A stretch of 64,000 bases of DNA from Roseibium sp. MMSF_3412. Lineage in GTDB: Bacteria > Pseudomonadota > Alphaproteobacteria > Rhizobiales > Stappiaceae. Shown here piece after piece: positions 1 through 64,000 of the stretch; the first letter of the stretch is position 1, and every line of letters begins with the position of its first letter. The translations under genes and the position numbers were made by a program. The notes under the pieces are model-generated. The model searched no databases. It worked only from the letters and a program-made list of their open reading frames with translations, and was not told the DNA's origin. The DNA lies in the NCBI RefSeq assembly GCF_030733265.1, contig NZ_JASHJI010000001.1, positions 434,001-498,000 of the forward strand, given 5' to 3'.

Positions 1-43
1 AATCCCGGTACTATCGGTATGAATTCTCATCAGGAGCTTCCCC

Positions 44-844
44 ATGAAACGTACCCTATTGAGCCTTGCGGTTGCTGTCTTGCCTATGCTCGGAGCCGGG
101 TTCGCCGCGCAGGCGGCCGATCTGCCCGATCTTGGAGGACGGGAAGTCGTGATTGCGTCGGAAAACACCTATCCCCCGCTTCAGTTCATCGATCCGAAGA
201 CCAGCCAGCCGGCGGGTTGGGAATACGAGGCGGTTGCCGAAATCGCCAAGCGGCTCAACATGACGGTCACCTATGAGAACGTAAGCTGGGACGCCATGAT
301 CCCCGCGATCTCGGCCGGCGAATATGATGTCGCGATGAACGGCATCACGATACGCGAGGACCGTGCCGAGAAAGTCGCCTTCTCCGATCCCTACATGCGC
401 TCGGAAATGTACATGCTGGTGCGTGCCGACGAAGACCGGTTCACGGACCCTGCAGGTTTCGCCGGCAATGACGACTTCCTCGCAGGCGCACAGCCGGGCA
501 CGACACCGTTCTACGTGACCGTCTATGAAGTTCTCGACGGCGACGAGAACAACCAGCGTATCAAGCTTTTTGAAACCTTCGGCGCGGCCGTTCAGGCGCT
601 CAAGGTCGGGGATGTCGACCTTGTTCTGACCGACAGCACCGGCGGGCAAGGGTATGTCAATGCCAACCCGGACACGTTCAAACTGATCGGCGATCCGATG
701 GGGACGGAAGATTTCGGCTTCATCTTTCCGAAGAACACCGACCTGATCGAACCGTTCAACGCCGCGATTGCCAGTATGCGCGCCGATGGGACGCTGGATG
801 CGCTCAACAAGAAATGGTTCTTCGACTACAAGGCGGGTCAGTAA
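44..844 (+). CDS. Amino-acid ABC transporter substrate-binding protein
   Basis: A 266-residue periplasmic solute-binding protein of family 3 (SBP_bac_3). It has a typical signal peptide (about residues 1-24, ending AQA before ADLPDL) and the family's N-terminal lobe with a Y-P-P-L-Q-F strand, then the E-Y-D-V-A-M-N-G-I segment typical of polar amino-acid binders. The start follows an AGGAGC ribosome site 7 bases upstream. The permease gene follows after two hairpins; no ATPase gene is in the window, so it lies upstream or elsewhere. The exact ligand (cystine, arginine, glutamine or similar) cannot be read from sequence alone. Confidence 0.9.
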
Positions 845-854
845 CAGCCACAAA

Positions 855-928
855 GTCTGCCGTTTCGAGGCAGACAGACGCTCGTGTGGCCGGTATCGGG
901 AGAATGCCCGGGGCCGGCCACTTTCTTT
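855..928 (+). terminator. Two hairpins between binding-protein and permease genes
   Basis: A first hairpin pairs GTCTGCC (855-861) with GGCAGAC (869-875). A second pairs GTGGCCGG (886-893) with CCGGCCAC (914-921) and has an inner CGGG/CCCG stem; it runs into TTTCTTTT. Such structures after a binding-protein gene usually act as partial terminators or mRNA stabilisers that keep the binding protein more abundant than the membrane subunits. That role is inferred. Confidence 0.55.
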
Positions 929-988
929 TGCATCCGGCCGCAAAAACCGCAAACAACACTCTGCCCGCCCCAACCGCAAGAAAACGCC

Positions 989-1798
989 ATGTTCCGAAAA
1001 AAGATCGCATCCGCTTCCCCCAAACAGGATTTTCCCTATTGGCTGGCCGCCGCTTGCGTGATCGCCGCCTTTCTCCTGTTCCGGATCGGTACCGACGAAA
1101 TTTACACGCAGGTGATGGCAACGGTCTCGCGCGGTATCGGCCTGACGATCTTCGTCACGCTCGTGGCGTTCTTCCTGGCCTCCGTGATCGGGCTTCTGCT
1201 GGCGCTGGCATCGCTGTCCGGATCGATCGTGTTGCGGCAGTCGGCAAGGTTCTACATCGAGGTCGTGCGCGGCCTGCCGATCATCGTCCTTCTGCTCTAT
1301 ATCGCCTTTGTCGGAACGCCGCTGATTGTCGCGGCGATCAACGCCGTTCTGGAACCACTTGGTGCGGACCCCATGCGCACACGCGACTTTCCGCTGCTCT
1401 GGCGGGCGATCGTCGCCCTGATGATCGGCTATTCCGCGTTCATCGCCGAGGTTTTCCGAGCCGGCATCCAGGCGGTCGACAAGGGCCAGATCGAGGCGGC
1501 CGAGGCGCTTGGCATGAACCGCTGGCTGCGGTTCCGACTGATCATCTTTCCCCAGGCGCTCAAGACCATCCTGCCGCCGCTTGGAAACGACTTCGTGGCC
1601 ATGATCAAGGACAGCTCGCTCGTCTCGGTTCTCGGGGTTGCGGACATCACCCAGCTCGGCAAGGTCTATGCCGCCGGGTCTTTCCGCTATTTCGAGACCT
1701 ATAACGTTGTTGCGCTTATCTACCTTATGATGACCATAACGCTCTCCCTCGCCCTGCGCCGCTTCGAGCGTTCGAAAGAGGTTGGCGGACAGTCGTGA
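989..1798 (+). CDS. Amino-acid ABC transporter permease
   Basis: Inner-membrane permease of the His/Glu/Gln/Arg family (about 269 residues). About five membrane segments are visible. The cytoplasmic EAA loop (E-A-A-E-A-L-G-M, then F-P-Q-A-L) that docks the ATPase sits about two thirds along, followed by the typical N-D-F-V-A-M-I-K-D-S-S-L-V-S stretch. The ATG at 989 is preferred over an upstream one at 884 because the intervening residues look random and fall in the intergenic hairpins. It pairs with the binding protein upstream; an ATPase partner is not seen here. Confidence 0.88.
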   Translation: MFRKKIASASPKQDFPYWLAAACVIAAFLLFRIGTDEIYTQVMATVSRGIGLTIFVTLVAFFLASVIGLLLALASLSGSIVLRQSARFYIEVVRGLPIIVLLLYIAFVGTPLIVAAINAVLEPLGADPMRTRDFPLLWRAIVALMIGYSAFIAEVFRAGIQAVDKGQIEAAEALGMNRWLRFRLIIFPQALKTILPPLGNDFVAMIKDSSLVSVLGVADITQLGKVYAAGSFRYFETYNVVALIYLMMTITLSLALRRFERSKEVGGQS

Positions 1799-1873
1799 AA
1801 CAGAGGTTGCACCGGCGGCCGTCTTCGTTTTCTCTTGTCTCCCCTGCGGAGACAGGAAAAGGAGATCAGGCGG

Positions 1874-2556
1874 ATGCGTTCCTTCGAAGAGATCGAGGCT
1901 CTGGCGGCAGAGAAGAAGGGCGGAGCCAAGAAGCTCAAGGCACTGCTGGCGGAGCACAACCTGCCCAAGTCCGAGGCCGATCTGAAAAAGACCGGCGACG
2001 ACCGCTGGCTCTCCATGTTCACCAGGTGCGTGTTCCAGGCAGGGTTCAGCTGGAAGGTGATCGACCAGAAATGGCCGGGTTTCGAGGAAGCCTTCGAAGG
2101 TTTCGATGTCGCCCGTCTCGCCTTTCTGCCGGACGAAGCCTTTGAAGCACTCCTGAAGGACACGCGAATTGTACGCAATGGCGCCAAGATCAAGGCCGTG
2201 CAGGACAACGCAGTATTTCTCAGGGACCTTGCCACCGAACATGGCAGCGCAGCCGCGTTTTTTGCAAGCTATCCGGTGAGCGACCAGATCGGTCTGATGG
2301 ATCTCATGAAAAAGCGCGGCAGCCGCCTGGGCGGAACAACGGGTCAACTCGCGCTGCGTTTCATGGGAAAGGAGAGTTTCATTCTCACCGGAGACGTGGT
2401 TAACGCCCTCATCCGCGAAAATGTCATTGATAACGACCGCATGTCGAAAAAAAATCTATCAGCCGCGCAGGCGGCCTTTAACGATTGGAAGACAACCAGT
2501 GGTCGCAGTTTGAACGAAATCAGCAGAATTCTGGCGTTTTCGGTCGGAACAGCCCA

Positions 2557-2560
<4 letters not shown>
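1874..2560 (+). CDS. DNA-3-methyladenine glycosylase I family protein
   Basis: About 228 residues of the Tag/Adenine_glyco family (helix-hairpin-helix superfamily), which removes 3-methyladenine from alkylated DNA. Recognisable family segments include F-S-W-K-V-I, K-D-T-R-I-V-R-N-G-A-K-I, the L-G-G-T-T-G-Q loop and F-I-L-T-G-D-V-V-N-A-L. The ATG at 1874 follows AGGAGAT; the longer frame from 1835 adds a basic tail with no ribosome site. It is longer than E. coli Tag and belongs to the alphaproteobacterial branch, so the exact substrate range is open. It sits just upstream of the ccrM promoter. Confidence 0.8.
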
Positions 2561-3831
<1,271 letters not shown>

Positions 3832-3881
3832 GCAGGCTGACAAACAGAAGCGTTTTCGCGATCCCCGTGAACCCACTTCTC

Positions 3882-3915
3882 CCCGCCTCCTCACCCGAGG
3901 CGGGTTTTCTTTTTT
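3882..3915 (+). terminator. Rho-independent terminator after ccrM
   Basis: CCCGCCTC (3882-3889) pairs with GAGGCGGG (3897-3904), followed by a T-rich run to 3915. It lies 50 bases after the ccrM stop and before the convergent hydrolase gene. Confidence 0.88.
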
Positions 3916-3945
3916 CCGGTCGCACCGCCGCGACCGGCCTGTCCG

Positions 3946-4659
3946 CTAGCCCAGCCGTTCCAGTAAATCAGCCAGCGCGAGCGGTTCCGTCACCATCGCA
4001 TCGTGCCCGCTCGCGATCTCCTCAACGGGCCAACCGAGCCTGCGCGCCCGGTCCAGGGCGACAATCGCCGGCCTGTAGGGCGGGTCGGTGCAGCTGATGT
4101 AGCTCGCAGGCAGGCCGTTTCCGACCGGGTTCTTCAGATCGAGCGCTGTCGTGAACGTGCGGAAGGGATGCGGTGTCAGGCGCGGCTGGACGAAGGCGAT
4201 GTCCTCAGGCCGCGCCACGCCGAAGCTTTCCGCCGGTGCCGGCGGCAGTGAAAGCCCGCCGCTTGTTTCCTGCGCCAACCGCGTCCGGTCCTGCGCCATG
4301 TCGTCGGGCAAAAGGCTCATCCAGGTTTCGCCCGTGTCCAGCATGATCGCATCGAGATAGATCAGCCTTGCAATGCGCCCGGGTACGAGATCGGCCGCTC
4401 CGGTGATCGGGATGCCGCCGAAACTGTGGCCGACCAGGTTGACGTTCTGAAGATCGTTGAACTCAAGGTGGCGAACGATGTCCTCAACAAAGGTCTGAAT
4501 GGTAATCTCGGGCGACAGCAGATGGGAGCGCTCGCCAAGGCCGGTCTGGGTCGGCGCGGTGACCCGGTGACCGCGTGTGCGCAAAATGTCGGCGACCCGC
4601 GACCAGCACCAGCCGCCATGCCAGACACCGTGCACCAGGACGAAGGTTTTCTGGTCCAT
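3946..4659 (-). CDS. Alpha/beta hydrolase
   Basis: A 237-residue alpha/beta-hydrolase-fold enzyme. The N-terminal strand V-L-V-H-G-V-W-H-G-G-W-C-W matches the esterase group related to plant methyl-esterases and salicylate-type hydrolases. The nucleophile is in G-H-S-F-G-G (Ser79) and the catalytic His in S-G-H-D-A-M near the C-terminus. A longer start at 4716 would overlap the end of the HxlR gene, so ATG 4659 is chosen. It lies directly downstream of the HxlR regulator on the same strand, suggesting co-transcription. The substrate is unknown. Confidence 0.82.
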   Translation of the reverse strand: MDQKTFVLVHGVWHGGWCWSRVADILRTRGHRVTAPTQTGLGERSHLLSPEITIQTFVEDIVRHLEFNDLQNVNLVGHSFGGIPITGAADLVPGRIARLIYLDAIMLDTGETWMSLLPDDMAQDRTRLAQETSGGLSLPPAPAESFGVARPEDIAFVQPRLTPHPFRTFTTALDLKNPVGNGLPASYISCTDPPYRPAIVALDRARRLGWPVEEIASGHDAMVTEPLALADLLERLG

Positions 4660-4687
4660 CAGGTCACTTTCGCCATTGTCTTGCCGG

Positions 4688-5062
4688 TCATTCCGCAGCT
4701 TCCGACGCCGGTTCATACCCGCGAAGCTGTTTCAGCTTGTGGCCGACCTCGACAATCGCTTCGAGAGCCGGGATCAGTTCCTCGCCCAGTGCCGTCAGTT
4801 CGTATTCGACAGACGGTGGCGATGTCGGACGCACATGGCGCACAAGCACGCCGCGCTCTTCGAGTTCCGACAAACGAGCCGACAGGACCTTGGACGAGAC
4901 CGGAGGGATGTCGGTCTTGAGTTCGTTGAACCGGCGCGGGCCAGCCCTCAGGCTCCAGATGACATTGGGCGCCCACGCCCCGGCGATCACCTGCATGCAC
5001 TCGGTGAGAAGGCACGGTTCCGGCGGTTTCGGGCTCCGGTTCTTGCGCATCTTGAGGCTCAT
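4688..5062 (-). CDS. HxlR-family transcriptional regulator
   Basis: 124 residues with the HxlR winged helix-turn-helix. The N-terminal C-x4-C pair (Cys17, Cys22), the G-A-W-x-x-x-V-I-W-S-L helix, the R-F-N-E-L-K recognition region and the wing (V-E-Y-E-L-T-A-L-G) are visible. Members often sense electrophiles or oxidants through the N-terminal cysteine and repress a divergent detoxification gene. Here the divergent gene is a GST, and a perfect inverted repeat lies between the two. Confidence 0.9.
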   Translation of the reverse strand: MSLKMRKNRSPKPPEPCLLTECMQVIAGAWAPNVIWSLRAGPRRFNELKTDIPPVSSKVLSARLSELEERGVLVRHVRPTSPPSVEYELTALGEELIPALEAIVEVGHKLKQLRGYEPASEAAE

Positions 5063-5099
5063 TCTGCCTGTAACTCCGCCGAAATCAGGTTTCTCCAGG

Positions 5100-5152
5100 G
5101 TAACTTGAAAATCATAGTTACCATTAGAAACCTACTTGTCAAGAGTGACCTA
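5100..5152. promoter_or_regulatory. Candidate HxlR operator between regulator and GST operon
   Basis: A perfect inverted repeat GGTAAC-N12-GTTACC occupies 5100-5123, and a related half-site GTGACC lies at 5147-5152. It sits in the 134-bp divergent promoter region, about 75 bases before the GST start and 38 bases before the regulator start, where a repressor would block both. The sequence is direct observation; the binding protein is inferred. Confidence 0.6.
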
Positions 5153-5196
5153 AACAAACACCTTCCGGGCATCGAAACGCGAATTGGAGCGAAACA

Positions 5197-5811
5197 ATGA
5201 AACTGTTCTACAAGCCCGGCGCCTGTTCCATGGCGGCCCATATTCTCCTGAACGAGGCAGGCGTTGCCTATCAGCTGGAGAAAGTCGACACGGACAAGGG
5301 GACAACCGAAACCGGAGCGTCTTTCCTGGACACCAACCCGCGCGGTTACGTCCCGGCACTGAAACTGGAAGACGGTGCGATCCTGACGGAAAACGTTGCG
5401 ATCCTGCACTGGCTGGGCGAGCAGTTTCCCGGACTTGCCGCAGGCAACGACAACCAGCCTCTGCAACGCTACCGGCAGCTGGAACTCCTGAGCTTTCTGT
5501 CGTCCGAACTGCACAAGGCCTTCAGCCCCTACTTCTCCGGCAAGACCTTCTCCGAAAGCGAACAGGCGGCCAACCGGACGAAGCTCGATACGAAACTCGG
5601 TCAGTTCGAGAAGCTGCTAGACGGCGACAGACCTTTTCTGCTCGGCACCGCGTTTTCCGTCGTTGACGCCTATGCGTTCGTCATCCTGAACTGGACGAAC
5701 TTCATCGGCGTTTCTCTGGAAAGCTGGCCCCTCACCAAGGCTTACGTCGCGCGGATCGGCGCACGTCCGGCAACCCGCAGAACCCTCGCAGAAGAAGGAC
5801 TGGCCGCATGA
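5197..5811 (+). CDS. Glutathione S-transferase
   Basis: 204 residues. The N-terminal thioredoxin-fold domain starts M-K-L-F-Y-K-P-G-A-C-S, with Cys10/Ser11 as in beta-class bacterial GSTs, and the glutathione-binding L-T-E-N-V-A-I segment is near residue 65. The all-helical domain runs from about 90 to the end. It conjugates or reduces electrophiles with glutathione in the cytoplasm. A GGAG site precedes the ATG. Its stop overlaps the next start (ATGA), so it is translationally coupled to the NTF2-like gene. Confidence 0.9.
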   Translation: MKLFYKPGACSMAAHILLNEAGVAYQLEKVDTDKGTTETGASFLDTNPRGYVPALKLEDGAILTENVAILHWLGEQFPGLAAGNDNQPLQRYRQLELLSFLSSELHKAFSPYFSGKTFSESEQAANRTKLDTKLGQFEKLLDGDRPFLLGTAFSVVDAYAFVILNWTNFIGVSLESWPLTKAYVARIGARPATRRTLAEEGLAA

Positions 5812-6194
5812 GTACCGCGATTGCAGATCTCAACACCGTCATCAATGACTATTTCGACGCGCTATATCACTGCGACACCGGTCTGTTGCAGAAGGTGTTT
5901 CATCCAAAGGCGGTCTATGCGACGGCGGACGAAACACCCCTCCTCCACCGGACGATGGAAGAATACGTTCCCGTGGTCGCCGCCCGCGTGTCACCGGCCT
6001 CCCGCGGCGAAACCCGCAACGACATCGTCGATGAGATCCAGCTTGCCGGCGACAACACCGCCTTCGCCCGCCTTCGCTGCACATTGTCAGGAAACGATTA
6101 TGTCGACTTTCTGACCTTTGTCCGCGAGGAAGGACGCTGGCGGATCATGGCCAAGGTTTTCCAGATGACCCCTGCAAAAGAGAAAGGTGTCTGA
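5808..6194 (+). CDS. NTF2-like (SnoaL/lumazine-binding type) protein
   Basis: 128 residues with the cone-shaped NTF2-like fold: an N-terminal helix with N-D-Y-F-D-A-L-Y, then F-H-P-K-A-V-Y, and C-terminal strands ending R-W-R-I-M-A-K-V-F. It resembles the putative lumazine-binding family (Lumazine_bd_2), members of which are often small isomerases or binding proteins of unknown substrate. It overlaps the GST stop by 4 bases and is followed 2 bases later by a tautomerase, so the three form one operon. Confidence 0.72.
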   Translation: MSTAIADLNTVINDYFDALYHCDTGLLQKVFHPKAVYATADETPLLHRTMEEYVPVVAARVSPASRGETRNDIVDEIQLAGDNTAFARLRCTLSGNDYVDFLTFVREEGRWRIMAKVFQMTPAKEKGV

Positions 6195-6196
6195 AC

Positions 6197-6412
6197 ATGC
6201 CTTACGTCAACATTCAAGTGACCCGCGAGGGGGTGACACCGGAACAGAAATCCCGGCTCATCAGGGGAGCGACCGATCTGCTTGTCGATGTTCTGGGTAA
6301 AAATCCAGCAACCACATTCGTGGTGGTCGACGAGGTCGAGATGGAAAACTGGGGGATCGGCGGTGTGCCGGTGGAGGAATTCCGGTCGAAAGCCTCGTTG
6401 AGCGGCCGCTAG
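6197..6412 (+). CDS. 4-oxalocrotonate tautomerase family protein
   Basis: 71 residues starting M-P-Y-V-N-I-Q-V-T. After removal of Met the N-terminal Pro is the catalytic base of this superfamily, which interconverts keto and enol forms or dehalogenates small unsaturated acids. The length fits the single-domain hexameric/trimeric type. Last gene of the GST operon; an AAAGG ribosome site lies upstream. The substrate is unknown. Confidence 0.85.
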   Translation: MPYVNIQVTREGVTPEQKSRLIRGATDLLVDVLGKNPATTFVVVDEVEMENWGIGGVPVEEFRSKASLSGR

Positions 6413-6424
6413 CAACTGGCCATC

Positions 6425-6450
6425 GAAAGCCGGGGTTCTGCCCGGCTTTC
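6425..6450 (+). terminator. Strong hairpin ending the GST operon
   Basis: GAAAGCCGGG (6425-6434) and CCCGGCTTTC (6441-6450) form a perfect 10-bp stem with a 6-base loop, 12 bases after the tautomerase stop. No long T-run follows, so termination strength is uncertain. Confidence 0.65.
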
Positions 6451-6566
6451 GCCGCTCATTCGGCAGGAATTTGTGAACCATTGCGCCAATCAAAGGTTGC
6501 ACATTCTTTGCATGAATGCTCAATGTGCGCTTTCAATCAAGGTCTCAAACCGTCGTCTGCCTTTCA

Positions 6567-7127
6567 ATGCCGCGCATCCTTTATCAGACAATACTGGGTG
6601 AGAGCTTCAAGCAGGTTCCTGCCCGAATCCGCGAAATGCACACCTTCGCCAGACGCGCCGCCGGAACGGCGAATGTCTGGTGGGGGGCGTCAGCTGCCGC
6701 CCGACTGATCTGTCGTCTCGCCTCCCTTCCGCAAGCGCAGAACCATGCGCGCCTTGAAACATCATTCGCGGACATCGACGGCGGTGAACGCTGGATACGC
6801 CGCTTTGATGGTCAGCCGTTCATGACCGACATGATTGCAGGCAAAGACGAAGCGTTTCCCTGCATGCTGGAACGGCTTGGCCCTTTCCTCTTCAAGATGC
6901 GTGTCACCGCGAGTACCAGCGGCATCGACCTTACACCGGAACATGTTTTTCTTGGGCCCGTGAAGATCCCAAAAGCACTTGCACCAAGGGCAACAGGCCG
7001 GGAACGCGTTGAAGACGACCGCTACCGCCTGTCGGTTGAAGTCAGCTTTCCGCTTGTCGGCAAGGTATTCGGTTATGAGGGCACAATCGAGCCTTGCGAA
7101 TTGGTGTCTGATCCCGAATTGGCCTAA
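6567..7127 (+). CDS. DUF4166 domain-containing protein
   Basis: About 186 residues matching DUF4166, a domain also found fused behind saccharopine-dehydrogenase-like proteins. The start M-P-R-I-L-Y-Q-T-I-L-G matches the usual beginning of the domain (L-Y-x-x-x-L-G), which favours ATG 6567; a longer start at 6516 has no clear ribosome site either. The function of the family is unknown. It stands alone upstream of a long repeat region. No membrane segment or signal peptide is visible. Confidence 0.65.
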   Translation: MPRILYQTILGESFKQVPARIREMHTFARRAAGTANVWWGASAAARLICRLASLPQAQNHARLETSFADIDGGERWIRRFDGQPFMTDMIAGKDEAFPCMLERLGPFLFKMRVTASTSGIDLTPEHVFLGPVKIPKALAPRATGRERVEDDRYRLSVEVSFPLVGKVFGYEGTIEPCELVSDPELA

Positions 7128-7253
7128 CCGCATTGGCTCACTCAAAGCAGATCAACGATGGGCAACCTCATCCTGCGAAATTTGAGATGCAACGGCATGG
7201 ATGCCATGGTCACGCCATGGCATGACCTGAAGGTTTAACCGCTCCCCCCGCGC

Positions 7254-7355
7254 GTCATTCCGGACAAGCGCAGCCAAAGCTTTGCACCGAGCCGGAATCC
7301 AGGCTTGTGCACGTGCCGGAGGCGCGGCCGGCTTCGCTCTCTTGTCCGGAATGAC
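7254..7355. repeat. Palindromic repeat unit (type A)
   Basis: 15-bp perfect arms GTCATTCCGGACAAG (7254-7268) and CTTGTCCGGAATGAC (7341-7355) bound a 102-bp unit. The CGTCATTCCGG lead sequence is typical of dispersed intergenic repeats in alphaproteobacteria. Confidence 0.75.
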
Positions 7356-7371
7356 AGACAAAGAATGTGAA

Positions 7372-7476
7372 CCTCATCCTGAGGAAGCGCGCCAGCGCTG
7401 TCTCGAAGGATGGGCCGCACCCGCTGAATTTGCCGCCATCCTTCGAGACGGACCTCCGGTCCTCCTCAGGATGAGG
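7372..7476. repeat. Palindromic repeat unit (type B, nested hairpin)
   Basis: Outer arms CCTCATCCTGAGGA (7372-7385) and TCCTCAGGATGAGG (7463-7476) enclose inner arms TCTCGAAGGATGG (7401-7413) and CCATCCTTCGAGA (7436-7448). The whole can fold into one long interrupted hairpin. Confidence 0.78.
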
Positions 7477-7529
7477 AGGATCTTGTGGCGACCGGGTTTG
7501 TGCGCTGACCAGTTTCCATTCACCCGTCA
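7393..7529 (+). repeat. 137-bp direct repeat, copy 1
   Basis: Matches 7729-7865 in all but one base (G at 7488, A at 7824). It contains most of the type B palindrome plus the following 50 bases. The spacing between copies is 336 bases. Confidence 0.95.
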
Positions 7530-7618
7530 AAGCAGTTGTCATTCCGGCTGAAGCGAAGCGGAAGGCCGGAACGCAGTAACCACCTGTTTCTCCTTCTTCT
7601 TTCAAACTCAGGCCTTGT

Positions 7619-7678
7619 GGGATACTGGGTCCCGGTCTTGCCGCTTAAACGGCAAACCGGGAAACGATCCTGTATCCC
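7619..7678. repeat. Palindromic repeat unit (type C)
   Basis: GGGATAC (7619-7625) pairs with GTATCCC (7672-7678). An inner near-palindrome around 7631-7661 (CCCGGTCTTGCCG with CGGCAAACCGGG) continues the stem. Confidence 0.65.
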
Positions 7679-7728
7679 GGCTTGGCGCTGGAAGGAATTC
7701 CGTTTCCTCCGCAACCAGACAAACTCAA

Positions 7729-7865
7729 CAGCGCTGTCTCGAAGGATGGGCCGCACCCGCTGAATTTGCCGCCATCCTTCGAGACGGACCTCCGGTCCTC
7801 CTCAGGATGAGGAGGATCTTGTGACGACCGGGTTTGTGCGCTGACCAGTTTCCATTCACCCGTCA
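7729..7865 (+). repeat. 137-bp direct repeat, copy 2
   Basis: Second copy of the 7393-7529 repeat (136 of 137 identical). It lacks the left outer arm of the type B palindrome, so only the inner hairpin is retained. Confidence 0.95.
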
Positions 7866-7887
7866 TTGCCGGACCTGATCCGGCAAT
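7865..7887. repeat. Short palindrome (type D)
   Basis: ATTGCCGGA (7865-7873) and TCCGGCAAT (7879-7887) form a 9-bp perfect stem with a 5-base loop, about 40 bases past the end of tyrS. It may also serve as a weak terminator for tyrS on the minus strand. Confidence 0.55.
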
Positions 7888-7926
7888 CCATGCCGTAGAT
7901 TTTCGGCGCTACACAACGCCTTCAAT

Positions 7927-9204
7927 TCACGCGAAGCCGACCAGAGCCCTGCGGCGTTTGCCGACCGAAAGGGCCAGCCTGTCATTGGCCTTCAGGTCGC
8001 CGGTTCCGATGCGCCGTTTCGGATCGTCGACGATCCGGCTGTTGAGGCGGACGCCGCCGCCTTCCACCAGACGCCGGGCCTCGCCGTTCGATGCAGCAAA
8101 GCCGATGGCAACCACGAGTTCCAGAAGACCAAGCCCGTCGGCAAGTCGCCCGAGCGGCAGCATGTGCGTGGGCTCCAGTATTTCGCCTTCGCCGGCAAAC
8201 AGGGCGTCTCCCTGCTGCAGGGCCGCGCGGGCTTCCTCGGGTCCGTGGACAATGGTCGTGACCTGGGTCGCCAGGATTTTCTTGGCCTCGTTCAGCTCCG
8301 CACCCTCAAGGGCCGAGAGCCTTTCCACTTCGCTGATCGGCAATTCCGTGAACAGGCGCAGGCATTTGCCGACATCGGCGTCTGCCGTGTTGCGCCAGAA
8401 CTGCCAGAAGCCGAAGGGTGACAGATGTTCGGGATGCAGCCAGACGGCGCCCGCGGCGGTCTTGCCCATCTTGGCACCGCTCGCGGTTGTCAGCAGCGGC
8501 ACCGTCAGACCATGCAGCTTGCGGCCATCGCGCCGGCCGAGTTCAACACCGTTGACGATATTGCCCCACTGGTCAGAGCCACCGACCTGCAGGACACAGT
8601 CGTGACGTTTGGCCAGCTCCAGAAAATCAACGGCCTGAAGCATCATGTAGCAGAATTCCAGAACCGTCAGCGGCATCTGTGCGTCCAGGCGCGACCTGAC
8701 GCTGTCGAAGGTCATCATGCGGTTGACGGTGAACTGGGATCCATAGTCGCGGAGAAATTCCAGGAAGCGGAACTCGTTGAGCCACTCCGCGTTGTCGACC
8801 AACAGGGCACCATCCGGACCGTCCATGTCGACCAGCCGCTCGACCGACCGCCGGATGGTGGCGATGTTCGCCGAGATCTGGCGCTCCTCAAGGAGGGGCC
8901 TGGCATCATTGCGAAAGCTCGGGTCGCCGATCTGACTTGTGCCGCCGCCGAGAACGACGATCGGGCGATGCCCGAGTTTCTGCAGCCAGCGCATGGTCAT
9001 CAGCGGCATGAGGTGGCCGACATGAAGACTGGCGGCGGTGGCATCGAAGCCGGCATAGGCCGTGACCGGTCCTTCGGAAAGCCTCTTGTCGAGCGCTTCA
9101 ACGTCCGTGCACTGGTGCACGAGACCGCGTTCCAGAAGCACGGCGAGTGCTTCCGATTTGAGCTTTGTCGCCGGTTTTCCGGCTTCAATCATGTGCTTGG
9201 TCAT
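7927..9204 (-). CDS. tyrS: Tyrosyl-tRNA synthetase
   Basis: 425 residues, the usual length for bacterial TyrRS. Class I signatures are present: H-V-G-H at 61-64 as the HIGH motif, K-M-G-K-T near 245 as KMSKS, and the tyrosine-pocket region around Y50-A-G-F-D and Q-V-G-G-S-D-Q-W-G-N. The last ~60 residues form an S4 RNA-binding domain. It charges tRNA-Tyr. ATG 9204 is chosen because AGGAAG lies 6 bases upstream; the longer frame would start inside a terminator hairpin. The upstream leader carries a candidate attenuator. Confidence 0.96.
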   Translation of the reverse strand: MTKHMIEAGKPATKLKSEALAVLLERGLVHQCTDVEALDKRLSEGPVTAYAGFDATAASLHVGHLMPLMTMRWLQKLGHRPIVVLGGGTSQIGDPSFRNDARPLLEERQISANIATIRRSVERLVDMDGPDGALLVDNAEWLNEFRFLEFLRDYGSQFTVNRMMTFDSVRSRLDAQMPLTVLEFCYMMLQAVDFLELAKRHDCVLQVGGSDQWGNIVNGVELGRRDGRKLHGLTVPLLTTASGAKMGKTAAGAVWLHPEHLSPFGFWQFWRNTADADVGKCLRLFTELPISEVERLSALEGAELNEAKKILATQVTTIVHGPEEARAALQQGDALFAGEGEILEPTHMLPLGRLADGLGLLELVVAIGFAASNGEARRLVEGGGVRLNSRIVDDPKRRIGTGDLKANDRLALSVGKRRRALVGFA

Positions 9205-9238
9205 TTTGGGCTTCCTGGTTTCCCCGCCAGGAGCCCTT

Positions 9239-9280
9239 GAAACCAAAAAGCCGCCTGACGCGGCGGCTTTTTTAGGTTTC
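9239..9280 (-). terminator. Terminator hairpin of the tyrS attenuator
   Basis: On the minus strand GCCGCC (9267-9262) pairs with GGCGGC (9255-9250) across a GCGTCA loop, followed by TTTTT (9249-9245). Flanking A/T tracts and GAAACC/GGTTTC arms extend the stem to 9280-9239. It ends only 35 bases before the tyrS start, so it would stop tyrS transcription itself, not just that of the gene upstream. Confidence 0.8.
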
Positions 9281-9298
9281 TAAGAAATGAGCAAGATC

Positions 9299-9364
9299 CT
9301 ACGCAGCCGCCTGTATGTCGGTGACGTAATAAAAATACACGAAGGTCGCGGTCATCTTGGTCAT
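9299..9364 (-). CDS. Putative tyrosine-rich tyrS leader peptide
   Basis: A 21-codon ORF, too short for routine gene calling, runs from ATG 9364 to TAG 9301-9299. Codons 10-13 read Tyr-Phe-Tyr-Tyr (TAT TTT TAT TAC, 9337-9326). A second in-frame ATG at 9355 is an alternative start, and neither has a strong Shine-Dalgarno. The last codons (CAG GCG GCT GCG) carry GGCGGCT (9311-9305), complementary to AGCCGCC in the 5' arm of the downstream terminator. Stalling at the Tyr codons would leave this segment free to form an antiterminator; translation to the stop codon would mask it. This is read directly from the sequence; expression is inferred. Confidence 0.72.
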   Translation of the reverse strand: MTKMTATFVYFYYVTDIQAAA

Positions 9365-9448
9365 GACAGTCTAGATGCGACACGTTGCGTGCAGAGTCAA
9401 GACGCTAGTTGCCGGTCGTGTTCATGGCCCACGATGTGTTGCATTTTT

Positions 9449-10114
9449 TCAAGACAGGTCCACGTCCGCCTCACCGCGACCCAGTAGAACCGGCATGATC
9501 AGGTCTTCCTCGTCCGTCAGATGACGTTTGAGCCCCATCAGCATCGCCACGCTTGCCCGCTCGTAAGCATCGGTTGCACCGCGTATTGCGTCGAGATCCT
9601 TGTCACGGACTGCAGTGAACAGCTGAGTGGCGTTCAGAACGACCGCTTCCATCCGCTGGTGCAACTGCGCATGATCGGCTTCCAGAAGCTCAAGGCCCGG
9701 AAGGAGATCCGGCTCAAGCTTCAGCAAAGCGGGAAAGTACTGCTGGTCTTCCACCATGTTGTGGGTGTGCAGTTCCGACAGAAAGCGCTGAAGCTGAGGT
9801 GCCAGCATGTTCGAGAAACGCTCCGCGGGTAGCTGGTTTTCCCGATACTGCTTCAGCTGGTTGATCAGGATATTGCCCATGTTCCGAAAACCGTCATGGC
9901 GGTTCAGCCAGAGCTCCGACACCGGACCGTAATTCTCGTGGCTCAGCCAGTCACCACGGGAAATGTCCTGAAACAGAAACCATTCAGGTGGCAGGCCCTG
10001 CCGGACATCCAGCTGGAATTCGCTGGAGGGGCCAGCGTCAGGCCTTGGCTTGCGCATCAGCCGGAAGGTCATTTCGCAGGGTTGCCGCCTGCCCAATTGC
10101 AAGTGAGATATCAT
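9449..10114 (-). CDS. Hemerythrin HHE-domain protein
   Basis: About 221 residues. The C-terminal two thirds is a four-helix HHE domain with candidate iron ligands in H-T-H-N-M-V-E-D, D-H-A-Q-L-H and H-L-T-D-E-E-D-L-I-M-P. Such proteins bind a di-iron centre and are linked to oxygen, nitric oxide or iron sensing. The N-terminal ~75 residues (R-K-P-R-P-D-A-G-P onwards) are not recognised. ATG 10114 is used; an internal ATG at 10072 is possible. It stands alone, upstream of tyrS and separated from it by the attenuator. Confidence 0.82.
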   Translation of the reverse strand: MISHLQLGRRQPCEMTFRLMRKPRPDAGPSSEFQLDVRQGLPPEWFLFQDISRGDWLSHENYGPVSELWLNRHDGFRNMGNILINQLKQYRENQLPAERFSNMLAPQLQRFLSELHTHNMVEDQQYFPALLKLEPDLLPGLELLEADHAQLHQRMEAVVLNATQLFTAVRDKDLDAIRGATDAYERASVAMLMGLKRHLTDEEDLIMPVLLGRGEADVDLS

Positions 10115-10192
10115 TTTTTTCAACCAGTTAAAAACATGACAGATAGACGACTGGACCTGAACCGCCGGTCGGACAATCCAAACCGGTGCAAG

Positions 10193-12244
10193 TCACTGCA
10201 CCGAGAGTGGACGGGTGAAAAGAACGGCCTTGTTGTCTCCGTTGAAGTAACGCAGTTCGTAGCTGCCCGCTTTTTCAGGTGCCGTCAGACTGACAGTCTG
10301 CGCGTCAATGTCTCCTGACCAGACGCGTCTTTCGAATACGGCGCGGCCATTGCCGCTGCGCCCCGCCGGGTCCCAGATCTGCACCGAATCGTAGCGCGCA
10401 CCCGGGCCCTTCCAGGAAACCGAAAACTTCGTTTCCGTCTCGACGCTGTCCGGTCCGTCTATCGACAGTTCAAGCGGAACGACCGTGATCGGACGGGTCA
10501 GCAGGACGGTCTTGTTGTCGCCGTTGAAATAGCGCAGTTCGTAGTTGCCCGGTTTGGCGGCACTCGGCAGGGTGACCTTGCTGTTGTCGAAATCGTCGTT
10601 GCGCAGACGCTTTTGATGCACAACACGGCCATCGCCCGCTCTTGCTCTTGGATCGAAGAATTGCACGCTGTCATAGCGCGCGCCGGGGCCGGTCCAGGTC
10701 ACCGTCAGATGCCGGCCCTGGCCGATCTCGTCCGGCGCTGCAAGCTCGACAACGGTCGCGGTCACCTCGATCGGAAACGATGCCAGAACCGCCTTGTTGT
10801 CTCCGTTGTAGTACTGGAGTTCATAGGGACCCGGCTTTACCGGGCCGGGCAAGGTAACCCTCTGGTTTTCGAAATCATCATTCCTCAGGCGTTTTTCGTG
10901 CAGTTTCTTACCGCTTGCGGGATCGACCAGCTTGACGCTGTCGTAGCGGGCGCCGGGGCCGACCCAGTCGACGACGATCGGACTGCCGGCTTCTGCCGCT
11001 TCTTCCGTTTCGAGCGTGACCACCGCCTCGATAATCTGCAGCGGACGTGTGGCAAGCACCGCCTTGTCCTCTCCCGCGTAATAGCGAAGCTCATAGGTGC
11101 CCGGTTTTGCCGGTGTCGGCATGGTCACCTTGTTGTTGTCGAAATCATCGTTGCGAAGCCGCTTGTTGTGCAGAACCTTGCCTTCGCCCCCGCGCGCACT
11201 GACGTCATAAAGTTCGACCGCATCGTAGCGCCCGCCCGGACCGATCCATTCAACGGTTACGGGACGGGCCATGGCGATCTCGTCGGGCGCAAACAGAGCC
11301 ACCTCCGCCGGGGTCACCTCGATCATGCGCGTTGCCAGAACCTGCCGTCCGGAACCATCCCAGTAGCGAAGTTCATAGGCGCCGGGTTCGGTTACCACCG
11401 TCATGGACACCCGGTTGTTGTCAAAGTCGCCATTGACGACCGACTTGGAGCGCAGGCGCTTGCCCTCGCCCCCGCGCGCACCGGGGTCAAAAAATTCCAC
11501 CTGGTCGTAGCGTCCGCCCGGCCCCTGCCAGGTGACATCGATCCTGGAGCCGATTTCCGCGCGGTCCGGCGCTTCAAGCGAGGCCTCTGGCAATTGCGCC
11601 GGAACGGCAGCCGCTTCCTTTACGGGTGCCGTTTCGACGGTCGCCGTCAGCGCGTCGGACAGTTCCTCGGTGCTGCCGGCCTGAATATAGAGACCTCCGG
11701 TGTTTTCAGCGAGGCAGGCAACCTGGCGGCCTTCCTCTTCGCTCAGTCCGAAACCGATGACGTGGGCGGTGAAGTTCACGCCCAGTCTGGCAAGTTCGTT
11801 GCCGAGCGCGCAGGGATCGGCGTTGCAGGTTTCAATCCCGTCGGTCACCAGCACGACGGTTGCCTTGTCCTCGGTGAAGCGGAGCGTTTCGGCGGCCTGG
11901 CGGACAGCCGCCGAGAGAGGTGTCTTCCCTTTGGGTGTGATGGCGTCTGTTGCCGCCTTGATGGCAGCAGCGGTTCCCGGGCCCGGCGGCACGACAAGTT
12001 CGATATCGGAACACTTGCCTTTTTCCCGGTGGCCATAGGCAAACAGTCCGAGTTCCAGATCGCCCGGCAGGTTTCCGAGAACCCCGGACATTGCATCGCG
12101 TGCTATTTCGATCTTGGTCCGGCCCTCGATCTGCCCCCACATGGAGCCGGAGCCGTCAAAAACGATGGCAACCCTGTCGGCGGCCTGAGAAACTGAAGAA
12201 AAAACGGAAAATGCGGTTATTGCCAAAACAAACGGTCGAAACAT
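10193..12244 (-). CDS. VWA-domain protein with five tandem beta-repeat domains
   Basis: 683 residues. Signal peptide about 1-21 (ending S-Q-A-A), then a von Willebrand factor A domain to about 200 with the MIDAS motif D-G-S-G-S (30-34), the T-P-L-S loop and V-T-D-G. The rest is five repeats of ~85-90 residues, each with W-x-G-P-G-x-R-Y-D-x-V near its start and Y-E-L-R-Y-x-x-G-D-N-K-A-V-L near its end. Repeats lie roughly at 11560-11340, 11290-11060, 10990-10790, 10720-10490 and 10430-10196. It is probably periplasmic or surface-exposed and binds metal plus a protein or glycan ligand. The longer frame to 12376 overlaps the gene upstream and lacks a signal peptide at its start. Confidence 0.85.
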   Translation of the reverse strand: MFRPFVLAITAFSVFSSVSQAADRVAIVFDGSGSMWGQIEGRTKIEIARDAMSGVLGNLPGDLELGLFAYGHREKGKCSDIELVVPPGPGTAAAIKAATDAITPKGKTPLSAAVRQAAETLRFTEDKATVVLVTDGIETCNADPCALGNELARLGVNFTAHVIGFGLSEEEGRQVACLAENTGGLYIQAGSTEELSDALTATVETAPVKEAAAVPAQLPEASLEAPDRAEIGSRIDVTWQGPGGRYDQVEFFDPGARGGEGKRLRSKSVVNGDFDNNRVSMTVVTEPGAYELRYWDGSGRQVLATRMIEVTPAEVALFAPDEIAMARPVTVEWIGPGGRYDAVELYDVSARGGEGKVLHNKRLRNDDFDNNKVTMPTPAKPGTYELRYYAGEDKAVLATRPLQIIEAVVTLETEEAAEAGSPIVVDWVGPGARYDSVKLVDPASGKKLHEKRLRNDDFENQRVTLPGPVKPGPYELQYYNGDNKAVLASFPIEVTATVVELAAPDEIGQGRHLTVTWTGPGARYDSVQFFDPRARAGDGRVVHQKRLRNDDFDNSKVTLPSAAKPGNYELRYFNGDNKTVLLTRPITVVPLELSIDGPDSVETETKFSVSWKGPGARYDSVQIWDPAGRSGNGRAVFERRVWSGDIDAQTVSLTAPEKAGSYELRYFNGDNKAVLFTRPLSVQ

Positions 12245-12350
12245 GGTTCCCCCGACAAATGTGTCCAACGACGTGTCGTAAGGTAACCGTGCCACATGTC
12301 CAGTCCGTCGCCTAGGGTCAGGGCTCACATATTGCCGGCTTTCACAGTCC

Positions 12351-13004
12351 TCAGCAGAACACTGCGCCGGCATCACTGAGTTCCTGTTTCAGCGGCCCCC
12401 ATTTCTTTGGGGTTGCCGTCAGGGTCCCCGGCTCCCTGATCTCGACCTGGTAGCCGCGTGCAAGCGCGCCTTTCGCCGTCAACTGAACACAGTGGCAGGA
12501 ATCCAGTCCGACCAGCGTCAGCCTTCCCACGCTGTGCGCGGCAAGCCACGCCTCGAATGCCGCGCTGGAGAACGTGTCCCCGATCGACTTTTCGAAAATC
12601 GGCGCTTCCGCCGTTTCGAGGGCCGGATCAATGCGCAACCCCTTCCGGCCCGGCGTTCCCGCCCCTTTTGCGACCAGTTTCATGATCAGGATCGCCAGCT
12701 TGTCCCGGAACACATGCTTTACGAATGCCACGTGCATATCGGCAACACGGGCTGCTGCAACAGACCGATTGATCTCCGCGATGGCGGCATCCCTGTAGCC
12801 GGGTTCAAATGCGTTGGCGCCGGTGCTGCGCGTGAAATCCTCCTGCACATCAATCACCACGAGGGCCGCGTTCGGGCGCTTGCCCGGATCGATCCTGTCC
12901 CCTTTCGTCGGCGTGCCGATCTTGCGCATGATTTTGAACGTGTAAAGAACCAGACCTGCCAGAACGACGGCAAACAGTCCGATCACGCTCCATAGTCCAA
13001 CCAT
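12351..13004 (-). CDS. Isochorismatase-family cysteine hydrolase, membrane-anchored
   Basis: 217 residues. An N-terminal membrane helix (about 5-24) precedes an isochorismatase-like fold with A-L-V-V-I-D-V-Q-E-D-F (catalytic Asp), a lysine in F-E-K-S and the nucleophilic cysteine region D-S-C-H-C-V-Q. Relatives hydrolyse amides or nicotinamide-like compounds; the substrate is unknown. The N-terminal anchor is unusual for this mostly cytosolic family. It follows the MarR gene by 24 bases on the same strand, so it is probably under that regulator. Confidence 0.8.
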   Translation of the reverse strand: MVGLWSVIGLFAVVLAGLVLYTFKIMRKIGTPTKGDRIDPGKRPNAALVVIDVQEDFTRSTGANAFEPGYRDAAIAEINRSVAAARVADMHVAFVKHVFRDKLAILIMKLVAKGAGTPGRKGLRIDPALETAEAPIFEKSIGDTFSSAAFEAWLAAHSVGRLTLVGLDSCHCVQLTAKGALARGYQVEIREPGTLTATPKKWGPLKQELSDAGAVFC

Positions 13005-13028
13005 CGTTTCACTCCTGATGTGCCGTTG

Positions 13029-13493
13029 TCAGAAAGGTCTCGGACGATCGGGATCGTCCTCATAATCCGCAAAATGATCGAGCATGGCGCAGAGCACCTG
13101 TTGAGACGAACGGAGATCCTGCTCGGTGAACTGCCGGCAGATCATCTCCATCTCGTTATTCTCCGAAGCCCGGATCTCGGCAAACATTGTCCGGCCACGT
13201 TCGCTCAAACTGAAGAGAGGCGAGCGTTTGTGCGCCGGATTCGGCCGACGCTCGACGAACTCTCCTTCCTCCAACGCGTTCATCAAAAGCTGAATCTGCT
13301 GACGGGCGAGAAACAGCGTTCGTGCGGTGTCGGGAACGGAAAGAGGTCCGGTTTCGCTGAGAACCTCCATCACCGCCCGCATGCCGACCGTGACGCCGGT
13401 GCCGTTCAGCTTGGCTTCCACGGCCCTGGCAAGACGGCGATGAACCGGCCGGATCAAGCGGATGATTTCATAGAGTTCAACGGGTTTGTTCAT
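13029..13493 (-). CDS. MarR-family transcriptional regulator
   Basis: About 154 residues with the MarR winged helix: helix V-G-M-R-A-V-M-E-V-L, recognition helix L-F-L-A-R-Q-Q-I-Q-L-L-M-N-A-L and wing R-R-P-N-P-A-H-K-R-S-P-L-F-S-L-S-E-R-G. ATG 13493 has AGAGG 8 bases upstream; the longer frame to 13523 would start inside the palindromic operator. It probably represses itself and the downstream isochorismatase-like gene. Confidence 0.88.
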   Translation of the reverse strand: MNKPVELYEIIRLIRPVHRRLARAVEAKLNGTGVTVGMRAVMEVLSETGPLSVPDTARTLFLARQQIQLLMNALEEGEFVERRPNPAHKRSPLFSLSERGRTMFAEIRASENNEMEMICRQFTEQDLRSSQQVLCAMLDHFADYEDDPDRPRPF

Positions 13494-13503
13494 TTCAAGC
13501 CTC

Positions 13504-13546
13504 TTTGACAATTTTATTGCCATATTGACAATTTTATTGTCAATAT
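13504..13546. promoter_or_regulatory. Candidate MarR operator pair
   Basis: A near-perfect palindrome has arms ATATTGACAAT (13522-13532) and ATTGTCAATAT (13536-13546) separated by TTT. A degraded second copy (TTTGACAAT ... ATTGCCA) lies immediately beside it at 13504-13521. Position just before the marR start and the symmetrical shape are typical of MarR autorepression. Confidence 0.72.
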
Positions 13547-13598
13547 TTGATTTCGATTTGCTGACCTCTTCCTGAAAAGCGCAGGACGTCCCGGAATG

Positions 13599-13622
13599 AA
13601 AAACCCCGGCACGTGGCCGGGG
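13599..13622 (-). terminator. Terminator downstream of osmC
   Basis: On the minus strand CCCCGGC (13622-13616) pairs with GCCGGGG (13610-13604), followed by TTTTTC. It lies about 110 bases past the osmC stop, beyond a palindromic repeat. Confidence 0.75.
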
Positions 13623-13643
13623 CGACTGTCAGGGCACAAAAGG

Positions 13644-13715
13644 CTAGTGCGGTGAATTTGAAGTTCGTTCGAAGCCCGCTGCAAAATGAGTCGAACTTCA
13701 GATTCAGGTGACTAG
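13644..13715. repeat. 72-bp palindromic element with CTAG termini
   Basis: 24-base arms (13644-13667 and 13692-13715) match at about 19 positions, including CTAGT at both tips and TGAAGTTCG/CGAACTTCA at the inner ends. It resembles a small MITE or REP-like unit inserted after osmC. No coding capacity. Confidence 0.6.
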
Positions 13716-13730
13716 CGCATCACAACCGCA

Positions 13731-14216
13731 TCAGGGGGCAACCAGCTTGACCGGTTCCGGTTCAACCGCGATCTCGCACTTGACCGAGTTGGCGATGAAG
13801 CAGACGTCATGCGCTTTTTCATGGATCGCCGTCAGCCATTCCTGATCCGGCTTCTCGGTGCCGATCAGCGTTATCTCTGGACGCAGCACGACTTTGGATA
13901 TTGCCATCTTGCCTCGGGCGACACGGCTCATTTCACCTTCCGCGTGGTCGCTGTAGCTGGCGACATTGAAATTCGCGCGCCTTGCGAGATCGAGAAACCA
14001 GAGCATGTGGCAGGACGAGATTGCCGCCACGAACGCCTCTTCCGGATCGACGGCTGCTTCCACCGAATGCGGCAGTGGAACGACGGTCGGCGAAGCGCTG
14101 GCGGGAACTTCAAGCCCCCCGTCAAACCGCCAGATATGACCGCGCGAATATGCGTTTGCCGCATAATCACCGTCGCAGGCCCACTCAACCAATGCCTTGT
14201 AGAAATGCCCCGCCAT
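13731..14216 (-). CDS. OsmC/Ohr-family peroxiredoxin-like protein
   Basis: 161 residues of the OsmC family. The two catalytic cysteines sit in S-S-C-H-M-L-W-F-L and D-V-C-F-I-A-N-S-V-K-C. These proteins reduce organic hydroperoxides with thiols; several take reducing power from lipoylated proteins. It starts 3 bases after the gcvH stop, so it shares the gcvH transcript and the upstream glycine riboswitch. No OhrR-type regulator is adjacent. Confidence 0.88.
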   Translation of the reverse strand: MAGHFYKALVEWACDGDYAANAYSRGHIWRFDGGLEVPASASPTVVPLPHSVEAAVDPEEAFVAAISSCHMLWFLDLARRANFNVASYSDHAEGEMSRVARGKMAISKVVLRPEITLIGTEKPDQEWLTAIHEKAHDVCFIANSVKCEIAVEPEPVKLVAP

Positions 14217-14219
14217 GGT

Positions 14220-14591
14220 TCACAAAGTCTCCAGAAATGCCTTGTAGGCCGCAGCGTCGAGCAGTTCGGAAAGTTGACTTTCGTCGCCGACCTTCATCTT
14301 CAGGAACCAGGCAGAGCCCTCCGGGTCCTCGTTCACTTTTCCAGGTTCCTCGGCAAGAGCCTCGTTGATCTCGAAAACCTCGCCATCGATCGGCGCGTAG
14401 ACTTCGCTCGCGGCCTTGACCGATTCAACAACCCCGGCCTCGTCGCCCTGTGCCATCTCGGCGCCGACTTCAGGGAGTTCGACGTAAACCACATCGCCAA
14501 GTTGCTCTTGCGCGTAAGCCGTGATGCCGACGGTTGCCACACCTGCCTCGACAGAAATCCATTCGTGATCTTTTGAGTAATAGGTCGTCAT
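14220..14591 (-). CDS. gcvH: Glycine cleavage system H protein
   Basis: 123 residues, the normal length. The lipoyl-lysine is Lys59 in [12 protein letters not shown], and the H-protein signature (T-V-G-I-T-x-Y-A-Q-E-Q-L-G-D) is intact. It shuttles the aminomethyl group between the P, T and L proteins. gcvT and gcvP, which usually flank it, are absent from both sides; osmC follows instead. A tandem glycine riboswitch lies about 230 bases upstream on the same strand. Confidence 0.95.
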
Positions 14592-14822
14592 GTCGTCATC
14601 CTAAGTCAGCGTTTATCCGGGAAGAAGCAAGGGAAGCCGACAGGGGCGCAGCGGATCCGGTTCGTGCGAAGAAGACCGGTGAACGGTGTGCCGGTGTTTC
14701 GAAGCGCACTATATGAGTTCTCGACGGCGTCAAGAAAGGCACGTCAGCGTTGCCGGTCATCCAGGTCCCCGTGTTCAGAGCGCAGCCATCCACCAGGGAT
14801 TCGCCTTCCCCGCCAGCCAGCA
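14592..14822 (-). other. Leader between glycine riboswitch and gcvH
   Basis: About 230 transcribed bases separate the second aptamer from gcvH. A reading frame of about 55 codons from an ATG near 14757 crosses it but resembles no known protein. I see no convincing terminator with a U-run, so regulation could act on translation or through a distant hairpin. It might also be the remnant of a lost gcvT, but I see no GcvT similarity. Confidence 0.4.
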
Positions 14823-15025
14823 CCCCCTCTGTCTGAGAACCTGAGAGATTTCCCGCAGGACGCGAACACGGCATCCGGCAGCTACTCCGTCGGTGAGCAC
14901 TCCACCAAAGGCTTGGCGGAGCACTGCTTTCCAGAGCGTTTTTTCCCCTGCGGTCCTTTTGCCTGAGAGTTTCCGGGGCGGTTGCTCCTTCGGCACCGGG
15001 CGTGTCAGCCCGATTTCTCCCGCAT
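14823..15025 (-). ncRNA. Tandem glycine riboswitch
   Basis: Read on the minus strand, aptamer 1 carries the hallmark GCCGAAGGAGCAA and AAACTCTCAGGCAAAAGGAC blocks. After a short linker, aptamer 2 carries CTCTGGAAAGC, CACCGACGGAGTAGC and ATCTCTCAGG, and ends in AGACAGAGG. This two-aptamer arrangement is the classic gcvT-type glycine sensor. It points at gcvH and osmC. Glycine binding normally turns these genes on. Confidence 0.93.
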
Positions 15026-15169
15026 GGGACTAGCGCGCAAAAACACGCCCACCAGGGCACGACCCTGAGTGGAAACGGATTGTGAGAGGGCAACATGCCC
15101 TTGTCAATACGGGAGAAACTGCAAGAAACCTGCGAAGACAAAGAAGTCCGGGATGCAGGCGCTGCCGGC

Positions 15170-15757
15170 TTAGCGGCGGCGTCCCTCGTCAAAGCCGAAC
15201 ACGACCTTGACGCTCGCGCCCTGCGGTATCGTGAACTTGTCTTCAATCAACGTCCACTTTTCCGCCGGAGCCCCTTCGTTGAGCGTGACCGGAACGGTCA
15301 GAACCTCGGAGCTGAGGGGTTCGGCACCCGATCCGCCGGGAACGACGGCAACCCGGAGAGGCAACTTCACCTCGCCCCCCTTCCAGGCCGGTCCGGGCGT
15401 CACATCGCCTGACAAACCCACCTTCATGCGCCGTCCGCCATCGGCTTCCTGCGTACAGCTGTTCGCCCAGTCCTCAACAGTTGCCTGGTAGAGCAGCCCT
15501 TCCGATTCGTCCTGTTTCCCGCGTACATAGTTCCGGATCAGGAACGTGTTCGATTTAAGCTCCATCGGCGGACACGGAACCGGAGGAGCGAACGTTGCAG
15601 GTGAGACCTCAATCGGTTCCTGGCCTCCGCTGATGATCTTGCCCGCGACACTGTCGGCACCGCCGCCGCACCCGGCGAGCACCGCCGCACAGATACCGGC
15701 CGACAGACAGGTCTTCAGTTTCACATTCGCAAGAGCCTGAAACGCAGAGATCATCAT
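15170..15757 (-). CDS. Hypothetical lipoprotein
   Basis: About 195 residues. The N-terminus has a hydrophobic segment ending in the lipobox L-A-G-C (Cys30), so it is probably attached to a membrane on the periplasmic side. The mature part has a proline-rich stretch (A-P-P-V-P-C-P-P) and a beta-rich domain with no recognised family; a second pair of cysteines may form a disulfide. The start is at ATG 15757 or the adjacent 15754. It is transcribed divergently from ispH. Confidence 0.68.
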   Translation of the reverse strand: MMISAFQALANVKLKTCLSAGICAAVLAGCGGGADSVAGKIISGGQEPIEVSPATFAPPVPCPPMELKSNTFLIRNYVRGKQDESEGLLYQATVEDWANSCTQEADGGRRMKVGLSGDVTPGPAWKGGEVKLPLRVAVVPGGSGAEPLSSEVLTVPVTLNEGAPAEKWTLIEDKFTIPQGASVKVVFGFDEGRRR

Positions 15758-15948
15758 TTTTCCATTAGATCGAACAGCAACATGGCGGAGTGTCATAGCA
15801 GGAAGACCGATCCTTGGCGAGATCACTTCACAGGAAAGCTTCAAGCAGCACAATGTGGCTGAATTAGTGCGCAGTTCCGCACACCCGACTTGACAGGAAA
15901 CGGCTTGAACCCCTTATTGCGCCTATGAGGATTTGCTGAAAGGGCAAT

Positions 15949-16947
15949 ATGAGCATCCCCGAGCAGAACAAACCACCGCTTTCCATCCGTCTTTGTGCAC
16001 CACGCGGGTTTTGCGCAGGCGTTGATCGGGCAATCCAGATCGTTGAACTGGCGCTCGAAAAATACGGCAATCCGGTCTACGTGCGTCACGAAATCGTGCA
16101 CAACAAATTCGTTGTCGACGGTTTGAAGGCGAAAGGCGCGGTGTTTGTCGAAGAGCTTGACGAGATTCCCGCCGGTGACATCGACAGGCCGGTGATTTTT
16201 TCGGCGCACGGTGTGCCCAAGTCCGTTCCGCAGGACGCACAGGCACGCAACATGTTCTTCCTGGACGCGACCTGCCCGCTCGTCTCCAAGGTTCACAAGG
16301 AAGCGCAGATCCACGATCGCCGCAACCGTGAGGTTCTCTTGATCGGGCATGCCGGTCATCCGGAGGTAATCGGCACAATGGGTCAGTTACCCGAGGGCAC
16401 GGTGGCGCTCATCGAAACCGAAGAAGACGCGCGCCGGTTCGAGCCGAAATCCGACAAGAACCTCGCCTATATCACGCAAACCACCCTTTCGGTTGACGAC
16501 ACGGCTGGAATTGTCGCGGTCCTGAAGGAACGCTTTCCCGAGATCGTTGCCCCTCACAAGGAAGACATCTGCTACGCGACCACGAACCGGCAGGAAGCCG
16601 TGAAGCATGTCGCGCCGAGCGTGGATGCGATGGTTGTTGTCGGTGCGCCGAATTCGTCGAATTCACAGCGGCTTCGGGAGGTCGCCGAGAGAGCCGGCTG
16701 CCGGGTTTCCGTTCTGATACAACGGGCAAGCGACATCAACTGGCCCGACTTTGACAACATTGGTTCCCTTGGGCTGACTGCCGGCGCATCAGCGCCGGAA
16801 ACCCTGGTCGAGGAGATCATCGACGCGTTTGCACAACGTTTCAGTGTAACCGTCGAGACCGTGCGAACAGCCGAAGAAACCATTTCCTTCAATCTGCCAC
16901 GGGAACTCAGAGACGTGGTCTCGCCTGCCCGCGCAGCGACCGGGTAA
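15949..16947 (+). CDS. ispH: 4-hydroxy-3-methylbut-2-enyl diphosphate reductase
   Basis: 332 residues. The three conserved cysteines that hold the iron-sulfur cluster are in G-F-C-A-G-V-D-R-A (Cys22), D-A-T-C-P-L-V and [10 protein letters not shown]. The E-E and S-N-S-Q substrate motifs are also present. It performs the last step of the MEP isoprenoid pathway, giving IPP and DMAPP, which also feed ubiA and ctaB in this window. First gene of an operon with thrB, rnhA and a lipid kinase, a known rhizobial arrangement. Confidence 0.96.
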
Positions 16948-16951
16948 CAAG

Positions 16952-17917
16952 ATGGCCGTATATACCGAAGTGACCGATGAAGAGCTGCAGGCTTTCATCG
17001 GCTCCTACGATGTTGGACGCCTGCTCTCCTTCAAGGGCATTGCCGAAGGCGTGGAAAACAGCAATTTCCTGGTTCACACCGACAAGGCGTCATACATCCT
17101 CACGCTCTATGAAAAGAGGGTGAACCCGGATGACCTGCCGTTTTTCCTGAACCTGCTGCAGCATCTCGCCGGCAAAGGCCTGTCATGCCCGACACCGGTG
17201 CCCTCGAAAGACGGAATTCTGCTCGGTGAACTGGCCGGCCGTCCTGCCGCTCTTGTCACCTTTCTGGAAGGGATGTGGGTCAAGCGACCGCGGGTCGAAC
17301 ACTGCGCCGAGCTCGGCAAGGCCATGGCCGAGTTGCATCTGGACGGACGGGATTATGAGGGTTTTCGAACCAATGCGCTCAACGTCGACGGCTGGCGGCC
17401 GCTGTTTGACCAGTGCAGCGACCGGAGCGACGACGTTCTTCCAGGGCTCGGGGCTGAAATCGCAAGCGAACTGGACCATCTGGAAAAGGCCTGGCCGGAC
17501 AACCTGCCGAATGGCGTCATTCATGCCGATCTCTTTCCGGACAACGTGTTCTTCCTCGGCGACGAATTGTCCGGATTGATCGATTTCTACTTTGCCTGCA
17601 ATGACGCGCTTGCCTATGACATCGCGATCTGCCTGAACGCCTGGTGCTTTGAAAAGGACCTGTCGTTCAACGTGACCAAGGCCAGAGCCCTCCTGAAGGG
17701 CTATACGAGCGTGCGGCCGCTCGAGGCTGATGAATACACGTCCCTGCCGACGCTGTGCCGGGGGGCCGCCCTCCGGTTCCTGCTCACGCGGCTGTTCGAC
17801 TGGCTGAGTGTGCCGGAAGGCGCACTCGTCACGCCAAAGGATCCGCTGGAATACCTCAAGAAACTTCGATTTCACCAGACGATCGAAGGCACGCAGGCTT
17901 ACGGGCTGGAACGATGA
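16952..17917 (+). CDS. thrB: Homoserine kinase (ThrB, APH-fold type)
   Basis: 321 residues. This is the aminoglycoside-phosphotransferase-like form of homoserine kinase used by many alphaproteobacteria, not the GHMP form of E. coli. The catalytic loop is [11 protein letters not shown] and the metal-binding Asp is in G-L-I-D-F-Y-F-A. It makes O-phosphohomoserine, the substrate of ThrC encoded about 7 kb away on the other strand. It starts 4 bases after the ispH stop and overlaps rnhA by the ATGA junction. Confidence 0.94.
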
Positions 17918-18366
17918 CGGCTCAGAACCGCGTGACGATTTTTACGGACGGCGCGTGCTCGGGCAATCCGGGACCCGGCGGATGGGGCGTGCTGCTGCGC
18001 TTCGGCGAACACGAGAAAGAGCTGAAGGGCGGGGAACCGGAGACCACCAACAACCGCATGGAACTGACGGCCGCCATTGAAGCCCTCAACGCCCTCAAGC
18101 GACCCTGTGCCATCGACCTCTACACGGACAGCACTTACGTGCGCAGCGGTATCCGTGAATGGCTGGCGGGCTGGAAACGCAAGAACTGGCGTACCAGCAA
18201 CAACAAGCCGGTGAAGAACGCAGATCTGTGGCAAGCCCTTGACGAGGCGCAACAGCGCCACGACGTGACCTGGCACTGGGTCAAGGGGCATGCCGGCCAT
18301 CCTGACAACGAGCGCGCGGATGAACTGGCGCGCGGCGGCATGGCCCCGTATAAGAACGGCGGCTGA
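17914..18366 (+). CDS. rnhA: Ribonuclease HI
   Basis: 150 residues. All catalytic residues of RNase H1 are present: Asp12 ([11 protein letters not shown]), Glu50 (N-N-R-M-E-L), Asp72 (L-Y-T-D-S-T-Y-V) and the C-terminal Asp in [10 protein letters not shown]. It degrades the RNA of RNA-DNA hybrids. ATG 17914 overlaps the thrB stop, so it is translationally coupled; longer frames upstream are shadows of thrB. Confidence 0.96.
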
Positions 18367-18396
18367 TTTCCCGTTTCGAACGGAAAAGGACATCGC

Positions 18397-19320
18397 GTGA
18401 GAGTATTCTGGTGGTCCGCCCCGGTTTCAAAGCGTCCGTCGGTACCGGACATGCCCGGTTCCGTGCTCATCATGGCGAATCCGACGTCCGGCGGTTACAA
18501 GGCGGACTTCCTCGACAGTGTGCGTAACCGTCTCGAAGATCTGGGCTTCCGGACTGTCATCAGGCTTACGAAACACGCGGGGGAGATCGGCGAGACATGT
18601 GCCGATCCCGACTTCAACGTCCGCACACTTGTCATTGCAGGCGGCGACGGGTCGATCAATGAGGCACTTGCAGGTCTGCAGCATCACCCCAGGCCGCCGC
18701 AACTTGCCGTGATCCCGTTCGGAACCGCCAATGTTCTTGCCCTGGAACTCGGCCTGCCGCGAAATCCGCGCGCAATCGCCGAGATGATCCACAAGCAGAA
18801 AACAAAGCCGCTGCATTTCGGTCTTGCCAATGGCAGGCCGTTCGTTCTCATGGCCTCCAGCGGTTTCGACGCGGAGGTTGTTCATGCGGTGCCGCTGGCT
18901 CTCAAAAGAAAACTGGGCAAGCTGGCCTATGTGATCACGGCGCTCAAGATCGCATTCAAACGCAAGGCAACGAAGCTGAACATTCTGCTTGATGGGGAAA
19001 CGCTGTCAGGAAAGTTTGCGGTTGCCAGCAATGCGCGTCACTACGGCGGCCCTTTTGTCATCTGTCCGGGCGGCGCAACGGACCCGGGCCTGCACATGCT
19101 CGTGCTTGAAAGGGACGACCCCTGGTCATCCCTGCAATATGGGATTGCATTGATGACGGGCCGGATTCACAAGGCCAAAGGTGCGGCTGTGCGCCCGTTC
19201 TCGACCGCAAGAATCACCGCCACAAGACCCGTCGCAGCCCAGGTCGACGGCGACCCGTTCGGCGCAACGCCTGTCGATATCCGGAAAACCGACAAAACAG
19301 TTCCCGTTCTGGTTCCCTGA
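18397..19320 (+). CDS. Diacylglycerol/sphingosine kinase-like lipid kinase
   Basis: 307 residues with the DAGK catalytic fold. N-P-T-S-G-G, the ATP-binding G-G-D-G-S-I-N-E and P-F-G-T-A-N-V-L-A motifs are all intact. It is probably a YegS/BmrU-like soluble kinase for diacylglycerol or a related lipid. It starts with GTG, preceded by AAAGGA. It is the last gene of the ispH operon, 30 bases after rnhA. Confidence 0.86.
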   Translation: MRVFWWSAPVSKRPSVPDMPGSVLIMANPTSGGYKADFLDSVRNRLEDLGFRTVIRLTKHAGEIGETCADPDFNVRTLVIAGGDGSINEALAGLQHHPRPPQLAVIPFGTANVLALELGLPRNPRAIAEMIHKQKTKPLHFGLANGRPFVLMASSGFDAEVVHAVPLALKRKLGKLAYVITALKIAFKRKATKLNILLDGETLSGKFAVASNARHYGGPFVICPGGATDPGLHMLVLERDDPWSSLQYGIALMTGRIHKAKGAAVRPFSTARITATRPVAAQVDGDPFGATPVDIRKTDKTVPVLVP

Positions 19321-19343
19321 AAACCTCTTTGCCGGCGCGTTTT

Positions 19344-22283
19344 TTATGCGCTTTCAGCTTCCGCCGGCATCTTTCGAAGCATTTTGGTGGCCTCGGACGC
19401 GGACATCGCTTCCCCGAAGAAGAAGCCCTGGGCATATTCACAGCCGAGCTGGTAGAGCTCGAGCGCATCGCCTTCGCTCTCCGCCCCTTCCGCAACCACC
19501 GACATGCCCAGATCGTGTCCCATGGCGACGATCGTACCCAGGAGAACCGACCGTGCGGACGAATTGTTCGGCTTCACGAAGGACTGGTCGATCTTGATCG
19601 TGTCGAACGGGAAACGCTGCAGGTAGGACAGCGACGAGTGGCCGGTGCCGAAGTCGTCGAGCGACAGGCCTGCGCCCAGGCCGCGAAGCCGTTCAAGAAC
19701 CTTTGCCGAATATTCGGGGTTGGACATGACGAGAGACTCCGTCAATTCCAGCTTCAAGGTTCCCGGCTCTAGCGAAGTTCTGGACAGGACGGCCTTCACG
19801 TCGTTGATCAGGTCCTGCTTCAGGAGCTGCCTCGATGACAGGTTGACGGACACGAAGAGCGGCCGTTGCATCGGGTATTCCCGCTGCCAGAACGCAAGCT
19901 GCTGCGCTCCCTTGTCGAGAACATACATTCCCAGTTCGTTGATCAGCCCGGACTGTTCGGCGATCGGAATGAATTCGGACGGTGCGATCTTGCCGCGCTT
20001 GGGATGGGTCCAGCGTGCGAGCACCTCATATCCCGCGATCGACTGGTCCTCCAGGCGAACGATGGGCTGGAAAAAGACACCGAGGGTCTCTTTCTTGATG
20101 GCATCGCGCAGATCCGCCTCAAGATCGACGATGTTCTTGTCGAGCGGCCGCAGGATCGGGCGGAACACTTCCTGCCGGTCCCCCCCAAGCCGCTTGGCAT
20201 GGTTAAGCGCGATCTCGGCGTTGGTCAGCATGTCTTCGACGGCCTGCTTGCCGCCTTCGAAAAAGGCTATACCGACCGAGCAGGTCAGGAAGATTTCGCG
20301 GTCACCGAAGGTAATCGGCGCACGCACCACCTTTCGCAGCGCGTCGGCAAGGGCGACGATCCTGTCCGGCTCCTGCTCTGAGAGCAGCACCAGCCCGTAT
20401 TGATCGCCGGACAGGCGTCCGAGCGTGTCCTGCTGGCCGATGAGGCGTCCGAGCCGGCGTGCCACGGTCAGCAATATACTGTCGCCGGCCGACAGGCCGA
20501 TGCTGTCGTTCACCTGCTTGAAGCGGTCCAGATTGAGGACCAGAAGCGTCGGCTTCGATGTTTCCTCCGCCTTCGAGCGAACGACGCTCGTGCGCAGCCG
20601 GTCGACGAACAGCTCGCGGTTGGGCAGGCCCGTCAGATTGTCATGCACCGCGTCGTGCAGCAGGCGTTCCTCGGCCGTGCGTTCCTCGGTCACATCCAGC
20701 AACGTACCGACACACCTTATGACTTCGCCATCCGCGCCGATGATCGGCCGTGCACGCAGGCGGAACCAGCGAAAATGGCCGTCTTCGGATCTCAGGCGGA
20801 ACGTTTGCATGACCTTGCCGCGGCGCTGGTCGATGACCGCATCGAGGGTCGCGCGGAACCGGTCGCGGTCCTGCGGATGCAGGACTTCCAGCCAGTCTCT
20901 TGCCGGACCTTCCAGAGCCCCCCGTTTCAGGTTGAGGAGTTCTTCCACCTCATTGCCGGTGTAGATCCTGTCGCGGTCAATGTCCCAGTCCCAGATGATG
21001 TCGCCTGCACCGGTCAGGGCGAGCGCCTTGCGTTCGACATCGGAGATGAGTCCCTGCGCAATGGCGCCGCCTGCGAAGGCGTGCTGCATCACAGTGAAGC
21101 CGATCAGGAGAACGATCAGCACGAGGCCGCCACCGAGCGCCGGCTGAACAATGTCGTTGGAAAGGTAGCCGGTCACGGTCATCGCGGATCCGATGAGCCA
21201 GGCGATCAGCAGGCACCATGTCGGGATCAGGAGGATCGCGCGGTCATAATGCTGGAACGCCAGGACCGCGATCGTTAGGAACCCAAGCGCGCCGATGACG
21301 GCAAGTGAAAGCCGCGCGATGCCGGCCGCGATCGACGGATCCCAGACCGCAACGCCGAGCAGCCCGAGGATCAGGATCAGCGTTGTCAGCGCCAGATGGG
21401 AATAGTGGATGTTCCAGCGATTGAGATTGAGGTAGGCGTAGAGAAAGATCAGCAAACTGGCCGCTAGCATGACCTCGGCGCAGGCGCGCGCCAGCTGGCT
21501 GCTGCCGCCGTCGAGATTGAAGACAAGCCCCCAGAAGCCGAAGTCGATGCACAGATAGGCCAGAACGGACCAGGCAAGGGCGGCCGTGGCCGGAAACATC
21601 ACCGTGCCCTTGACCACGAACAGGATCGTCAGGAACAGCGCCAGCAGGCCGGAAATGCCGAGAATAATCCCGCGATACAGCGTGTAGGCGTTGATCGTTT
21701 CCTTGTAGACGTCCGGTTCCCAGATCCGGACCTCGGGCAGGTTCGGCGTCGTCAGCTCCGCCACGAAGGTGACGATCGACCCGGGATCCAGCGTCACCAG
21801 GAAGACGTCCGCTTCAAGGCTCTTGAGCCGCACCGGCGCAATGCCCTGGCTCGGCGTGATTGCGGTGATGCGGGACGATCCCAGATCCGGCCAGAACAGA
21901 TCCGATCCGTCCAGCTTGTAATTCGGCACAACAATCAGCCGGTCGATCTGTTCATCGCTGGTATTGGCGAGTGCGAAGACGGCCCAGTTGGTGTTGCTTC
22001 CGTCACGCGAGGGCACTTCGATCCGGCGCACGATCCCGTCGGCACCCGGCGCGGTCGACACCTGGAGGCGTGTTCCGGCATCCCGGTGCATCTCGATCGA
22101 ATCCGTGACGTCCAGCGCCTCGACGTCGATCGGAACGGGGATCGGTTCGAGAGCACTCGCGGGCGCACCTGCAAGCGCCGCAACAACAGTGCAAAAGACA
22201 AAAAACGTACGTCTGATCAAATTAAGGATCTGATCGGCTGAAAAAATCGACATGGAGCGAAGAACTACCGGGTTGTGGCTCAT
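19344..22283 (-). CDS. Membrane PAS-GGDEF-EAL protein with degenerate GGDEF
   Basis: 979 residues. Order: signal-like hydrophobic stretch near 25-45; a periplasmic beta domain to about 200, suggesting a 7TMR-DISM extracellular module; seven or so membrane helices to about 410; a PAS/PAC domain (W-D-W-D ... V-T-E-E-R); GGDEF; EAL. The GGDEF motif is changed to S-G-D-Q-Y and should not make c-di-GMP. The EAL signature is E-V-L-A-R and the downstream D-D-F-G-T-G and K-I-D-Q-S-F residues are kept, so phosphodiesterase activity is likely. It starts 1 base after the GNAT stop, in the thrC operon. Confidence 0.88.
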   Translation of the reverse strand: MSHNPVVLRSMSIFSADQILNLIRRTFFVFCTVVAALAGAPASALEPIPVPIDVEALDVTDSIEMHRDAGTRLQVSTAPGADGIVRRIEVPSRDGSNTNWAVFALANTSDEQIDRLIVVPNYKLDGSDLFWPDLGSSRITAITPSQGIAPVRLKSLEADVFLVTLDPGSIVTFVAELTTPNLPEVRIWEPDVYKETINAYTLYRGIILGISGLLALFLTILFVVKGTVMFPATAALAWSVLAYLCIDFGFWGLVFNLDGGSSQLARACAEVMLAASLLIFLYAYLNLNRWNIHYSHLALTTLILILGLLGVAVWDPSIAAGIARLSLAVIGALGFLTIAVLAFQHYDRAILLIPTWCLLIAWLIGSAMTVTGYLSNDIVQPALGGGLVLIVLLIGFTVMQHAFAGGAIAQGLISDVERKALALTGAGDIIWDWDIDRDRIYTGNEVEELLNLKRGALEGPARDWLEVLHPQDRDRFRATLDAVIDQRRGKVMQTFRLRSEDGHFRWFRLRARPIIGADGEVIRCVGTLLDVTEERTAEERLLHDAVHDNLTGLPNRELFVDRLRTSVVRSKAEETSKPTLLVLNLDRFKQVNDSIGLSAGDSILLTVARRLGRLIGQQDTLGRLSGDQYGLVLLSEQEPDRIVALADALRKVVRAPITFGDREIFLTCSVGIAFFEGGKQAVEDMLTNAEIALNHAKRLGGDRQEVFRPILRPLDKNIVDLEADLRDAIKKETLGVFFQPIVRLEDQSIAGYEVLARWTHPKRGKIAPSEFIPIAEQSGLINELGMYVLDKGAQQLAFWQREYPMQRPLFVSVNLSSRQLLKQDLINDVKAVLSRTSLEPGTLKLELTESLVMSNPEYSAKVLERLRGLGAGLSLDDFGTGHSSLSYLQRFPFDTIKIDQSFVKPNNSSARSVLLGTIVAMGHDLGMSVVAEGAESEGDALELYQLGCEYAQGFFFGEAMSASEATKMLRKMPAEAESA

Positions 22284-22284
22284 G

Positions 22285-22923
22285 TCACAAGAATTCTTTC
22301 AGCATACCCTCTACACTGGGCGTGATTTTCCCTGAAAACGCTGCGTGGTCCTCCGCAAGACATGCAAAAAGCAGATGATCCTGCCAAGTTCCGTTAATTA
22401 ACAGGTAGTTGCGCGCATATCCTTCCCGGCGAAACCCGGCATTCTCGAGCAGACGTATGGACGGTGTGTTGACCGGTATGCAGGCCGCCTCGATGCGATG
22501 AAGGTTCAGGACGTTGAAGCAAAACGGCAAAATCATGGCGACGGCCGCGGACATGTGCCCCTTGCCGGCGTGACGTTCCCCCATCCAGTAGCCTAGCGTC
22601 GCCGACTGGCTGACACCGCGCCGGATGTTGCTCAGCGTCAGTCCGCCGAGAATGTCCTGCGTTCTGGAGCGGAAAAGCAGGAAGGTCAGGCTGCGGCCTT
22701 CCTTGCGGTCTTTCGAATAGCGCCGCAGACGCCGCCGGAAACCGGATTTCGTCAGATCGTCCGACGGCCAGAGCGGTTCCCACGGCTTCAGGAATGCACG
22801 GCTGTCCTCGCGCAGTTCCGCCCAGGCCTTGAAGTCGCACATCAGCGGCGGGCGCATGAAATAGCCCCCCGCTTCAATAAGCAGCTCGGCGTCAGGTGCA
22901 GATCCCGGCCGTAGCAACGCCAT
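22285..22923 (-). CDS. GNAT-family N-acetyltransferase (RimJ/RimL-like)
   Basis: About 212 residues. The acetyl-CoA site is in G-Y-W-M-G-E-R-H-A-G-K-G-H-M-S-A-A-V, followed by L-H-R-I-E-A-A-C-I-P-V-N-T-P-S-I-R-L-L-E-N-A-G-F, a strong RimJ-type signature. Relatives acetylate the N-terminus of ribosomal proteins. ATG 22923 with CGGAG upstream is preferred to the ATG at 22929. It lies between the M16 peptidase and the GGDEF-EAL gene with almost no gaps. Confidence 0.9.
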   Translation of the reverse strand: MALLRPGSAPDAELLIEAGGYFMRPPLMCDFKAWAELREDSRAFLKPWEPLWPSDDLTKSGFRRRLRRYSKDRKEGRSLTFLLFRSRTQDILGGLTLSNIRRGVSQSATLGYWMGERHAGKGHMSAAVAMILPFCFNVLNLHRIEAACIPVNTPSIRLLENAGFRREGYARNYLLINGTWQDHLLFACLAEDHAAFSGKITPSVEGMLKEFL

Positions 22924-22939
22924 GCACAAAACTCCGTGT

Positions 22940-24229
22940 CTACAAGGAGGCGGCCCGCAATACCGGCCCCTGCTCCAGTCTTCCCGTCAGGTCATCGACC
23001 GTCATGATGCCGTCCACAGGGCCGATCGCAGTCAGCGTTGGCGCCGTGCCGACAAAGGTCTCATGCGCCACCCGGCGCATATCCTCCGCAGTGACAGCCT
23101 CGATCTTACTCGAAATTTCGTCCGGACCAAGTACACGTCCGTGCACCAGGATTTGCCGCGCGATCTGCCCCGCCCGTGCCGCGGGGCTCTCAAGGGCCAT
23201 CATCAGTCCCGCCCGTATCTGCGCTCGTGACCTGGCGACTTCCTCGTCTGTGATCGTCTGTGACGCCGAAACCAGTTCGTCGGCAATCATCGGCATGAGT
23301 GCGGCGAGATCGTCATGGCTGGTCGCGGCATGCAAGCCGAACAAACCGGTGTCGGAAAAGGCCCAGTGAAAGCTATAGATCGCATAACACAGCCCGTGCT
23401 TTTCCCGAATTTCCTGGAACAGCCGTGACGACATCCCGCCTCCCAGGACGGATGCAAGGATCTGAATGGTGTAATAATCGTCGGACTTGTAGGGCAGACC
23501 TTCAAAACCGATCAGCACCTGGGCTTCCATCAGGTCCTTGCTGCGCAGGGTTTCGCCGCCTTGATATTGTGCGGTCGTATCATCCGCCGCGGCCCTGCCG
23601 TCGAAACCGCTGAATTTCTCGCGCGCCATGGCGACAAGTTCATCATGGTCAACGGCACCTGCAGCGGCCAGGACCATGTCTGGCGCCCGGTAACGATCCG
23701 CGAGATACGCATTGAGGGCGTCCCTGTTGAACCCCTGTACTGTTTCCGGTGTCCCCAGAATGGGACGCCCGATTGCCTGGTCCGGCCACGCGGTTCCCTG
23801 AAACAGATCGAAAGCCTGGTCTTCCGGTGAATCGTTGGCCGCGCCGATTTCCTGGAGAATGACATGCTGTTCGCGCGCCAGTTCCTGGGCATCAAAGGTC
23901 GAGTTCTGCAAAATGTCCGACAGGATGTCGACCGCCAGGGGCGTGTCTTCTGAGAGGATACGCGCATAGTAATTGGTGTGTTCTATGCTCGTCGACGCAT
24001 TCAGTTCGCCGCCGACCGCCTCGATCTCCTCCGCGATGCTGCGCGCGGTTCTGGTGTTGGTGCCCTTGAACGCCATGTGTTCGAGCAAGTGGGTGATGCC
24101 GTTCTGCTGCACCGTTTCGGCACGCGACCCGGTCCGCACCCACACCCCGAGAGCCGCCGTCTTCAGATACGGCATCTGGTCGGTCACGACCGTCATCCCG
24201 TTGTCCAGGACCGTTGTTTGTACTTTCAT
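22940..24229 (-). CDS. M16-family zinc peptidase (mitochondrial-processing-peptidase-like)
   Basis: 429 residues. The inverted zinc motif H-L-L-E-H (47-51) is present, with the downstream Glu region in G-G-E-L-N-A-S-T-S-I-E-H-T. This is the pitrilysin/insulysin superfamily; alphaproteobacterial members are the closest bacterial relatives of mitochondrial processing peptidase. It is single-unit length, so likely a dimer. It follows thrC by 4 bases, an arrangement common in Rhizobiales. Confidence 0.93.
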   Translation of the reverse strand: MKVQTTVLDNGMTVVTDQMPYLKTAALGVWVRTGSRAETVQQNGITHLLEHMAFKGTNTRTARSIAEEIEAVGGELNASTSIEHTNYYARILSEDTPLAVDILSDILQNSTFDAQELAREQHVILQEIGAANDSPEDQAFDLFQGTAWPDQAIGRPILGTPETVQGFNRDALNAYLADRYRAPDMVLAAAGAVDHDELVAMAREKFSGFDGRAAADDTTAQYQGGETLRSKDLMEAQVLIGFEGLPYKSDDYYTIQILASVLGGGMSSRLFQEIREKHGLCYAIYSFHWAFSDTGLFGLHAATSHDDLAALMPMIADELVSASQTITDEEVARSRAQIRAGLMMALESPAARAGQIARQILVHGRVLGPDEISSKIEAVTAEDMRRVAHETFVGTAPTLTAIGPVDGIMTVDDLTGRLEQGPVLRAASL

Positions 24230-24233
24230 ATAC

Positions 24234-25640
24234 CTACACCGTGGTGGTGACGGCCCTGGCGTGATTTTCGATGTATCGCTCCACCACGTCCTGTTCTGCC
24301 GCCAATACCTGCTGGCGCTCCTCCGCAGTCATCATGTTCTTCAGGTCATCGGGCAATTCTGGACGATTACCCGAGGCTTTTTCAACCGCATCCGGAAACT
24401 TTGCCGGATGCGCGGTTCCAAGAACCACCATCGGCACCGAACCGTCGTCGTGATCTTTCGCCACGTGAACGCCGATCGCGGTATGCGGGTCGAGCAGATA
24501 TCCGGCCTCTTTCCAGACCTCTGCTATCGTTTCAGATGTTTGTGTCTCGCTGCTGCGCCCGGCCCCGAAATGCGCCCGGATCCTTGAGAGCGGTTCGTCC
24601 TCGATTGCAAAGCTGCCCGACTGGGACAGCTGGTTCATCATCCGGCGAACCGACACGCCGTCGCGGCCGCTGACCTCGGCCAGAAGGCGTTCGAAATTGG
24701 ACGAGACCTGGATATCCATCGACGGCGAGATTGTCGGGGTGACGCCGCGTTTTTCATAGCGGCCGCTCTCAAGCGTGCGCGCCAGAATATCGTTCATGTT
24801 GGTGGCGACGATCAGCTTTTCCACCGGCAGGCCCATTTTCATGGCCGCGTAGCCCGCGAAAATATCGCCGAAATTGCCTGTCGGCACCGTGAAAGACACT
24901 TTGCGCGACGGCGCTCCGAGGGCTGCGCCTGCCACGAAATAGTAGACGATCTGTGCCAGGATCCGAGCCCAGTTGATCGAGTTCACGCCCGAAAGCGCGA
25001 CCCGGTCCCGGAACGAGAAGTGGTTGAACATACCCTTCACGATCGCCTGGCAATCGTCGAAGTTGCCGGTGAGCGCAAGCGCGTGCACATTTTGCTCCGA
25101 AGGGGTCGTCATCTGACGGCGCTGAACATTGGAAACGCGGCCATCGGGAAACAGGATGAAGATGTCCGTCCGGTCGCGTCCCCGAAATGCCTCGATCGCC
25201 GCGCCGCCCGTGTCTCCAGACGTCGCGCCGACAATGGTTGCGCGCAGTCCCTTTTGCGCAAGCACATAGTCCATCATGCGGCCAAGGAGCTGCATCGCCA
25301 CGTCCTTGAAGGCCAGCGTCGGCCCGTGAAAGAGCTCGAGAATGAAGGTGTTCGGAGCTGTCTGGACGAGAGGCGTCACCGCAGGGTGCCTGAACCCGGC
25401 ATAAGCCTCGTCGATCATTTTCTTCAGATCGTCCCGGGGGATCGCATCGCCGACAAACGGCTGAACGATCTGCAACGCGACGTCGCTATAGGGTTTGCCT
25501 GCAAACGAAGCAATGGTGGCGGCATCAAACTGCGGCCAGGTCTCGGGAAGATAGAGCCCCCCGTCACGGGCAAGCCCCTGCAGCAGGACATCGGAAAATT
25601 CCAAGACCGGCGCTTCACCGCGCGTACTGCTGTATTTCAC
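24234..25640 (-). CDS. thrC: Threonine synthase
   Basis: 468 residues, PLP-dependent. The family start (K-Y-S-S-T-R-G-E-A-P) follows directly on a GTG at 25640 with a GGCAGG-type site; longer frames are not conserved. The PLP lysine is in L-A-F-K-D-V-A-M-Q, and the phosphate loop G-A-T-S-G-D-T-G-G-A-A is intact. It converts O-phosphohomoserine from ThrB to threonine. First gene of a minus-strand operon with the M16 peptidase. Confidence 0.95.
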   Translation of the reverse strand: MKYSSTRGEAPVLEFSDVLLQGLARDGGLYLPETWPQFDAATIASFAGKPYSDVALQIVQPFVGDAIPRDDLKKMIDEAYAGFRHPAVTPLVQTAPNTFILELFHGPTLAFKDVAMQLLGRMMDYVLAQKGLRATIVGATSGDTGGAAIEAFRGRDRTDIFILFPDGRVSNVQRRQMTTPSEQNVHALALTGNFDDCQAIVKGMFNHFSFRDRVALSGVNSINWARILAQIVYYFVAGAALGAPSRKVSFTVPTGNFGDIFAGYAAMKMGLPVEKLIVATNMNDILARTLESGRYEKRGVTPTISPSMDIQVSSNFERLLAEVSGRDGVSVRRMMNQLSQSGSFAIEDEPLSRIRAHFGAGRSSETQTSETIAEVWKEAGYLLDPHTAIGVHVAKDHDDGSVPMVVLGTAHPAKFPDAVEKASGNRPELPDDLKNMMTAEERQQVLAAEQDVVERYIENHARAVTTTV

Positions 25641-25845
25641 CCTGCCATTTCCCTCTTTCGCGTGTCCAGCAAGCCGTGCGCGCTGCCCCCGGCCGCCCGA
25701 CCCACACCACATGCCCAACCCGGCACTCGCCGATAAACATGCCACTCAAGCGACTTACGCGCCATAACATTCAAGTGCAAGTCGGTTTTGGCGAATTCAA
25801 TGACCGTCTGCGGACAGTATCGGAGGTCTGCGACCGGCATCCGGA

Positions 25846-26442
25846 TCAGGCGTGCCCGGCGTCGGTGTAGAGCATGGCCGGATCGATCCCCATCGACCCG
25901 AGTGCCCGATGCCACTTGGCGTCGAAATCCGTGTCGAACAGGATCTCGGGATCGGCAGGTGCGGTGAGCCAGCCATTCGCCTGAATTTCGTTCTCAAGCT
26001 GGCCCGGAGCCCAGCCGGCATAGCCAAGCGCCAGGATGGCCTGTTCCGGTCCGTCCCCCTGGGCGAGTGCCCGCAGGATCTCCAGCGTCGCCGTCAGGCA
26101 TATCCCGTTGTCGATGGTCAGCGTTGACTGATTGAGCATGAAATCATCGCTGTGCAGGACAAACCCGCGTTCCACCTCGACAGGGCCGCCCTTGTGCACA
26201 TTCATGTCCCGGACACTGTCCGGCAGGCGAATGGCACTTTCGTCATTGAGGATATCAAGCTGAATGAGGAGTTCCTCAAGCGAAAGGTGCCGTGCGATCT
26301 GATTGACAACAAGGCCCATTGCACCCTGGTCCGAGTGCGAGCAAAGGTAAATCACCGAATGTTCGAACCGGCTGTCTGCCATGCTCGGCATTGCAATCAG
26401 AAACTGTCCTTCAAGAGAGTCCGTTTCTTCTGCTCCGGTCAT
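25846..26442 (-). CDS. YqgE/AlgH family protein
   Basis: About 198 residues of UPF0301 (YqgE/AlgH). Characteristic segments are G-Q-F-L-I-A-M-P, S-V-I-Y-L-C-S-H-S-D-Q-G-A-M-G-L-V-V-N and G-Y-A-G-W-A-P-G-Q-L-E-N-E-I. The structure of relatives is known but the function is not settled. ATG 26442 with GAGGTG is preferred to an upstream TTG at 26478. Divergent from the DsbD-like gene. Confidence 0.92.
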   Translation of the reverse strand: MTGAEETDSLEGQFLIAMPSMADSRFEHSVIYLCSHSDQGAMGLVVNQIARHLSLEELLIQLDILNDESAIRLPDSVRDMNVHKGGPVEVERGFVLHSDDFMLNQSTLTIDNGICLTATLEILRALAQGDGPEQAILALGYAGWAPGQLENEIQANGWLTAPADPEILFDTDFDAKWHRALGSMGIDPAMLYTDAGHA

Positions 26443-26639
26443 CCACACCTCGACACACTCTGTGACTTTCGCCGACAAGAGTGAAGCATAGCGTCTTTGG
26501 ATGGCTTTGTTAATGACTGTTTCTACCTATGATACGTCCTGATTTTCACTTCGGCGTAACGCGGCCGTCACGCGTTTATGACCGTCCGTACCCCGGCCGG
26601 CCGATGACGCATTTGCCAATCTGGTGTAGCACTGACGGC

Positions 26640-27458
26640 ATGACAAAGATCGTCCTGACATTTCTCGCTGCATTCCTGTGCACCCTCGCCACCGCCCGCG
26701 CCGCCATGACGGACTGGGTCGAGGTGCATGGCGGGGCCGTCCGGCTGATCTCCGAAGGCCCCCTGCAGGACGGACACTACCGGGCAGGTCTTGAATTCCT
26801 GATGGAACCGGGCTGGCACACCTACTGGCGGTACGCCGGTGAAGCCGGAATCCCACCCCAGATCAGCGTCACCAGTTCCCAAAATGTTGCGGACCTCGAC
26901 ATTCTTTATCCGGTCCCGGAGCGCTACAATGACGGGTTTTCGGAATCCATCGTCTATCACGACGGCATCGTTCTGCCTTTCCTGATAACGCCCGTCAGCG
27001 CGGCGGACCCGGCGCGCCTGGAAATCGAGGTCTTTTTCGGCATCTGCAAGGATATATGCGTTCCCGGCGAAGCCTCCCTGTCGCTCGACTTTCGTCCCGG
27101 TGAGCAAAACGACAAGCTTTCCGGCAAACTCGTTCAGCGCGATCTTGCGGCGGTGCCCGGTTCCGGGCCAGCGGATGGCCTTGAATTCAGGTCCGTGTCC
27201 TTCGACGGGGCCGACTACATCATGATCGAGGCGCAGGCCGCCGACGGTCGGGACATTGACCTGTTCGCGGCCGGCCCGGAGGGCTCCTACATCGGACTTC
27301 CGAAACTTGTGTCGCATGCTGACGGGATCGCGCTGTGGCGTCTTTCGACAAAGGGGTTGACGACAACCTCCGAGGACGAACAGCTTCGGCTCGTGCTGAC
27401 AGCGGACGGGTCGGGCATCGAGAAGTTGGAACGCATCATGCCCGAGTGGCTCAAATAA
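26640..27458 (+). CDS. DsbD N-terminal-like (thiol reductant) periplasmic protein
   Basis: About 272 residues. Signal peptide about 1-20 (L-A-T-A-R-A-A). The body matches the alpha domain of DsbD, with the redox pair in F-F-G-I-C-K-D-I-C-V-P. The membrane and thioredoxin parts of full DsbD are missing, so it likely works with a separate CcdA-type membrane protein. It may pass electrons to periplasmic partners such as cytochrome or oxidase assembly factors; that link is inference. ATG 26640 starts the signal peptide. Confidence 0.84.
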   Translation: MTKIVLTFLAAFLCTLATARAAMTDWVEVHGGAVRLISEGPLQDGHYRAGLEFLMEPGWHTYWRYAGEAGIPPQISVTSSQNVADLDILYPVPERYNDGFSESIVYHDGIVLPFLITPVSAADPARLEIEVFFGICKDICVPGEASLSLDFRPGEQNDKLSGKLVQRDLAAVPGSGPADGLEFRSVSFDGADYIMIEAQAADGRDIDLFAAGPEGSYIGLPKLVSHADGIALWRLSTKGLTTTSEDEQLRLVLTADGSGIEKLERIMPEWLK

Positions 27459-27580
27459 ACACCCGGACGGCGCCCATTTCAAACCTCATGAGCAAGTCTT
27501 CCCTCGACGTTTGACGGCGGACGCCCTATGTCTGCGACAACGATTTCTTCGTTCAGCCATCCAGCAAAGGGATAATCGAG

Positions 27581-28069
27581 ATGACAATCAAGGTTGGGGA
27601 TCGTCTACCGGACGCCACATTCAAGATCATGGGCAGCGACGGGCCCGGCGAGATGTCAGTTGCCGACCTGTCGGGCGGCAAGACACTCGTCCTGTTCGGA
27701 GTGCCCGGGGCATTCACTCCGACGTGTCACATGAACCACCTCCCCGGCTTCGTCGAACATGCGGAAACCCTGAAGAACAAGGGTGTCGACGCGATCGCCG
27801 TCCTGTCCGTCAACGACGTCTTCGTCATGGACGCCTGGGAAAAGGCGTCCAACACGGGTGGAAAGATCACCTTCCTGGCCGATACGGGCGCGGAGTTTGT
27901 CGAAGCGATCGGGCTCGGTCTCGGACCGGCGCCGATTTTCGGCCACCTTCGTTCCCAGCGGTTCGCCCTGATCGCAAAGGACGGCGAGGTTACATTCCTG
28001 GCTGTTGAAGACGCACCCGGTGAAGCCACGAAAACCGGCGCAGCCGCCATTCTCGAAGCGCTCGGCTAA
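27581..28069 (+). CDS. Peroxiredoxin (Prx5 type)
   Basis: 162 residues. The peroxidatic cysteine is Cys49 in V-P-G-A-F-T-P-T-C-H, the Prx5/AhpE-like signature, with the conserved Arg in R-S-Q-R-F-A-L. No resolving cysteine is seen, so it is probably reduced by glutathione/glutaredoxin. A GATAATCGAG region precedes the ATG. It converges with surf1, overlapping its end by 4 bases on the opposite strand. Confidence 0.93.
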   Translation: MTIKVGDRLPDATFKIMGSDGPGEMSVADLSGGKTLVLFGVPGAFTPTCHMNHLPGFVEHAETLKNKGVDAIAVLSVNDVFVMDAWEKASNTGGKITFLADTGAEFVEAIGLGLGPAPIFGHLRSQRFALIAKDGEVTFLAVEDAPGEATKTGAAAILEALG

Positions 28070-28824
28070 GCGCCGGAACTCTGCTTGCGCGGCCAGAGAA
28101 CACTGGCCGCGTAGGCAAGAAACACGCCCACGAGTGTCGCCGCGAGCCCAAACCAGGTCAGCGCGTATCCAAGATGATCATTCTTGAAGCGGACCAGGGT
28201 TTCGCCTGCCTGCGGCACCCCGGCCGCCGGTGTTGCAGCTGCATCCAGATCGACGCTGTACGGGGCGAGACTGCCAGGGTCCAGGCCCAGAACGTCCCCC
28301 ATGGCGCCGGTATCGCGTGCAAACCATAATCTGTCGGTCGCATTGGGCTCGGGTGTTGTCCAGTTCGGTTTTTCACTGAGCCGCAACAGTCCCGAGACCT
28401 GAACCCGGCCCGAAGGTGCGCCGAGCGCCTTTTGCCTGGGCTCGCCGTCAAGCTCCTGCGGCAGAAATCCGCGATTGACGAGGACCGTCCAGCCGTCCGT
28501 GGTCCTGAAAGGCGCATACACCATCAGGCCCGGGCCACCGAGCGGGCCAGCCGGATCGGACAGCGCCGTGTAATAAAAAGTGTTGCCCTCCAGGAACGCG
28601 CCTTCCAGAACGACATGCAGATAGTCGTCGCGCTCATCCAACGCTTGCCAGGTTGCAGGCCCGGGAGCGGGCAACGGTGCTTTCCCGATACCTTCCTCGA
28701 CCTGTGCGATCAGGCCGTTTTTCCATTCCAGGCGGTTGAGCTGCCAGAACCCGAGGTTCAAGAGAATCGCGAGGCCGACGGCTGCTGCGAGTGCAGGTAT
28801 CAGGAGTTTCTTAAATCCACCCAT
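28066..28824 (-). CDS. surf1: SURF1-family cytochrome oxidase assembly protein
   Basis: 252 residues with the SURF1 layout: one membrane helix at about 7-25, a large periplasmic domain with G-F-W-Q-L-x-R-L-x-W-K and V-L-V-N-R-G-F-L-P, and a second membrane helix near 220-240 after N-D-H-L-G-Y-A-L-T-W-F-G-L-A. It assists heme a insertion into subunit I of aa3 oxidase. It ends the cta cluster. Confidence 0.93.
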   Translation of the reverse strand: MGGFKKLLIPALAAAVGLAILLNLGFWQLNRLEWKNGLIAQVEEGIGKAPLPAPGPATWQALDERDDYLHVVLEGAFLEGNTFYYTALSDPAGPLGGPGLMVYAPFRTTDGWTVLVNRGFLPQELDGEPRQKALGAPSGRVQVSGLLRLSEKPNWTTPEPNATDRLWFARDTGAMGDVLGLDPGSLAPYSVDLDAAATPAAGVPQAGETLVRFKNDHLGYALTWFGLAATLVGVFLAYAASVLWPRKQSSGA

Positions 28825-28863
28825 GGGCAGGCCGTTTCTCTATGTTCAAGGGTCGCCGCATAA

Positions 28864-29253
28864 TCAGTCTTCGCCGTTTGTGTCCAACCTGCCTTCTTTG
28901 GCCTCGTGCCGGAACTGCAGCGCAATCATCAGCCCCTTCAAGGGACGCAACACGGATGCGGCGAGGATGACCGTAAGCGGCAGCCACAAAAGCAAATGAA
29001 GCCAGATGGGCGGTTGAAACGAAAGTTCGACAAAAAGCACCAGACCCACGATCACGAAGCCGACAAGCATGATCACAAAAACAGCCGGACCGTCACCGCT
29101 ATCCGCGAATGAATAGTCCAATCCGCAGGCGGCGCAGGATTGTTTGACGCTCAGAAAACCGTCGAACAGCCTGCCCTGTCCGCAGCGCGGGCATTTTCCG
29201 GACAGCCCTGCCGAAACCGGGTTCACGGACGGAAAGTGAGCTTTGTCTTCCAT
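28864..29253 (-). CDS. DUF983 family membrane protein
   Basis: 129 residues. An N-terminal zinc-ribbon-like segment C-P-R-C-G ... C-A-A-C-G-L-D-Y precedes two membrane helices (about 60-80 and 85-105). DUF983 proteins are conserved next to oxidase genes in alphaproteobacteria; their role in cofactor delivery or assembly is not established. It lies between ctaE and surf1, after a hairpin. Confidence 0.88.
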   Translation of the reverse strand: MEDKAHFPSVNPVSAGLSGKCPRCGQGRLFDGFLSVKQSCAACGLDYSFADSGDGPAVFVIMLVGFVIVGLVLFVELSFQPPIWLHLLLWLPLTVILAASVLRPLKGLMIALQFRHEAKEGRLDTNGED

Positions 29254-29279
29254 GATCCCTCTTTCGGCTCCTGAAGCAA

Positions 29280-29309
29280 AACGCCCGGGCTGTGCGCAGT
29301 CCGGGCGTT
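29280..29309 (-). terminator. Hairpin after ctaE
   Basis: AACGCCCGG (29280-29288) pairs with CCGGGCGTT (29301-29309), and on the minus strand it runs into TTTTGC. It separates the ctaE stop from DUF983-surf1 and may reduce their transcription. Confidence 0.68.
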
Positions 29310-29338
29310 TCCAATTCAGCAGGTTTAGGTTTACCGGC

Positions 29339-30217
29339 CTAGTGCGGTGCAGGTGTTCCAGCGCCCCAGATGTAGATGGCGACGAACAGGAACAGCCAGA
29401 CCACGTCGACGAAGTGCCAGTACCAGGCGGCAGCCTCGAAGCCGAAATGCTTCTCGACCGTGAACTGGCCGGCCAGCGCCCGCAGCAGACACACCAGCAG
29501 GAAGATTGTTCCCACGATCACGTGGAAGCCGTGGAAGCCGGTCGCCATGTAGAAGGTTGCGCCGTAGATGTTGCCATCGAATGTAAAGGCGGCATGGCCG
29601 TACTCGTATGCCTGAACGATCGTGAACAGGACACCGAGCAGAACGGTCAGAACCAATCCCCATTTCAGGCCTTCGCGGTCATTATGGAGAAGCGCATGGT
29701 GCGCCCAGGTCACCGTGGTGCCTGAGCACAGCAGGATCAGCGTGTTCAGGAGCGGCAGATGCCAGGGATCGAATGTCAGGATTCCGTCCGGCGGCCAGTG
29801 GCCGCCAGTTGCCTCAACGCGGCTGAACTGGATTGCCTCGCCGGCGAAGAGCGCCGCATCGAAATAGGCCCAGAACCATGCGACGAAGAACATCACTTCG
29901 GAGGCGATGAACAGCAGCATGCCGTAACGCAGGTGCAACGACACCACGCGTGTATGATGACCTTCCTGCGATTCCTTGATGGTATCGCTCCACCAGCCAT
30001 ACATGACGTAGAGGACCACCAGCAGGCCCACCGCGAAGAGCATCCAGCTGGTTCCGGCAAGGTTCATGCCGAACAGCGTGAAGTCGTTGCCTCCAGCCGC
30101 TTTCATCCAGGCGATTGCACCGATCGCCATGATGAACGCACCGACCGACCCGATGAACGGCCAAGGGCTCGGCTCCACCAGGTGGTAATCGTGGTTCTTG
30201 GTATGTGCCTCAGCCAT
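29339..30217 (-). CDS. ctaE: Cytochrome c oxidase subunit III
   Basis: About 292 residues, seven membrane helices. Typical segments are [12 protein letters not shown] at the N-terminus, F-F-x-A-W-F-W-A-Y-F, the T-W-A-H-H-A-L region and [14 protein letters not shown] 30217 with GGGGAG upstream is chosen over the ATG at 30232. Structural subunit of the aa3 oxidase; last of the core cta genes. Confidence 0.95.
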
Positions 30218-30265
30218 CGGCAAGCTCCCCAAAGACAGTCATTTCATGCGCGCCTTGCGCAAATC

Positions 30266-30871
30266 TCACAATTTCGTTTCAGCACCGGGTGCTTCGACCC
30301 GCGCTGCAACAGGTTGTTCCGGTTCTTCTACCGGGAAGAACGTGTAGGACAAAGTGATTTCCTTCACGTGCTTCAATTCTGGATCCTTGTCCATCTCCGG
30401 ATCGACAAAGAACACAACAGGCATCTCGACGGTTTCGCCGACTTCCAGCGGTTGTTCCGTAAAGCAGAAACAGTCCAGCTTGTTGAAATAGGCACCGGCA
30501 GCCGGCGGCCAGACATTGAAGGTCGAGGTGCCGACCGTGGTCTTGTCGCCAACATTGGTAGCCACATAGGCAAGCTGCGCACTCTCGCCCATTTTCAGGG
30601 TAACGGAACGCTGCTCGGGTTTGAATTTCCAGGGCAGCTGGTTGACGTTGCCGTCAAAACGTACCGTGATGGCGCGGTCGATCACCATGTCGCTTTCGCT
30701 CTCGGCGATCTGCGGCGTTCCACCGAATCCGGTCACCCGGCAGAAAAGATCGTAAAGCGGCACTGCCGCGTAGGAAGCTCCGATCATCAGGCCGAACATG
30801 CCCGCACAGGCATATGCCACCTTGCGGTTGCTTCTAGCCATTCCTTCGTTTCTGTCCTGATCGTTGCTCAC
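30266..30871 (-). CDS. ctaG: Cytochrome c oxidase assembly protein CtaG/Cox11
   Basis: About 201 residues. A single N-terminal membrane helix is followed by the periplasmic copper-binding domain. The copper ligands are in N-K-L-D-C-F-C-F-T-E-Q, and V-P-L-Y-D-L-F-C-R-V-T-G-F-G-G-T after the helix is the Cox11 signature. It delivers copper to the CuB site of CtaD. The start is a GTG with AGGGAA upstream, 10 bases after the coxF stop. Confidence 0.94.
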   Translation of the reverse strand: MSNDQDRNEGMARSNRKVAYACAGMFGLMIGASYAAVPLYDLFCRVTGFGGTPQIAESESDMVIDRAITVRFDGNVNQLPWKFKPEQRSVTLKMGESAQLAYVATNVGDKTTVGTSTFNVWPPAAGAYFNKLDCFCFTEQPLEVGETVEMPVVFFVDPEMDKDPELKHVKEITLSYTFFPVEEPEQPVAARVEAPGAETKL

Positions 30872-30881
30872 GCGCTGTTCC

Positions 30882-31046
30882 CTAAAGAGCCCTGTCCATG
30901 ACACTTGGTCCCAACTTCACGATGGTGACCACGTAAAACAAAACCACGAGCGCCAGAAGCGCCAACGCGATCGCAATCGAGCGCGACCTGCGCTTTTTCT
31001 GCTGTTCTTCCGTCAGCCGGATCCCCTGATCGTCCTGCGCCATCAT
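30882..31046 (-). CDS. coxF: CoxF-like small membrane protein
   Basis: 54 residues: a charged head with [15 protein letters not shown], then one membrane helix ([14 protein letters not shown]). This matches the small gene found between ctaB and ctaG in alphaproteobacterial oxidase operons. It begins 1 base after the ctaB stop. Its role in oxidase assembly is assumed from position. Longer frames overlap ctaB and are not real. Confidence 0.82.
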
Positions 31047-31047
31047 C

Positions 31048-31983
31048 CTAGACCCCCGCAACCAGGCTCTCGCCCAGCAACAGGGCGAACAGCATGAAGA
31101 GGTAGAAGATGGAGAATTTGAACAGGCGCACACAGGCCTGCCGCGCGATGTCACCGTCCCGCTTGCGCCAGACATCGGCTGCGAGCGCTACAAACACCGC
31201 GCCGAGCAGCGCGGACGCGACACCGTATACCGGGCTGGCATAGCCAAGCAGGTAGGGAGCAACACCGATCGGTGCCAAAAGCACGGAATAGATGAGGATC
31301 TGATGCCGTGTGTTGGTTTCGCCCGCCACGACCGGAAGCATCGGCACCCCTGCCGACCGGTAGTCGCCGCTCTTGAACAGCGCCAGGGCCCAGAAATGCG
31401 GCGGCGTCCACATGAAGATGATCAGGAAAAGAACGAAGCTTTCGAGGCTGACGCTGCCGGTTACGGACGCCCATCCGATCATCGGAGGGAATGCCCCCGC
31501 AGCGCCGCCGATGACAATGTTCTGTGGCGTCGAGCGCTTCAGCCACATCGTGTAGACGACGACATAGAAGAAAATGGTAAAGGCGAGGAACGCTCCGGCA
31601 AACCAGTTGACCAGCAGCCCGAGCGTGACAACGGAGCCGATCGACAATGTCATGCCGAACGCAAACGCCTCCTCGCGGGAGATCTTGCCGGCAGGTATCG
31701 GTCGCTTCTGCGTCCGCGACATGATTTGGTCGATATCGGCGTCGTACCACATGTTCAGAGCACCGGACGCGCCGGCGCCGATGGCAATGCACAGGATCGC
31801 AACAGCGCCCAGGATCGGGTGAACGGACCCCGGCGCGAGCATCAGGCCGACAAACGCCGTGAAGATCACCAGCGACATGACGCGCGGCTTCAGAAGCGCG
31901 ACGTAGTCACCCACGGATCCCATGCCGCCATCCCAGGCGGTGGTGTCCTGACCCATTGTATCGTGGCGCTCAACGAGCGACAT
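31048..31983 (-). CDS. ctaB: Protoheme IX farnesyltransferase
   Basis: About 311 residues, UbiA superfamily with eight or nine membrane helices. The prenyl-diphosphate motif [15 protein letters not shown] and the second loop with [10 protein letters not shown] are intact. It makes heme O for the aa3 oxidase. ATG 31983 follows GAAGGG. Downstream of ctaD, separated by a stable hairpin. Confidence 0.95.
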
Positions 31984-32066
31984 GCGCAAGCCCTTCACAT
32001 TTCTTACCGGTGCCGCCGAGTGCTCCGGCGGTGCGGACGTTCCGTCCTGACAGTCTTTCAAAGGAG

Positions 32067-32093
32067 CACCGCGCTGACTGCCAGCGCGGTGCC
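32067..32093 (-). terminator. Hairpin between ctaD and ctaB
   Basis: Perfect 11-bp stem GCACCGCGCTG (32067-32077) / CAGCGCGGTGC (32083-32093) with a 5-base loop. There is no strong U-run on either strand, so it more likely protects the ctaD mRNA end or tunes ctaB expression than terminates fully. Confidence 0.5.
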
Positions 32094-32127
32094 GATTTCC
32101 GATCCGGAGCAAACGCTCCGGACGCCG

Positions 32128-33780
<1,653 letters not shown>

Positions 33781-33799
33781 TCAACCGATGACCGCCGCG

Positions 33800-34747
33800 T
33801 CAATTCGCGGCGACGGAGATGTCGTCACGCTTGCCTTCAGCAAGCTTCTTTTCTTCGTTGATGGATGCCATCAGCTGCTTGTTGGCCGCTTCGAGGTCGT
33901 CCTGCGCAGCGGCGGCCCATGCCTGATACTGCTCCTTGGAAACAACCCTGATCACGATGGGCATGAACGCGTGGTTGACGCCGCAGAGTTCGGAACACTG
34001 GCCGTAGTAGACGCCCTCGGTGCGGGCACGGAACCAGGTTTCGTTCAAACGCCCCGGGATCGCATCGATCTTGAGGCCCATGGAGGGCATCGCGAAGCCG
34101 TGGATAACATCTTCCGCCGTCACCTGAACGCGGACCGTCGTATCGACCGGAACGACCATTTCAGTGTCGGCAGCAAGAAGGCGCGGCACTTCGGCGAGGG
34201 TGACGCCGCGCTCGGCAGCGACAGCTTCCCGGTCCTTCAGTGTCTGTTCCGCGTCGGTCGGATTGCCGATCATGTAACTGTCGAAGTAGAGGTCGCCCAT
34301 GCCTTCGTCGGTGTATTCGTAGCCCCAGTACCACTTGTAACCGATCGCCTTGACGGTCATTTCGTACTCGGGAATATCAAGCTGCTTGTAGAGCAGCCGG
34401 AAAGACGGGATCGCAATCACCACCAGGATCAGGATCGGGATCACGGTCCAGGCCACCTCGATCATGGTGTTGTGCGACGTGCGCGACGGCACCGGATTGG
34501 CCTTGGCGCTGTATTTCACGATACAGATCACCAGCAGGGCCAGCACGAAAAGCGTGATCACCGTAATGATCACGAGCGTGAAGGTGTTGAACCAGGTGAT
34601 GTCGTCCATCACTCCGGAAACCGACTCCTGGAAACCCAGCTGCCAGTTGCTCATTCCGGATTCTGCTGCCAGGGCCGCAGTGGACACCCCTGCAAATGTC
34701 GCCGCCATACCGGCCATTGTCATGAGACGCTTGAAGATCGACTTCAC
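33800..34747 (-). CDS. ctaC: Cytochrome c oxidase subunit II
   Basis: About 315 residues. Signal peptide about 1-28, two membrane helices (about 50-70 and 95-115), then the cupredoxin domain. The CuA site is C-S-E-L-C-G-V-N-H-A-F-M, and the aromatic patch is W-Y-W-G-Y-E-Y. GTG 34747 follows GGGAAGGGAG; a longer frame to 34930 has no ribosome site. A ~60-residue insertion with D-A-E-Q-T-L-K-D-R-E precedes the CuA part. First gene of the oxidase operon. Confidence 0.95.
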   Translation of the reverse strand: MKSIFKRLMTMAGMAATFAGVSTAALAAESGMSNWQLGFQESVSGVMDDITWFNTFTLVIITVITLFVLALLVICIVKYSAKANPVPSRTSHNTMIEVAWTVIPILILVVIAIPSFRLLYKQLDIPEYEMTVKAIGYKWYWGYEYTDEGMGDLYFDSYMIGNPTDAEQTLKDREAVAAERGVTLAEVPRLLAADTEMVVPVDTTVRVQVTAEDVIHGFAMPSMGLKIDAIPGRLNETWFRARTEGVYYGQCSELCGVNHAFMPIVIRVVSKEQYQAWAAAAQDDLEAANKQLMASINEEKKLAEGKRDDISVAAN

Positions 34748-35259
34748 GTCCGCGCTCCCTTCCCTCAGCCGCAGCTTTGCGGCGCATGCATACATTCCGA
34801 ACCCGCGTTTTGGTCCAATCCGGTCGGGCAGTAAAGGGCTTGGCGCAACTTCGCAAGCCTGAATCTGCCTGACCCCTTCATGGAACCACGTCACCCGAAC
34901 GCCGGAACTATAACCATAAACACCTATCAAGGGCGATGGTTACTGTTTGCCAGAGCGGCGATCTGCCGCATCACACAAGCAACACCCTCGTGCCGCACAA
35001 AAAACACAAGAAACGCCACGCTGCAACGGAATTTCCCACTTTTCACACCCGCGTGGCCGCACCATCGTCTTGAGACATATCAAGGACACGCTGATTTTTG
35101 ACAAAAATTGCCGGTAAACGCCTGCCCTGCCCGCGTGAGACTGGAATCGCGCGCCATCATGCGGCAATGTCTGGCCGGGCCCAAACATGATTCGCCCGGC
35201 ATCCTGAAATTTGTCAGTGTGCCGCAGCGGAATCTGACAAAGATTGACCGGAGGATTTC
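34748..35259. other. Divergent intergenic region upstream of ctaC
   Basis: About 510 bases with no gene I can support. It must hold the ctaC promoter (minus) and the IalB promoter (plus). Imperfect inverted repeats around 35160-35225 (GCGGCA...TGCCGC with inner GCCGGGC/GCCCGGC) suggest RNA or DNA structure, but I recognise no known RNA family. Confidence 0.5.
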
Positions 35260-35820
35260 TTGTCGACACACACAAAGCCGCCCTCGCTCCCGCGCCGCGA
35301 CCGGAATACCGGCAAGCGTTTTTCAGCGTTTGGTCTCGTTGTGGCCCTCGTTTTCGGCGGCCTGGTTCAGGGAACCGCGACCGCAAATGCCCAGGGAGAG
35401 GTTCGTTCCTCGCACGGTGACTGGCAGATGCGGTGCGACACGCCTCCTGGAGCCTCCAGCGAGCAATGTGCACTCATTCAGAACGTGACGGCTTCGGACC
35501 GCGAGAATGTCGGACTTTCGGTCATCGTTCTGAAAACCGCCGACAAACAGGCGAGGATCCTCCGCGTTCTGGCCCCTCTCGGCGTGTTGCTGCCATCCGG
35601 CCTCGGGCTGCGGGTCGACAACGCGGATATCGGGCGCGCCGGGTTTGTGCGCTGCCTGCCGAACGGCTGCATTGCCGAAGTCATACTGGAAGACGAGTTG
35701 CTGACGAAGCTCAAGGCCGGAGCGCAAGCGACTTTCATCATCTTCCAGACGCCTGAAGAAGGCATCGGCATACCGATATCGCTCAACGGATTTTCAGACG
35801 GTTTCGACACCCTGCCTTGA
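35260..35820 (+). CDS. Invasion-associated locus B family protein
   Basis: 186 residues. A hydrophobic signal segment (about 22-45) ends in A-N-A-Q-G, followed by the IalB domain with H-G-D-W-Q-M-R-C-D and the paired cysteines C-L-P-N-G-C-I-A-E-V. This periplasmic family is named after a Bartonella factor, but it is widespread in free-living Rhizobiales. It starts at TTG 35260 with GGAGGA upstream. A homologue next to the cox operon is common in this order. Confidence 0.85.
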   Translation: MSTHTKPPSLPRRDRNTGKRFSAFGLVVALVFGGLVQGTATANAQGEVRSSHGDWQMRCDTPPGASSEQCALIQNVTASDRENVGLSVIVLKTADKQARILRVLAPLGVLLPSGLGLRVDNADIGRAGFVRCLPNGCIAEVILEDELLTKLKAGAQATFIIFQTPEEGIGIPISLNGFSDGFDTLP

Positions 35821-35855
35821 GGCCTTCGGCTGTGAGCGGGCATTGACGCCGCGTG

Positions 35856-37658
35856 TCAGGCGGTTTCGTTCTGCTCCGCAGGCGCGTCGTGCTTGTCGCC
35901 GGCGCGTCTTCGCGGGGTCACCTTGTGAAGCCGGTCCGCACCGGCGAACATCCCCTCCTGCATCTGCACCGCAAGGCGTTCCTGATCCCTGGCGCGCACA
36001 TCCTCCTCGATCTGATCGATCCGGTCGAGCGGTGTACCGAGCGCTTCAAGCGCCGCGCGTCCGAAGACAACGCTTGATTCGAATGTCTCTCGGATCTGAT
36101 AGTCGACACCCCGCCTTGTGAGATCCAGAACATGCGCCCGGTCGGTGGCGCGGCAGAAGATCAGGGCGTCGGGGAAGCCGTCGCGGATCTCGTCGATGGC
36201 CCTGGCCATGATCTTGTCGTTTTCGATGCACATGGCGACAAGGGCCGCCTTTCCCGCGCCGGCAGCGGCAAGCACGTCTGCGCGCGTCGCGTCGCCGTAA
36301 TAGACCTTGTAGCCCTGCTTGCGCGCGTAATCGATACGGTCGGGCCGATTGTCGATGGCGGTGATTTCCAGACCCTCGGAGGTCAGGATCTGCGCGACAA
36401 CCATTCCGAACCGGCCGAAACCGATCACGAGAACAGTCGGAGCCGCCTCTTCAAAGGTTTCGATGGACGGGTTTTCGACGCCCCGCGCCTTGGCCCGTGC
36501 TGCAAGGCGATCAAGCGCCAGGCAGGCGAGCGGCGTCAGCAGCATCGTCAGGATGACAATGGCGTTCAGAAGGTTGGCGGTCTGATAGTTCAGCAGACTG
36601 TTGCTGACGGCCGCCGTGAACAGCACGAATGCGAACTCACCACCCTGCGGCAGCGTCACGGCGATGCGCATTGCGTCCGAATTCGATGACCCCGTGCCTC
36701 TGGACAGGCCCCAGAGAAACAGGCCCTTGAGCCCCATGACCACCGCAACACCGGCCGCGACGATGAGCCAGTTCCCGATCACGAGCGAAAAGTCGAGCGA
36801 CATGCCGACAGCAACAAAAAACAGGCCCATCAGGAGCGAACGGAACGGTTCGATATCCGCTTCGAGCGTGTGTCTGAAGCTTGATTCCGCCAGCAGCACA
36901 CCCGCCAGAAAGGCACCCAGCGCCATCGACAGCCCCACCGAATGCATGATCCCGGCGCTGCCAAGCGCCACCAGCAGGGCTGCCGTAAGCATGACCTCCC
37001 GCGCCCGGCTGGCGGCCAGAAACAGAAAAATCGGGGATATGAGATAGCGGCCGGTCAGGATCACCGCGGCGACGGCTCCCAGAACGATCAGAACTTCCGT
37101 CACGATCTCCGTGGCCGTGGACGGGCCTTCGCCCGGTGCCAGGATCGCGACCATCGCCAGAAGCGGCACGATGGCGATGTCCTGTAGCAGCAGGATACCG
37201 AAGGCACGCTGGCCGTAGGGCGACGACAATTGTCCGCGTTCCTGAAGGATCTGAAGGGCAAAGGCGGTTGACGACAAGGCAAGGCCGAACCCGGCGACAA
37301 AGGCGGTTGAGAACGGCATCCCGACCAGTCTGGCGACCGCGAACAGGCATGCCCCGGTCAGGACCACCTGTGCGGTTCCCAGTCCGAAAATGTCCCGCTT
37401 CATGCGCCAGAGCTTTCGGGGATCGAGTTCCAGACCGATCACGAACAGGAGCAGCACAACGCCCAGCTCGGCGACATGAAGGACATCCTCGCCCGAGCCG
37501 AGTAGTTGCAGGCCGTGGGGACCGATCGCCGCACCGGCAGCCAGGTAGCCGACGACAGAGCCAAGGCCGAGCCGTTTGGCAATCGGCACGGCGGCGCAGG
37601 TGGCTGCCAGAAACACGATCGCTTCAGCAAAAAACGGAGGTGCGCCCTCTGTTGCCAT
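35856..37658 (-). CDS. Monovalent cation:proton antiporter (CPA2, KefB/C-like)
   Basis: 600 residues. Twelve or so membrane helices to about 390 form the Na+/H+ exchanger domain (G-Y-L-A-A-G-A-A-I-G-P, F-G-L-A-L-S-S-T-A). A TrkA-N/RCK domain follows with V-L-V-I-G-F-G-R-F-G-M-V-V and D-N-R-P-D. It likely exports K+ in exchange for H+ under electrophile or osmotic stress. No ancillary KefF/G gene is adjacent. It lies 230 bases downstream of the HAD gene on the same strand. Confidence 0.92.
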   Translation of the reverse strand: MATEGAPPFFAEAIVFLAATCAAVPIAKRLGLGSVVGYLAAGAAIGPHGLQLLGSGEDVLHVAELGVVLLLFVIGLELDPRKLWRMKRDIFGLGTAQVVLTGACLFAVARLVGMPFSTAFVAGFGLALSSTAFALQILQERGQLSSPYGQRAFGILLLQDIAIVPLLAMVAILAPGEGPSTATEIVTEVLIVLGAVAAVILTGRYLISPIFLFLAASRAREVMLTAALLVALGSAGIMHSVGLSMALGAFLAGVLLAESSFRHTLEADIEPFRSLLMGLFFVAVGMSLDFSLVIGNWLIVAAGVAVVMGLKGLFLWGLSRGTGSSNSDAMRIAVTLPQGGEFAFVLFTAAVSNSLLNYQTANLLNAIVILTMLLTPLACLALDRLAARAKARGVENPSIETFEEAAPTVLVIGFGRFGMVVAQILTSEGLEITAIDNRPDRIDYARKQGYKVYYGDATRADVLAAAGAGKAALVAMCIENDKIMARAIDEIRDGFPDALIFCRATDRAHVLDLTRRGVDYQIRETFESSVVFGRAALEALGTPLDRIDQIEEDVRARDQERLAVQMQEGMFAGADRLHKVTPRRRAGDKHDAPAEQNETA

Positions 37659-37887
37659 CCCTACTCCTTACATCGCCCCGGCGTAGACCCCTTGTTCCCC
37701 GTCGATCAAATCAGGATTTGATTAGATTTTAGCTAAGATAGAGCAATCAGCTTTGACAAATATTAAAGTTATCGGCCTGGTTGTGCTGATTTTGCAGGCA
37801 ATCGGCCGGTTCCGCGTTGTTGCGATGAAAGCCCGCCGTCCGCGGCTTTCACGACGCGGGAGTGCCGGTGCAGCAATTTGCGCGGTT

Positions 37888-38502
37888 TCAGATCAGTTTG
37901 TGCCCGTCCAGAAAGCTGACCAGACTGTCACGGGAGGTGAAGACATGACCCGTCAAGCCTGCCTGCTCGGCCCCTGCAACATTGTCTTCGCGGTCATCGA
38001 CAAAGGCACTTTCAGCCGTTGAGTATCCGTATCTTGAACAGATCCGCCGGAAAACAAGCGGGTCGGGTTTCCTGGCCCCGAACTCGGCGGAAACATGCGC
38101 TTTGTCGCCAAAAATCTCAACAACCTCCGGCGCGCAGATCGGCAAGGCCGACTTGAGCAGCATGCCGTTGTTGGTCAGGAGCGCAAGGTCGGTTCTCTTT
38201 CCAAGACCACGCACCAGATCGAGAACATCCGGTCTTGGACGCATCATCTGCCGCCGGATATCCGCCCAGGTGGCGAAATCAATGGGATAGCCGAGCAGCC
38301 GTGCATATTGGGCGAGATAGGCTTCCGGCGTTGCCGGCGAACCGGCCTCTGCCCGGCCCTCATGCGCTCCGCCCCAGACCGCGGCGTCGATTTCAGCAGC
38401 GGGGCGGCCGGTCAGCTTCTCAAGAAGGGCGAGGCGCAACTGGTGATCATAGTCATAGAGCACCTCGTCCATATCAAAGATGACGAACCTGATCTGTGGC
38501 AT
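37888..38502 (-). CDS. HAD-superfamily hydrolase
   Basis: 204 residues. Motif I F-D-M-D-E-V-L-Y-D is close to the usual D-x-D; motif II is L-L-T-N-N-G, followed by K-P-D-P in motif III and V-D-D-R-E-D-N in motif IV. A helical cap of ~70 residues sits after motif I, so this is the C1-cap type, probably a small-molecule phosphatase or haloacid dehalogenase-like enzyme. It follows tldD by 19 bases. Confidence 0.87.
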   Translation of the reverse strand: MPQIRFVIFDMDEVLYDYDHQLRLALLEKLTGRPAAEIDAAVWGGAHEGRAEAGSPATPEAYLAQYARLLGYPIDFATWADIRRQMMRPRPDVLDLVRGLGKRTDLALLTNNGMLLKSALPICAPEVVEIFGDKAHVSAEFGARKPDPLVFRRICSRYGYSTAESAFVDDREDNVAGAEQAGLTGHVFTSRDSLVSFLDGHKLI

Positions 38503-38521
38503 TTTCGATCCAGAACTCCGG

Positions 38522-39946
38522 TCAGACCGCAGTCCCGCCGATCGTCATTTCATTGATGCGCATGGAGGGCTGACCGACACCGACCGGCACGCCCTGCCCC
38601 TGCTTGCCGCAGGTTCCCATGCCGGGATCGAGTTTCATGTCGTTGCCGATCATGGCGACCCGGGTCAGTGCATCGGGACCATTGCCGATCAACATCGCTC
38701 CCTTGACCGGAGCGCCGACCTTGCCGTTTTCAACACGGTAGGCCTCGGTGCAGGAAAACACGAACTTGCCGGAGGTGATGTCGACCTGGCCGCCGCCGAA
38801 CGAGACAGCGTAGATGCCGTCCTTGACCGACTGGAGAATTTCTTCCGGATCCTTGTCGCCGGACATCATCACAGTGTTGGTCATGCGCGGCATCGGGATG
38901 TGGGCAAAGGACTGACGGCGACCGTTGCCCGTCGGTTCCATGCCCATCAGGCGCGCGTTCTGGCGGTCCTGCATGTAACCGGTGAGGATGCCGTCCTCGA
39001 TCAGGACAGTCCGACTTGCAGGCGTGCCCTCGTCATCCACGCTCAGCGAGCCTCGCCGGTCGGGGATGGTTCCATCGTCCACGATCGTGACCCCGGGAGA
39101 CGCGACGCGCTCTCCCATGAGCCCGGCAAAAGCCGAGGTTTTCTTGCGGTTGAAGTCGCCCTCCAGGCCATGGCCGACGGCTTCGTGCAGCAGAATTCCG
39201 GGCCATCCCGGGCCAAGCACGACATCAAAGGAACCGGCAGGCGCCGGAACGGCTTCGAGGTTTACGAGCGCTTGGCGCAGTGCCTCGTCGACACCGCCCT
39301 GCCAGTTTTCAGCCGTGATGAAGCGCTCGAAGCCCTCGCGGCCACCGCAGCCGAACATGCCGCTTTCCTGACGCTCGTCGTTTCCGGCAACCACGGAAAT
39401 GGACAATCGCACCATCGGGCGCACATCGCGAACGAGGTGTCCGTCGGCGCGCAGGATCTCCACCACCTGCCAGGACCCGGCAAGCGAGGCGGTCACCTGG
39501 CGGACGCGCGGATCTTTTGCTCTTGCATAGGCGTCGATCTCCTGCAGGAGCTTGACCTTTTCCTCAAAATCCGGGCCGCCAAGCGGGTTGGCATCGGTGT
39601 AGAGCGACTGGTTTGTTCGCGCCGGTGCTGCCGCATAGCTGCCGGAATACCCTTTCTTGACGGCGCTCACCGCATCGGCAGCGCGCTTCAGGGCCGCTTC
39701 GGAAATGTCACCCGCATGTGCATAACCGGCCGCTTCGCCGGCCACGGCCCTCAGGCCAAAGCCTTGCGCGGTATCGTAATTTGCGCCTTTCAGCCGGCCA
39801 TTGTCGAAAACCAGCCCTTCGGTTTGGCGGTATTCAACAAACAGTTCCCCGTCGTCCGCTCCGGACAGCGCCTCCTGAGTGATTTTTTTGGCGGCGTCCA
39901 GACCAAGGCCTGACGTTTCGATGAGATCGGTTGTTGAAAGGGTCAT
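38522..39946 (-). CDS. tldD: Metalloprotease TldD
   Basis: 474 residues. The zinc site H-E-A-V-G-H-G-L-E-G-D is intact, as in active TldD subunits. TldD and TldE/PmbA form a heterodimer that degrades unfolded peptides and processes some modified peptides. The partner PmbA is encoded about 6 kb away at 45398-46741, on the same strand but in a different operon. It heads a unit with the HAD gene. Confidence 0.95.
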   Translation of the reverse strand: MTLSTTDLIETSGLGLDAAKKITQEALSGADDGELFVEYRQTEGLVFDNGRLKGANYDTAQGFGLRAVAGEAAGYAHAGDISEAALKRAADAVSAVKKGYSGSYAAAPARTNQSLYTDANPLGGPDFEEKVKLLQEIDAYARAKDPRVRQVTASLAGSWQVVEILRADGHLVRDVRPMVRLSISVVAGNDERQESGMFGCGGREGFERFITAENWQGGVDEALRQALVNLEAVPAPAGSFDVVLGPGWPGILLHEAVGHGLEGDFNRKKTSAFAGLMGERVASPGVTIVDDGTIPDRRGSLSVDDEGTPASRTVLIEDGILTGYMQDRQNARLMGMEPTGNGRRQSFAHIPMPRMTNTVMMSGDKDPEEILQSVKDGIYAVSFGGGQVDITSGKFVFSCTEAYRVENGKVGAPVKGAMLIGNGPDALTRVAMIGNDMKLDPGMGTCGKQGQGVPVGVGQPSMRINEMTIGGTAV

Positions 39947-40219
39947 CTACGTATCCTGTTTCTGCCCGCATTCCGCCGGGCCGGTCCGCGCCGGACGGCA
40001 GACCGTTTTCCTGTTTCATCAGAACATAGGGGCTATGCGACCGTTTTTCACATGAAAAGCTGGAAAATCCGCTTGAGCAGAATTTAACCTGAGTGTAATA
40101 CTCCGCTTTAAACCGTTGCCGCTCAGGCCGCGACGCAGCCAAGCGCGCCAAGTGACCCAGCCAATCCACTGAAATCCAACTGAAATCCGCAGCCGAGGCG
40201 TGCGGAGCAAGGATTGCTC

Positions 40220-40447
40220 ATGTCCAAATTCTTCATGACACCAGCCGGACGTTCGATAAATGCGTTTCACGATCTGGCCGCGCAACGCGGTGACGGGCTT
40301 CACCCGGCGCTTCTGGAAGCACTGTCGAAAAGCGGGTCTGTTGCCGGACCGCCTGCCAGGAGAAATCAGCACACGGACAACGTCATACGCGGCAGCTTCG
40401 GTTCTCAAAGCGGCCCCGCGCCGGTCGAGCGGAAAGCCGCAAAATGA
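40220..40447 (+). CDS. Small hypothetical protein, coupled pair first gene
   Basis: 75 residues, start M-S-K-F-F-M-T-P-A-G-R. AAGGA lies 8 bases upstream of ATG 40220. The C-terminal half is polar and low in hydrophobics, with no signal or membrane segment and no recognised domain. Its stop overlaps the next start by ATGA, which argues that both are real genes. Confidence 0.55.
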   Translation: MSKFFMTPAGRSINAFHDLAAQRGDGLHPALLEALSKSGSVAGPPARRNQHTDNVIRGSFGSQSGPAPVERKAAK

Positions 40448-40671
40448 ACGCCATACTTGTCGCCATGCATCTGGTTGCCTGTCAGCCGGATCTTCTGATC
40501 TGCCAGGACATGTCCGTGAAAACCAAACGCTGGACGAGCATCGAGACCTGCCGCAAGGACCGGGATGCCGAAATGTTCCGCGTCAAGCAGGGATTGCCGG
40601 ACCGGGCGGTCGTGATGTCGCGCTGCCGGTATCTCATTGGCCGGGACCGCCGGTCCACACCGGCTTTCTAG
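40444..40671 (+). CDS. Small hypothetical cysteine-containing protein, coupled pair second gene
   Basis: 75 residues. A short hydrophobic start (A-I-L-V-A-M-H-L-V-A-C) and four cysteines (C13, C20, C36, C61) suggest export or a membrane-proximal fold. The pattern C-Q-P-D-L-L-I-C-Q ... I-E-T-C-R ... S-R-C-R-Y resembles short exported proteins seen in Rhizobiales, but I cannot name a family. Translationally coupled to the previous gene. Confidence 0.55.
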   Translation: MNAILVAMHLVACQPDLLICQDMSVKTKRWTSIETCRKDRDAEMFRVKQGLPDRAVVMSRCRYLIGRDRRSTPAF

Positions 40672-40792
40672 ATCTTTTTCCGGTCACTCCTGAAAAGATT
40701 CCGGTTCGTTTATTCCGGCGATGGCTTGCCGCAAAGCCTCGAACTGCCGTAAAAGACGAATGGAAACGCAACCAGACAAATTATCGCCGACC

Positions 40793-41005
40793 ATGAACCG
40801 ATACGAAAACCCACGCATTCCGAGTGAAGCCCGCGTCCGATATCTGGATGGAGACTATCAGGTGGAGACGCCGGGAACTTTCGTGCGTTGCGCGGTCACC
40901 GGCGCGGCCATTCCGCTGGATGAGCTCAAATACTGGTCGGTCGAGCATCAGGAGGCCTACGTTGACGCGAAGGCGTCGATGAAACGCTACCTGGAAAACC
41001 GCTAG
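40793..41005 (+). CDS. DUF2093 domain-containing protein
   Basis: About 70 residues. The conserved R-Y-L-D-G-D-Y-Q-V-E-T-P-G-T-F-V-R-C-A-V-T-G-A-x-I-P-L block defines DUF2093, an alphaproteobacterial family of unknown function. Start ATG 40793 fits family length; ATG 40760 upstream is possible. The stop codon lies within the left terminal repeat of a MITE-like element, so the last few residues may have been altered by the insertion. Confidence 0.8.
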   Translation: MNRYENPRIPSEARVRYLDGDYQVETPGTFVRCAVTGAAIPLDELKYWSVEHQEAYVDAKASMKRYLENR

Positions 41006-41272
41006 GGTACGGACCCATAAATGACGCCGATTTGGCGGCAGAAATGGCAAAATCTCGCGAGGAAGCGTGCGCAGAGCGGGCGTTATGCCCGGTCAAGCAC
41101 GGTGACGCTGCGAGGTGAAGCCATTTTGCCGTCCTTCGGATTTGGCCGTTTTGGCCATCTGCTGCGTCGCGAAAGGCTTGAAAATGAAGTACATTTCCTG
41201 CGCTTTCGCTCCTTGCAGTTGGTCAAAACGATCCAAACCAAATTGACTTCATTTATGAGTCCGTACCTTAGC
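41001..41272. mobile_element. MITE-like element filling the DUF2093-lpxK gap
   Basis: Terminal inverted repeats of 24 bases, 41001-41024 and 41249-41272, differ at only two positions. Both carry GGTACGGAC(C/T)CATAAATGA behind a CTA(G/A) tip. The 225-base interior has no credible gene. Termini beginning GGTACGGACTCATAA resemble those of some IS5-group insertion sequences, so this may be a non-autonomous derivative; that assignment is from memory. Confidence 0.65.
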
Positions 41273-41280
41273 CTTTTCGA

Positions 41281-42303
41281 CTATCCGTCAAAGGATCTTG
41301 CACGGAGTTTTTCCCGGACAAGTGCGACCAAGCGATCCGGGTCATCGATTTTCATCGCCACGTCCAGCACCTGTGTCTTTGCGGCCAGCCATCGAAACAT
41401 TTCCGTGTCCCTGGAAACAAAACGCATTGCGTCCTTGCGCGTTGTGACCAGTTGCATGCCCTGATCCTCCGCCTCCGTCAACAACGCACGCGCATCTGCG
41501 TCCGTGTAGAGGTGATGATCGGCGAATGCCCGGGTTTCCCGAACCGTGCAGCCCATTTCCTTCAGTGACCTGAAAAACTTCTGCGGGCGTCCGATGCCGG
41601 CAAAGGCGAACAGGGGCTGGCCGAGAAGCGCTTCGTTCGGCTGCGGCTGAACATGCGCATGCAGGATCGGCAGGCCTTTTCGTCCCGCAAGGTGGACGGC
41701 CTCACCGGCCTCATCGCCCTCGCCAATCAGCACGAGGCAATCGGCCTTCACGATCTGTACCTGAGGCGGAGCGCGCAAGGGACCGGCAGGCAGGCACAAG
41801 CCGTTGCCAAAACCGGTGCTGCAGTCGACCAGAACCAGATTCAGGTCCTTCGCCAGGGACGGGTTCTGAAAGCCGTCATCCATGATGAGGATGTCTATCG
41901 GCTGTTCCTCGCAAAGGCGGGCACCTGCCGGCCTGTCTGAGGAAATGACCGTCGGCGCATGCGCCGCCAGAAGCAGCGCTTCATCGCCGACTTCTTCCGC
42001 ATCATGTGTTTGCGGGTCGACAAGAAGCGGGCCCCTGGTACGGCCGCCATAACCTCTCAGAAGAAAACCGGGGGTAAGGCCGTCGGCCCGCAAAACGCGC
42101 GCCAGTTCGATCGCAAACGGTGTCTTGCCGGTACCGCCGACAACAAAGTTGCCGACGCATATTACCGGCAGACGGCTTCTCGCCTTCGGCTTCCGGTGCA
42201 TTCTGCGCCCCGTCAGACGGCCATAGAGCCAGGCGGCGGGCTTCAGAAGATACGCGGGCGGCGGCAAGGTCCGTTGCCACCAGAAGTCAGGTGCTCTTTT
42301 CAT
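41281..42303 (-). CDS. lpxK: Tetraacyldisaccharide 4'-kinase
   Basis: About 340 residues. The Walker A motif is in G-N-F-V-V-G-G-T-G-K-T-P, and the P-A-W-L-Y-G-R-L-T-G-R-R N-terminus is typical of LpxK. It phosphorylates lipid A disaccharide at the 4' position on the inner membrane. ATG 42303 overlaps the waaA end by 17 bases. Last gene of the lipid A cluster. Confidence 0.94.
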   Translation of the reverse strand: MKRAPDFWWQRTLPPPAYLLKPAAWLYGRLTGRRMHRKPKARSRLPVICVGNFVVGGTGKTPFAIELARVLRADGLTPGFLLRGYGGRTRGPLLVDPQTHDAEEVGDEALLLAAHAPTVISSDRPAGARLCEEQPIDILIMDDGFQNPSLAKDLNLVLVDCSTGFGNGLCLPAGPLRAPPQVQIVKADCLVLIGEGDEAGEAVHLAGRKGLPILHAHVQPQPNEALLGQPLFAFAGIGRPQKFFRSLKEMGCTVRETRAFADHHLYTDADARALLTEAEDQGMQLVTTRKDAMRFVSRDTEMFRWLAAKTQVLDVAMKIDDPDRLVALVREKLRARSFDG

Positions 42304-43606
42304 CTTCCGGTTCCGCACGCTGTCCGTTGCCTGTTCTGCTCAAAACGTCTTTCAGCAGCGCCTGGGTTTTGGCCAGGGCACCGCGTCCCTCCTCGACGAG
42401 CGACCGGGCCGTTTCAGTTTGCGCGCGGACCCTGGCCGCATCTTTAAGAAGCGCTCCGACCTCAGCGGCAAGATCTGCCGGATCGCCGACGCGGATCGCC
42501 GCTCCCCTGTTCCAGAAATCCTTGTAGACCCCACGCGCGTTGGCAACCTTCGGCCCGGTGATCAGCGCAGACCCGGCCAAGGCGGCTTCAACCGGATTGT
42601 GGCCACCAACGTCAACAAAGGATCCGCCCAGAAACGTAACCGGCGCAAGCCGGTAAAACAGCCCCATTTCGCCCAACGTATCGCCGAGGAAGACGTCGGT
42701 CCCGGGGTCCACGGGGTCGGCAGAACTGCGCGCGGCGAGGTTCAGGCCGCGCTCACCGGCCGCCTGGGCTATCTCCGGGGCTCTCGCCGGGTGCCTTGGA
42801 ACAAGGACAAGCAGCAGGTCAGGATACTCCTGGCGGAGCCGGTCATGGGCCTCAAACACGATCTCATCTTCGCCCGGGTGCGTGAGCGCCGCCAGCCATA
42901 TTGCGCGGTCTCCGATCTGGGACTTCAGCACGGACAGCGCCGTCTCATCAAGCACGGGTTCCGGGGCATCAAACTTCAGGTTGCCGGGGACTTCGACGTT
43001 TTTGCATCCCATGGACAGGAACCGGTCCGCATCCGCCCTGCTTTGCGCGAAAACAGCGTCAAGGCAGCCGAAAATATAGCGCGACGTCTCCGGAATGCGG
43101 GACCAGTTCCGCCGGGAGCCGTCGGAAAGCCTGCCGTTCAGGAGCACGAATGGTATCTCGCGGCTTTTCATTTCATCGAAAAGGCAGGGCCATATTTCCG
43201 ATTCAACCACCATCGCCAGGTCCGGTGACCAGTGATCGAGAAACGTTCTGAACGGTTCTGGAGCGTCATAGGGCACGAACTGGTGAAAGGCCCCATCGGG
43301 CAGGCGTTTGTCAGCGAGTTCCGACGCGGTTACGGTCACGGTCGTCAGAAGGACGTTGTGCCCTTCCCCTGTCAGGACTTCTATCAGCGGAAGGATCGAC
43401 ATGGTTTCGCCGACGCTGGCGGCATGCATCCATATCAAAGTTCCCCCTGGACGCGAACGCCCGCTTGTTCCGAAACGCTCAGCTTTTCGGGCGGGGATTT
43501 CCTTGGAGGAGCGGCTTCGGAGTGCAAACAGCACATGAAACAGTGGTGAAACGCCTTGAGCAGCGGCCCGGTAAAGACTGAGCAGAAGTGGGCGTTTTTC
43601 AGCCAT
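42287..43606 (-). CDS. waaA: 3-deoxy-D-manno-octulosonic acid transferase
   Basis: About 439 residues, GT-B fold. The catalytic Glu is in H-A-A-S-V-G-E, and E-S-E-I-W-P, N-L-K-F-D and the G-G-S-F-x-x-x-G-G-H-N-P-V-E-A-A motif are all present. It adds Kdo to lipid IVA. ATG 43606 gives an 8-base overlap with the acyltransferase gene upstream, indicating coupling. ATG 43633 is an alternative. Confidence 0.95.
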   Translation of the reverse strand: MAEKRPLLLSLYRAAAQGVSPLFHVLFALRSRSSKEIPARKAERFGTSGRSRPGGTLIWMHAASVGETMSILPLIEVLTGEGHNVLLTTVTVTASELADKRLPDGAFHQFVPYDAPEPFRTFLDHWSPDLAMVVESEIWPCLFDEMKSREIPFVLLNGRLSDGSRRNWSRIPETSRYIFGCLDAVFAQSRADADRFLSMGCKNVEVPGNLKFDAPEPVLDETALSVLKSQIGDRAIWLAALTHPGEDEIVFEAHDRLRQEYPDLLLVLVPRHPARAPEIAQAAGERGLNLAARSSADPVDPGTDVFLGDTLGEMGLFYRLAPVTFLGGSFVDVGGHNPVEAALAGSALITGPKVANARGVYKDFWNRGAAIRVGDPADLAAEVGALLKDAARVRAQTETARSLVEEGRGALAKTQALLKDVLSRTGNGQRAEPEDEKST

Positions 43607-44297
43607 CCGACCTACCGACCAGTTCATAGGCACGCCTTGTGGCTGCGTTCAGGCCGTTTTCAACATCTAGGCGATAGCCCTCAAGCGCGTCTTCTTCCGT
43701 TTCCGCGGGTACCCAGATCAATTCACCAACGGCAATGCTGCCGCGGCCGAAGGGCAGATTTATGCTGGCCTTGTCCCAGGTGTCGAGCTCGATGCTCCGG
43801 CTCGTCGCAACGGCAACCGGCAGGATGGGGCGCCCTGAATGCTTGGCAAGTTGCACAATGCCTTCACCGGCCTTGCGCGACGGCCCCTTGGGGACGTCGG
43901 CTGTCATGGCGATGCTGAAACCGTCCCTCAACGATCTGACGGCCTCGATGAACCCCCGCATGCCACCGCGTTTCTTGATCTGGCGCGCGTTGCGCCCGCC
44001 GGACGCCCTGATCAGTCCCAGGCCGAGCTTGCTCGCGGCAATCGCGTTCACTTCCCCGTCCGCCGACCGGGAGATCATGACTTTTGCGGGCCAGTGCTGC
44101 GGCTTTGCGAAAGGCACCATGAAATGTTGTCCGTGCCACATTGCAACGATCACCGGGAGCTGTTTCTCGGTTTCATCGTGCACACCTTCAGGTTCTATCA
44201 CGAACCGGTTGGTGTGATAGACCAGTTTCAGCCAAGCGGCCATTAGCGAGCCGACGGTAGCCAGTACCCAGGGATGGCGGCCAAGGCGTTTGATCAT
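43599..44297 (-). CDS. Lysophospholipid acyltransferase family protein (DUF374)
   Basis: 232 residues. M-W-H-G-Q-H-F corresponds to the family's H-x4-D-like region, followed by I-S-R-S-A-D-G-E and A-D-V-P-K-G-P, all DUF374 marks. In Rhizobiales it sits before waaA in the lipid A operon, so a role in lipid A or membrane lipid acylation is likely but unproven. Confidence 0.85.
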   Translation of the reverse strand: MIKRLGRHPWVLATVGSLMAAWLKLVYHTNRFVIEPEGVHDETEKQLPVIVAMWHGQHFMVPFAKPQHWPAKVMISRSADGEVNAIAASKLGLGLIRASGGRNARQIKKRGGMRGFIEAVRSLRDGFSIAMTADVPKGPSRKAGEGIVQLAKHSGRPILPVAVATSRSIELDTWDKASINLPFGRGSIAVGELIWVPAETEEDALEGYRLDVENGLNAATRRAYELVGRSDG

Positions 44298-44323
44298 TCT
44301 GTTATCGCCTGATGAGTTCGTTG

Positions 44324-44563
44324 CTATGCCGTCGTGTCCGGATCAAGGAGACGGTGCATATGCACGATGAAATACCGCATGTGAGCATTGTCGACCGTTG
44401 CCTGCGCCTTGGCTTTCCAGGCCTTGTAGGCTTCCGCATAATTCGGGTAGATGCCCACGATGTCCAGCTCGTCCAGATCCCGGAAAGTCAGCCCTTCAGG
44501 GGATTCCAGTTCCCCCCCGAAGACCAGGTGCAGAAGCTGTTTCGGGGTGTCGGTCTCGCTCAT
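44324..44563 (-). CDS. DUF4170 domain-containing protein
   Basis: About 79 residues: L-L-H-L-V-F-G-G-E-L, I-V-G-I-Y-P-N-Y-A-E-A-Y-K-A-W-K-A-K-A-Q and M-R-Y-F-I-V-H-M-H-R-L-L. This small family is conserved at this spot of the lipid A cluster in Rhizobiales and has no known function. ATG 44563 is preferred to one two codons upstream. Confidence 0.86.
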   Translation of the reverse strand: MSETDTPKQLLHLVFGGELESPEGLTFRDLDELDIVGIYPNYAEAYKAWKAKAQATVDNAHMRYFIVHMHRLLDPDTTA

Positions 44564-44598
44564 GAGCATCCTCGTTCAATTCGTGAAGCAGCAGCCCC

Positions 44599-45411
44599 CT
44601 AGCGGAGAATGTCTCCAAGCACTGCGCGCACAGGTCCTATAAGCCCGCTCGATGCCGCGATCAATGCCGGGTGGCCCGTCCGTGCACGATTGTAGGTCAA
44701 AACCCTGCCGTCCACGTCCGTCAGCGCGCCGCCGGCTTCCTGAACCACGAGATCGGCGGCTGCCAGGTCCCAGTCGCTCGGGCCGCCACGTGCCGTGCCG
44801 ACGTCGATGCGCCCATCCGCAACCACCACAAGACGATAGGCAAGCGAGCGGAGGATTTCCGTTTTCTGAAATCCGGCTGCCAGCACATCCGTGTTCGACA
44901 CAATGGAATGAGGGCCGGTCAATGTCGCTCCGGGAACCTCAAGCCGGTTGGAAACCGAGATCGGCTGACCGTTGCGAAACGCACCACCCCCGGCGCACGC
45001 CGTGAACATCTCCTCCCGGATGGGACAGAAAACGGCCCCGGCAACCGGACGCCCGTCTTCAACGACCGCAACCGAAATCGTCCATTCGTCGCCGCCGGAC
45101 AGAAAAGCCCGTGTCCCGTCAATCGGGTCAACGATGAAAACACGACGGCAGTTCAGTCTTGCCCGGTCGTCGGCGGTTTCCTCGGACAGCCACCCGTAGC
45201 CCGGCCGCGCCGACAAAAGGCGGTCGGCAAGAAACCTGTCAACGGCTATGTCCGCTTCGGAAACGGGAGACTTGTTCCCCTTGAACCAGGTTTCCAGACC
45301 CTGGCCGAAGTAACTGAGCGCCAGTTCTCCGCCCTGCCGCGCAGCGGCTTCCAACAGATCGAGGTCGGATGCCGGTGCGCGCTCGCGGTTATCGAGTTCA
45401 GCTTCCGGCAA
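44599..45411 (-). CDS. Inositol-monophosphatase-family phosphatase (CysQ-like)
   Basis: 270 residues. Metal-binding residues lie in L-S-E-E (near 77), D-P-I-D-G-T-R-A-F (Asp95, Asp98) and W-D-L-A-A-A-D. Such enzymes remove phosphate from 3'-phosphoadenosine 5'-phosphate or inositol phosphates; the position in the lipid A cluster gives no clear hint. It overlaps pmbA by 14 bases. Confidence 0.88.
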   Translation of the reverse strand: MPEAELDNRERAPASDLDLLEAAARQGGELALSYFGQGLETWFKGNKSPVSEADIAVDRFLADRLLSARPGYGWLSEETADDRARLNCRRVFIVDPIDGTRAFLSGGDEWTISVAVVEDGRPVAGAVFCPIREEMFTACAGGGAFRNGQPISVSNRLEVPGATLTGPHSIVSNTDVLAAGFQKTEILRSLAYRLVVVADGRIDVGTARGGPSDWDLAAADLVVQEAGGALTDVDGRVLTYNRARTGHPALIAASSGLIGPVRAVLGDILR

Positions 45412-46741
45412 GCGCCATTCCTTCGATCATCACGGACGGGGTTGCCGCGGAGTAGCGATTGTCGAGATCGCTGCCGGGTACAAGCCGCTTGAACATGTCA
45501 TTGAGATTGCCCGCAATCGTGATTTCACTGACAGGTTCAACGATTTCACCGTTTTCGAACCAGAAACCCGCTGCCCCACGCGAATAGTCGCCGGTGACGC
45601 CGTTGACACCGTGGCCGATAAGATCGGAGACCAGAAGACCGCTTCCGGCCTCTGACATCAGGTCTTCCAGCGACTTCTCACCGGGCATCAGGGTCACGTT
45701 GGTAGCGCCCGGCGACGTGCCGCTGCCGCCCCGGTGGGCCCGGCCATTGGGAGACAGTCCAAGCTCACGCGCCGATGCGCCGTCAAGAAACCAGTGCTGC
45801 AGGACGCCATCTTCGATCATGTTGAGCACGGAGGCGGCCGTTCCCTCTCCATCGAACGGGCGTGTTGCGGCACCGCGCCGCTTGAACGGATCGTCCACCA
45901 CCTGAATGCCCGGCGCAAAGACCGCTTCGCCCATGCGATCCTTCAGGAAGCTGGTCTTGCGCGCGATCGAGGCACCGTTGATGGCACCGGTCAGGTGGCC
46001 AAGGATGCTGCGCGCGGCACGGGATTCATAAATCACGTTGGTTGTCCGCGTGGAGAGTTTTTGCGGATTCAGACGGCGGACCGCCCGCTCTCCGGCCCTT
46101 CGCCCAATGTCCGCAGGCCTGTCGAGGTCCTCGAAATAGGTCCGGCTGTCGAAGTCGTAGTCGCGTTCCATTCCGGTCCCTTCGCCCGACACCGCCGTCA
46201 TCGACATGCCATAGCGCGAAGTCATGTAGGCACCCTGGAAACCGTGGCTTGTCGCCAGCACGACGCCGGCAAGGCGCCAGGAAGCGCCTGCCCCGCCGGA
46301 TTTGCTGACACCTGGCACCGCCAGTCCCGCGGCTTCGGCTTCAAGCGCGATCTCGGTAAGCGCGTCCGCGGTCATCTCCTTGCTGTCAAGAAGCTCCAGT
46401 TCCGGCATCTTTCTGACAAGCAGGGCCTCCTCGGCGAGGCCCGCATATGGATCTTCCGGTGCGACCCGCGCCATGGCAACGGCACGTTCGGCCAGCGTAG
46501 CGGGATCATCCAGCTGATTGGCGGAGACGGCTGCGGTCTTCCTGCCGACAAAGACGCGCAAGGTGACGTCATCGCCCTCGGCGCGCTCGGTCTCTTCAAC
46601 CTTGCCTTCGCGGACATCAACTGAAAGGGAGACGCCCGTCACGGCAACGGCATCGCAGGAATCCGCACCGGCTTTCCGGGCCGCTTCGACGAGACGCACG
46701 GCACGCGACTGCAATTCGCTCTGATCAATCATTTCCGACAT
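45398..46741 (-). CDS. pmbA: TldE/PmbA metalloprotease partner
   Basis: 447 residues of the PmbA/TldD family lacking the HExxxH motif of TldD, as expected for the non-catalytic TldE subunit. Family segments include E-E-T-E-R-A-E-G-D-D-V-T-L-R-V-F and G-E-G-T-A, R-G-A-A-G-F-W-F-E-N-G-E-I. It pairs with TldD encoded elsewhere in this window. It heads the minus-strand operon running to lpxK. Confidence 0.93.
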   Translation of the reverse strand: MSEMIDQSELQSRAVRLVEAARKAGADSCDAVAVTGVSLSVDVREGKVEETERAEGDDVTLRVFVGRKTAAVSANQLDDPATLAERAVAMARVAPEDPYAGLAEEALLVRKMPELELLDSKEMTADALTEIALEAEAAGLAVPGVSKSGGAGASWRLAGVVLATSHGFQGAYMTSRYGMSMTAVSGEGTGMERDYDFDSRTYFEDLDRPADIGRRAGERAVRRLNPQKLSTRTTNVIYESRAARSILGHLTGAINGASIARKTSFLKDRMGEAVFAPGIQVVDDPFKRRGAATRPFDGEGTAASVLNMIEDGVLQHWFLDGASARELGLSPNGRAHRGGSGTSPGATNVTLMPGEKSLEDLMSEAGSGLLVSDLIGHGVNGVTGDYSRGAAGFWFENGEIVEPVSEITIAGNLNDMFKRLVPGSDLDNRYSAATPSVMIEGMALAGS

Positions 46742-47050
46742 TCATTCCGCCTTGATGTGACTGTTGCGGACGCAACGCTTCGGCTGTTGTTTACGCCCAG
46801 CGCCGTGGCTCCGCAACAATTTGAGGACACTGCAATACATAGGGGCGTTGACAGCGCATTGAACCGCCTTTGGAAATTCGGCTTCGACCCAATTCGGTCA
46901 CAGGCATGAACAGATCGTTTCCGACCCGCTTACATTCCGGTAACCCTCTTTGAAATCACAGTTTTTTAACTCTATCTCTTAAGTGGTTCACGACTTTTCT
47001 CAGATAGCTTTCACCGCATCAAGAGACCAAAAGGTCCGACGGAGAGTCAT
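46742..47050. other. Divergent promoter region between pmbA and DUF6101 gene
   Basis: About 310 bases without a gene. The half nearest DUF6101 is AT-rich (from about 46950) and likely holds its promoter. TTAA sequences near 46966 and 46980 are spaced 9 apart, not the 7 expected of a CtrA box. I see no RNA gene or repeat. Confidence 0.5.
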
Positions 47051-47641
47051 TTGAGACGTCAAACAGAACAACAGGTGCCGGCGGCAACCGGGAATGATGC
47101 AGAAACACAACTGCACCCCGGTTGCCTACCGGTCCAATTCTCGCAAAGACTCGAATCCCGCCCCGGAACGCCCTCTCTTCCTGCCGACATTCTTCTTGAT
47201 CAGACGCGGGTCGTTTACAAGCGGCGCGTTGCCGGCGTGCCCGTCAACGTGGTCGTGCCGGTCAGTGGCTTCGACGGCGTCATGGTGCGTATCGTTCCCG
47301 GCCAAACGGCCGACAGCATCGTCACGGCCCTGATCCTCAAGCACCCCGACAGCGCGTTGTCGATCACGCTTGCGGAAACAGAGCATTCCGACGAACTTGC
47401 GATCCTGTGGAGCCGCTGGGCGCACACCCTGAAGCTGCCCATGCTGGTCTGCGATCTTGGTGGTGACGTCAAACCGATCGATGCCTACAGCGCAACGTCA
47501 TCGGACCAGCCTGCGCCGCGCCGCAAGCTGCGCCTGCTGACCGGACGCCGCCCGCGTTTCCTCAACAAACGGTCGACAGGCAGAAAAGACGGCGCTAGCG
47601 CCAATTTCGCGCATGAACGCGAAATCATCGCCCGCAGCTGA
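47051..47641 (+). CDS. DUF6101 family protein
   Basis: 196 residues. The central V-Y-K-R-R-V-A-G-V-P-V-N-V-V-V-P-V region and the W-S-R-W-A-H-T-L-K-L-P-M-L-V segment are typical of this Rhizobiales family of unknown function. Both ends are polar and probably disordered. It starts at TTG 47051 with GGAGAG 7 bases upstream. Convergent with ubiA. Confidence 0.78.
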   Translation: MRRQTEQQVPAATGNDAETQLHPGCLPVQFSQRLESRPGTPSLPADILLDQTRVVYKRRVAGVPVNVVVPVSGFDGVMVRIVPGQTADSIVTALILKHPDSALSITLAETEHSDELAILWSRWAHTLKLPMLVCDLGGDVKPIDAYSATSSDQPAPRRKLRLLTGRRPRFLNKRSTGRKDGASANFAHEREIIARS

Positions 47642-47674
47642 TCACAGTACCGGTCCGCCTTTCCGGTTGGCGTC

Positions 47675-48622
47675 CTAAAGCGCCGAGCCGATCAGCGCGT
47701 CGGCAACAAACCCGGCAAAAACAATCCACCCGTAGGTGCTGTTGGAGCGAAACAGCTTCAGGCACTGGTCGCCGTCGTCAATATTGAGAACGATCACCTG
47801 CCACATCAGGTGGATCGCGCCAGCCAGGATACCGGCGAACGCAGCCGGGCCCGCATCCGCAAAGGCTGCCGCAAGACCGAATAGCACCGTTGCAAGCGCA
47901 TAGAGAACGATGAGTGCGGGCTTCGTGTGCGATCCGAACAGCCGTGCGGTGGACCGCACCCCTACCAGCGCATCGTCTTCCTTGTCCTGATGCGCATAGA
48001 TCGTGTCATAGCCGATCGTCCAGCAGATACCGCCGAAATAGAGCAGGAGCGGGGTCAGGGCGAGCGATCCGAATTCAGCGGCCCAGCCCATCAGTGCCCC
48101 CCACGAAAACGCAAACCCCAGAAAAAGCTGCGGCCAATCGGTGACGCGCTTCATGAACGGGTAGATGGCGACCGGTACGAGCGAAGCTATCCCGAGCGCG
48201 ATCGAGAACATGTTGAACTGAATCAGAACGAGGAAACCCAGCAGGGCCTGCGCGATCAGGAAAATCCTGGCCTGTGTCTTGGTGACCTGCCCGGCTGGGA
48301 TCGGGCGCGAACGTGTCCGCTCCACCTTGGCATCGATATCGACGTCTACAATGTCGTTGTAGGTGCAGCCGGCACCGCGCATGGCAACCGCGCCGACGAA
48401 AAAGAGCACAAGGTGCCAGACATTCGGAATGGCATTTCCCGCCGCAACAGCGGCAAGCGCCGCCGACCACCAGCACGGCCATAGCAGCAGCCACCAGCCG
48501 ATCGGGCGTTCCCATCTGGCGAGCCGGGCGTAAGGACGCATTCCGGCCGGCAGTTTCGTGTCGACCCAGTGCTGCTTGACCGCATCCGCAACCGGCCCGG
48601 TGTCTCTGGTGGAGAAAAACAT
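47675..48622 (-). CDS. ubiA: 4-hydroxybenzoate octaprenyltransferase
   Basis: 315 residues, about eight membrane helices. The two prenyl-diphosphate motifs are N-D-I-V-D-V-D-I-D and Y-D-T-I-Y-A-H-Q-D-K-E-D-D. N-terminal R-L-A-R-W-E-R-P-I-G-W-W is the UbiA lead. It attaches the polyprenyl tail in ubiquinone synthesis in the inner membrane. Divergent from purD. Confidence 0.95.
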   Translation of the reverse strand: MFFSTRDTGPVADAVKQHWVDTKLPAGMRPYARLARWERPIGWWLLLWPCWWSAALAAVAAGNAIPNVWHLVLFFVGAVAMRGAGCTYNDIVDVDIDAKVERTRSRPIPAGQVTKTQARIFLIAQALLGFLVLIQFNMFSIALGIASLVPVAIYPFMKRVTDWPQLFLGFAFSWGALMGWAAEFGSLALTPLLLYFGGICWTIGYDTIYAHQDKEDDALVGVRSTARLFGSHTKPALIVLYALATVLFGLAAAFADAGPAAFAGILAGAIHLMWQVIVLNIDDGDQCLKLFRSNSTYGWIVFAGFVADALIGSAL

Positions 48623-48831
48623 GGTCTGCCCTTTTCGAATTCGGATCTTCTACCGAATTTCACACCGGATTACATCTCGCAAATGGTCACAGCCTGTTCA
48701 ACGACGCGGGTGCTCGCCTGCGTCCCGACGAGTTTGCGGCAGCCGATGCTCCGTGATAGACCGCGACTTCAGAGGGTCGACTCAGATCAAACCGGTCGGC
48801 CCGTTGGTCCGTTTGAAGAGATCCGCTTGAC

Positions 48832-50115
48832 ATGAAACTCCTGCTTATCGGCTCCGGCGGCCGCGAACATTCCTTGGCATGGGCGCTTGCCAAATCCCCG
48901 AAACTGACAAAGCTCTTCGCCGCTCCCGGCAATGCCGGGATTGCCGATCTGGCAGACATCGTGCAACTCGACGTCACGGATCACAAGGCTGTCGTTGACT
49001 TCTGCAAATCGCATGCGGTCGACCTTGTCGTGATCGGTCCCGAAGCTCCTCTTGTGGCCGGTCTCGTCGACGATCTCGAAGCTGCAGGTATCAAGTCCTT
49101 CGGCCCGACGAAGGCCGCCGCGCAACTGGAAGGATCAAAGGCATTCACCAAGGGGGTTTGCGACGAGGCGTCCATTCCCACCGCCGCCTATGGCCGCTTC
49201 ACCAACCGGGAAGACGCACTCGCCTACCTTCGGGAGAAAGGCGCACCGATTGTCGTAAAGGCAGACGGTCTCGCGGCCGGTAAGGGCGTTGTCGTCGCCA
49301 TGACACCGGCCGAGGCTGAAGACGCCGTAAAAGCCTGTTTCGACGGGTCTTTCGGTGACGCGGGTGCGGAAGTTGTCATCGAGGAATTTCTCGAGGGCGA
49401 GGAAGCCAGCTTTTTCGTCCTTTCCGACGGGGTGAACGCACTGCCGCTCGCGACCGCACAGGACCACAAGCGCGCCCTTGACGGTGACCAAGGCCCCAAC
49501 ACGGGCGGAATGGGTGCCTATTCGCCGGCTCCGGTCATGACGCAGGACCTTGTCGACCGGGTGATGGCGGAAATCGTCACACCAACGATCGGAACCCTTG
49601 CCGCGCGTGGCACCCCTTTCAAGGGCGTGCTTTATGCCGGCCTCATGATCACCGGCGACGGTCCCAAGCTGATTGAATACAACACGCGTTTCGGTGACCC
49701 GGAATGCCAGGTACTGGTCATGCGCCTTAAGAGCGACCTTCTGGACCTCCTTCTGGACAGCGTTGAAGGACGTCTTGCCAGCGCGCGCGCCGAGTGGCAC
49801 GACGACGCAGCGCTGTGCGTTGTCATGGCGGCAAACGGTTATCCTGCGGCCTACAAGAAAGGCACGGAAATACGCGGGCTGGAGCAAATGGGATCGGACA
49901 GCCTGCAGGTGTTTCACGCCGGAACGAAACGCGACAATGGATCGCTGCTCGCCAACGGCGGCCGGGTCCTGAACGTGACGGCGCTCGGAAACTCGGTCGC
50001 GGACGCCAAGGCACAGGCCTACGATGCGATCGGGAACATTGACTGGCCGGACGGATATTGCAGAAGCGATATCGGATGGCGCGCAATTGCGCGTGAGGCA
50101 AAGGAGCAGGCCTGA
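48832..50115 (+). CDS. purD: Phosphoribosylamine-glycine ligase
   Basis: 427 residues, ATP-grasp enzyme. N-terminal [11 protein letters not shown], the ATP-grasp lid [13 protein letters not shown] and [11 protein letters not shown] are all intact. It makes glycinamide ribonucleotide in purine synthesis. A small hairpin (50121-50128 with 50146-50153) follows the stop. Confidence 0.96.
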
Positions 50116-50120
50116 CGCAT

Positions 50121-50153
50121 TCCGGCCCGGCCTCCGTGTGCTCAAGGGCCGGA
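50121..50153 (+). terminator. Hairpin after purD
   Basis: TCCGGCCC (50121-50128) pairs with GGGCCGGA (50146-50153) 5 bases past the purD stop. No T-run follows, so it may terminate only weakly. Confidence 0.4.
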
Positions 50154-50224
50154 CACAGTGGTGACAGGGACATTGCAGCGCCTGCGCGCGGCTGCCAAAC
50201 TGTCATTGTTTCAGCATCGGGGAT

Positions 50225-51136
50225 TTGAATTTGACCACGGAACTGCCGGATCTTTTTCCGAACTTCGAAACCAAGGTCGTCCATGCGAAAGACATGGAAT
50301 TTTTCTGCCGGATTGGTGGTTCGGGTCCACCGCTTCTGCTGCTCCACGGTTACCCTCAGTCCCACGTGATCTGGCATAAGATTGCCCCGGAGCTTGCCGC
50401 GCGTTTCACGCTGATCATGCCGGATCTGCCCGGTTACGGACAGTCTTCGATCCCGCCGAGGGCAACCGGTCACGGAACGTATTCAAAGCGGACCTGGGCA
50501 GAGGCGTTCAACGAGATGATGCGCGTCCTGGGCTATCGGTCGTACTTTCTGGCTGGGCATGACCGGGGCGCAAGGGTCGGCTACAGGCTTGCGCTCGATT
50601 TTCCAGGTTCGGTGACCAAACTGGCCGTGCTCGATATCCTGCCGACATCGGACTACTGGGACCTGATGGATCGAAATTTCGGCCTCAAGATCTATCACTG
50701 GATGTATCTCGCCCAGCCGTTTCCGTTTCCTGAAAAGATGATTGCGGCCGCTCCCATACGCTTTCTGGAGCACACGCTTGCCAGCTGGACGGCGGCGAAA
50801 ACGCTGGACTGCTTCTCGGAAGGTGCCCTCGAACATACGAGAGACTGGTTCTGCCGGCCCGATCGCATTTCCGCAAGCTGCGAGGATTATCGCGCCGGGG
50901 CAACGATCGACTATGAACACGACAAGGCCGACAGAGACGCAGGCAACACGATTTCGGCCGATGTGCTGGTGCTGTGGGGCAGCAAGGGCATCGCGTCGAG
51001 TGTCGACGATCCACTGGCGGTCTGGCGCCGGTGGAGCCCGCGGGCTCAGGGAGTGTCCCTTCCAGGTGGCCACTTTCTGCCTGAGGAAGCTCCCGACGAG
51101 ACCTCGGATGCCCTGGTGAATTATTTCGGCAGCTGA
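50225..51136 (+). CDS. Fluoroacetate/haloacetate dehalogenase-type hydrolase
   Basis: About 303 residues, alpha/beta-hydrolase fold. The nucleophile is Asp113 in G-H-D-R-G-A-R. Taking that as Asp110 of the Rhodopseudomonas RPA1163 fluoroacetate dehalogenase, every known pocket residue is matched at exact spacing: Arg114, Arg117, Asp137, His158, Trp159, Trp188, Tyr222 and His283. The residue set defines the halide pocket and carboxylate clamp. The start is TTG 50225 or TTG 50231, after GGGGAT. No transporter or regulator is adjacent. The natural substrate is unproven. Confidence 0.85.
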   Translation: MNLTTELPDLFPNFETKVVHAKDMEFFCRIGGSGPPLLLLHGYPQSHVIWHKIAPELAARFTLIMPDLPGYGQSSIPPRATGHGTYSKRTWAEAFNEMMRVLGYRSYFLAGHDRGARVGYRLALDFPGSVTKLAVLDILPTSDYWDLMDRNFGLKIYHWMYLAQPFPFPEKMIAAAPIRFLEHTLASWTAAKTLDCFSEGALEHTRDWFCRPDRISASCEDYRAGATIDYEHDKADRDAGNTISADVLVLWGSKGIASSVDDPLAVWRRWSPRAQGVSLPGGHFLPEEAPDETSDALVNYFGS

Positions 51137-51351
51137 TGGGAACGTGTCGAATAAACATCAGTCGAATTACCGAACCACCAGAAGTTCTTAACTTGAAAAA
51201 CTCTTTTAAAAGTTGAATTTACCAAGAAAATCATCGAACTTCTTAATTGTATTTAAGAATTCCATTCAAGACAATTTAACTAATCTGTCATATTAAAACT
51301 TACGGCGACGAAGGTTTGCAGTGAGTGCCATGAAGGACATCCAAACACACC
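51137..51351. other. AT-rich intergenic region upstream of GGDEF-EAL gene
   Basis: About 215 bases, clearly richer in A+T than its surroundings, with several imperfect inverted repeats around AAGTTCTTAACTT and CTTAATTGTATTTAAG. Probably the promoter of the GGDEF-EAL gene. A 56-codon overlapping frame starts at GTG 51321 at its end. Confidence 0.45.
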
Positions 51352-54300
51352 TTGCTGACGGCCTCGCCAGTGTGTTCGCAGCTGCGGCTGCCGGGGGTAT
51401 TTGTGCTGGGTCTGGGCAGACAGAAGTCGAAAGAATACAAGAACCTGCGGGACAGCACTTCTCGCCGGCCCCAACCGAACACCTTGCTTGACCGCATTGT
51501 TGCGCGCCTTTCCCCGAAAGACGATCTGAATTTCGAAAAGCCGATCAGGATGGTTTTCCTGTCCTTCCTCGGGTTGATCGTCTGCATTCTCGTTGCCCAG
51601 AACATTTCGTCCGAATTCCGGAACCTGCGCGAACCGCAGGAGGCGATCCTCTCCACCGCTGAACGGCTGGTGATGCAACAGAAAAAGCTGGGCGCCGATA
51701 CACTTGCGGATGTTTTCAGAGTTCTCGACAATGGCACCGACCTTCAAGATGCCATTCGCGCGCAGGATGAGCGCAAGGTGAGGCGCGTTGCAGCTGCGCT
51801 GTTCGCGTCGAAGTCCAGCCGCCGCGACATCGTCGGGCTTTCAATCTTCAACCCAGACATGACATCGGTCTATCCGGCTGAGGCGGCACCGCTTGTTCTC
51901 AAACCAGCGGAGGGTCGTGCCATCGACCCGGGCGAAATCGCCGCGGGGCAGCATGACGGAATCGAGTTGGGACCGGACAGGCGTCTGGTCGTCAGCGTCT
52001 TGCGTCCGTGGCTCTCCGGCGGGGAGTTGCTTGGCTACCTCAAACTGACAACCGACATCGAGCGCTCGCTGGCGCTTGCAAGCGCGGCCGTCGATGCCCA
52101 GATCGTGAAAACCAGCCTGCAACGGGTACGCACCGCAAATGGCACCGGCCGGACGACCCACAGGGTCCTTGGAAGCTTCGCGCCGGACGGCTTCAATCTG
52201 GATGTCTTGTCTCTGGCCGGCCGTGGCGCCGGCATTCAGCCGCTGTCTTATCAAAACGGTCGGGTTTACATGGTGCGCGACCTTCCGATTGCCATTTCCC
52301 GGGGCGATCAGGAGTTTACGCTCCTTGTCATCAACGATGTCACCCAGAACATCTGGGCATTTTTCAAAGGAACTCTTGTTTCGATACTGATCGGCGTCGG
52401 ATTGTCGCTGATCACCTGGGCGGTGATGCAACGGCTGCTGTCAGGCCTGCAATCGTCCGTACAGGTCACGCGGCACCGGTTGGAGGCGGAGGTTCGCGAC
52501 TATACCGCCCAGCTTGAGAGCAATGCCTCAAAACTTCTGGAAGCCCAGCGCATTGCCACTGTCGGCAGCTGGGAACGCGATCTAGCGACAAACGAGGTCA
52601 GCGCCACGGAAGAATACTTCCGCATCATGCATATCGCCGGAAGCCTGCCGTCAGACCAGATCATTGAGAAGGTCTACGCGCAAATTCCCGAACATGAACG
52701 CCGGGCCGCGCAGCTCATGGTTCAAAACGCGGTCGAGACCTGCGGCGAATTCGATTTTGAACACTCGCTGATCCCGGAAACCGGCAAACCCCGCGCCCTT
52801 CACATCCGCGGCTATGTGGAGCCGGGACCGGACGGTAAGGGCGCGAAGGTTGTCGGCACGGTTCACGACATCACCGAGCGCAGCGAAGCGGAGCGTCAGA
52901 ACCTTCTGCTTGCCAACATTCTGGAGTCGTCTCTCAACGAGATCTTCATTCTGGACGCGGCTACGTTCAGGTTCAAACATGCCAACCGGTGCGCGCTGAA
53001 CAATCTCGGCCTCGGGCTGGAAAACCTGCAATCCATGCATCTTTGGGATGTCAATTCGATCTACAACGAAGATGCCATCAGACACCAGTTCCGGCCGCTT
53101 CTGACCGGAGATCTGGAGGGCATCGCCGCAGAAACCGTCCACCGGCGCAAGGACGGGACCGAATATCCGGTCGAATTGCGCATACAGCTGCTGAAAGACA
53201 CGGACGAAGACCTGTTTGTCATTATCGCGAACGATGTGACGGAAAGGGTCATGCGGGAGACCGAGACGCGTGAAGCAAGGGTGCGTGCCGAGCGGCTGGC
53301 CTATTTCGATCCGCTGACGAAACTGTCCAACAGGGCTGGCTGCCAGCGCGACGCGAAACTGCGGTTCGAACGGGTGGACAAGCCGGCGTTCCTGGTTCAC
53401 GTCGACATGGACAATTTCAAGCGCGTGAACGATACGCTTGGCCATCTTGCGGGAGATTACTGCCTGGAGGAAACGGGGCGCAGGCTGCGCGAAGTGTCAC
53501 GCGGTCTCGGCACACCGTATCGCTGGGGTGGCGACGAGTTTGTCATCATTGCGGAGAATCCCGGTTCGGATCCGAACGAACTGTTCGAGCGCGCCCGCCG
53601 GCTCATGCGCCTGCCGATGGAATTCAACGGCAACCGGTTCTGGCCGACGGTCAGCATGGGTATAGCGCTCTGCCCGGAAGACGGCTCGTCCTTCGAGGAT
53701 CTTCTGTTCAACGCCGACCTGGCGCTCTACCAGTCGAAGGAAAGCGGCAAGGACCGGTTCACGTTCTTCAAGTCCAGCATGAAGACGGAAAGTGAAACCG
53801 AGGCCAGGATTGAGCGCGAACTGCAGAATGCGGTCAAGGAAAACCAGTTCTTCATGGTCTTTCAGCCGCAGGTCAATCTGCGCTCGCAGAATGTCACCGG
53901 CATCGAGGCCCTGATCCGCTGGGATCACCCTGAGCGCGGCGTCCTTTCACCTGCCGAGTTTTTGCCCGTTGTCGAGAAAACCAGCCTTGCACCGATTCTC
54001 GGAGAGATCATCATCGACAAGGCGTTTGCCGCGGCCAAACACTGGCTGGTCAGCGGGCTCGACTTCGGCCGTATCTCCGTGAACGTGTCCCCCTCTCATC
54101 TCGCCTCCGGCCTGCTGGTGGAGCATTTCAAGGCCGCGATGGCCAAATACGAGATCGGTGCGGAGCGGATTACCGCCGAAGTCCTGGAATCGGTGTTCCT
54201 GAACGACAACCGGTCCGGTCACCTGGCGGCCCTGCGGGAGCTTTTCGAGCTTGGCGTGCATATTGAACTCGATGATTTCGGAACGGGTTATGCATCGCTG

Positions 54301-54591
54301 ACACATGTCGCGGATCTGCCGATCAACGGACTGAAGATCGATCGTTCCTTCACCAACCAGATGATCGACGATCCGCGAAAGGAAGCGGTGGTCAACCAGT
54401 TGGTCCACCTGGCGAGATCACTGAATGTCGCCGTCGTCTGTGAAGGTGTCGAGACCGAGGCGCAGTACCACCGTCTGCGCATGATGGGCGACTTCTCCAT
54501 TCAGGGCTATCTGATCGCCGAGCCGATGCCGCTTGATCAGATGACGGAATGGATGGCCGAAGCATCCGACGATCTTTACTTCGTCATCTGA
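51352..54591 (+). CDS. Membrane PAS-GGDEF-EAL c-di-GMP enzyme
   Basis: About 1079 residues if started at TTG 51352; TTG/GTG starts downstream (51403, 51484) are possible and the true start is unclear. Order: membrane helix near 67-85, a periplasmic sensor region with coiled-coil character, second helix near 345-365, two PAS/PAC domains (about 400-640), GGDEF (W-G-G-D-E-F intact) and EAL (G-I-E-A-L-I-R intact, with D-D-F-G-T-G and K-I-D-R-S-F). Both halves look active, so it may make or break c-di-GMP depending on signal. Confidence 0.9.
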   Translation: MLTASPVCSQLRLPGVFVLGLGRQKSKEYKNLRDSTSRRPQPNTLLDRIVARLSPKDDLNFEKPIRMVFLSFLGLIVCILVAQNISSEFRNLREPQEAILSTAERLVMQQKKLGADTLADVFRVLDNGTDLQDAIRAQDERKVRRVAAALFASKSSRRDIVGLSIFNPDMTSVYPAEAAPLVLKPAEGRAIDPGEIAAGQHDGIELGPDRRLVVSVLRPWLSGGELLGYLKLTTDIERSLALASAAVDAQIVKTSLQRVRTANGTGRTTHRVLGSFAPDGFNLDVLSLAGRGAGIQPLSYQNGRVYMVRDLPIAISRGDQEFTLLVINDVTQNIWAFFKGTLVSILIGVGLSLITWAVMQRLLSGLQSSVQVTRHRLEAEVRDYTAQLESNASKLLEAQRIATVGSWERDLATNEVSATEEYFRIMHIAGSLPSDQIIEKVYAQIPEHERRAAQLMVQNAVETCGEFDFEHSLIPETGKPRALHIRGYVEPGPDGKGAKVVGTVHDITERSEAERQNLLLANILESSLNEIFILDAATFRFKHANRCALNNLGLGLENLQSMHLWDVNSIYNEDAIRHQFRPLLTGDLEGIAAETVHRRKDGTEYPVELRIQLLKDTDEDLFVIIANDVTERVMRETETREARVRAERLAYFDPLTKLSNRAGCQRDAKLRFERVDKPAFLVHVDMDNFKRVNDTLGHLAGDYCLEETGRRLREVSRGLGTPYRWGGDEFVIIAENPGSDPNELFERARRLMRLPMEFNGNRFWPTVSMGIALCPEDGSSFEDLLFNADLALYQSKESGKDRFTFFKSSMKTESETEARIERELQNAVKENQFFMVFQPQVNLRSQNVTGIEALIRWDHPERGVLSPAEFLPVVEKTSLAPILGEIIIDKAFAAAKHWLVSGLDFGRISVNVSPSHLASGLLVEHFKAAMAKYEIGAERITAEVLESVFLNDNRSGHLAALRELFELGVHIELDDFGTGYASLTHVADLPINGLKIDRSFTNQMIDDPRKEAVVNQLVHLARSLNVAVVCEGVETEAQYHRLRMMGDFSIQGYLIAEPMPLDQMTEWMAEASDDLYFVI

Positions 54592-54678
54592 CACCACACT
54601 CCACCAAAGCCTTGCGAGACTTGCCCGCCCGTCGGGGCATCGAAACCGGATGCCTTGGAAAACGGCGGCGGCACCCCC

Positions 54679-55581
54679 ATGTCAGTCCAGACAATTGATG
54701 AAAGGGAAGCGGACGAGATGACCGCACATTTGGCGACCTCCTCGACACCTCCACGTATCGGGCTTGCCCTGGGAGGCGGCGGTGCACGCGGTCTGGCGCA
54801 TATTCCGGTTCTCGAAGCGTTTGACGATCTCGGACTGAAACCCGCGCGTATTGCGGGAACTTCGATCGGCGCAATTCTCGGAGCCGCCTATGCCAGCGGT
54901 CAGAGCGGAGAGGATATCCGGCGCATCGTTCTCGAACTCTTCGCCGACCGCAACAACGTTCTCTCCAAGGTCTGGAAATTGAGACCGAAGCGAGTTGCCG
55001 ACATGTTCCGGGCCCGTCCGGTGCAACTTGATCCGGAACGTGTGCTCGACGTTTTCATTGCCGAGCATCTGCCAAAGAACTTCGAGGATCTGCAAATTCC
55101 GCTTCGTGTGCTCGCAGCGGACTTTTTCGGTTGTGAAGAATATGATTTTGAGGAGGGTCCTCTTCTGCCCGCGATCGCGGCTTCGATCGCGATACCCGCC
55201 ATTTTCCGGCCCCAGAAGCAGGGAGGCCGGTTCCTGATCGACGGCGGTGTCGTCAATCCGCTTCCGTTTGAAGGCATGCGCTCCGATTGCGATATCGTCG
55301 TCGCGGTGGATGTCGTCGGCGCGCCGGTGCCGCGATCCGACGGATCGGACATCAATATGCTGGATGCTCTGTTCGGGTCGTCGCAGATCCTTATGCAGAC
55401 GATCACGGCCAAAAAACTCAAGCTGGAACAGCCGGATATCCTGGTGCGCCCGCCCCACGACACGGTTCGTGTCCTTGATTTCTTGAAAGCGGAGCAAATT
55501 CTTGAAAGAGCGGAAGCGCTGAGAGCATCAACAAGAGAACAACTGTCAGCACTGACAAAACAACCTATGATGGTTACTTGA
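54679..55581 (+). CDS. Patatin-like phospholipase (RssA type)
   Basis: About 300 residues. Oxyanion glycines are in L-G-G-G-G-A-R-G, the nucleophile Ser62 in G-T-S-I-G, and the catalytic Asp in I-D-G-G-V-V-N-P. No signal peptide, so it is cytosolic or membrane-associated. ATG 54679 is taken; a TTG at 54655 is possible. It follows the GGDEF-EAL gene by 87 bases. Confidence 0.88.
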   Translation: MSVQTIDEREADEMTAHLATSSTPPRIGLALGGGGARGLAHIPVLEAFDDLGLKPARIAGTSIGAILGAAYASGQSGEDIRRIVLELFADRNNVLSKVWKLRPKRVADMFRARPVQLDPERVLDVFIAEHLPKNFEDLQIPLRVLAADFFGCEEYDFEEGPLLPAIAASIAIPAIFRPQKQGGRFLIDGGVVNPLPFEGMRSDCDIVVAVDVVGAPVPRSDGSDINMLDALFGSSQILMQTITAKKLKLEQPDILVRPPHDTVRVLDFLKAEQILERAEALRASTREQLSALTKQPMMVT

Positions 55582-55694
55582 AAACCCCTAAGTAAATTTC
55601 ACCACCCGTCCTGACTTTCTTGTAAAAAAGTCGGAAATTAATTTTTTTTTAACGCCGCTGGGGCATATTATTCTTAAAAACCAGAGGTAAGACA

Positions 55695-56033
55695 ATGCAC
55701 AAATCGGGGTCTGCGGATCTGGAGAATTGTCCAGTTCCCGAGGATTTGCTGAAACATCTGCTCGAGGCGACGCTGACAATCGTCCAGGATGTCGGGGGCG
55801 AGCTTCCCGAAAGGCAAAGGGCGGCCCTCGCGGTTTATTGTTACAGACGTTCGCATCTGCGCAGGCTCGGGCTGTCGCTGGCAGCGCTTTGCAGCCGTTC
55901 ATCGCTGATGATGGAGGCCGGACATGCCGGTGAACTCATCCATCTGCAGGCGCAGGCGAACATGAAGGGTGAAGCTGAAACGGAGATTCGTCAACGCGGT
56001 GGAAAAGCACCGGTCAGTCTTCACGTGGTGTGA
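55695..56033 (+). CDS. Hypothetical protein
   Basis: 112 residues. AGAGGTAAG lies just upstream of ATG 55695, a good ribosome site. The N-terminal two thirds is helical and amphipathic (L-L-K-H-L-L-E-A-T-L-T-I-V-Q-D-V); the R-R-S-H-L-R-R-L-G-L-S-L-A-A-L stretch looks like a short DNA- or RNA-binding helix pair, but I can name no family. A weak T-rich hairpin near 55610-55650 precedes it. Confidence 0.5.
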   Translation: MHKSGSADLENCPVPEDLLKHLLEATLTIVQDVGGELPERQRAALAVYCYRRSHLRRLGLSLAALCSRSSLMMEAGHAGELIHLQAQANMKGEAETEIRQRGGKAPVSLHVV

Positions 56034-56254
56034 GAGTTCATTCGGGGCTGGTTCTTCCTCCCTCCCGCCCCCACCTGCGGCAACCGCCTCCGCGAATTTC
56101 AACGCGCTGGCCGGTTGCCTTTTTCTTTGTCCGGCCTTGCCCAAAAATCGCCAATGACGCCAAAGGTGCGCATGCGTGACCAATTTTCGTGCTTGCCTCC
56201 GCCAAACCGACCGCTAGTCTTTTAGTCAGCGTGGCTGGAAACAGGGACGAGCAA

Positions 56255-57112
56255 ATGAACACCGGCATCGATACTTCAATGGAAATGCCTGGCAGGGTTC
56301 GCGGTGCGTCCCGCGCTGTTGCGATTGTGCTGGGGCTTGTGTTCGCCGCAGTCGCTTCGCCCGCCATGGCGATTTGCCAACTGGTGGCCAATGCCCCTTA
56401 CCTGACCCCCGGAGACGGTGAAGCGCGGGTCTGGAAAGCCGCCCTGAGTGCCGGCGAAGTGCAGATCCGTTACATCGGTCACTCCACCTTCGAGCTGGAA
56501 ACGCCGGGCAGTATTCGCATTGCCACCGACTATAACGACATCTACCGCCCGTTCCTTCCGCCGACGGTCGCCACGATGAACGGCGCGCATTCCACCCACT
56601 ATTCTCTCTCGCCGGACCCGGAGATCGAACATCTGCTTTATGGATGGAACCCGGAAGGTGGCCCCATGGACCATGACCTCACGGTCGGGGATGTGCGGAT
56701 CAGGAACATTCAGACGAACATCCGCAGCTGGGACCGCGAGACGCGGCGCCTGGGCAACTCGATCTTCATTTTCGAGATTGCCGATCTGTGCATCGCACAT
56801 CTCGGCCATCTGCATCACAGGCTGACAAAAGAGGATTACCTGCGGCTGGGTCAGATCGACGTCGTCTTTGCCGCGATCGACAATTCCTCGACGCTGCGCA
56901 TCGACAGCCTGATGGATGTCCTGAAAGGGATCGGCCCGGCCATGATCATCCCGATGCATTTTCATTTCGCAGGTGCCCTGCCGGCCTTCAAGAGCCGGGC
57001 GGCAGAAGCCGGCTACCGGATCGTGGAGGCCGAAGCACCCGATCTTGTGATAAGCAAGGGGTCGCTGCCGGCCAGCACCACCGTTTACATCATGATGCCC
57101 GGTGGCGCCTGA
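56255..57112 (+). CDS. MBL-fold metallo-hydrolase, exported
   Basis: About 285 residues. Signal peptide about 15-40 (ending S-P-A-M-A). The body has a beta-lactamase-like fold of the UlaG/L-ascorbate-6-P lactonase group: Y-I-G-H-S-T-F-E-L-E, a histidine cluster H-L-G-H-L-H-H-R and H-F-H-F. The usual H-x-H-x-D-H is altered (N-G-A-H-S-T-H-Y-S), so the metal site is not standard. ATG 56255 is preferred to 56189. The periplasmic substrate is unknown. Confidence 0.8.
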   Translation: MNTGIDTSMEMPGRVRGASRAVAIVLGLVFAAVASPAMAICQLVANAPYLTPGDGEARVWKAALSAGEVQIRYIGHSTFELETPGSIRIATDYNDIYRPFLPPTVATMNGAHSTHYSLSPDPEIEHLLYGWNPEGGPMDHDLTVGDVRIRNIQTNIRSWDRETRRLGNSIFIFEIADLCIAHLGHLHHRLTKEDYLRLGQIDVVFAAIDNSSTLRIDSLMDVLKGIGPAMIIPMHFHFAGALPAFKSRAAEAGYRIVEAEAPDLVISKGSLPASTTVYIMMPGGA

Positions 57113-57127
57113 GCATATTACCGGTCC

Positions 57128-57688
57128 TCAGCCATCCAGATACTTCAGGAAGATGACCTGGCTGTCTCCCGCCTGACGCCGGTCAACTTCCGAAAAATCC
57201 GAAGGAAATTCAGGTATCGCGCCGGCACTTTCCTCGACAACACAAAGAGCACCCGGCGACAGCCAGCCTCCGTTTGCCGCTGACGCCAGCGCCTTTTCTC
57301 CCAGACCCTTGCCGTAGGGCGGGTCGGCAAAGACCAGGTTGAAGGGGTCGATGGTTCCAGCGGCACCAAGACGGGTCGCATCGCGGCGGAAAATCTTGGC
57401 AGCGCCGTTCAGGCCCAGGTTTTCCATGTTCGTACGAATGACACCGCGCGCCTCGGCACCTTCTTCGATAAATGTGCAGTGGCGCGCGCCGCGGCTGATC
57501 GCTTCAAACCCAAGGGCACCGGTTCCGGCAAACAGATCCAGAACCCGGGCGTCTTCGATGTCAAAGCCGGTCCCGTGCGCGAGGATATTGAAAATCGTCT
57601 CCCTGAGCCGGTCACTGGTCGGTCTGGTCCCGTGCGACCTGGGCGACGCGAGCGTCTTGCCCTTGAACCGGCCGGCAACAATTCTCAC
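57128..57688 (-). CDS. rsmD: 16S rRNA (guanine966-N2)-methyltransferase
   Basis: 186 residues. N-terminal R-I-V-A-G-x-[16 protein letters not shown] and the AdoMet/catalytic [10 protein letters not shown] are RsmD signatures. It methylates G966 of 16S rRNA. Its ATG overlaps the rluB stop by 4 bases, so they are co-translated. Confidence 0.94.
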
Positions 57689-59034
57689 GAGCGCCGGCCT
57701 CCCCTGGGCTTGTCGTCACCCCGCGTCGGTCCACCACGGTCGCGCGCGGGTTTTTCCGATCTCTTTTGCTGCTGCTTGTCTTCCACAAGGCCGTCTTCGC
57801 TCCAGATGCGGCGTTGGGGCGCGGACCGTTCCTCGGTGAATTCCTTGCGTTGCCGTGGCTCGGATGTCATGCGAAAGCGTGACCGCGGCGACACCTTTTC
57901 CTGGCGCGGACCCGCGTTACCCCGCTTCGGCCGTTTCTGACCTGGATCCGATGGTCTCTCCGAAGACCTTGCCCCCTTGCGCTTGTCGGTTTCCGACTTG
58001 CCTTCGCGTGCCGTGAGCCACTTGCCCTGACCCTGTGCACGCCCGCCGCCGGGCTTGCCCTGAGGCCGGCCTCCGGCACCGCGCGATTTTCCGGAGGACT
58101 TTGCGGCGTCCTCCTGTTTCGGCTGGTGAAAGATGGGAGCATCGAAATCCGCACCTGCCTCGTTCGCCAGCGTTTCGCCAAGCTGATCGCGTAGGATCCG
58201 TCCGCGAATTTCCCGGACATCACCGTCTGCGAGGTCCATCAGCTGAAATGGCCCGTAGGACAGGCGGATGAGGCGATTGACGGCAAGGCCAAGATGCTCG
58301 AGCACCCTTTTGACTTCGCGGTTCTTGCCTTCGCGCAAGCCAACGGTCAGCCAGATGTTGCCCCCCTGCTCCTTGTCGAGCGTCGCCTCGATTGCTCCGT
58401 AAAGAACGCCGTCGATGGCAATGCCGTCATTCAGGGCATCCAGATCGGTTTGCGTGACCTTGCCGAAGGCGCGCACGCGATACCGCCGCAGCCATCCGGT
58501 CGACGGCAGTTCAAGAACCCGCGCGAGACCGCCATCGTTGGTCAGCAGCAACAGGCCTTCCGTGTTGATGTCCAGCCGGCCAACCGTGAGCACGCGCGGC
58601 AAATCCTTGGGCAACCGGTCGAACACCGTGGGACGTCCCTCTGGGTCCTTGTTGGTCGTCACCAGGCCCTTTGGCTTGTGATAGAGCCAAAGACGGGTTC
58701 GTTCGCGCATGGGCAGAGGTTCGCCGTCCACCAGCACCTTGTCATTTCCCGAAACGGTCACGGCGGGCGTTTCCAAAACAGTCCCGTTCAGCTGAACGCG
58801 TCCTGCTTCAATCCATTTTTCCGCCTCCCGCCGGGAACACAACCCGGCGCGGGCCATCACCTTGGCAATCCGGTCTCCGCGCTCCGCGTCGGCAGCGTAG
58901 GCAGGTGTTGCGGGCGCGTCCGCGGCCCTCTTGGGTTTCGGAGATTTTGCGCGCTTTTTGTCAGGCGCTGCGTTCCGGCGCCCGGGGCCTTTTGCCGGCT
59001 GCGAGCGTCCTTGGGTCGGTTTTCGTGTTGTCAT
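57685..59034 (-). CDS. rluB: Large-subunit rRNA pseudouridine synthase B type
   Basis: About 449 residues. A basic N-terminal tail (about 1-50) leads into an S4 domain ([15 protein letters not shown]) and the RsuA/RluB catalytic domain with [14 protein letters not shown]. The last ~170 residues are Lys/Arg/Gly/Gln-rich and disordered, much longer than in E. coli. ATG 59034 starts the tail; longer frames run antisense to tadA. Operon with rsmD. Confidence 0.92.
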
Positions 59035-59179
59035 GGGCGCCTCATAGCAGAGCTTGACCGTTTCTAAAATCACCTGTCGGTCCCTATTTTCGCAACCTAG
59101 CCCTTTTCCTGGCGCATGGCACATGCGAAACAGGCATGTTTTCAGGAGGGGCCGGTTCGCCCCAACAAGGGCAATGAGC

Positions 59180-59632
59180 ATGGGCGGCGGCAGAAGGTCC
59201 TTCATGAGTATCGCGCTGGAGGAGGCGGAAGCTGCCGCCGCACGGGGTGAAGTGCCCGTCGGTGCGGTTCTCGTGAAGGACGAGAAGATTCTGGCCCGGG
59301 ACGGCAACAGAACGCTGGAACTCAACGATCCGACCGCACACGCTGAGATCCTTGTCATCAGGCAGGCTTGTGCGCTTCTGGAAACGCAACGGCTTCCCGG
59401 TTGCGATCTCTATGTGACGCTCGAACCGTGTTCGATGTGCGCCGGCGCAATTTCATTTGCGCGCATCAGGCGGCTTTACTACGGAGCAGGAGACGAAAAG
59501 GGCGGTGCTGTTGAACACGGCGCGCGATTCTTTTCCCAGCCGACCTGCCATCACCAACCGGAAATCTATGCCGGCATAAGCGAGACGGCCTCGGCAAAAA
59601 TACTTAAAACCTTCTTTGCTTCCAAACGGTAA
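59180..59632 (+). CDS. tadA: tRNA-specific adenosine deaminase
   Basis: About 150 residues. The zinc site is T-A-H-A-E-I-L (His, catalytic Glu) and P-C-S-M-C-A-G-A. It converts A34 to inosine in tRNA-Arg(ACG). ATG 59180 gives AAGGG at proper spacing and the usual M-x-x-A-L-E-E-A family start soon after; the 41-residue upstream extension is not conserved. Divergent from rluB. Confidence 0.93.
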
Positions 59633-59771
59633 GGGTCCATTTGCGTTGCGCAATAGCAACAATGGTCTGGTGAACGTAACCGGCCGGCGTTCAGGATCGA
59701 CTTTCCGTTGGCATACCGTCACATGGATCGATCATAGTTGCGATCTCACTGCTTGCCACCCGGAGAGTGCA

Positions 59772-60956
59772 ATGGCCCGTTTAATCGCCCTTGGAATGCT
59801 CGCGGGATTCGCCGGTGCATCCGTGCCTGCAATCGCTGCCGATCTTCCTGTCGCACCGGAACCCGTCGACTATGTCCGCATCTGCGATGCCTACGGTTCC
59901 AGATTCTATTATATTCCGGGGACCGATACGTGCCTGAGGGTTCGCGGTCGCCTGCGCACGGAATTCCGGGTCCGGAACTTCGGCGAGGCGGAAAATGCCT
60001 GGGGTGAACGGGACAGCGACGGATATCAATGGCGCTCTCGCGGCTATCTTTATCTGGATGCGCGAACGGAGACCAGCTTCGGCACGCTGCGCGGATTCAT
60101 CGAACTTTACATGCAGCAGACCAATGACCGGGCAGGATTTTCGATCGACAACGCCTATATTCAGTGGGGCGGTTTCACGGCCGGTCTGACGAATTCGAAT
60201 TTCGATTTCTTCACGGGCTATGCCTACAATGCCCAGATCGAAAGCTATTCGGATCAATCTCTCAACCAGATCGCCTACACATATGCATTCGGCAACGGCT
60301 TCAACGCCACCGTTGCGGTTGAAGACCGTTCCGATCGTCAGGCGAGTATCGGGCTGAATGGCAGCACGCTCGGCTACGGCGGCACCCGGATGCCCGATCT
60401 GATCGGCGTGCTCGGCATCAGCCAGGGCTGGGGTGAAGCCCAGGTCATGGGCGCCTTGCATCAGGTCTATCCGAATGCAGCGTTCAACGGGCAAACCGGA
60501 CGCTCGGAAGACGAACTCGGCTTTGCGGTCGGCGCCGGGGTCGAGATCAACTTCGGCGGACTTGCACAGGGCGGCAGCATTGCCTTGCAGGGCGTCTATA
60601 CGGACGGGGCCAGTGCCTACGGATCCACCGGCTGGAACGACCTGATCACCGATGCCGTTTGGGACGGCAACAGCACCGAAACAACGCGGACCTGGAACGT
60701 CTTTGGCGGTGTCAGCCTCGATCTCACCAACACGATCGAACTCAATGTCGAGGGCGGCTATCACAACGTCGACGCGGCGACCAGCGCCTACGACTTCACG
60801 CAATGGAGTGTCACCAGCAACCTCGTGTGGGAACCGGTGCCCGGATTCATCATGGGGCCGGAAATCCAGTATCGCGATCTGGATTTCGATGCCGCGTCCG
60901 GGCTTGAGGACACGCAGCAGATTTTCGGAGCTTTCCGGATGCAGCGCTCGTTCTGA
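59772..60956 (+). CDS. Outer-membrane porin (rhizobial Omp2b/RopA type)
   Basis: About 394 residues. Signal peptide about 1-23 (ending A-I-A-A), then the typical P-E-P-V-D-Y-V-R-I-C-D-A-Y-G-S-R-F-Y-Y-I-P-G-T-D-T-C-L-R-V-x-G block with the conserved cysteine pair. Alternating beta strands run to a C-terminal aromatic (R-S-F), as in 16-strand porins. It forms trimeric diffusion channels. ATG 59772 follows GGAGAG; the longer frame overlaps tadA. A bidirectional terminator follows. Confidence 0.93.
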   Translation: MARLIALGMLAGFAGASVPAIAADLPVAPEPVDYVRICDAYGSRFYYIPGTDTCLRVRGRLRTEFRVRNFGEAENAWGERDSDGYQWRSRGYLYLDARTETSFGTLRGFIELYMQQTNDRAGFSIDNAYIQWGGFTAGLTNSNFDFFTGYAYNAQIESYSDQSLNQIAYTYAFGNGFNATVAVEDRSDRQASIGLNGSTLGYGGTRMPDLIGVLGISQGWGEAQVMGALHQVYPNAAFNGQTGRSEDELGFAVGAGVEINFGGLAQGGSIALQGVYTDGASAYGSTGWNDLITDAVWDGNSTETTRTWNVFGGVSLDLTNTIELNVEGGYHNVDAATSAYDFTQWSVTSNLVWEPVPGFIMGPEIQYRDLDFDAASGLEDTQQIFGAFRMQRSF

Positions 60957-60976
60957 TCCGCACGCGGATCAAGTGA

Positions 60977-61005
60977 AAAACTCCGGGTCAACGGCCCGGA
61001 GTTTT
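60977..61005. terminator. Bidirectional terminator between porin and hydrolase genes
   Basis: AAAACTCCGGG (60977-60987) pairs with CCCGGAGTTTT (60995-61005); T-runs exist on both strands. It lies between two convergent stops at 60956 and 61007. Confidence 0.9.
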
Positions 61006-61006
61006 G

Positions 61007-61879
61007 TCAGGGCTGCTTGCCGTTCCACTTTTCCCGGACCGTGTCCCAGAGCCCCCGCTTCCACAAATCGCCATGGCCTGCGCCCTCCACGATCAGGAGT
61101 TCCCTGGGGTCGGACGCATATTCGAACAGCCGCTCGCCGTGCGCGACCGGGATGATGGAGTCCTCTGTCCCGTGAATGATCAGTACCGGTGTCTCGACCT
61201 TGCCGATCCGTTCACGCGTCTTCATCGGATCCTTCATCAGGAGCCCGACCGGCAGCCACGGATAGCTCTCGAATGCCATGTCGACCAAGGCCGTATACGG
61301 CGCCTCCAGGACCAGAAGACCGGCATCGGGCCGCTCGGCGGCGACCGCGGTCGCAACACCTGTTCCAAGGCTCTCTCCGTGAACGATGATCGGCGTTCCT
61401 GCAGCCGCTGCACGGTCAAAGTGTTCCAGTGCATCTGAGATGATGGCTGTCTCCGACGGGCTGCCTTCACTGCCTGCATAGCCGCGATAAGTCGGCGCAT
61501 AGAGGCCATAGCCGCTGTCCAGGATCATCTTGAAGCGTTGCCAGCGTCCCGACAGGTTGCTCGAATTGCCATGGAAATAGATTACCGTCGGCAGGCCGTC
61601 TTCCGCCGGTGCCGCTGTCCACACGGTTGTCGTTGTCCCGTCCGCCATTTCAACGGTTTCAACCGAAACGTTTTGCAAACCCTTGTCTTCGGGCGCGACG
61701 AGATCACCGCTTGGAACGAAGACGAAACTGCGTTGGTTCAGATACATGTAGCCAGCCGCCATGGAATAGGCGATGGCGGCGGCGATCACAAACTTGGTCA
61801 GACCGCGCCAAACCCTCGTCCAACCGCTTGCGGGCTTTGTCTCCAGTTTGCCGGTGATGCCGGTTTCGGCCTCGGCCAT
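61007..61879 (-). CDS. Alpha/beta hydrolase (S33/ABHD-like), membrane-anchored
   Basis: About 290 residues. One membrane helix near 25-45, then an alpha/beta-hydrolase domain with I-Y-F-H-G-N-S-S-N, nucleophile G-E-S-L-G-T-G and the C-terminal H-G-T-E-D-S-I-I-P ... G-A-G-H-G-D catalytic Asp/His. It resembles the Bem46/ABHD13 group. ATG 61879 has AGGAG at better spacing than 61885. The substrate is unknown. Confidence 0.85.
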   Translation of the reverse strand: MAEAETGITGKLETKPASGWTRVWRGLTKFVIAAAIAYSMAAGYMYLNQRSFVFVPSGDLVAPEDKGLQNVSVETVEMADGTTTTVWTAAPAEDGLPTVIYFHGNSSNLSGRWQRFKMILDSGYGLYAPTYRGYAGSEGSPSETAIISDALEHFDRAAAAGTPIIVHGESLGTGVATAVAAERPDAGLLVLEAPYTALVDMAFESYPWLPVGLLMKDPMKTRERIGKVETPVLIIHGTEDSIIPVAHGERLFEYASDPRELLIVEGAGHGDLWKRGLWDTVREKWNGKQP

Positions 61880-61947
61880 CGTCATGCTCCTTGCTGCATT
61901 TGATGATTGTTACGCATGACAGAAGAGCACCGATCAGATTTGCCGGA

Positions 61948-63852
61948 TCACTTGCGCCCGAAGAGCCGCTCAATGTCCGACAGTTTCAGTTCGACCCAGG
62001 TCGGTCTGCCGTGATTGCACTGGCCTGATTTGGGCGTTGCCTCCATGTCGCGCAAGAGGGCATCCATTTCCTGCGGCCGCATGCGCCGGCCCGCCCGGAC
62101 CGAACCGTGACAGGCCATCGTTGCCGCAACATGGTCGAGCTTTTCCCTCAAACCGTCCGCGGTATCCCATTCGGCGAGTTCGTCGGCTAGATTGCGGACC
62201 ATGCCCTGGATATCCATGTCACCGAGGATCGCAGGCGTTTCCCGCACGGCGACAGCGCCCGGCCCGAAGGCTTCCAGTACCAGCCCCACCTCCGCAAGAT
62301 CCGACGCCCTGTCGTTCAGGCGCAGGGCGTCTTCCTCGGTCAGTTCGACAATCTCCGGGATCAGAAGGATCTGTCGGGCGACATCCTTTTTGGCAAGCGC
62401 CTCCTTCAACCGTTCGTAGACGAGCCGTTCGTGGGCGGCGTGCTGATCGACGATGACAACGCCGTCCGCCGTCTGTGAAATGATGTAGGTCTCGTGAACC
62501 TGCGCACGCGCGGCACCGAGCGGCAGCCGGGTTGTTTCCGTTTCTGCCGGGGTCTCGCCGGCTCGTGCGTCGGCGGACGGCACGGCGATGTCGGCAAGCC
62601 CGGTCTGACTGCCGTATTCTGCCGGGGCGGCGTCCGCAAACCCGGGCATCGCAACGCCCGCATCTCCCAGGGGGCGAAACGCGCCCGTATCCCAGCGCGC
62701 GGTATCCGCCCGTGCATAGTCAGCCCCACGACCTCCAGCGGTACCGGGAGCGTGAGAAACGGACGTGGAAACCCCGCCGTTTGACGGAGCGCTGTAGCCA
62801 CCCGCGCCAGCACGCAGCGCATCAAGTGCGACTGTGGCATTGCCGGTGGAAGACCTGTGACCTGCCTGCACCAGCGCATGCCTGATGGCGCCGACCAGCA
62901 ATCCGCGCACAAGCTGTCCGTCGCGGAAACGCACATCGGCCTTTGCCGGATGCACGTTCACATCCACCTGGGCGGGGTCGAGATCGATAAACAGCACAAC
63001 GACGGGATGCCGGTCCCTTGCCAGCACGTCGGCATAGGCGCCCCTCAGCCCGGACAGCAGGAGCTTGTCCTTCACCGGACGCCCGTTCACGAAAAAAAAC
63101 TGGTGCTGCGCGTTGCCGCGATGGTGGGTCGGCAGGCCGGCAAACCCGGTGAGACGGACGCCTTCGCGTTCCGCATCTATTTCCATCGCGTTGTCGACGA
63201 AATCCTGCCCCAGGATCTGCGCGATCCGGGCAAGCTGCGGCTCGCTGCCCCGGGCGGCCGGCCATTTCTGCGGCTGACGGTCGGCTCCGGACAGGGAAAA
63301 CCCGATCTCAGGATAAGCAAGGGCTATGCGCTTGACGATCTCGGTAATGGCCGCGGCCTCTGCCCTGTCGGACTTCAGGAATTTCAGCCTGGCCGGTGTC
63401 GCAAAAAAAAGGTCGCGAACTTCAACCTGGGTTCCTTTCGCGCGGGCAGCAGGCGCAATCGGCGTTTCCCTGCCGCCTTCCACGGCAATCGCCCAGGCAT
63501 GTTCCTCTTCCTGGTGGCGCGTCTGGATCGCCAGGCGCGCGACGGAACCGATGGACGGCAGCGCTTCGCCGCGAAACCCGAGGGTGCGGATATCGAAAAG
63601 ATCGTCATCCGAGATCTTGGACGTGCAATGGCGGCGGATCGCCAGGGTCAGATCCGAGGCGCGCATGCCCGCACCGTCATCGGCAACGCGCATGAGCGTC
63701 TTGCCGCCTGCAGCGGTGACAATCTCGATCTGCGTTGAGCCGGCGTCCACGGCATTCTCGACCAGCTCCTTGATCACGCTGGCCGGCCGTTCGATGACCT
63801 CACCGGCGGCAATCTGGTTGATCACCCGTTCGCCAAGTTGCCTGACCTGCAT
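61948..63852 (-). CDS. mutL: DNA mismatch repair protein MutL
   Basis: About 634 residues. The GHKL ATPase motifs ([28 protein letters not shown]) lie in the first ~100 residues; a disordered Ala/Gly/Ser linker spans about 330-450. The C-terminal domain has [12 protein letters not shown], the metal-binding endonuclease motif of MutL proteins that work without MutH, fitting a bacterium with CcrM rather than Dam. ATG 63852 follows AAGGGAG. Confidence 0.96.
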
Positions 63853-63965
63853 GAAACTCCCTTTACTCGGTTTCGCACCGCGTCCCGTTCCTATATGGTC
63901 CGCGCCGGGTTTGTCCCGATTCTTTCCCGAGTTTACCAGATCTAATCCAGCACGAGTGAAACCAC

Positions 63966-64000
63966 ATGACCGTTTCTGCACCGCTTCTGATTGACGGGCT
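63966..64000 (+). CDS. Start of a gene, possibly folD (partial)
   Basis: Only 11 codons are inside the window: [11 protein letters not shown]. The L-I-D-G sequence a few residues from the N-terminus matches the usual start of bifunctional methylenetetrahydrofolate dehydrogenase/cyclohydrolase (FolD, L-I-D-G-K-x-x-A). It is divergent from mutL with a GAGTGAAACC stretch before the ATG. Too short to be certain. Confidence 0.35.

Follow-up and report, generated by a model that had tools for sequence, protein, structure and literature searches.

A probable tyrosine-reading leader-peptide attenuator upstream of an auxiliary tyrosyl-tRNA synthetase gene in Stappiaceae

The leader of tyrS2, an auxiliary tyrosyl-tRNA synthetase (TyrRS) gene in a Roseibium genome, was found to combine a short open reading frame (ORF) containing a run of Tyr codons with an RNA segment that can pair either with part of that ORF or with the 3′ arm of a terminator. 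Comparison of related leaders and their predicted folds makes it very likely that the region is a ribosome-mediated transcription attenuator, which reads charged tRNA-Tyr and controls the auxiliary synthetase. Expression of tyrS2 would probably be switched on only when charged tRNA-Tyr is scarce. The coordinates of all elements are given in Table 1; "the window" denotes the whole stretch of DNA that was analysed, 64 kb in length. The 21-codon ORF, its Tyr-Phe-Tyr-Tyr codons, and the complementary GGCGGCT and AGCCGCC segments were all read where a first-pass annotation of the sequence had placed them, and the T-run of the terminator hairpin, put by that annotation at about 40 bases before tyrS, lies 40 nt from the tyrS2 ATG at 9204.

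Table 1. Elements of the tyrS2 locus (positions in the window).
Element	Position	Strand	Details
Predicted promoter	9372-9400	-	-35 TTGACT 9400-9395; 17-nt spacer; -10-like CATCTA 9377-9372
Leader ORF MTKMTATFVYFYYVTDIQAAA	9299-9364	-	ATG 9364-9362; stop TAG 9301-9299; 21 codons
Control codons Tyr-Phe-Tyr-Tyr (TAT TTT TAT TAC)	9326-9337	-	read directly, and from comparison of leaders
Segment 1 and protector hairpin 1:2	9300-9328	-	UACGU 9328-9324 with GCGUA 9304-9300; predicted fold
Segment 2, GGCGGCT, antiterminator 5′ arm	9305-9311	-	begins 14 nt past the last Tyr codon
Segment 3, AGCCGCC	9262-9268	-	partner of segment 2 in the antiterminator and of segment 4 in the terminator
Segment 4, GGCGGCT, and T-run; terminator 3′ arm	9245-9255	-	GGCGGCT 9255-9249; T-run 9249-9245
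Shine-Dalgarno hairpin	9208-9236	-	GGGCTCCTGG 9236-9227 with CCAGGAAGCCC 9218-9208; covers tyrS2 Shine-Dalgarno AGGAAG 9216-9211
tyrS2, auxiliary tyrosyl-tRNA synthetase	7927-9204	-	425 aa; TIGR00234 equivalog

In the proposed mechanism, a ribosome supplied with ample Tyr-tRNA would clear the Tyr codons and cover segment 2, which lies within the loop of the predicted protector hairpin 1:2; with segment 2 covered, segments 3 and 4 would pair, and RNA polymerase would halt before tyrS2. Under a shortage of Tyr-tRNA, the ribosome would stall at the Tyr codons and mask segment 1; segment 2 would then pair with segment 3 ahead of the synthesis of segment 4, such that tyrS2 would be transcribed. The Shine-Dalgarno hairpin would provide a second layer of control.

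A second tyrosyl-tRNA synthetase gene

The product of tyrS2 matches the TyrRS equivalog TIGR00234 with 345.5 bits, compared to a cut-off of 113.8, in agreement with the first-pass assignment of the gene as tyrS. It is, however, a second, divergent tyrS and not the housekeeping gene, with 49% identity to the other tyrS copy of the source genome (G000:C33:85955-87190). In a tree of 61 TyrRS rows, the 18 TyrS2 sequences make up one side of a branch with support of 100/100, and four canonical Stappiaceae TyrRS sit with those of other Hyphomicrobiales, separate from TyrS2. The HIGH- and KMSKS-type signatures are intact in all 93 TyrS2 sequences (overlapping loci counted), indicating that the enzyme is probably active. 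A plausible role for tyrS2 would be that of a back-up, used when the housekeeping TyrRS fails to keep tRNA-Tyr charged.

Both tyrS genes were present in 37/37 genomes of the source genus in the first search. Among 87 genomes of the family, tyrS2 occurs in every genome of genera g1 (45/45), g28 (5/5), and g29 (1/1) and in 15 of the 16 genomes of g30, and is absent from g26 (0/3), g27 (0/3), and g31 (0/14). A gene of the tyrS2 type is also found in named records of Roseibium/Labrenzia, Pannonibacter, and Pseudovibrio.

Conservation of the leader

A leader ORF with an aromatic run, containing at least two Tyr codons, and a GCCGC hairpin within 110 nt was found at 116/116 tyrS2 loci of the Stappiaceae; these comprise 66 species genomes and 50 named records, mostly of the same species, and yield 63 distinct leaders. 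No Tyr leader precedes the canonical tyrS at any of 43 loci (four from Stappiaceae, 39 from other Alphaproteobacteria), in a scan that recovered both of the tyrS2 loci included in the same run. At two of the 43 (L049 and L162), a hairpin resembling a terminator is present, with no Tyr leader beside it. Canonical tyrS loci L080-L090 were scanned separately, outside the count of 43; a short ORF with a YY pair at L086-L088 is unlike the tyrS2 leader and was set aside. A covariance model built from 26 tyrS2 leaders (R2) matched 67 of the 87 family genomes, namely all 66 that carry tyrS2 plus G076, a genome of the Pseudovibrio genus described below, and none of the other 20. Six weak second matches to R2 (E 0.002-0.008, in G094, G022, G077, G080, G087, and G088) could be chance hairpins or further attenuators.

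The combination of elements is also rare in the sequence itself. The window contains 1174 short ORFs of 8-45 codons; only one has at least three Tyr codons within five, six have a terminator within 110 nt, and the leader ORF alone unites the Tyr cluster, a terminator within 110 nt, and a complementary segment. Twenty dinucleotide shuffles gave 31,456 short ORFs, one of which had three Tyr in five codons and none of which combined such a cluster with a terminator. The predicted fold of the 129-nt leader RNA was better than those of 200/200 shuffles (z -4.35). A chance origin is untenable because the leader and hairpin are conserved together at every one of the tyrS2 loci.

The terminator hairpin (9249-9280, minus strand) scores as a terminator on both strands because its flank is A-rich, and it may also end transcripts arriving from the opposite side. 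This two-sided score would suit an ordinary terminator of an upstream gene, next to which the short ORF is incidental. Such an explanation is extremely improbable, given that the hairpin is conserved with the leader at all tyrS2 loci, that a promoter-like TTGAC stands at a fixed distance upstream of the leader, and that Tyr run and terminator never coincided in the shuffled ORFs. Altogether, the conservation of leader and hairpin and the 14-nt spacing described below support the leader-peptide attenuator proposed in the first-pass annotation.

Control codons and spacing

Tyr codons are the most constant feature of the leaders. Tyr occupies the second-last aromatic position in all 63 distinct leaders and the last one in 60, with Phe there in the remaining three, so that the Tyr codon conservation asked about at the outset was borne out. 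Segment 2 begins 14 nt past the last aromatic codon in 63/63 leaders; the word at that place is GGCGGC in 59 and is one base off in four (L068, L070, L071, and L072). A translating ribosome covers about 10 nt past the A-site codon; at a spacing of 14 nt, stalling on the last Tyr codon would thus leave segment 2 just free.

The position of the stop codon, which had also been expected to be conserved, was found to shift. Counted from the start of segment 2, the last base of the stop is base 1 in L059, L062-L064, L069, and L079, and base 13 in Roseibium and in leaders of the Pannonibacter indicus type; in the other leaders of the Pseudovibrio genus it is base 19 or base 28. In L068, L071, and L075, where the stop lies 28 nt on, coverage of segment 2 by a ribosome at the stop would be marginal. 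A fixed 14-nt distance with a moving stop fits attenuation by ribosome stalling, rather than a functional peptide.

In one alternative, the product of the leader ORF has a function of its own as a small peptide, or is a nascent-peptide arrest sequence responding to a cue other than Tyr-tRNA. This reading draws on the Roseibium leaders, in which the C-terminal FxYFYYVTDI(P/S)AAA is nearly invariant, even at wobble bases, and on the Trp leader peptide of Sinorhizobium, which is described as acting in trans in the part of the source available (PMC7298713). In leaders other than those of Roseibium, this C-terminal part has given way to other residues or been truncated (TAPF, ATHS, AANI, SAAAFL, and SAACVRPCS), whereas the Tyr codons persist at the same distance from segment 2, and segment 2 is retained even where it falls downstream of the stop codon. 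A functional peptide is therefore considered very unlikely, and ribosome stalling on the Tyr codons is the favoured reading.

Alternative folds and pairing support

When a ribosome held at the last aromatic codon is taken to mask all of the sequence upstream, and transcription has yet to reach segment 4, the antiterminator is predicted with a probability of at least 0.99 in 58/63 leaders (lowest value 0.68). With the ribosome at the stop codon, and segment 2 masked by assumption, the predicted probability of the terminator is at least 0.83. Once segment 4 is present, the terminator is predicted to exceed 0.5 at equilibrium in 60/63 leaders even in the stalled state, which implies that the decision must be kinetic. 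In the absence of a ribosome, the predictions for 44/63 leaders, the source locus among them, have the antiterminator forming first, and leader translation would thus be needed for termination. Hairpin 1:2 is predicted in all 63 leaders, starting at or just past the last aromatic codon, and is not competitive with the 2:3 pairing without a ribosome in 44 of them.

Compensatory changes, which the first-pass annotation had proposed to look for in both pairings, were not seen in the antiterminator, which is near-invariant: 98.7% of cells are paired across 26 diverse leaders, and 1522 of 10,000 permutations of the arms were as good as the native partners. Covariation cannot support this pairing because its columns hardly vary. 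The changes in hairpin 1:2 are suggestive only. When its arms were permuted, with the kinship of leaders not controlled, 153 and 38 of 10,000 permutations were as good; column-wise shuffles of 26 leaders gave weaker values (42/500 for pair types, 60/500 for covariation score, and 346/500 for cells paired). In these leaders, 87% of hairpin 1:2 is paired, compared to 4-59% in slid versions.

Transcript start and the Shine-Dalgarno hairpin

The sequence TTGAC lies 34-38 nt upstream of an in-frame leader ATG in 63/63 distinct leaders, the distance being 36 nt in 39 of them; the leader ATG was chosen with this distance in view. At the source locus, the -10-like CATCTA ends 7 nt upstream of the leader ATG. 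A generic sigma-70 scan found no promoter upstream of the leader, and none of the 63 distinct leaders has a Shine-Dalgarno-like motif before its ATG. A TTGAC at a set distance, together with the lack of a Shine-Dalgarno motif, points to a leaderless message, in which transcription probably starts at the leader AUG; the first-pass annotation makes no mention of this.

The Shine-Dalgarno hairpin, an element absent from the first-pass annotation, lies between the terminator and tyrS2 and is the best-covarying element of the leader, with clear compensatory changes. Its native arms have a mean energy of -15.7 kcal/mol, compared to -13.8 kcal/mol for permuted arms, and 0 of 10,000 permutations were as good, in tests that ignore relatedness among leaders. 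Two further pairings were dropped: that of the leader start with a conserved GAUCUUG past the stop, in which the leader bases vary, and that of GGUUUC past the T-run with the Shine-Dalgarno hairpin, which is not conserved.

The strong covariation of this hairpin raises the alternative that control is mainly exerted on tyrS2 translation, with the Shine-Dalgarno hairpin as the switch and the upstream hairpins acting on it. The terminator hairpin is retained throughout, and in Pseudovibrio and the Pannonibacter carbonis type it is followed by weak U-runs, as a translational switch would allow. The aligned Roseibium leaders, however, keep a run of five T, and inspection by eye revealed no segment whose pairing with the anti-Shine-Dalgarno arm is confined to one leader state. 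Predominantly translational control is accordingly judged unlikely, and transcription attenuation is retained as the main level of control.

Covariation of the same hairpin, and the T-boxes that govern tyrS and tyrZ in Bacillus, would also be compatible with a T-box, a tyrosine-binding riboswitch, or an operator bound by TyrRS, with the ORF as mere decoration. The leader is, however, in good part coding and most constant in its Tyr codons, and no T-box was found at the Rfam gathering threshold in the window, where the only match at that threshold is a glycine riboswitch elsewhere. An RNA element or operator of this sort is highly improbable, compared to an attenuator that depends on leader translation. 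The glycine riboswitch aptamer (RF00504, 70.5 bits) lies at 14941-15032 on the minus strand.

Relation to known systems

The amino acids read by known leader-peptide attenuators include His, Trp, Phe, Leu, Thr, and Ile-Val. In Escherichia coli, pheST is controlled through the leader peptide pheM; this is likewise a proteobacterial synthetase under a leader peptide, reading Phe, although the enzyme is the sole, essential one there. An auxiliary, antibiotic-resistant tryptophanyl-tRNA synthetase was reportedly found by Vecchione and Sello in 2010 to be under ribosome-mediated attenuation, and would resemble tyrS2 as a spare synthetase with a leader-peptide attenuator, for Trp and not for Tyr. 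The tyrZ gene of Bacillus subtilis is reportedly subject to a MarR regulator in addition to its T-box. Like TyrS2, TyrZ is a second, regulated TyrRS; it is described as being under T-box control, with no leader peptide, in the part of the source available (PMC9437257).

Attenuators were predicted for trpS2 and leuS of Streptomyces, by a comparative approach that, as here, places a leader peptide with an antiterminator and a terminator upstream of a synthetase gene; those cases concern other amino acids in another phylum, and the portion of that paper available includes no tyrS case (PMC1262725). The closest likeness in Alphaproteobacteria is to trpLE(G) of Sinorhizobium meliloti, compared here by description and not by sequence. 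As far as the available parts of the sources extend, its leader-peptide attenuator has a leader RNA that starts with the leader AUG (a probable feature of the tyrS2 leader), runs of the sensed codon, and alternative terminator and antiterminator structures, whereas it reads Trp and controls a biosynthetic gene, compared to Tyr and a synthetase for the tyrS2 leader (PMC7298713, PMC10117765).

The open literature searched, in the parts available, contained no leader-peptide attenuator that reads tyrosine or controls tyrS; most subscription work, including a 2010 survey by Lopatovskaya and colleagues, lay outside its scope. Within that literature, the kind of attenuation is known; what appear to be new are the amino acid that is sensed, the gene that is controlled, and the taxon. 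If true, the mechanism would account for the operation of a second TyrRS in much of a marine bacterial family. The natural variants, in which the stop has moved and the distance from Tyr codons to antiterminator is kept, would be well suited to studying the geometry on which attenuation depends.

Natural variants and occurrence beyond the Stappiaceae

Retention of the terminator with loss of the Tyr codons, which had been named as evidence against the attenuator, was found once, in G076, where tyrS2 is lost too. This genome keeps the leader and hairpin in a relict-looking form (L200, around G076:C1:3418923-3419034, minus strand), with YVYFT as the control run, and its sole TyrRS match at E <1e-30 lies elsewhere on the contig. 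This one case suggests that the control codons decay once tyrS2 is lost.

A search of the class with R2 matched 12 of 385 genomes: the source genome, one real case (L191), and ten chance hairpins without a Tyr leader, as judged by eye. The real case is in G711, which belongs to another family and has two tyrS matches, compared to one in each of its 13 family fellows. Upstream of its second tyrS (L191:1470-1640, plus strand), MTEMMHITAVYFARLP is followed, after 14 nt, by the segment GGGGCGGC, a GCCGCC terminator, and a Shine-Dalgarno hairpin, and TTGAC stands 36 nt upstream of an in-frame ATG. G711 is the weaker case because its leader has a single Tyr codon. The TyrRS of this second copy forms a long branch between the Stappiaceae TyrS2 and the canonical enzymes; no such leader was found at the canonical tyrS loci of the family (0/14).

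A broader proposal, put forward tentatively by analogy and regarded as doubtful, is that a tyrosine-specific attenuator and an inhibitor-tolerant, or more selective, spare TyrRS form a transferable unit. Such a unit might shield marine Stappiaceae, and at least one alphaproteobacterium outside that family, against poisoning of the housekeeping TyrRS or mimics of tyrosine, acting at two levels of control, namely transcription attenuation and opening of the Shine-Dalgarno hairpin.

Two tyrS matches occur in 7 of the 356 class genomes that have a match, in a table read by eye; the source genome (G000) and G711 are two of the seven. Candidates G611, G674, and G795 were rejected as second-tyrS genomes, since their matches look like split copies, and in the incomplete genomes G619 and G628 no Tyr leader was found in the two readable upstream regions out of four.

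A search of the order with model R1 matched 9/297 genomes, comprising six Stappiaceae, two leaders of DAHP synthase genes, and L099, rejected as a hairpin with no accompanying Tyr leader. Among the 81 genomes of the family of G189, R1 gave four matches, two by chance and two of the DAHP synthase type, as judged by eye (L097 and L180). In the latter type (L097:1491-1700, plus strand; L098; also L183-L187), from genomes of a large family of the same order, a leader MIHLTASFWYFYYSSLAAGGLRSI is followed by a terminator and a short Shine-Dalgarno hairpin before a DAHP synthase gene (TIGR00034). This leader looks like a separate aromatic-amino-acid attenuator, and its pattern was found in 5/61 genomes of that genus.
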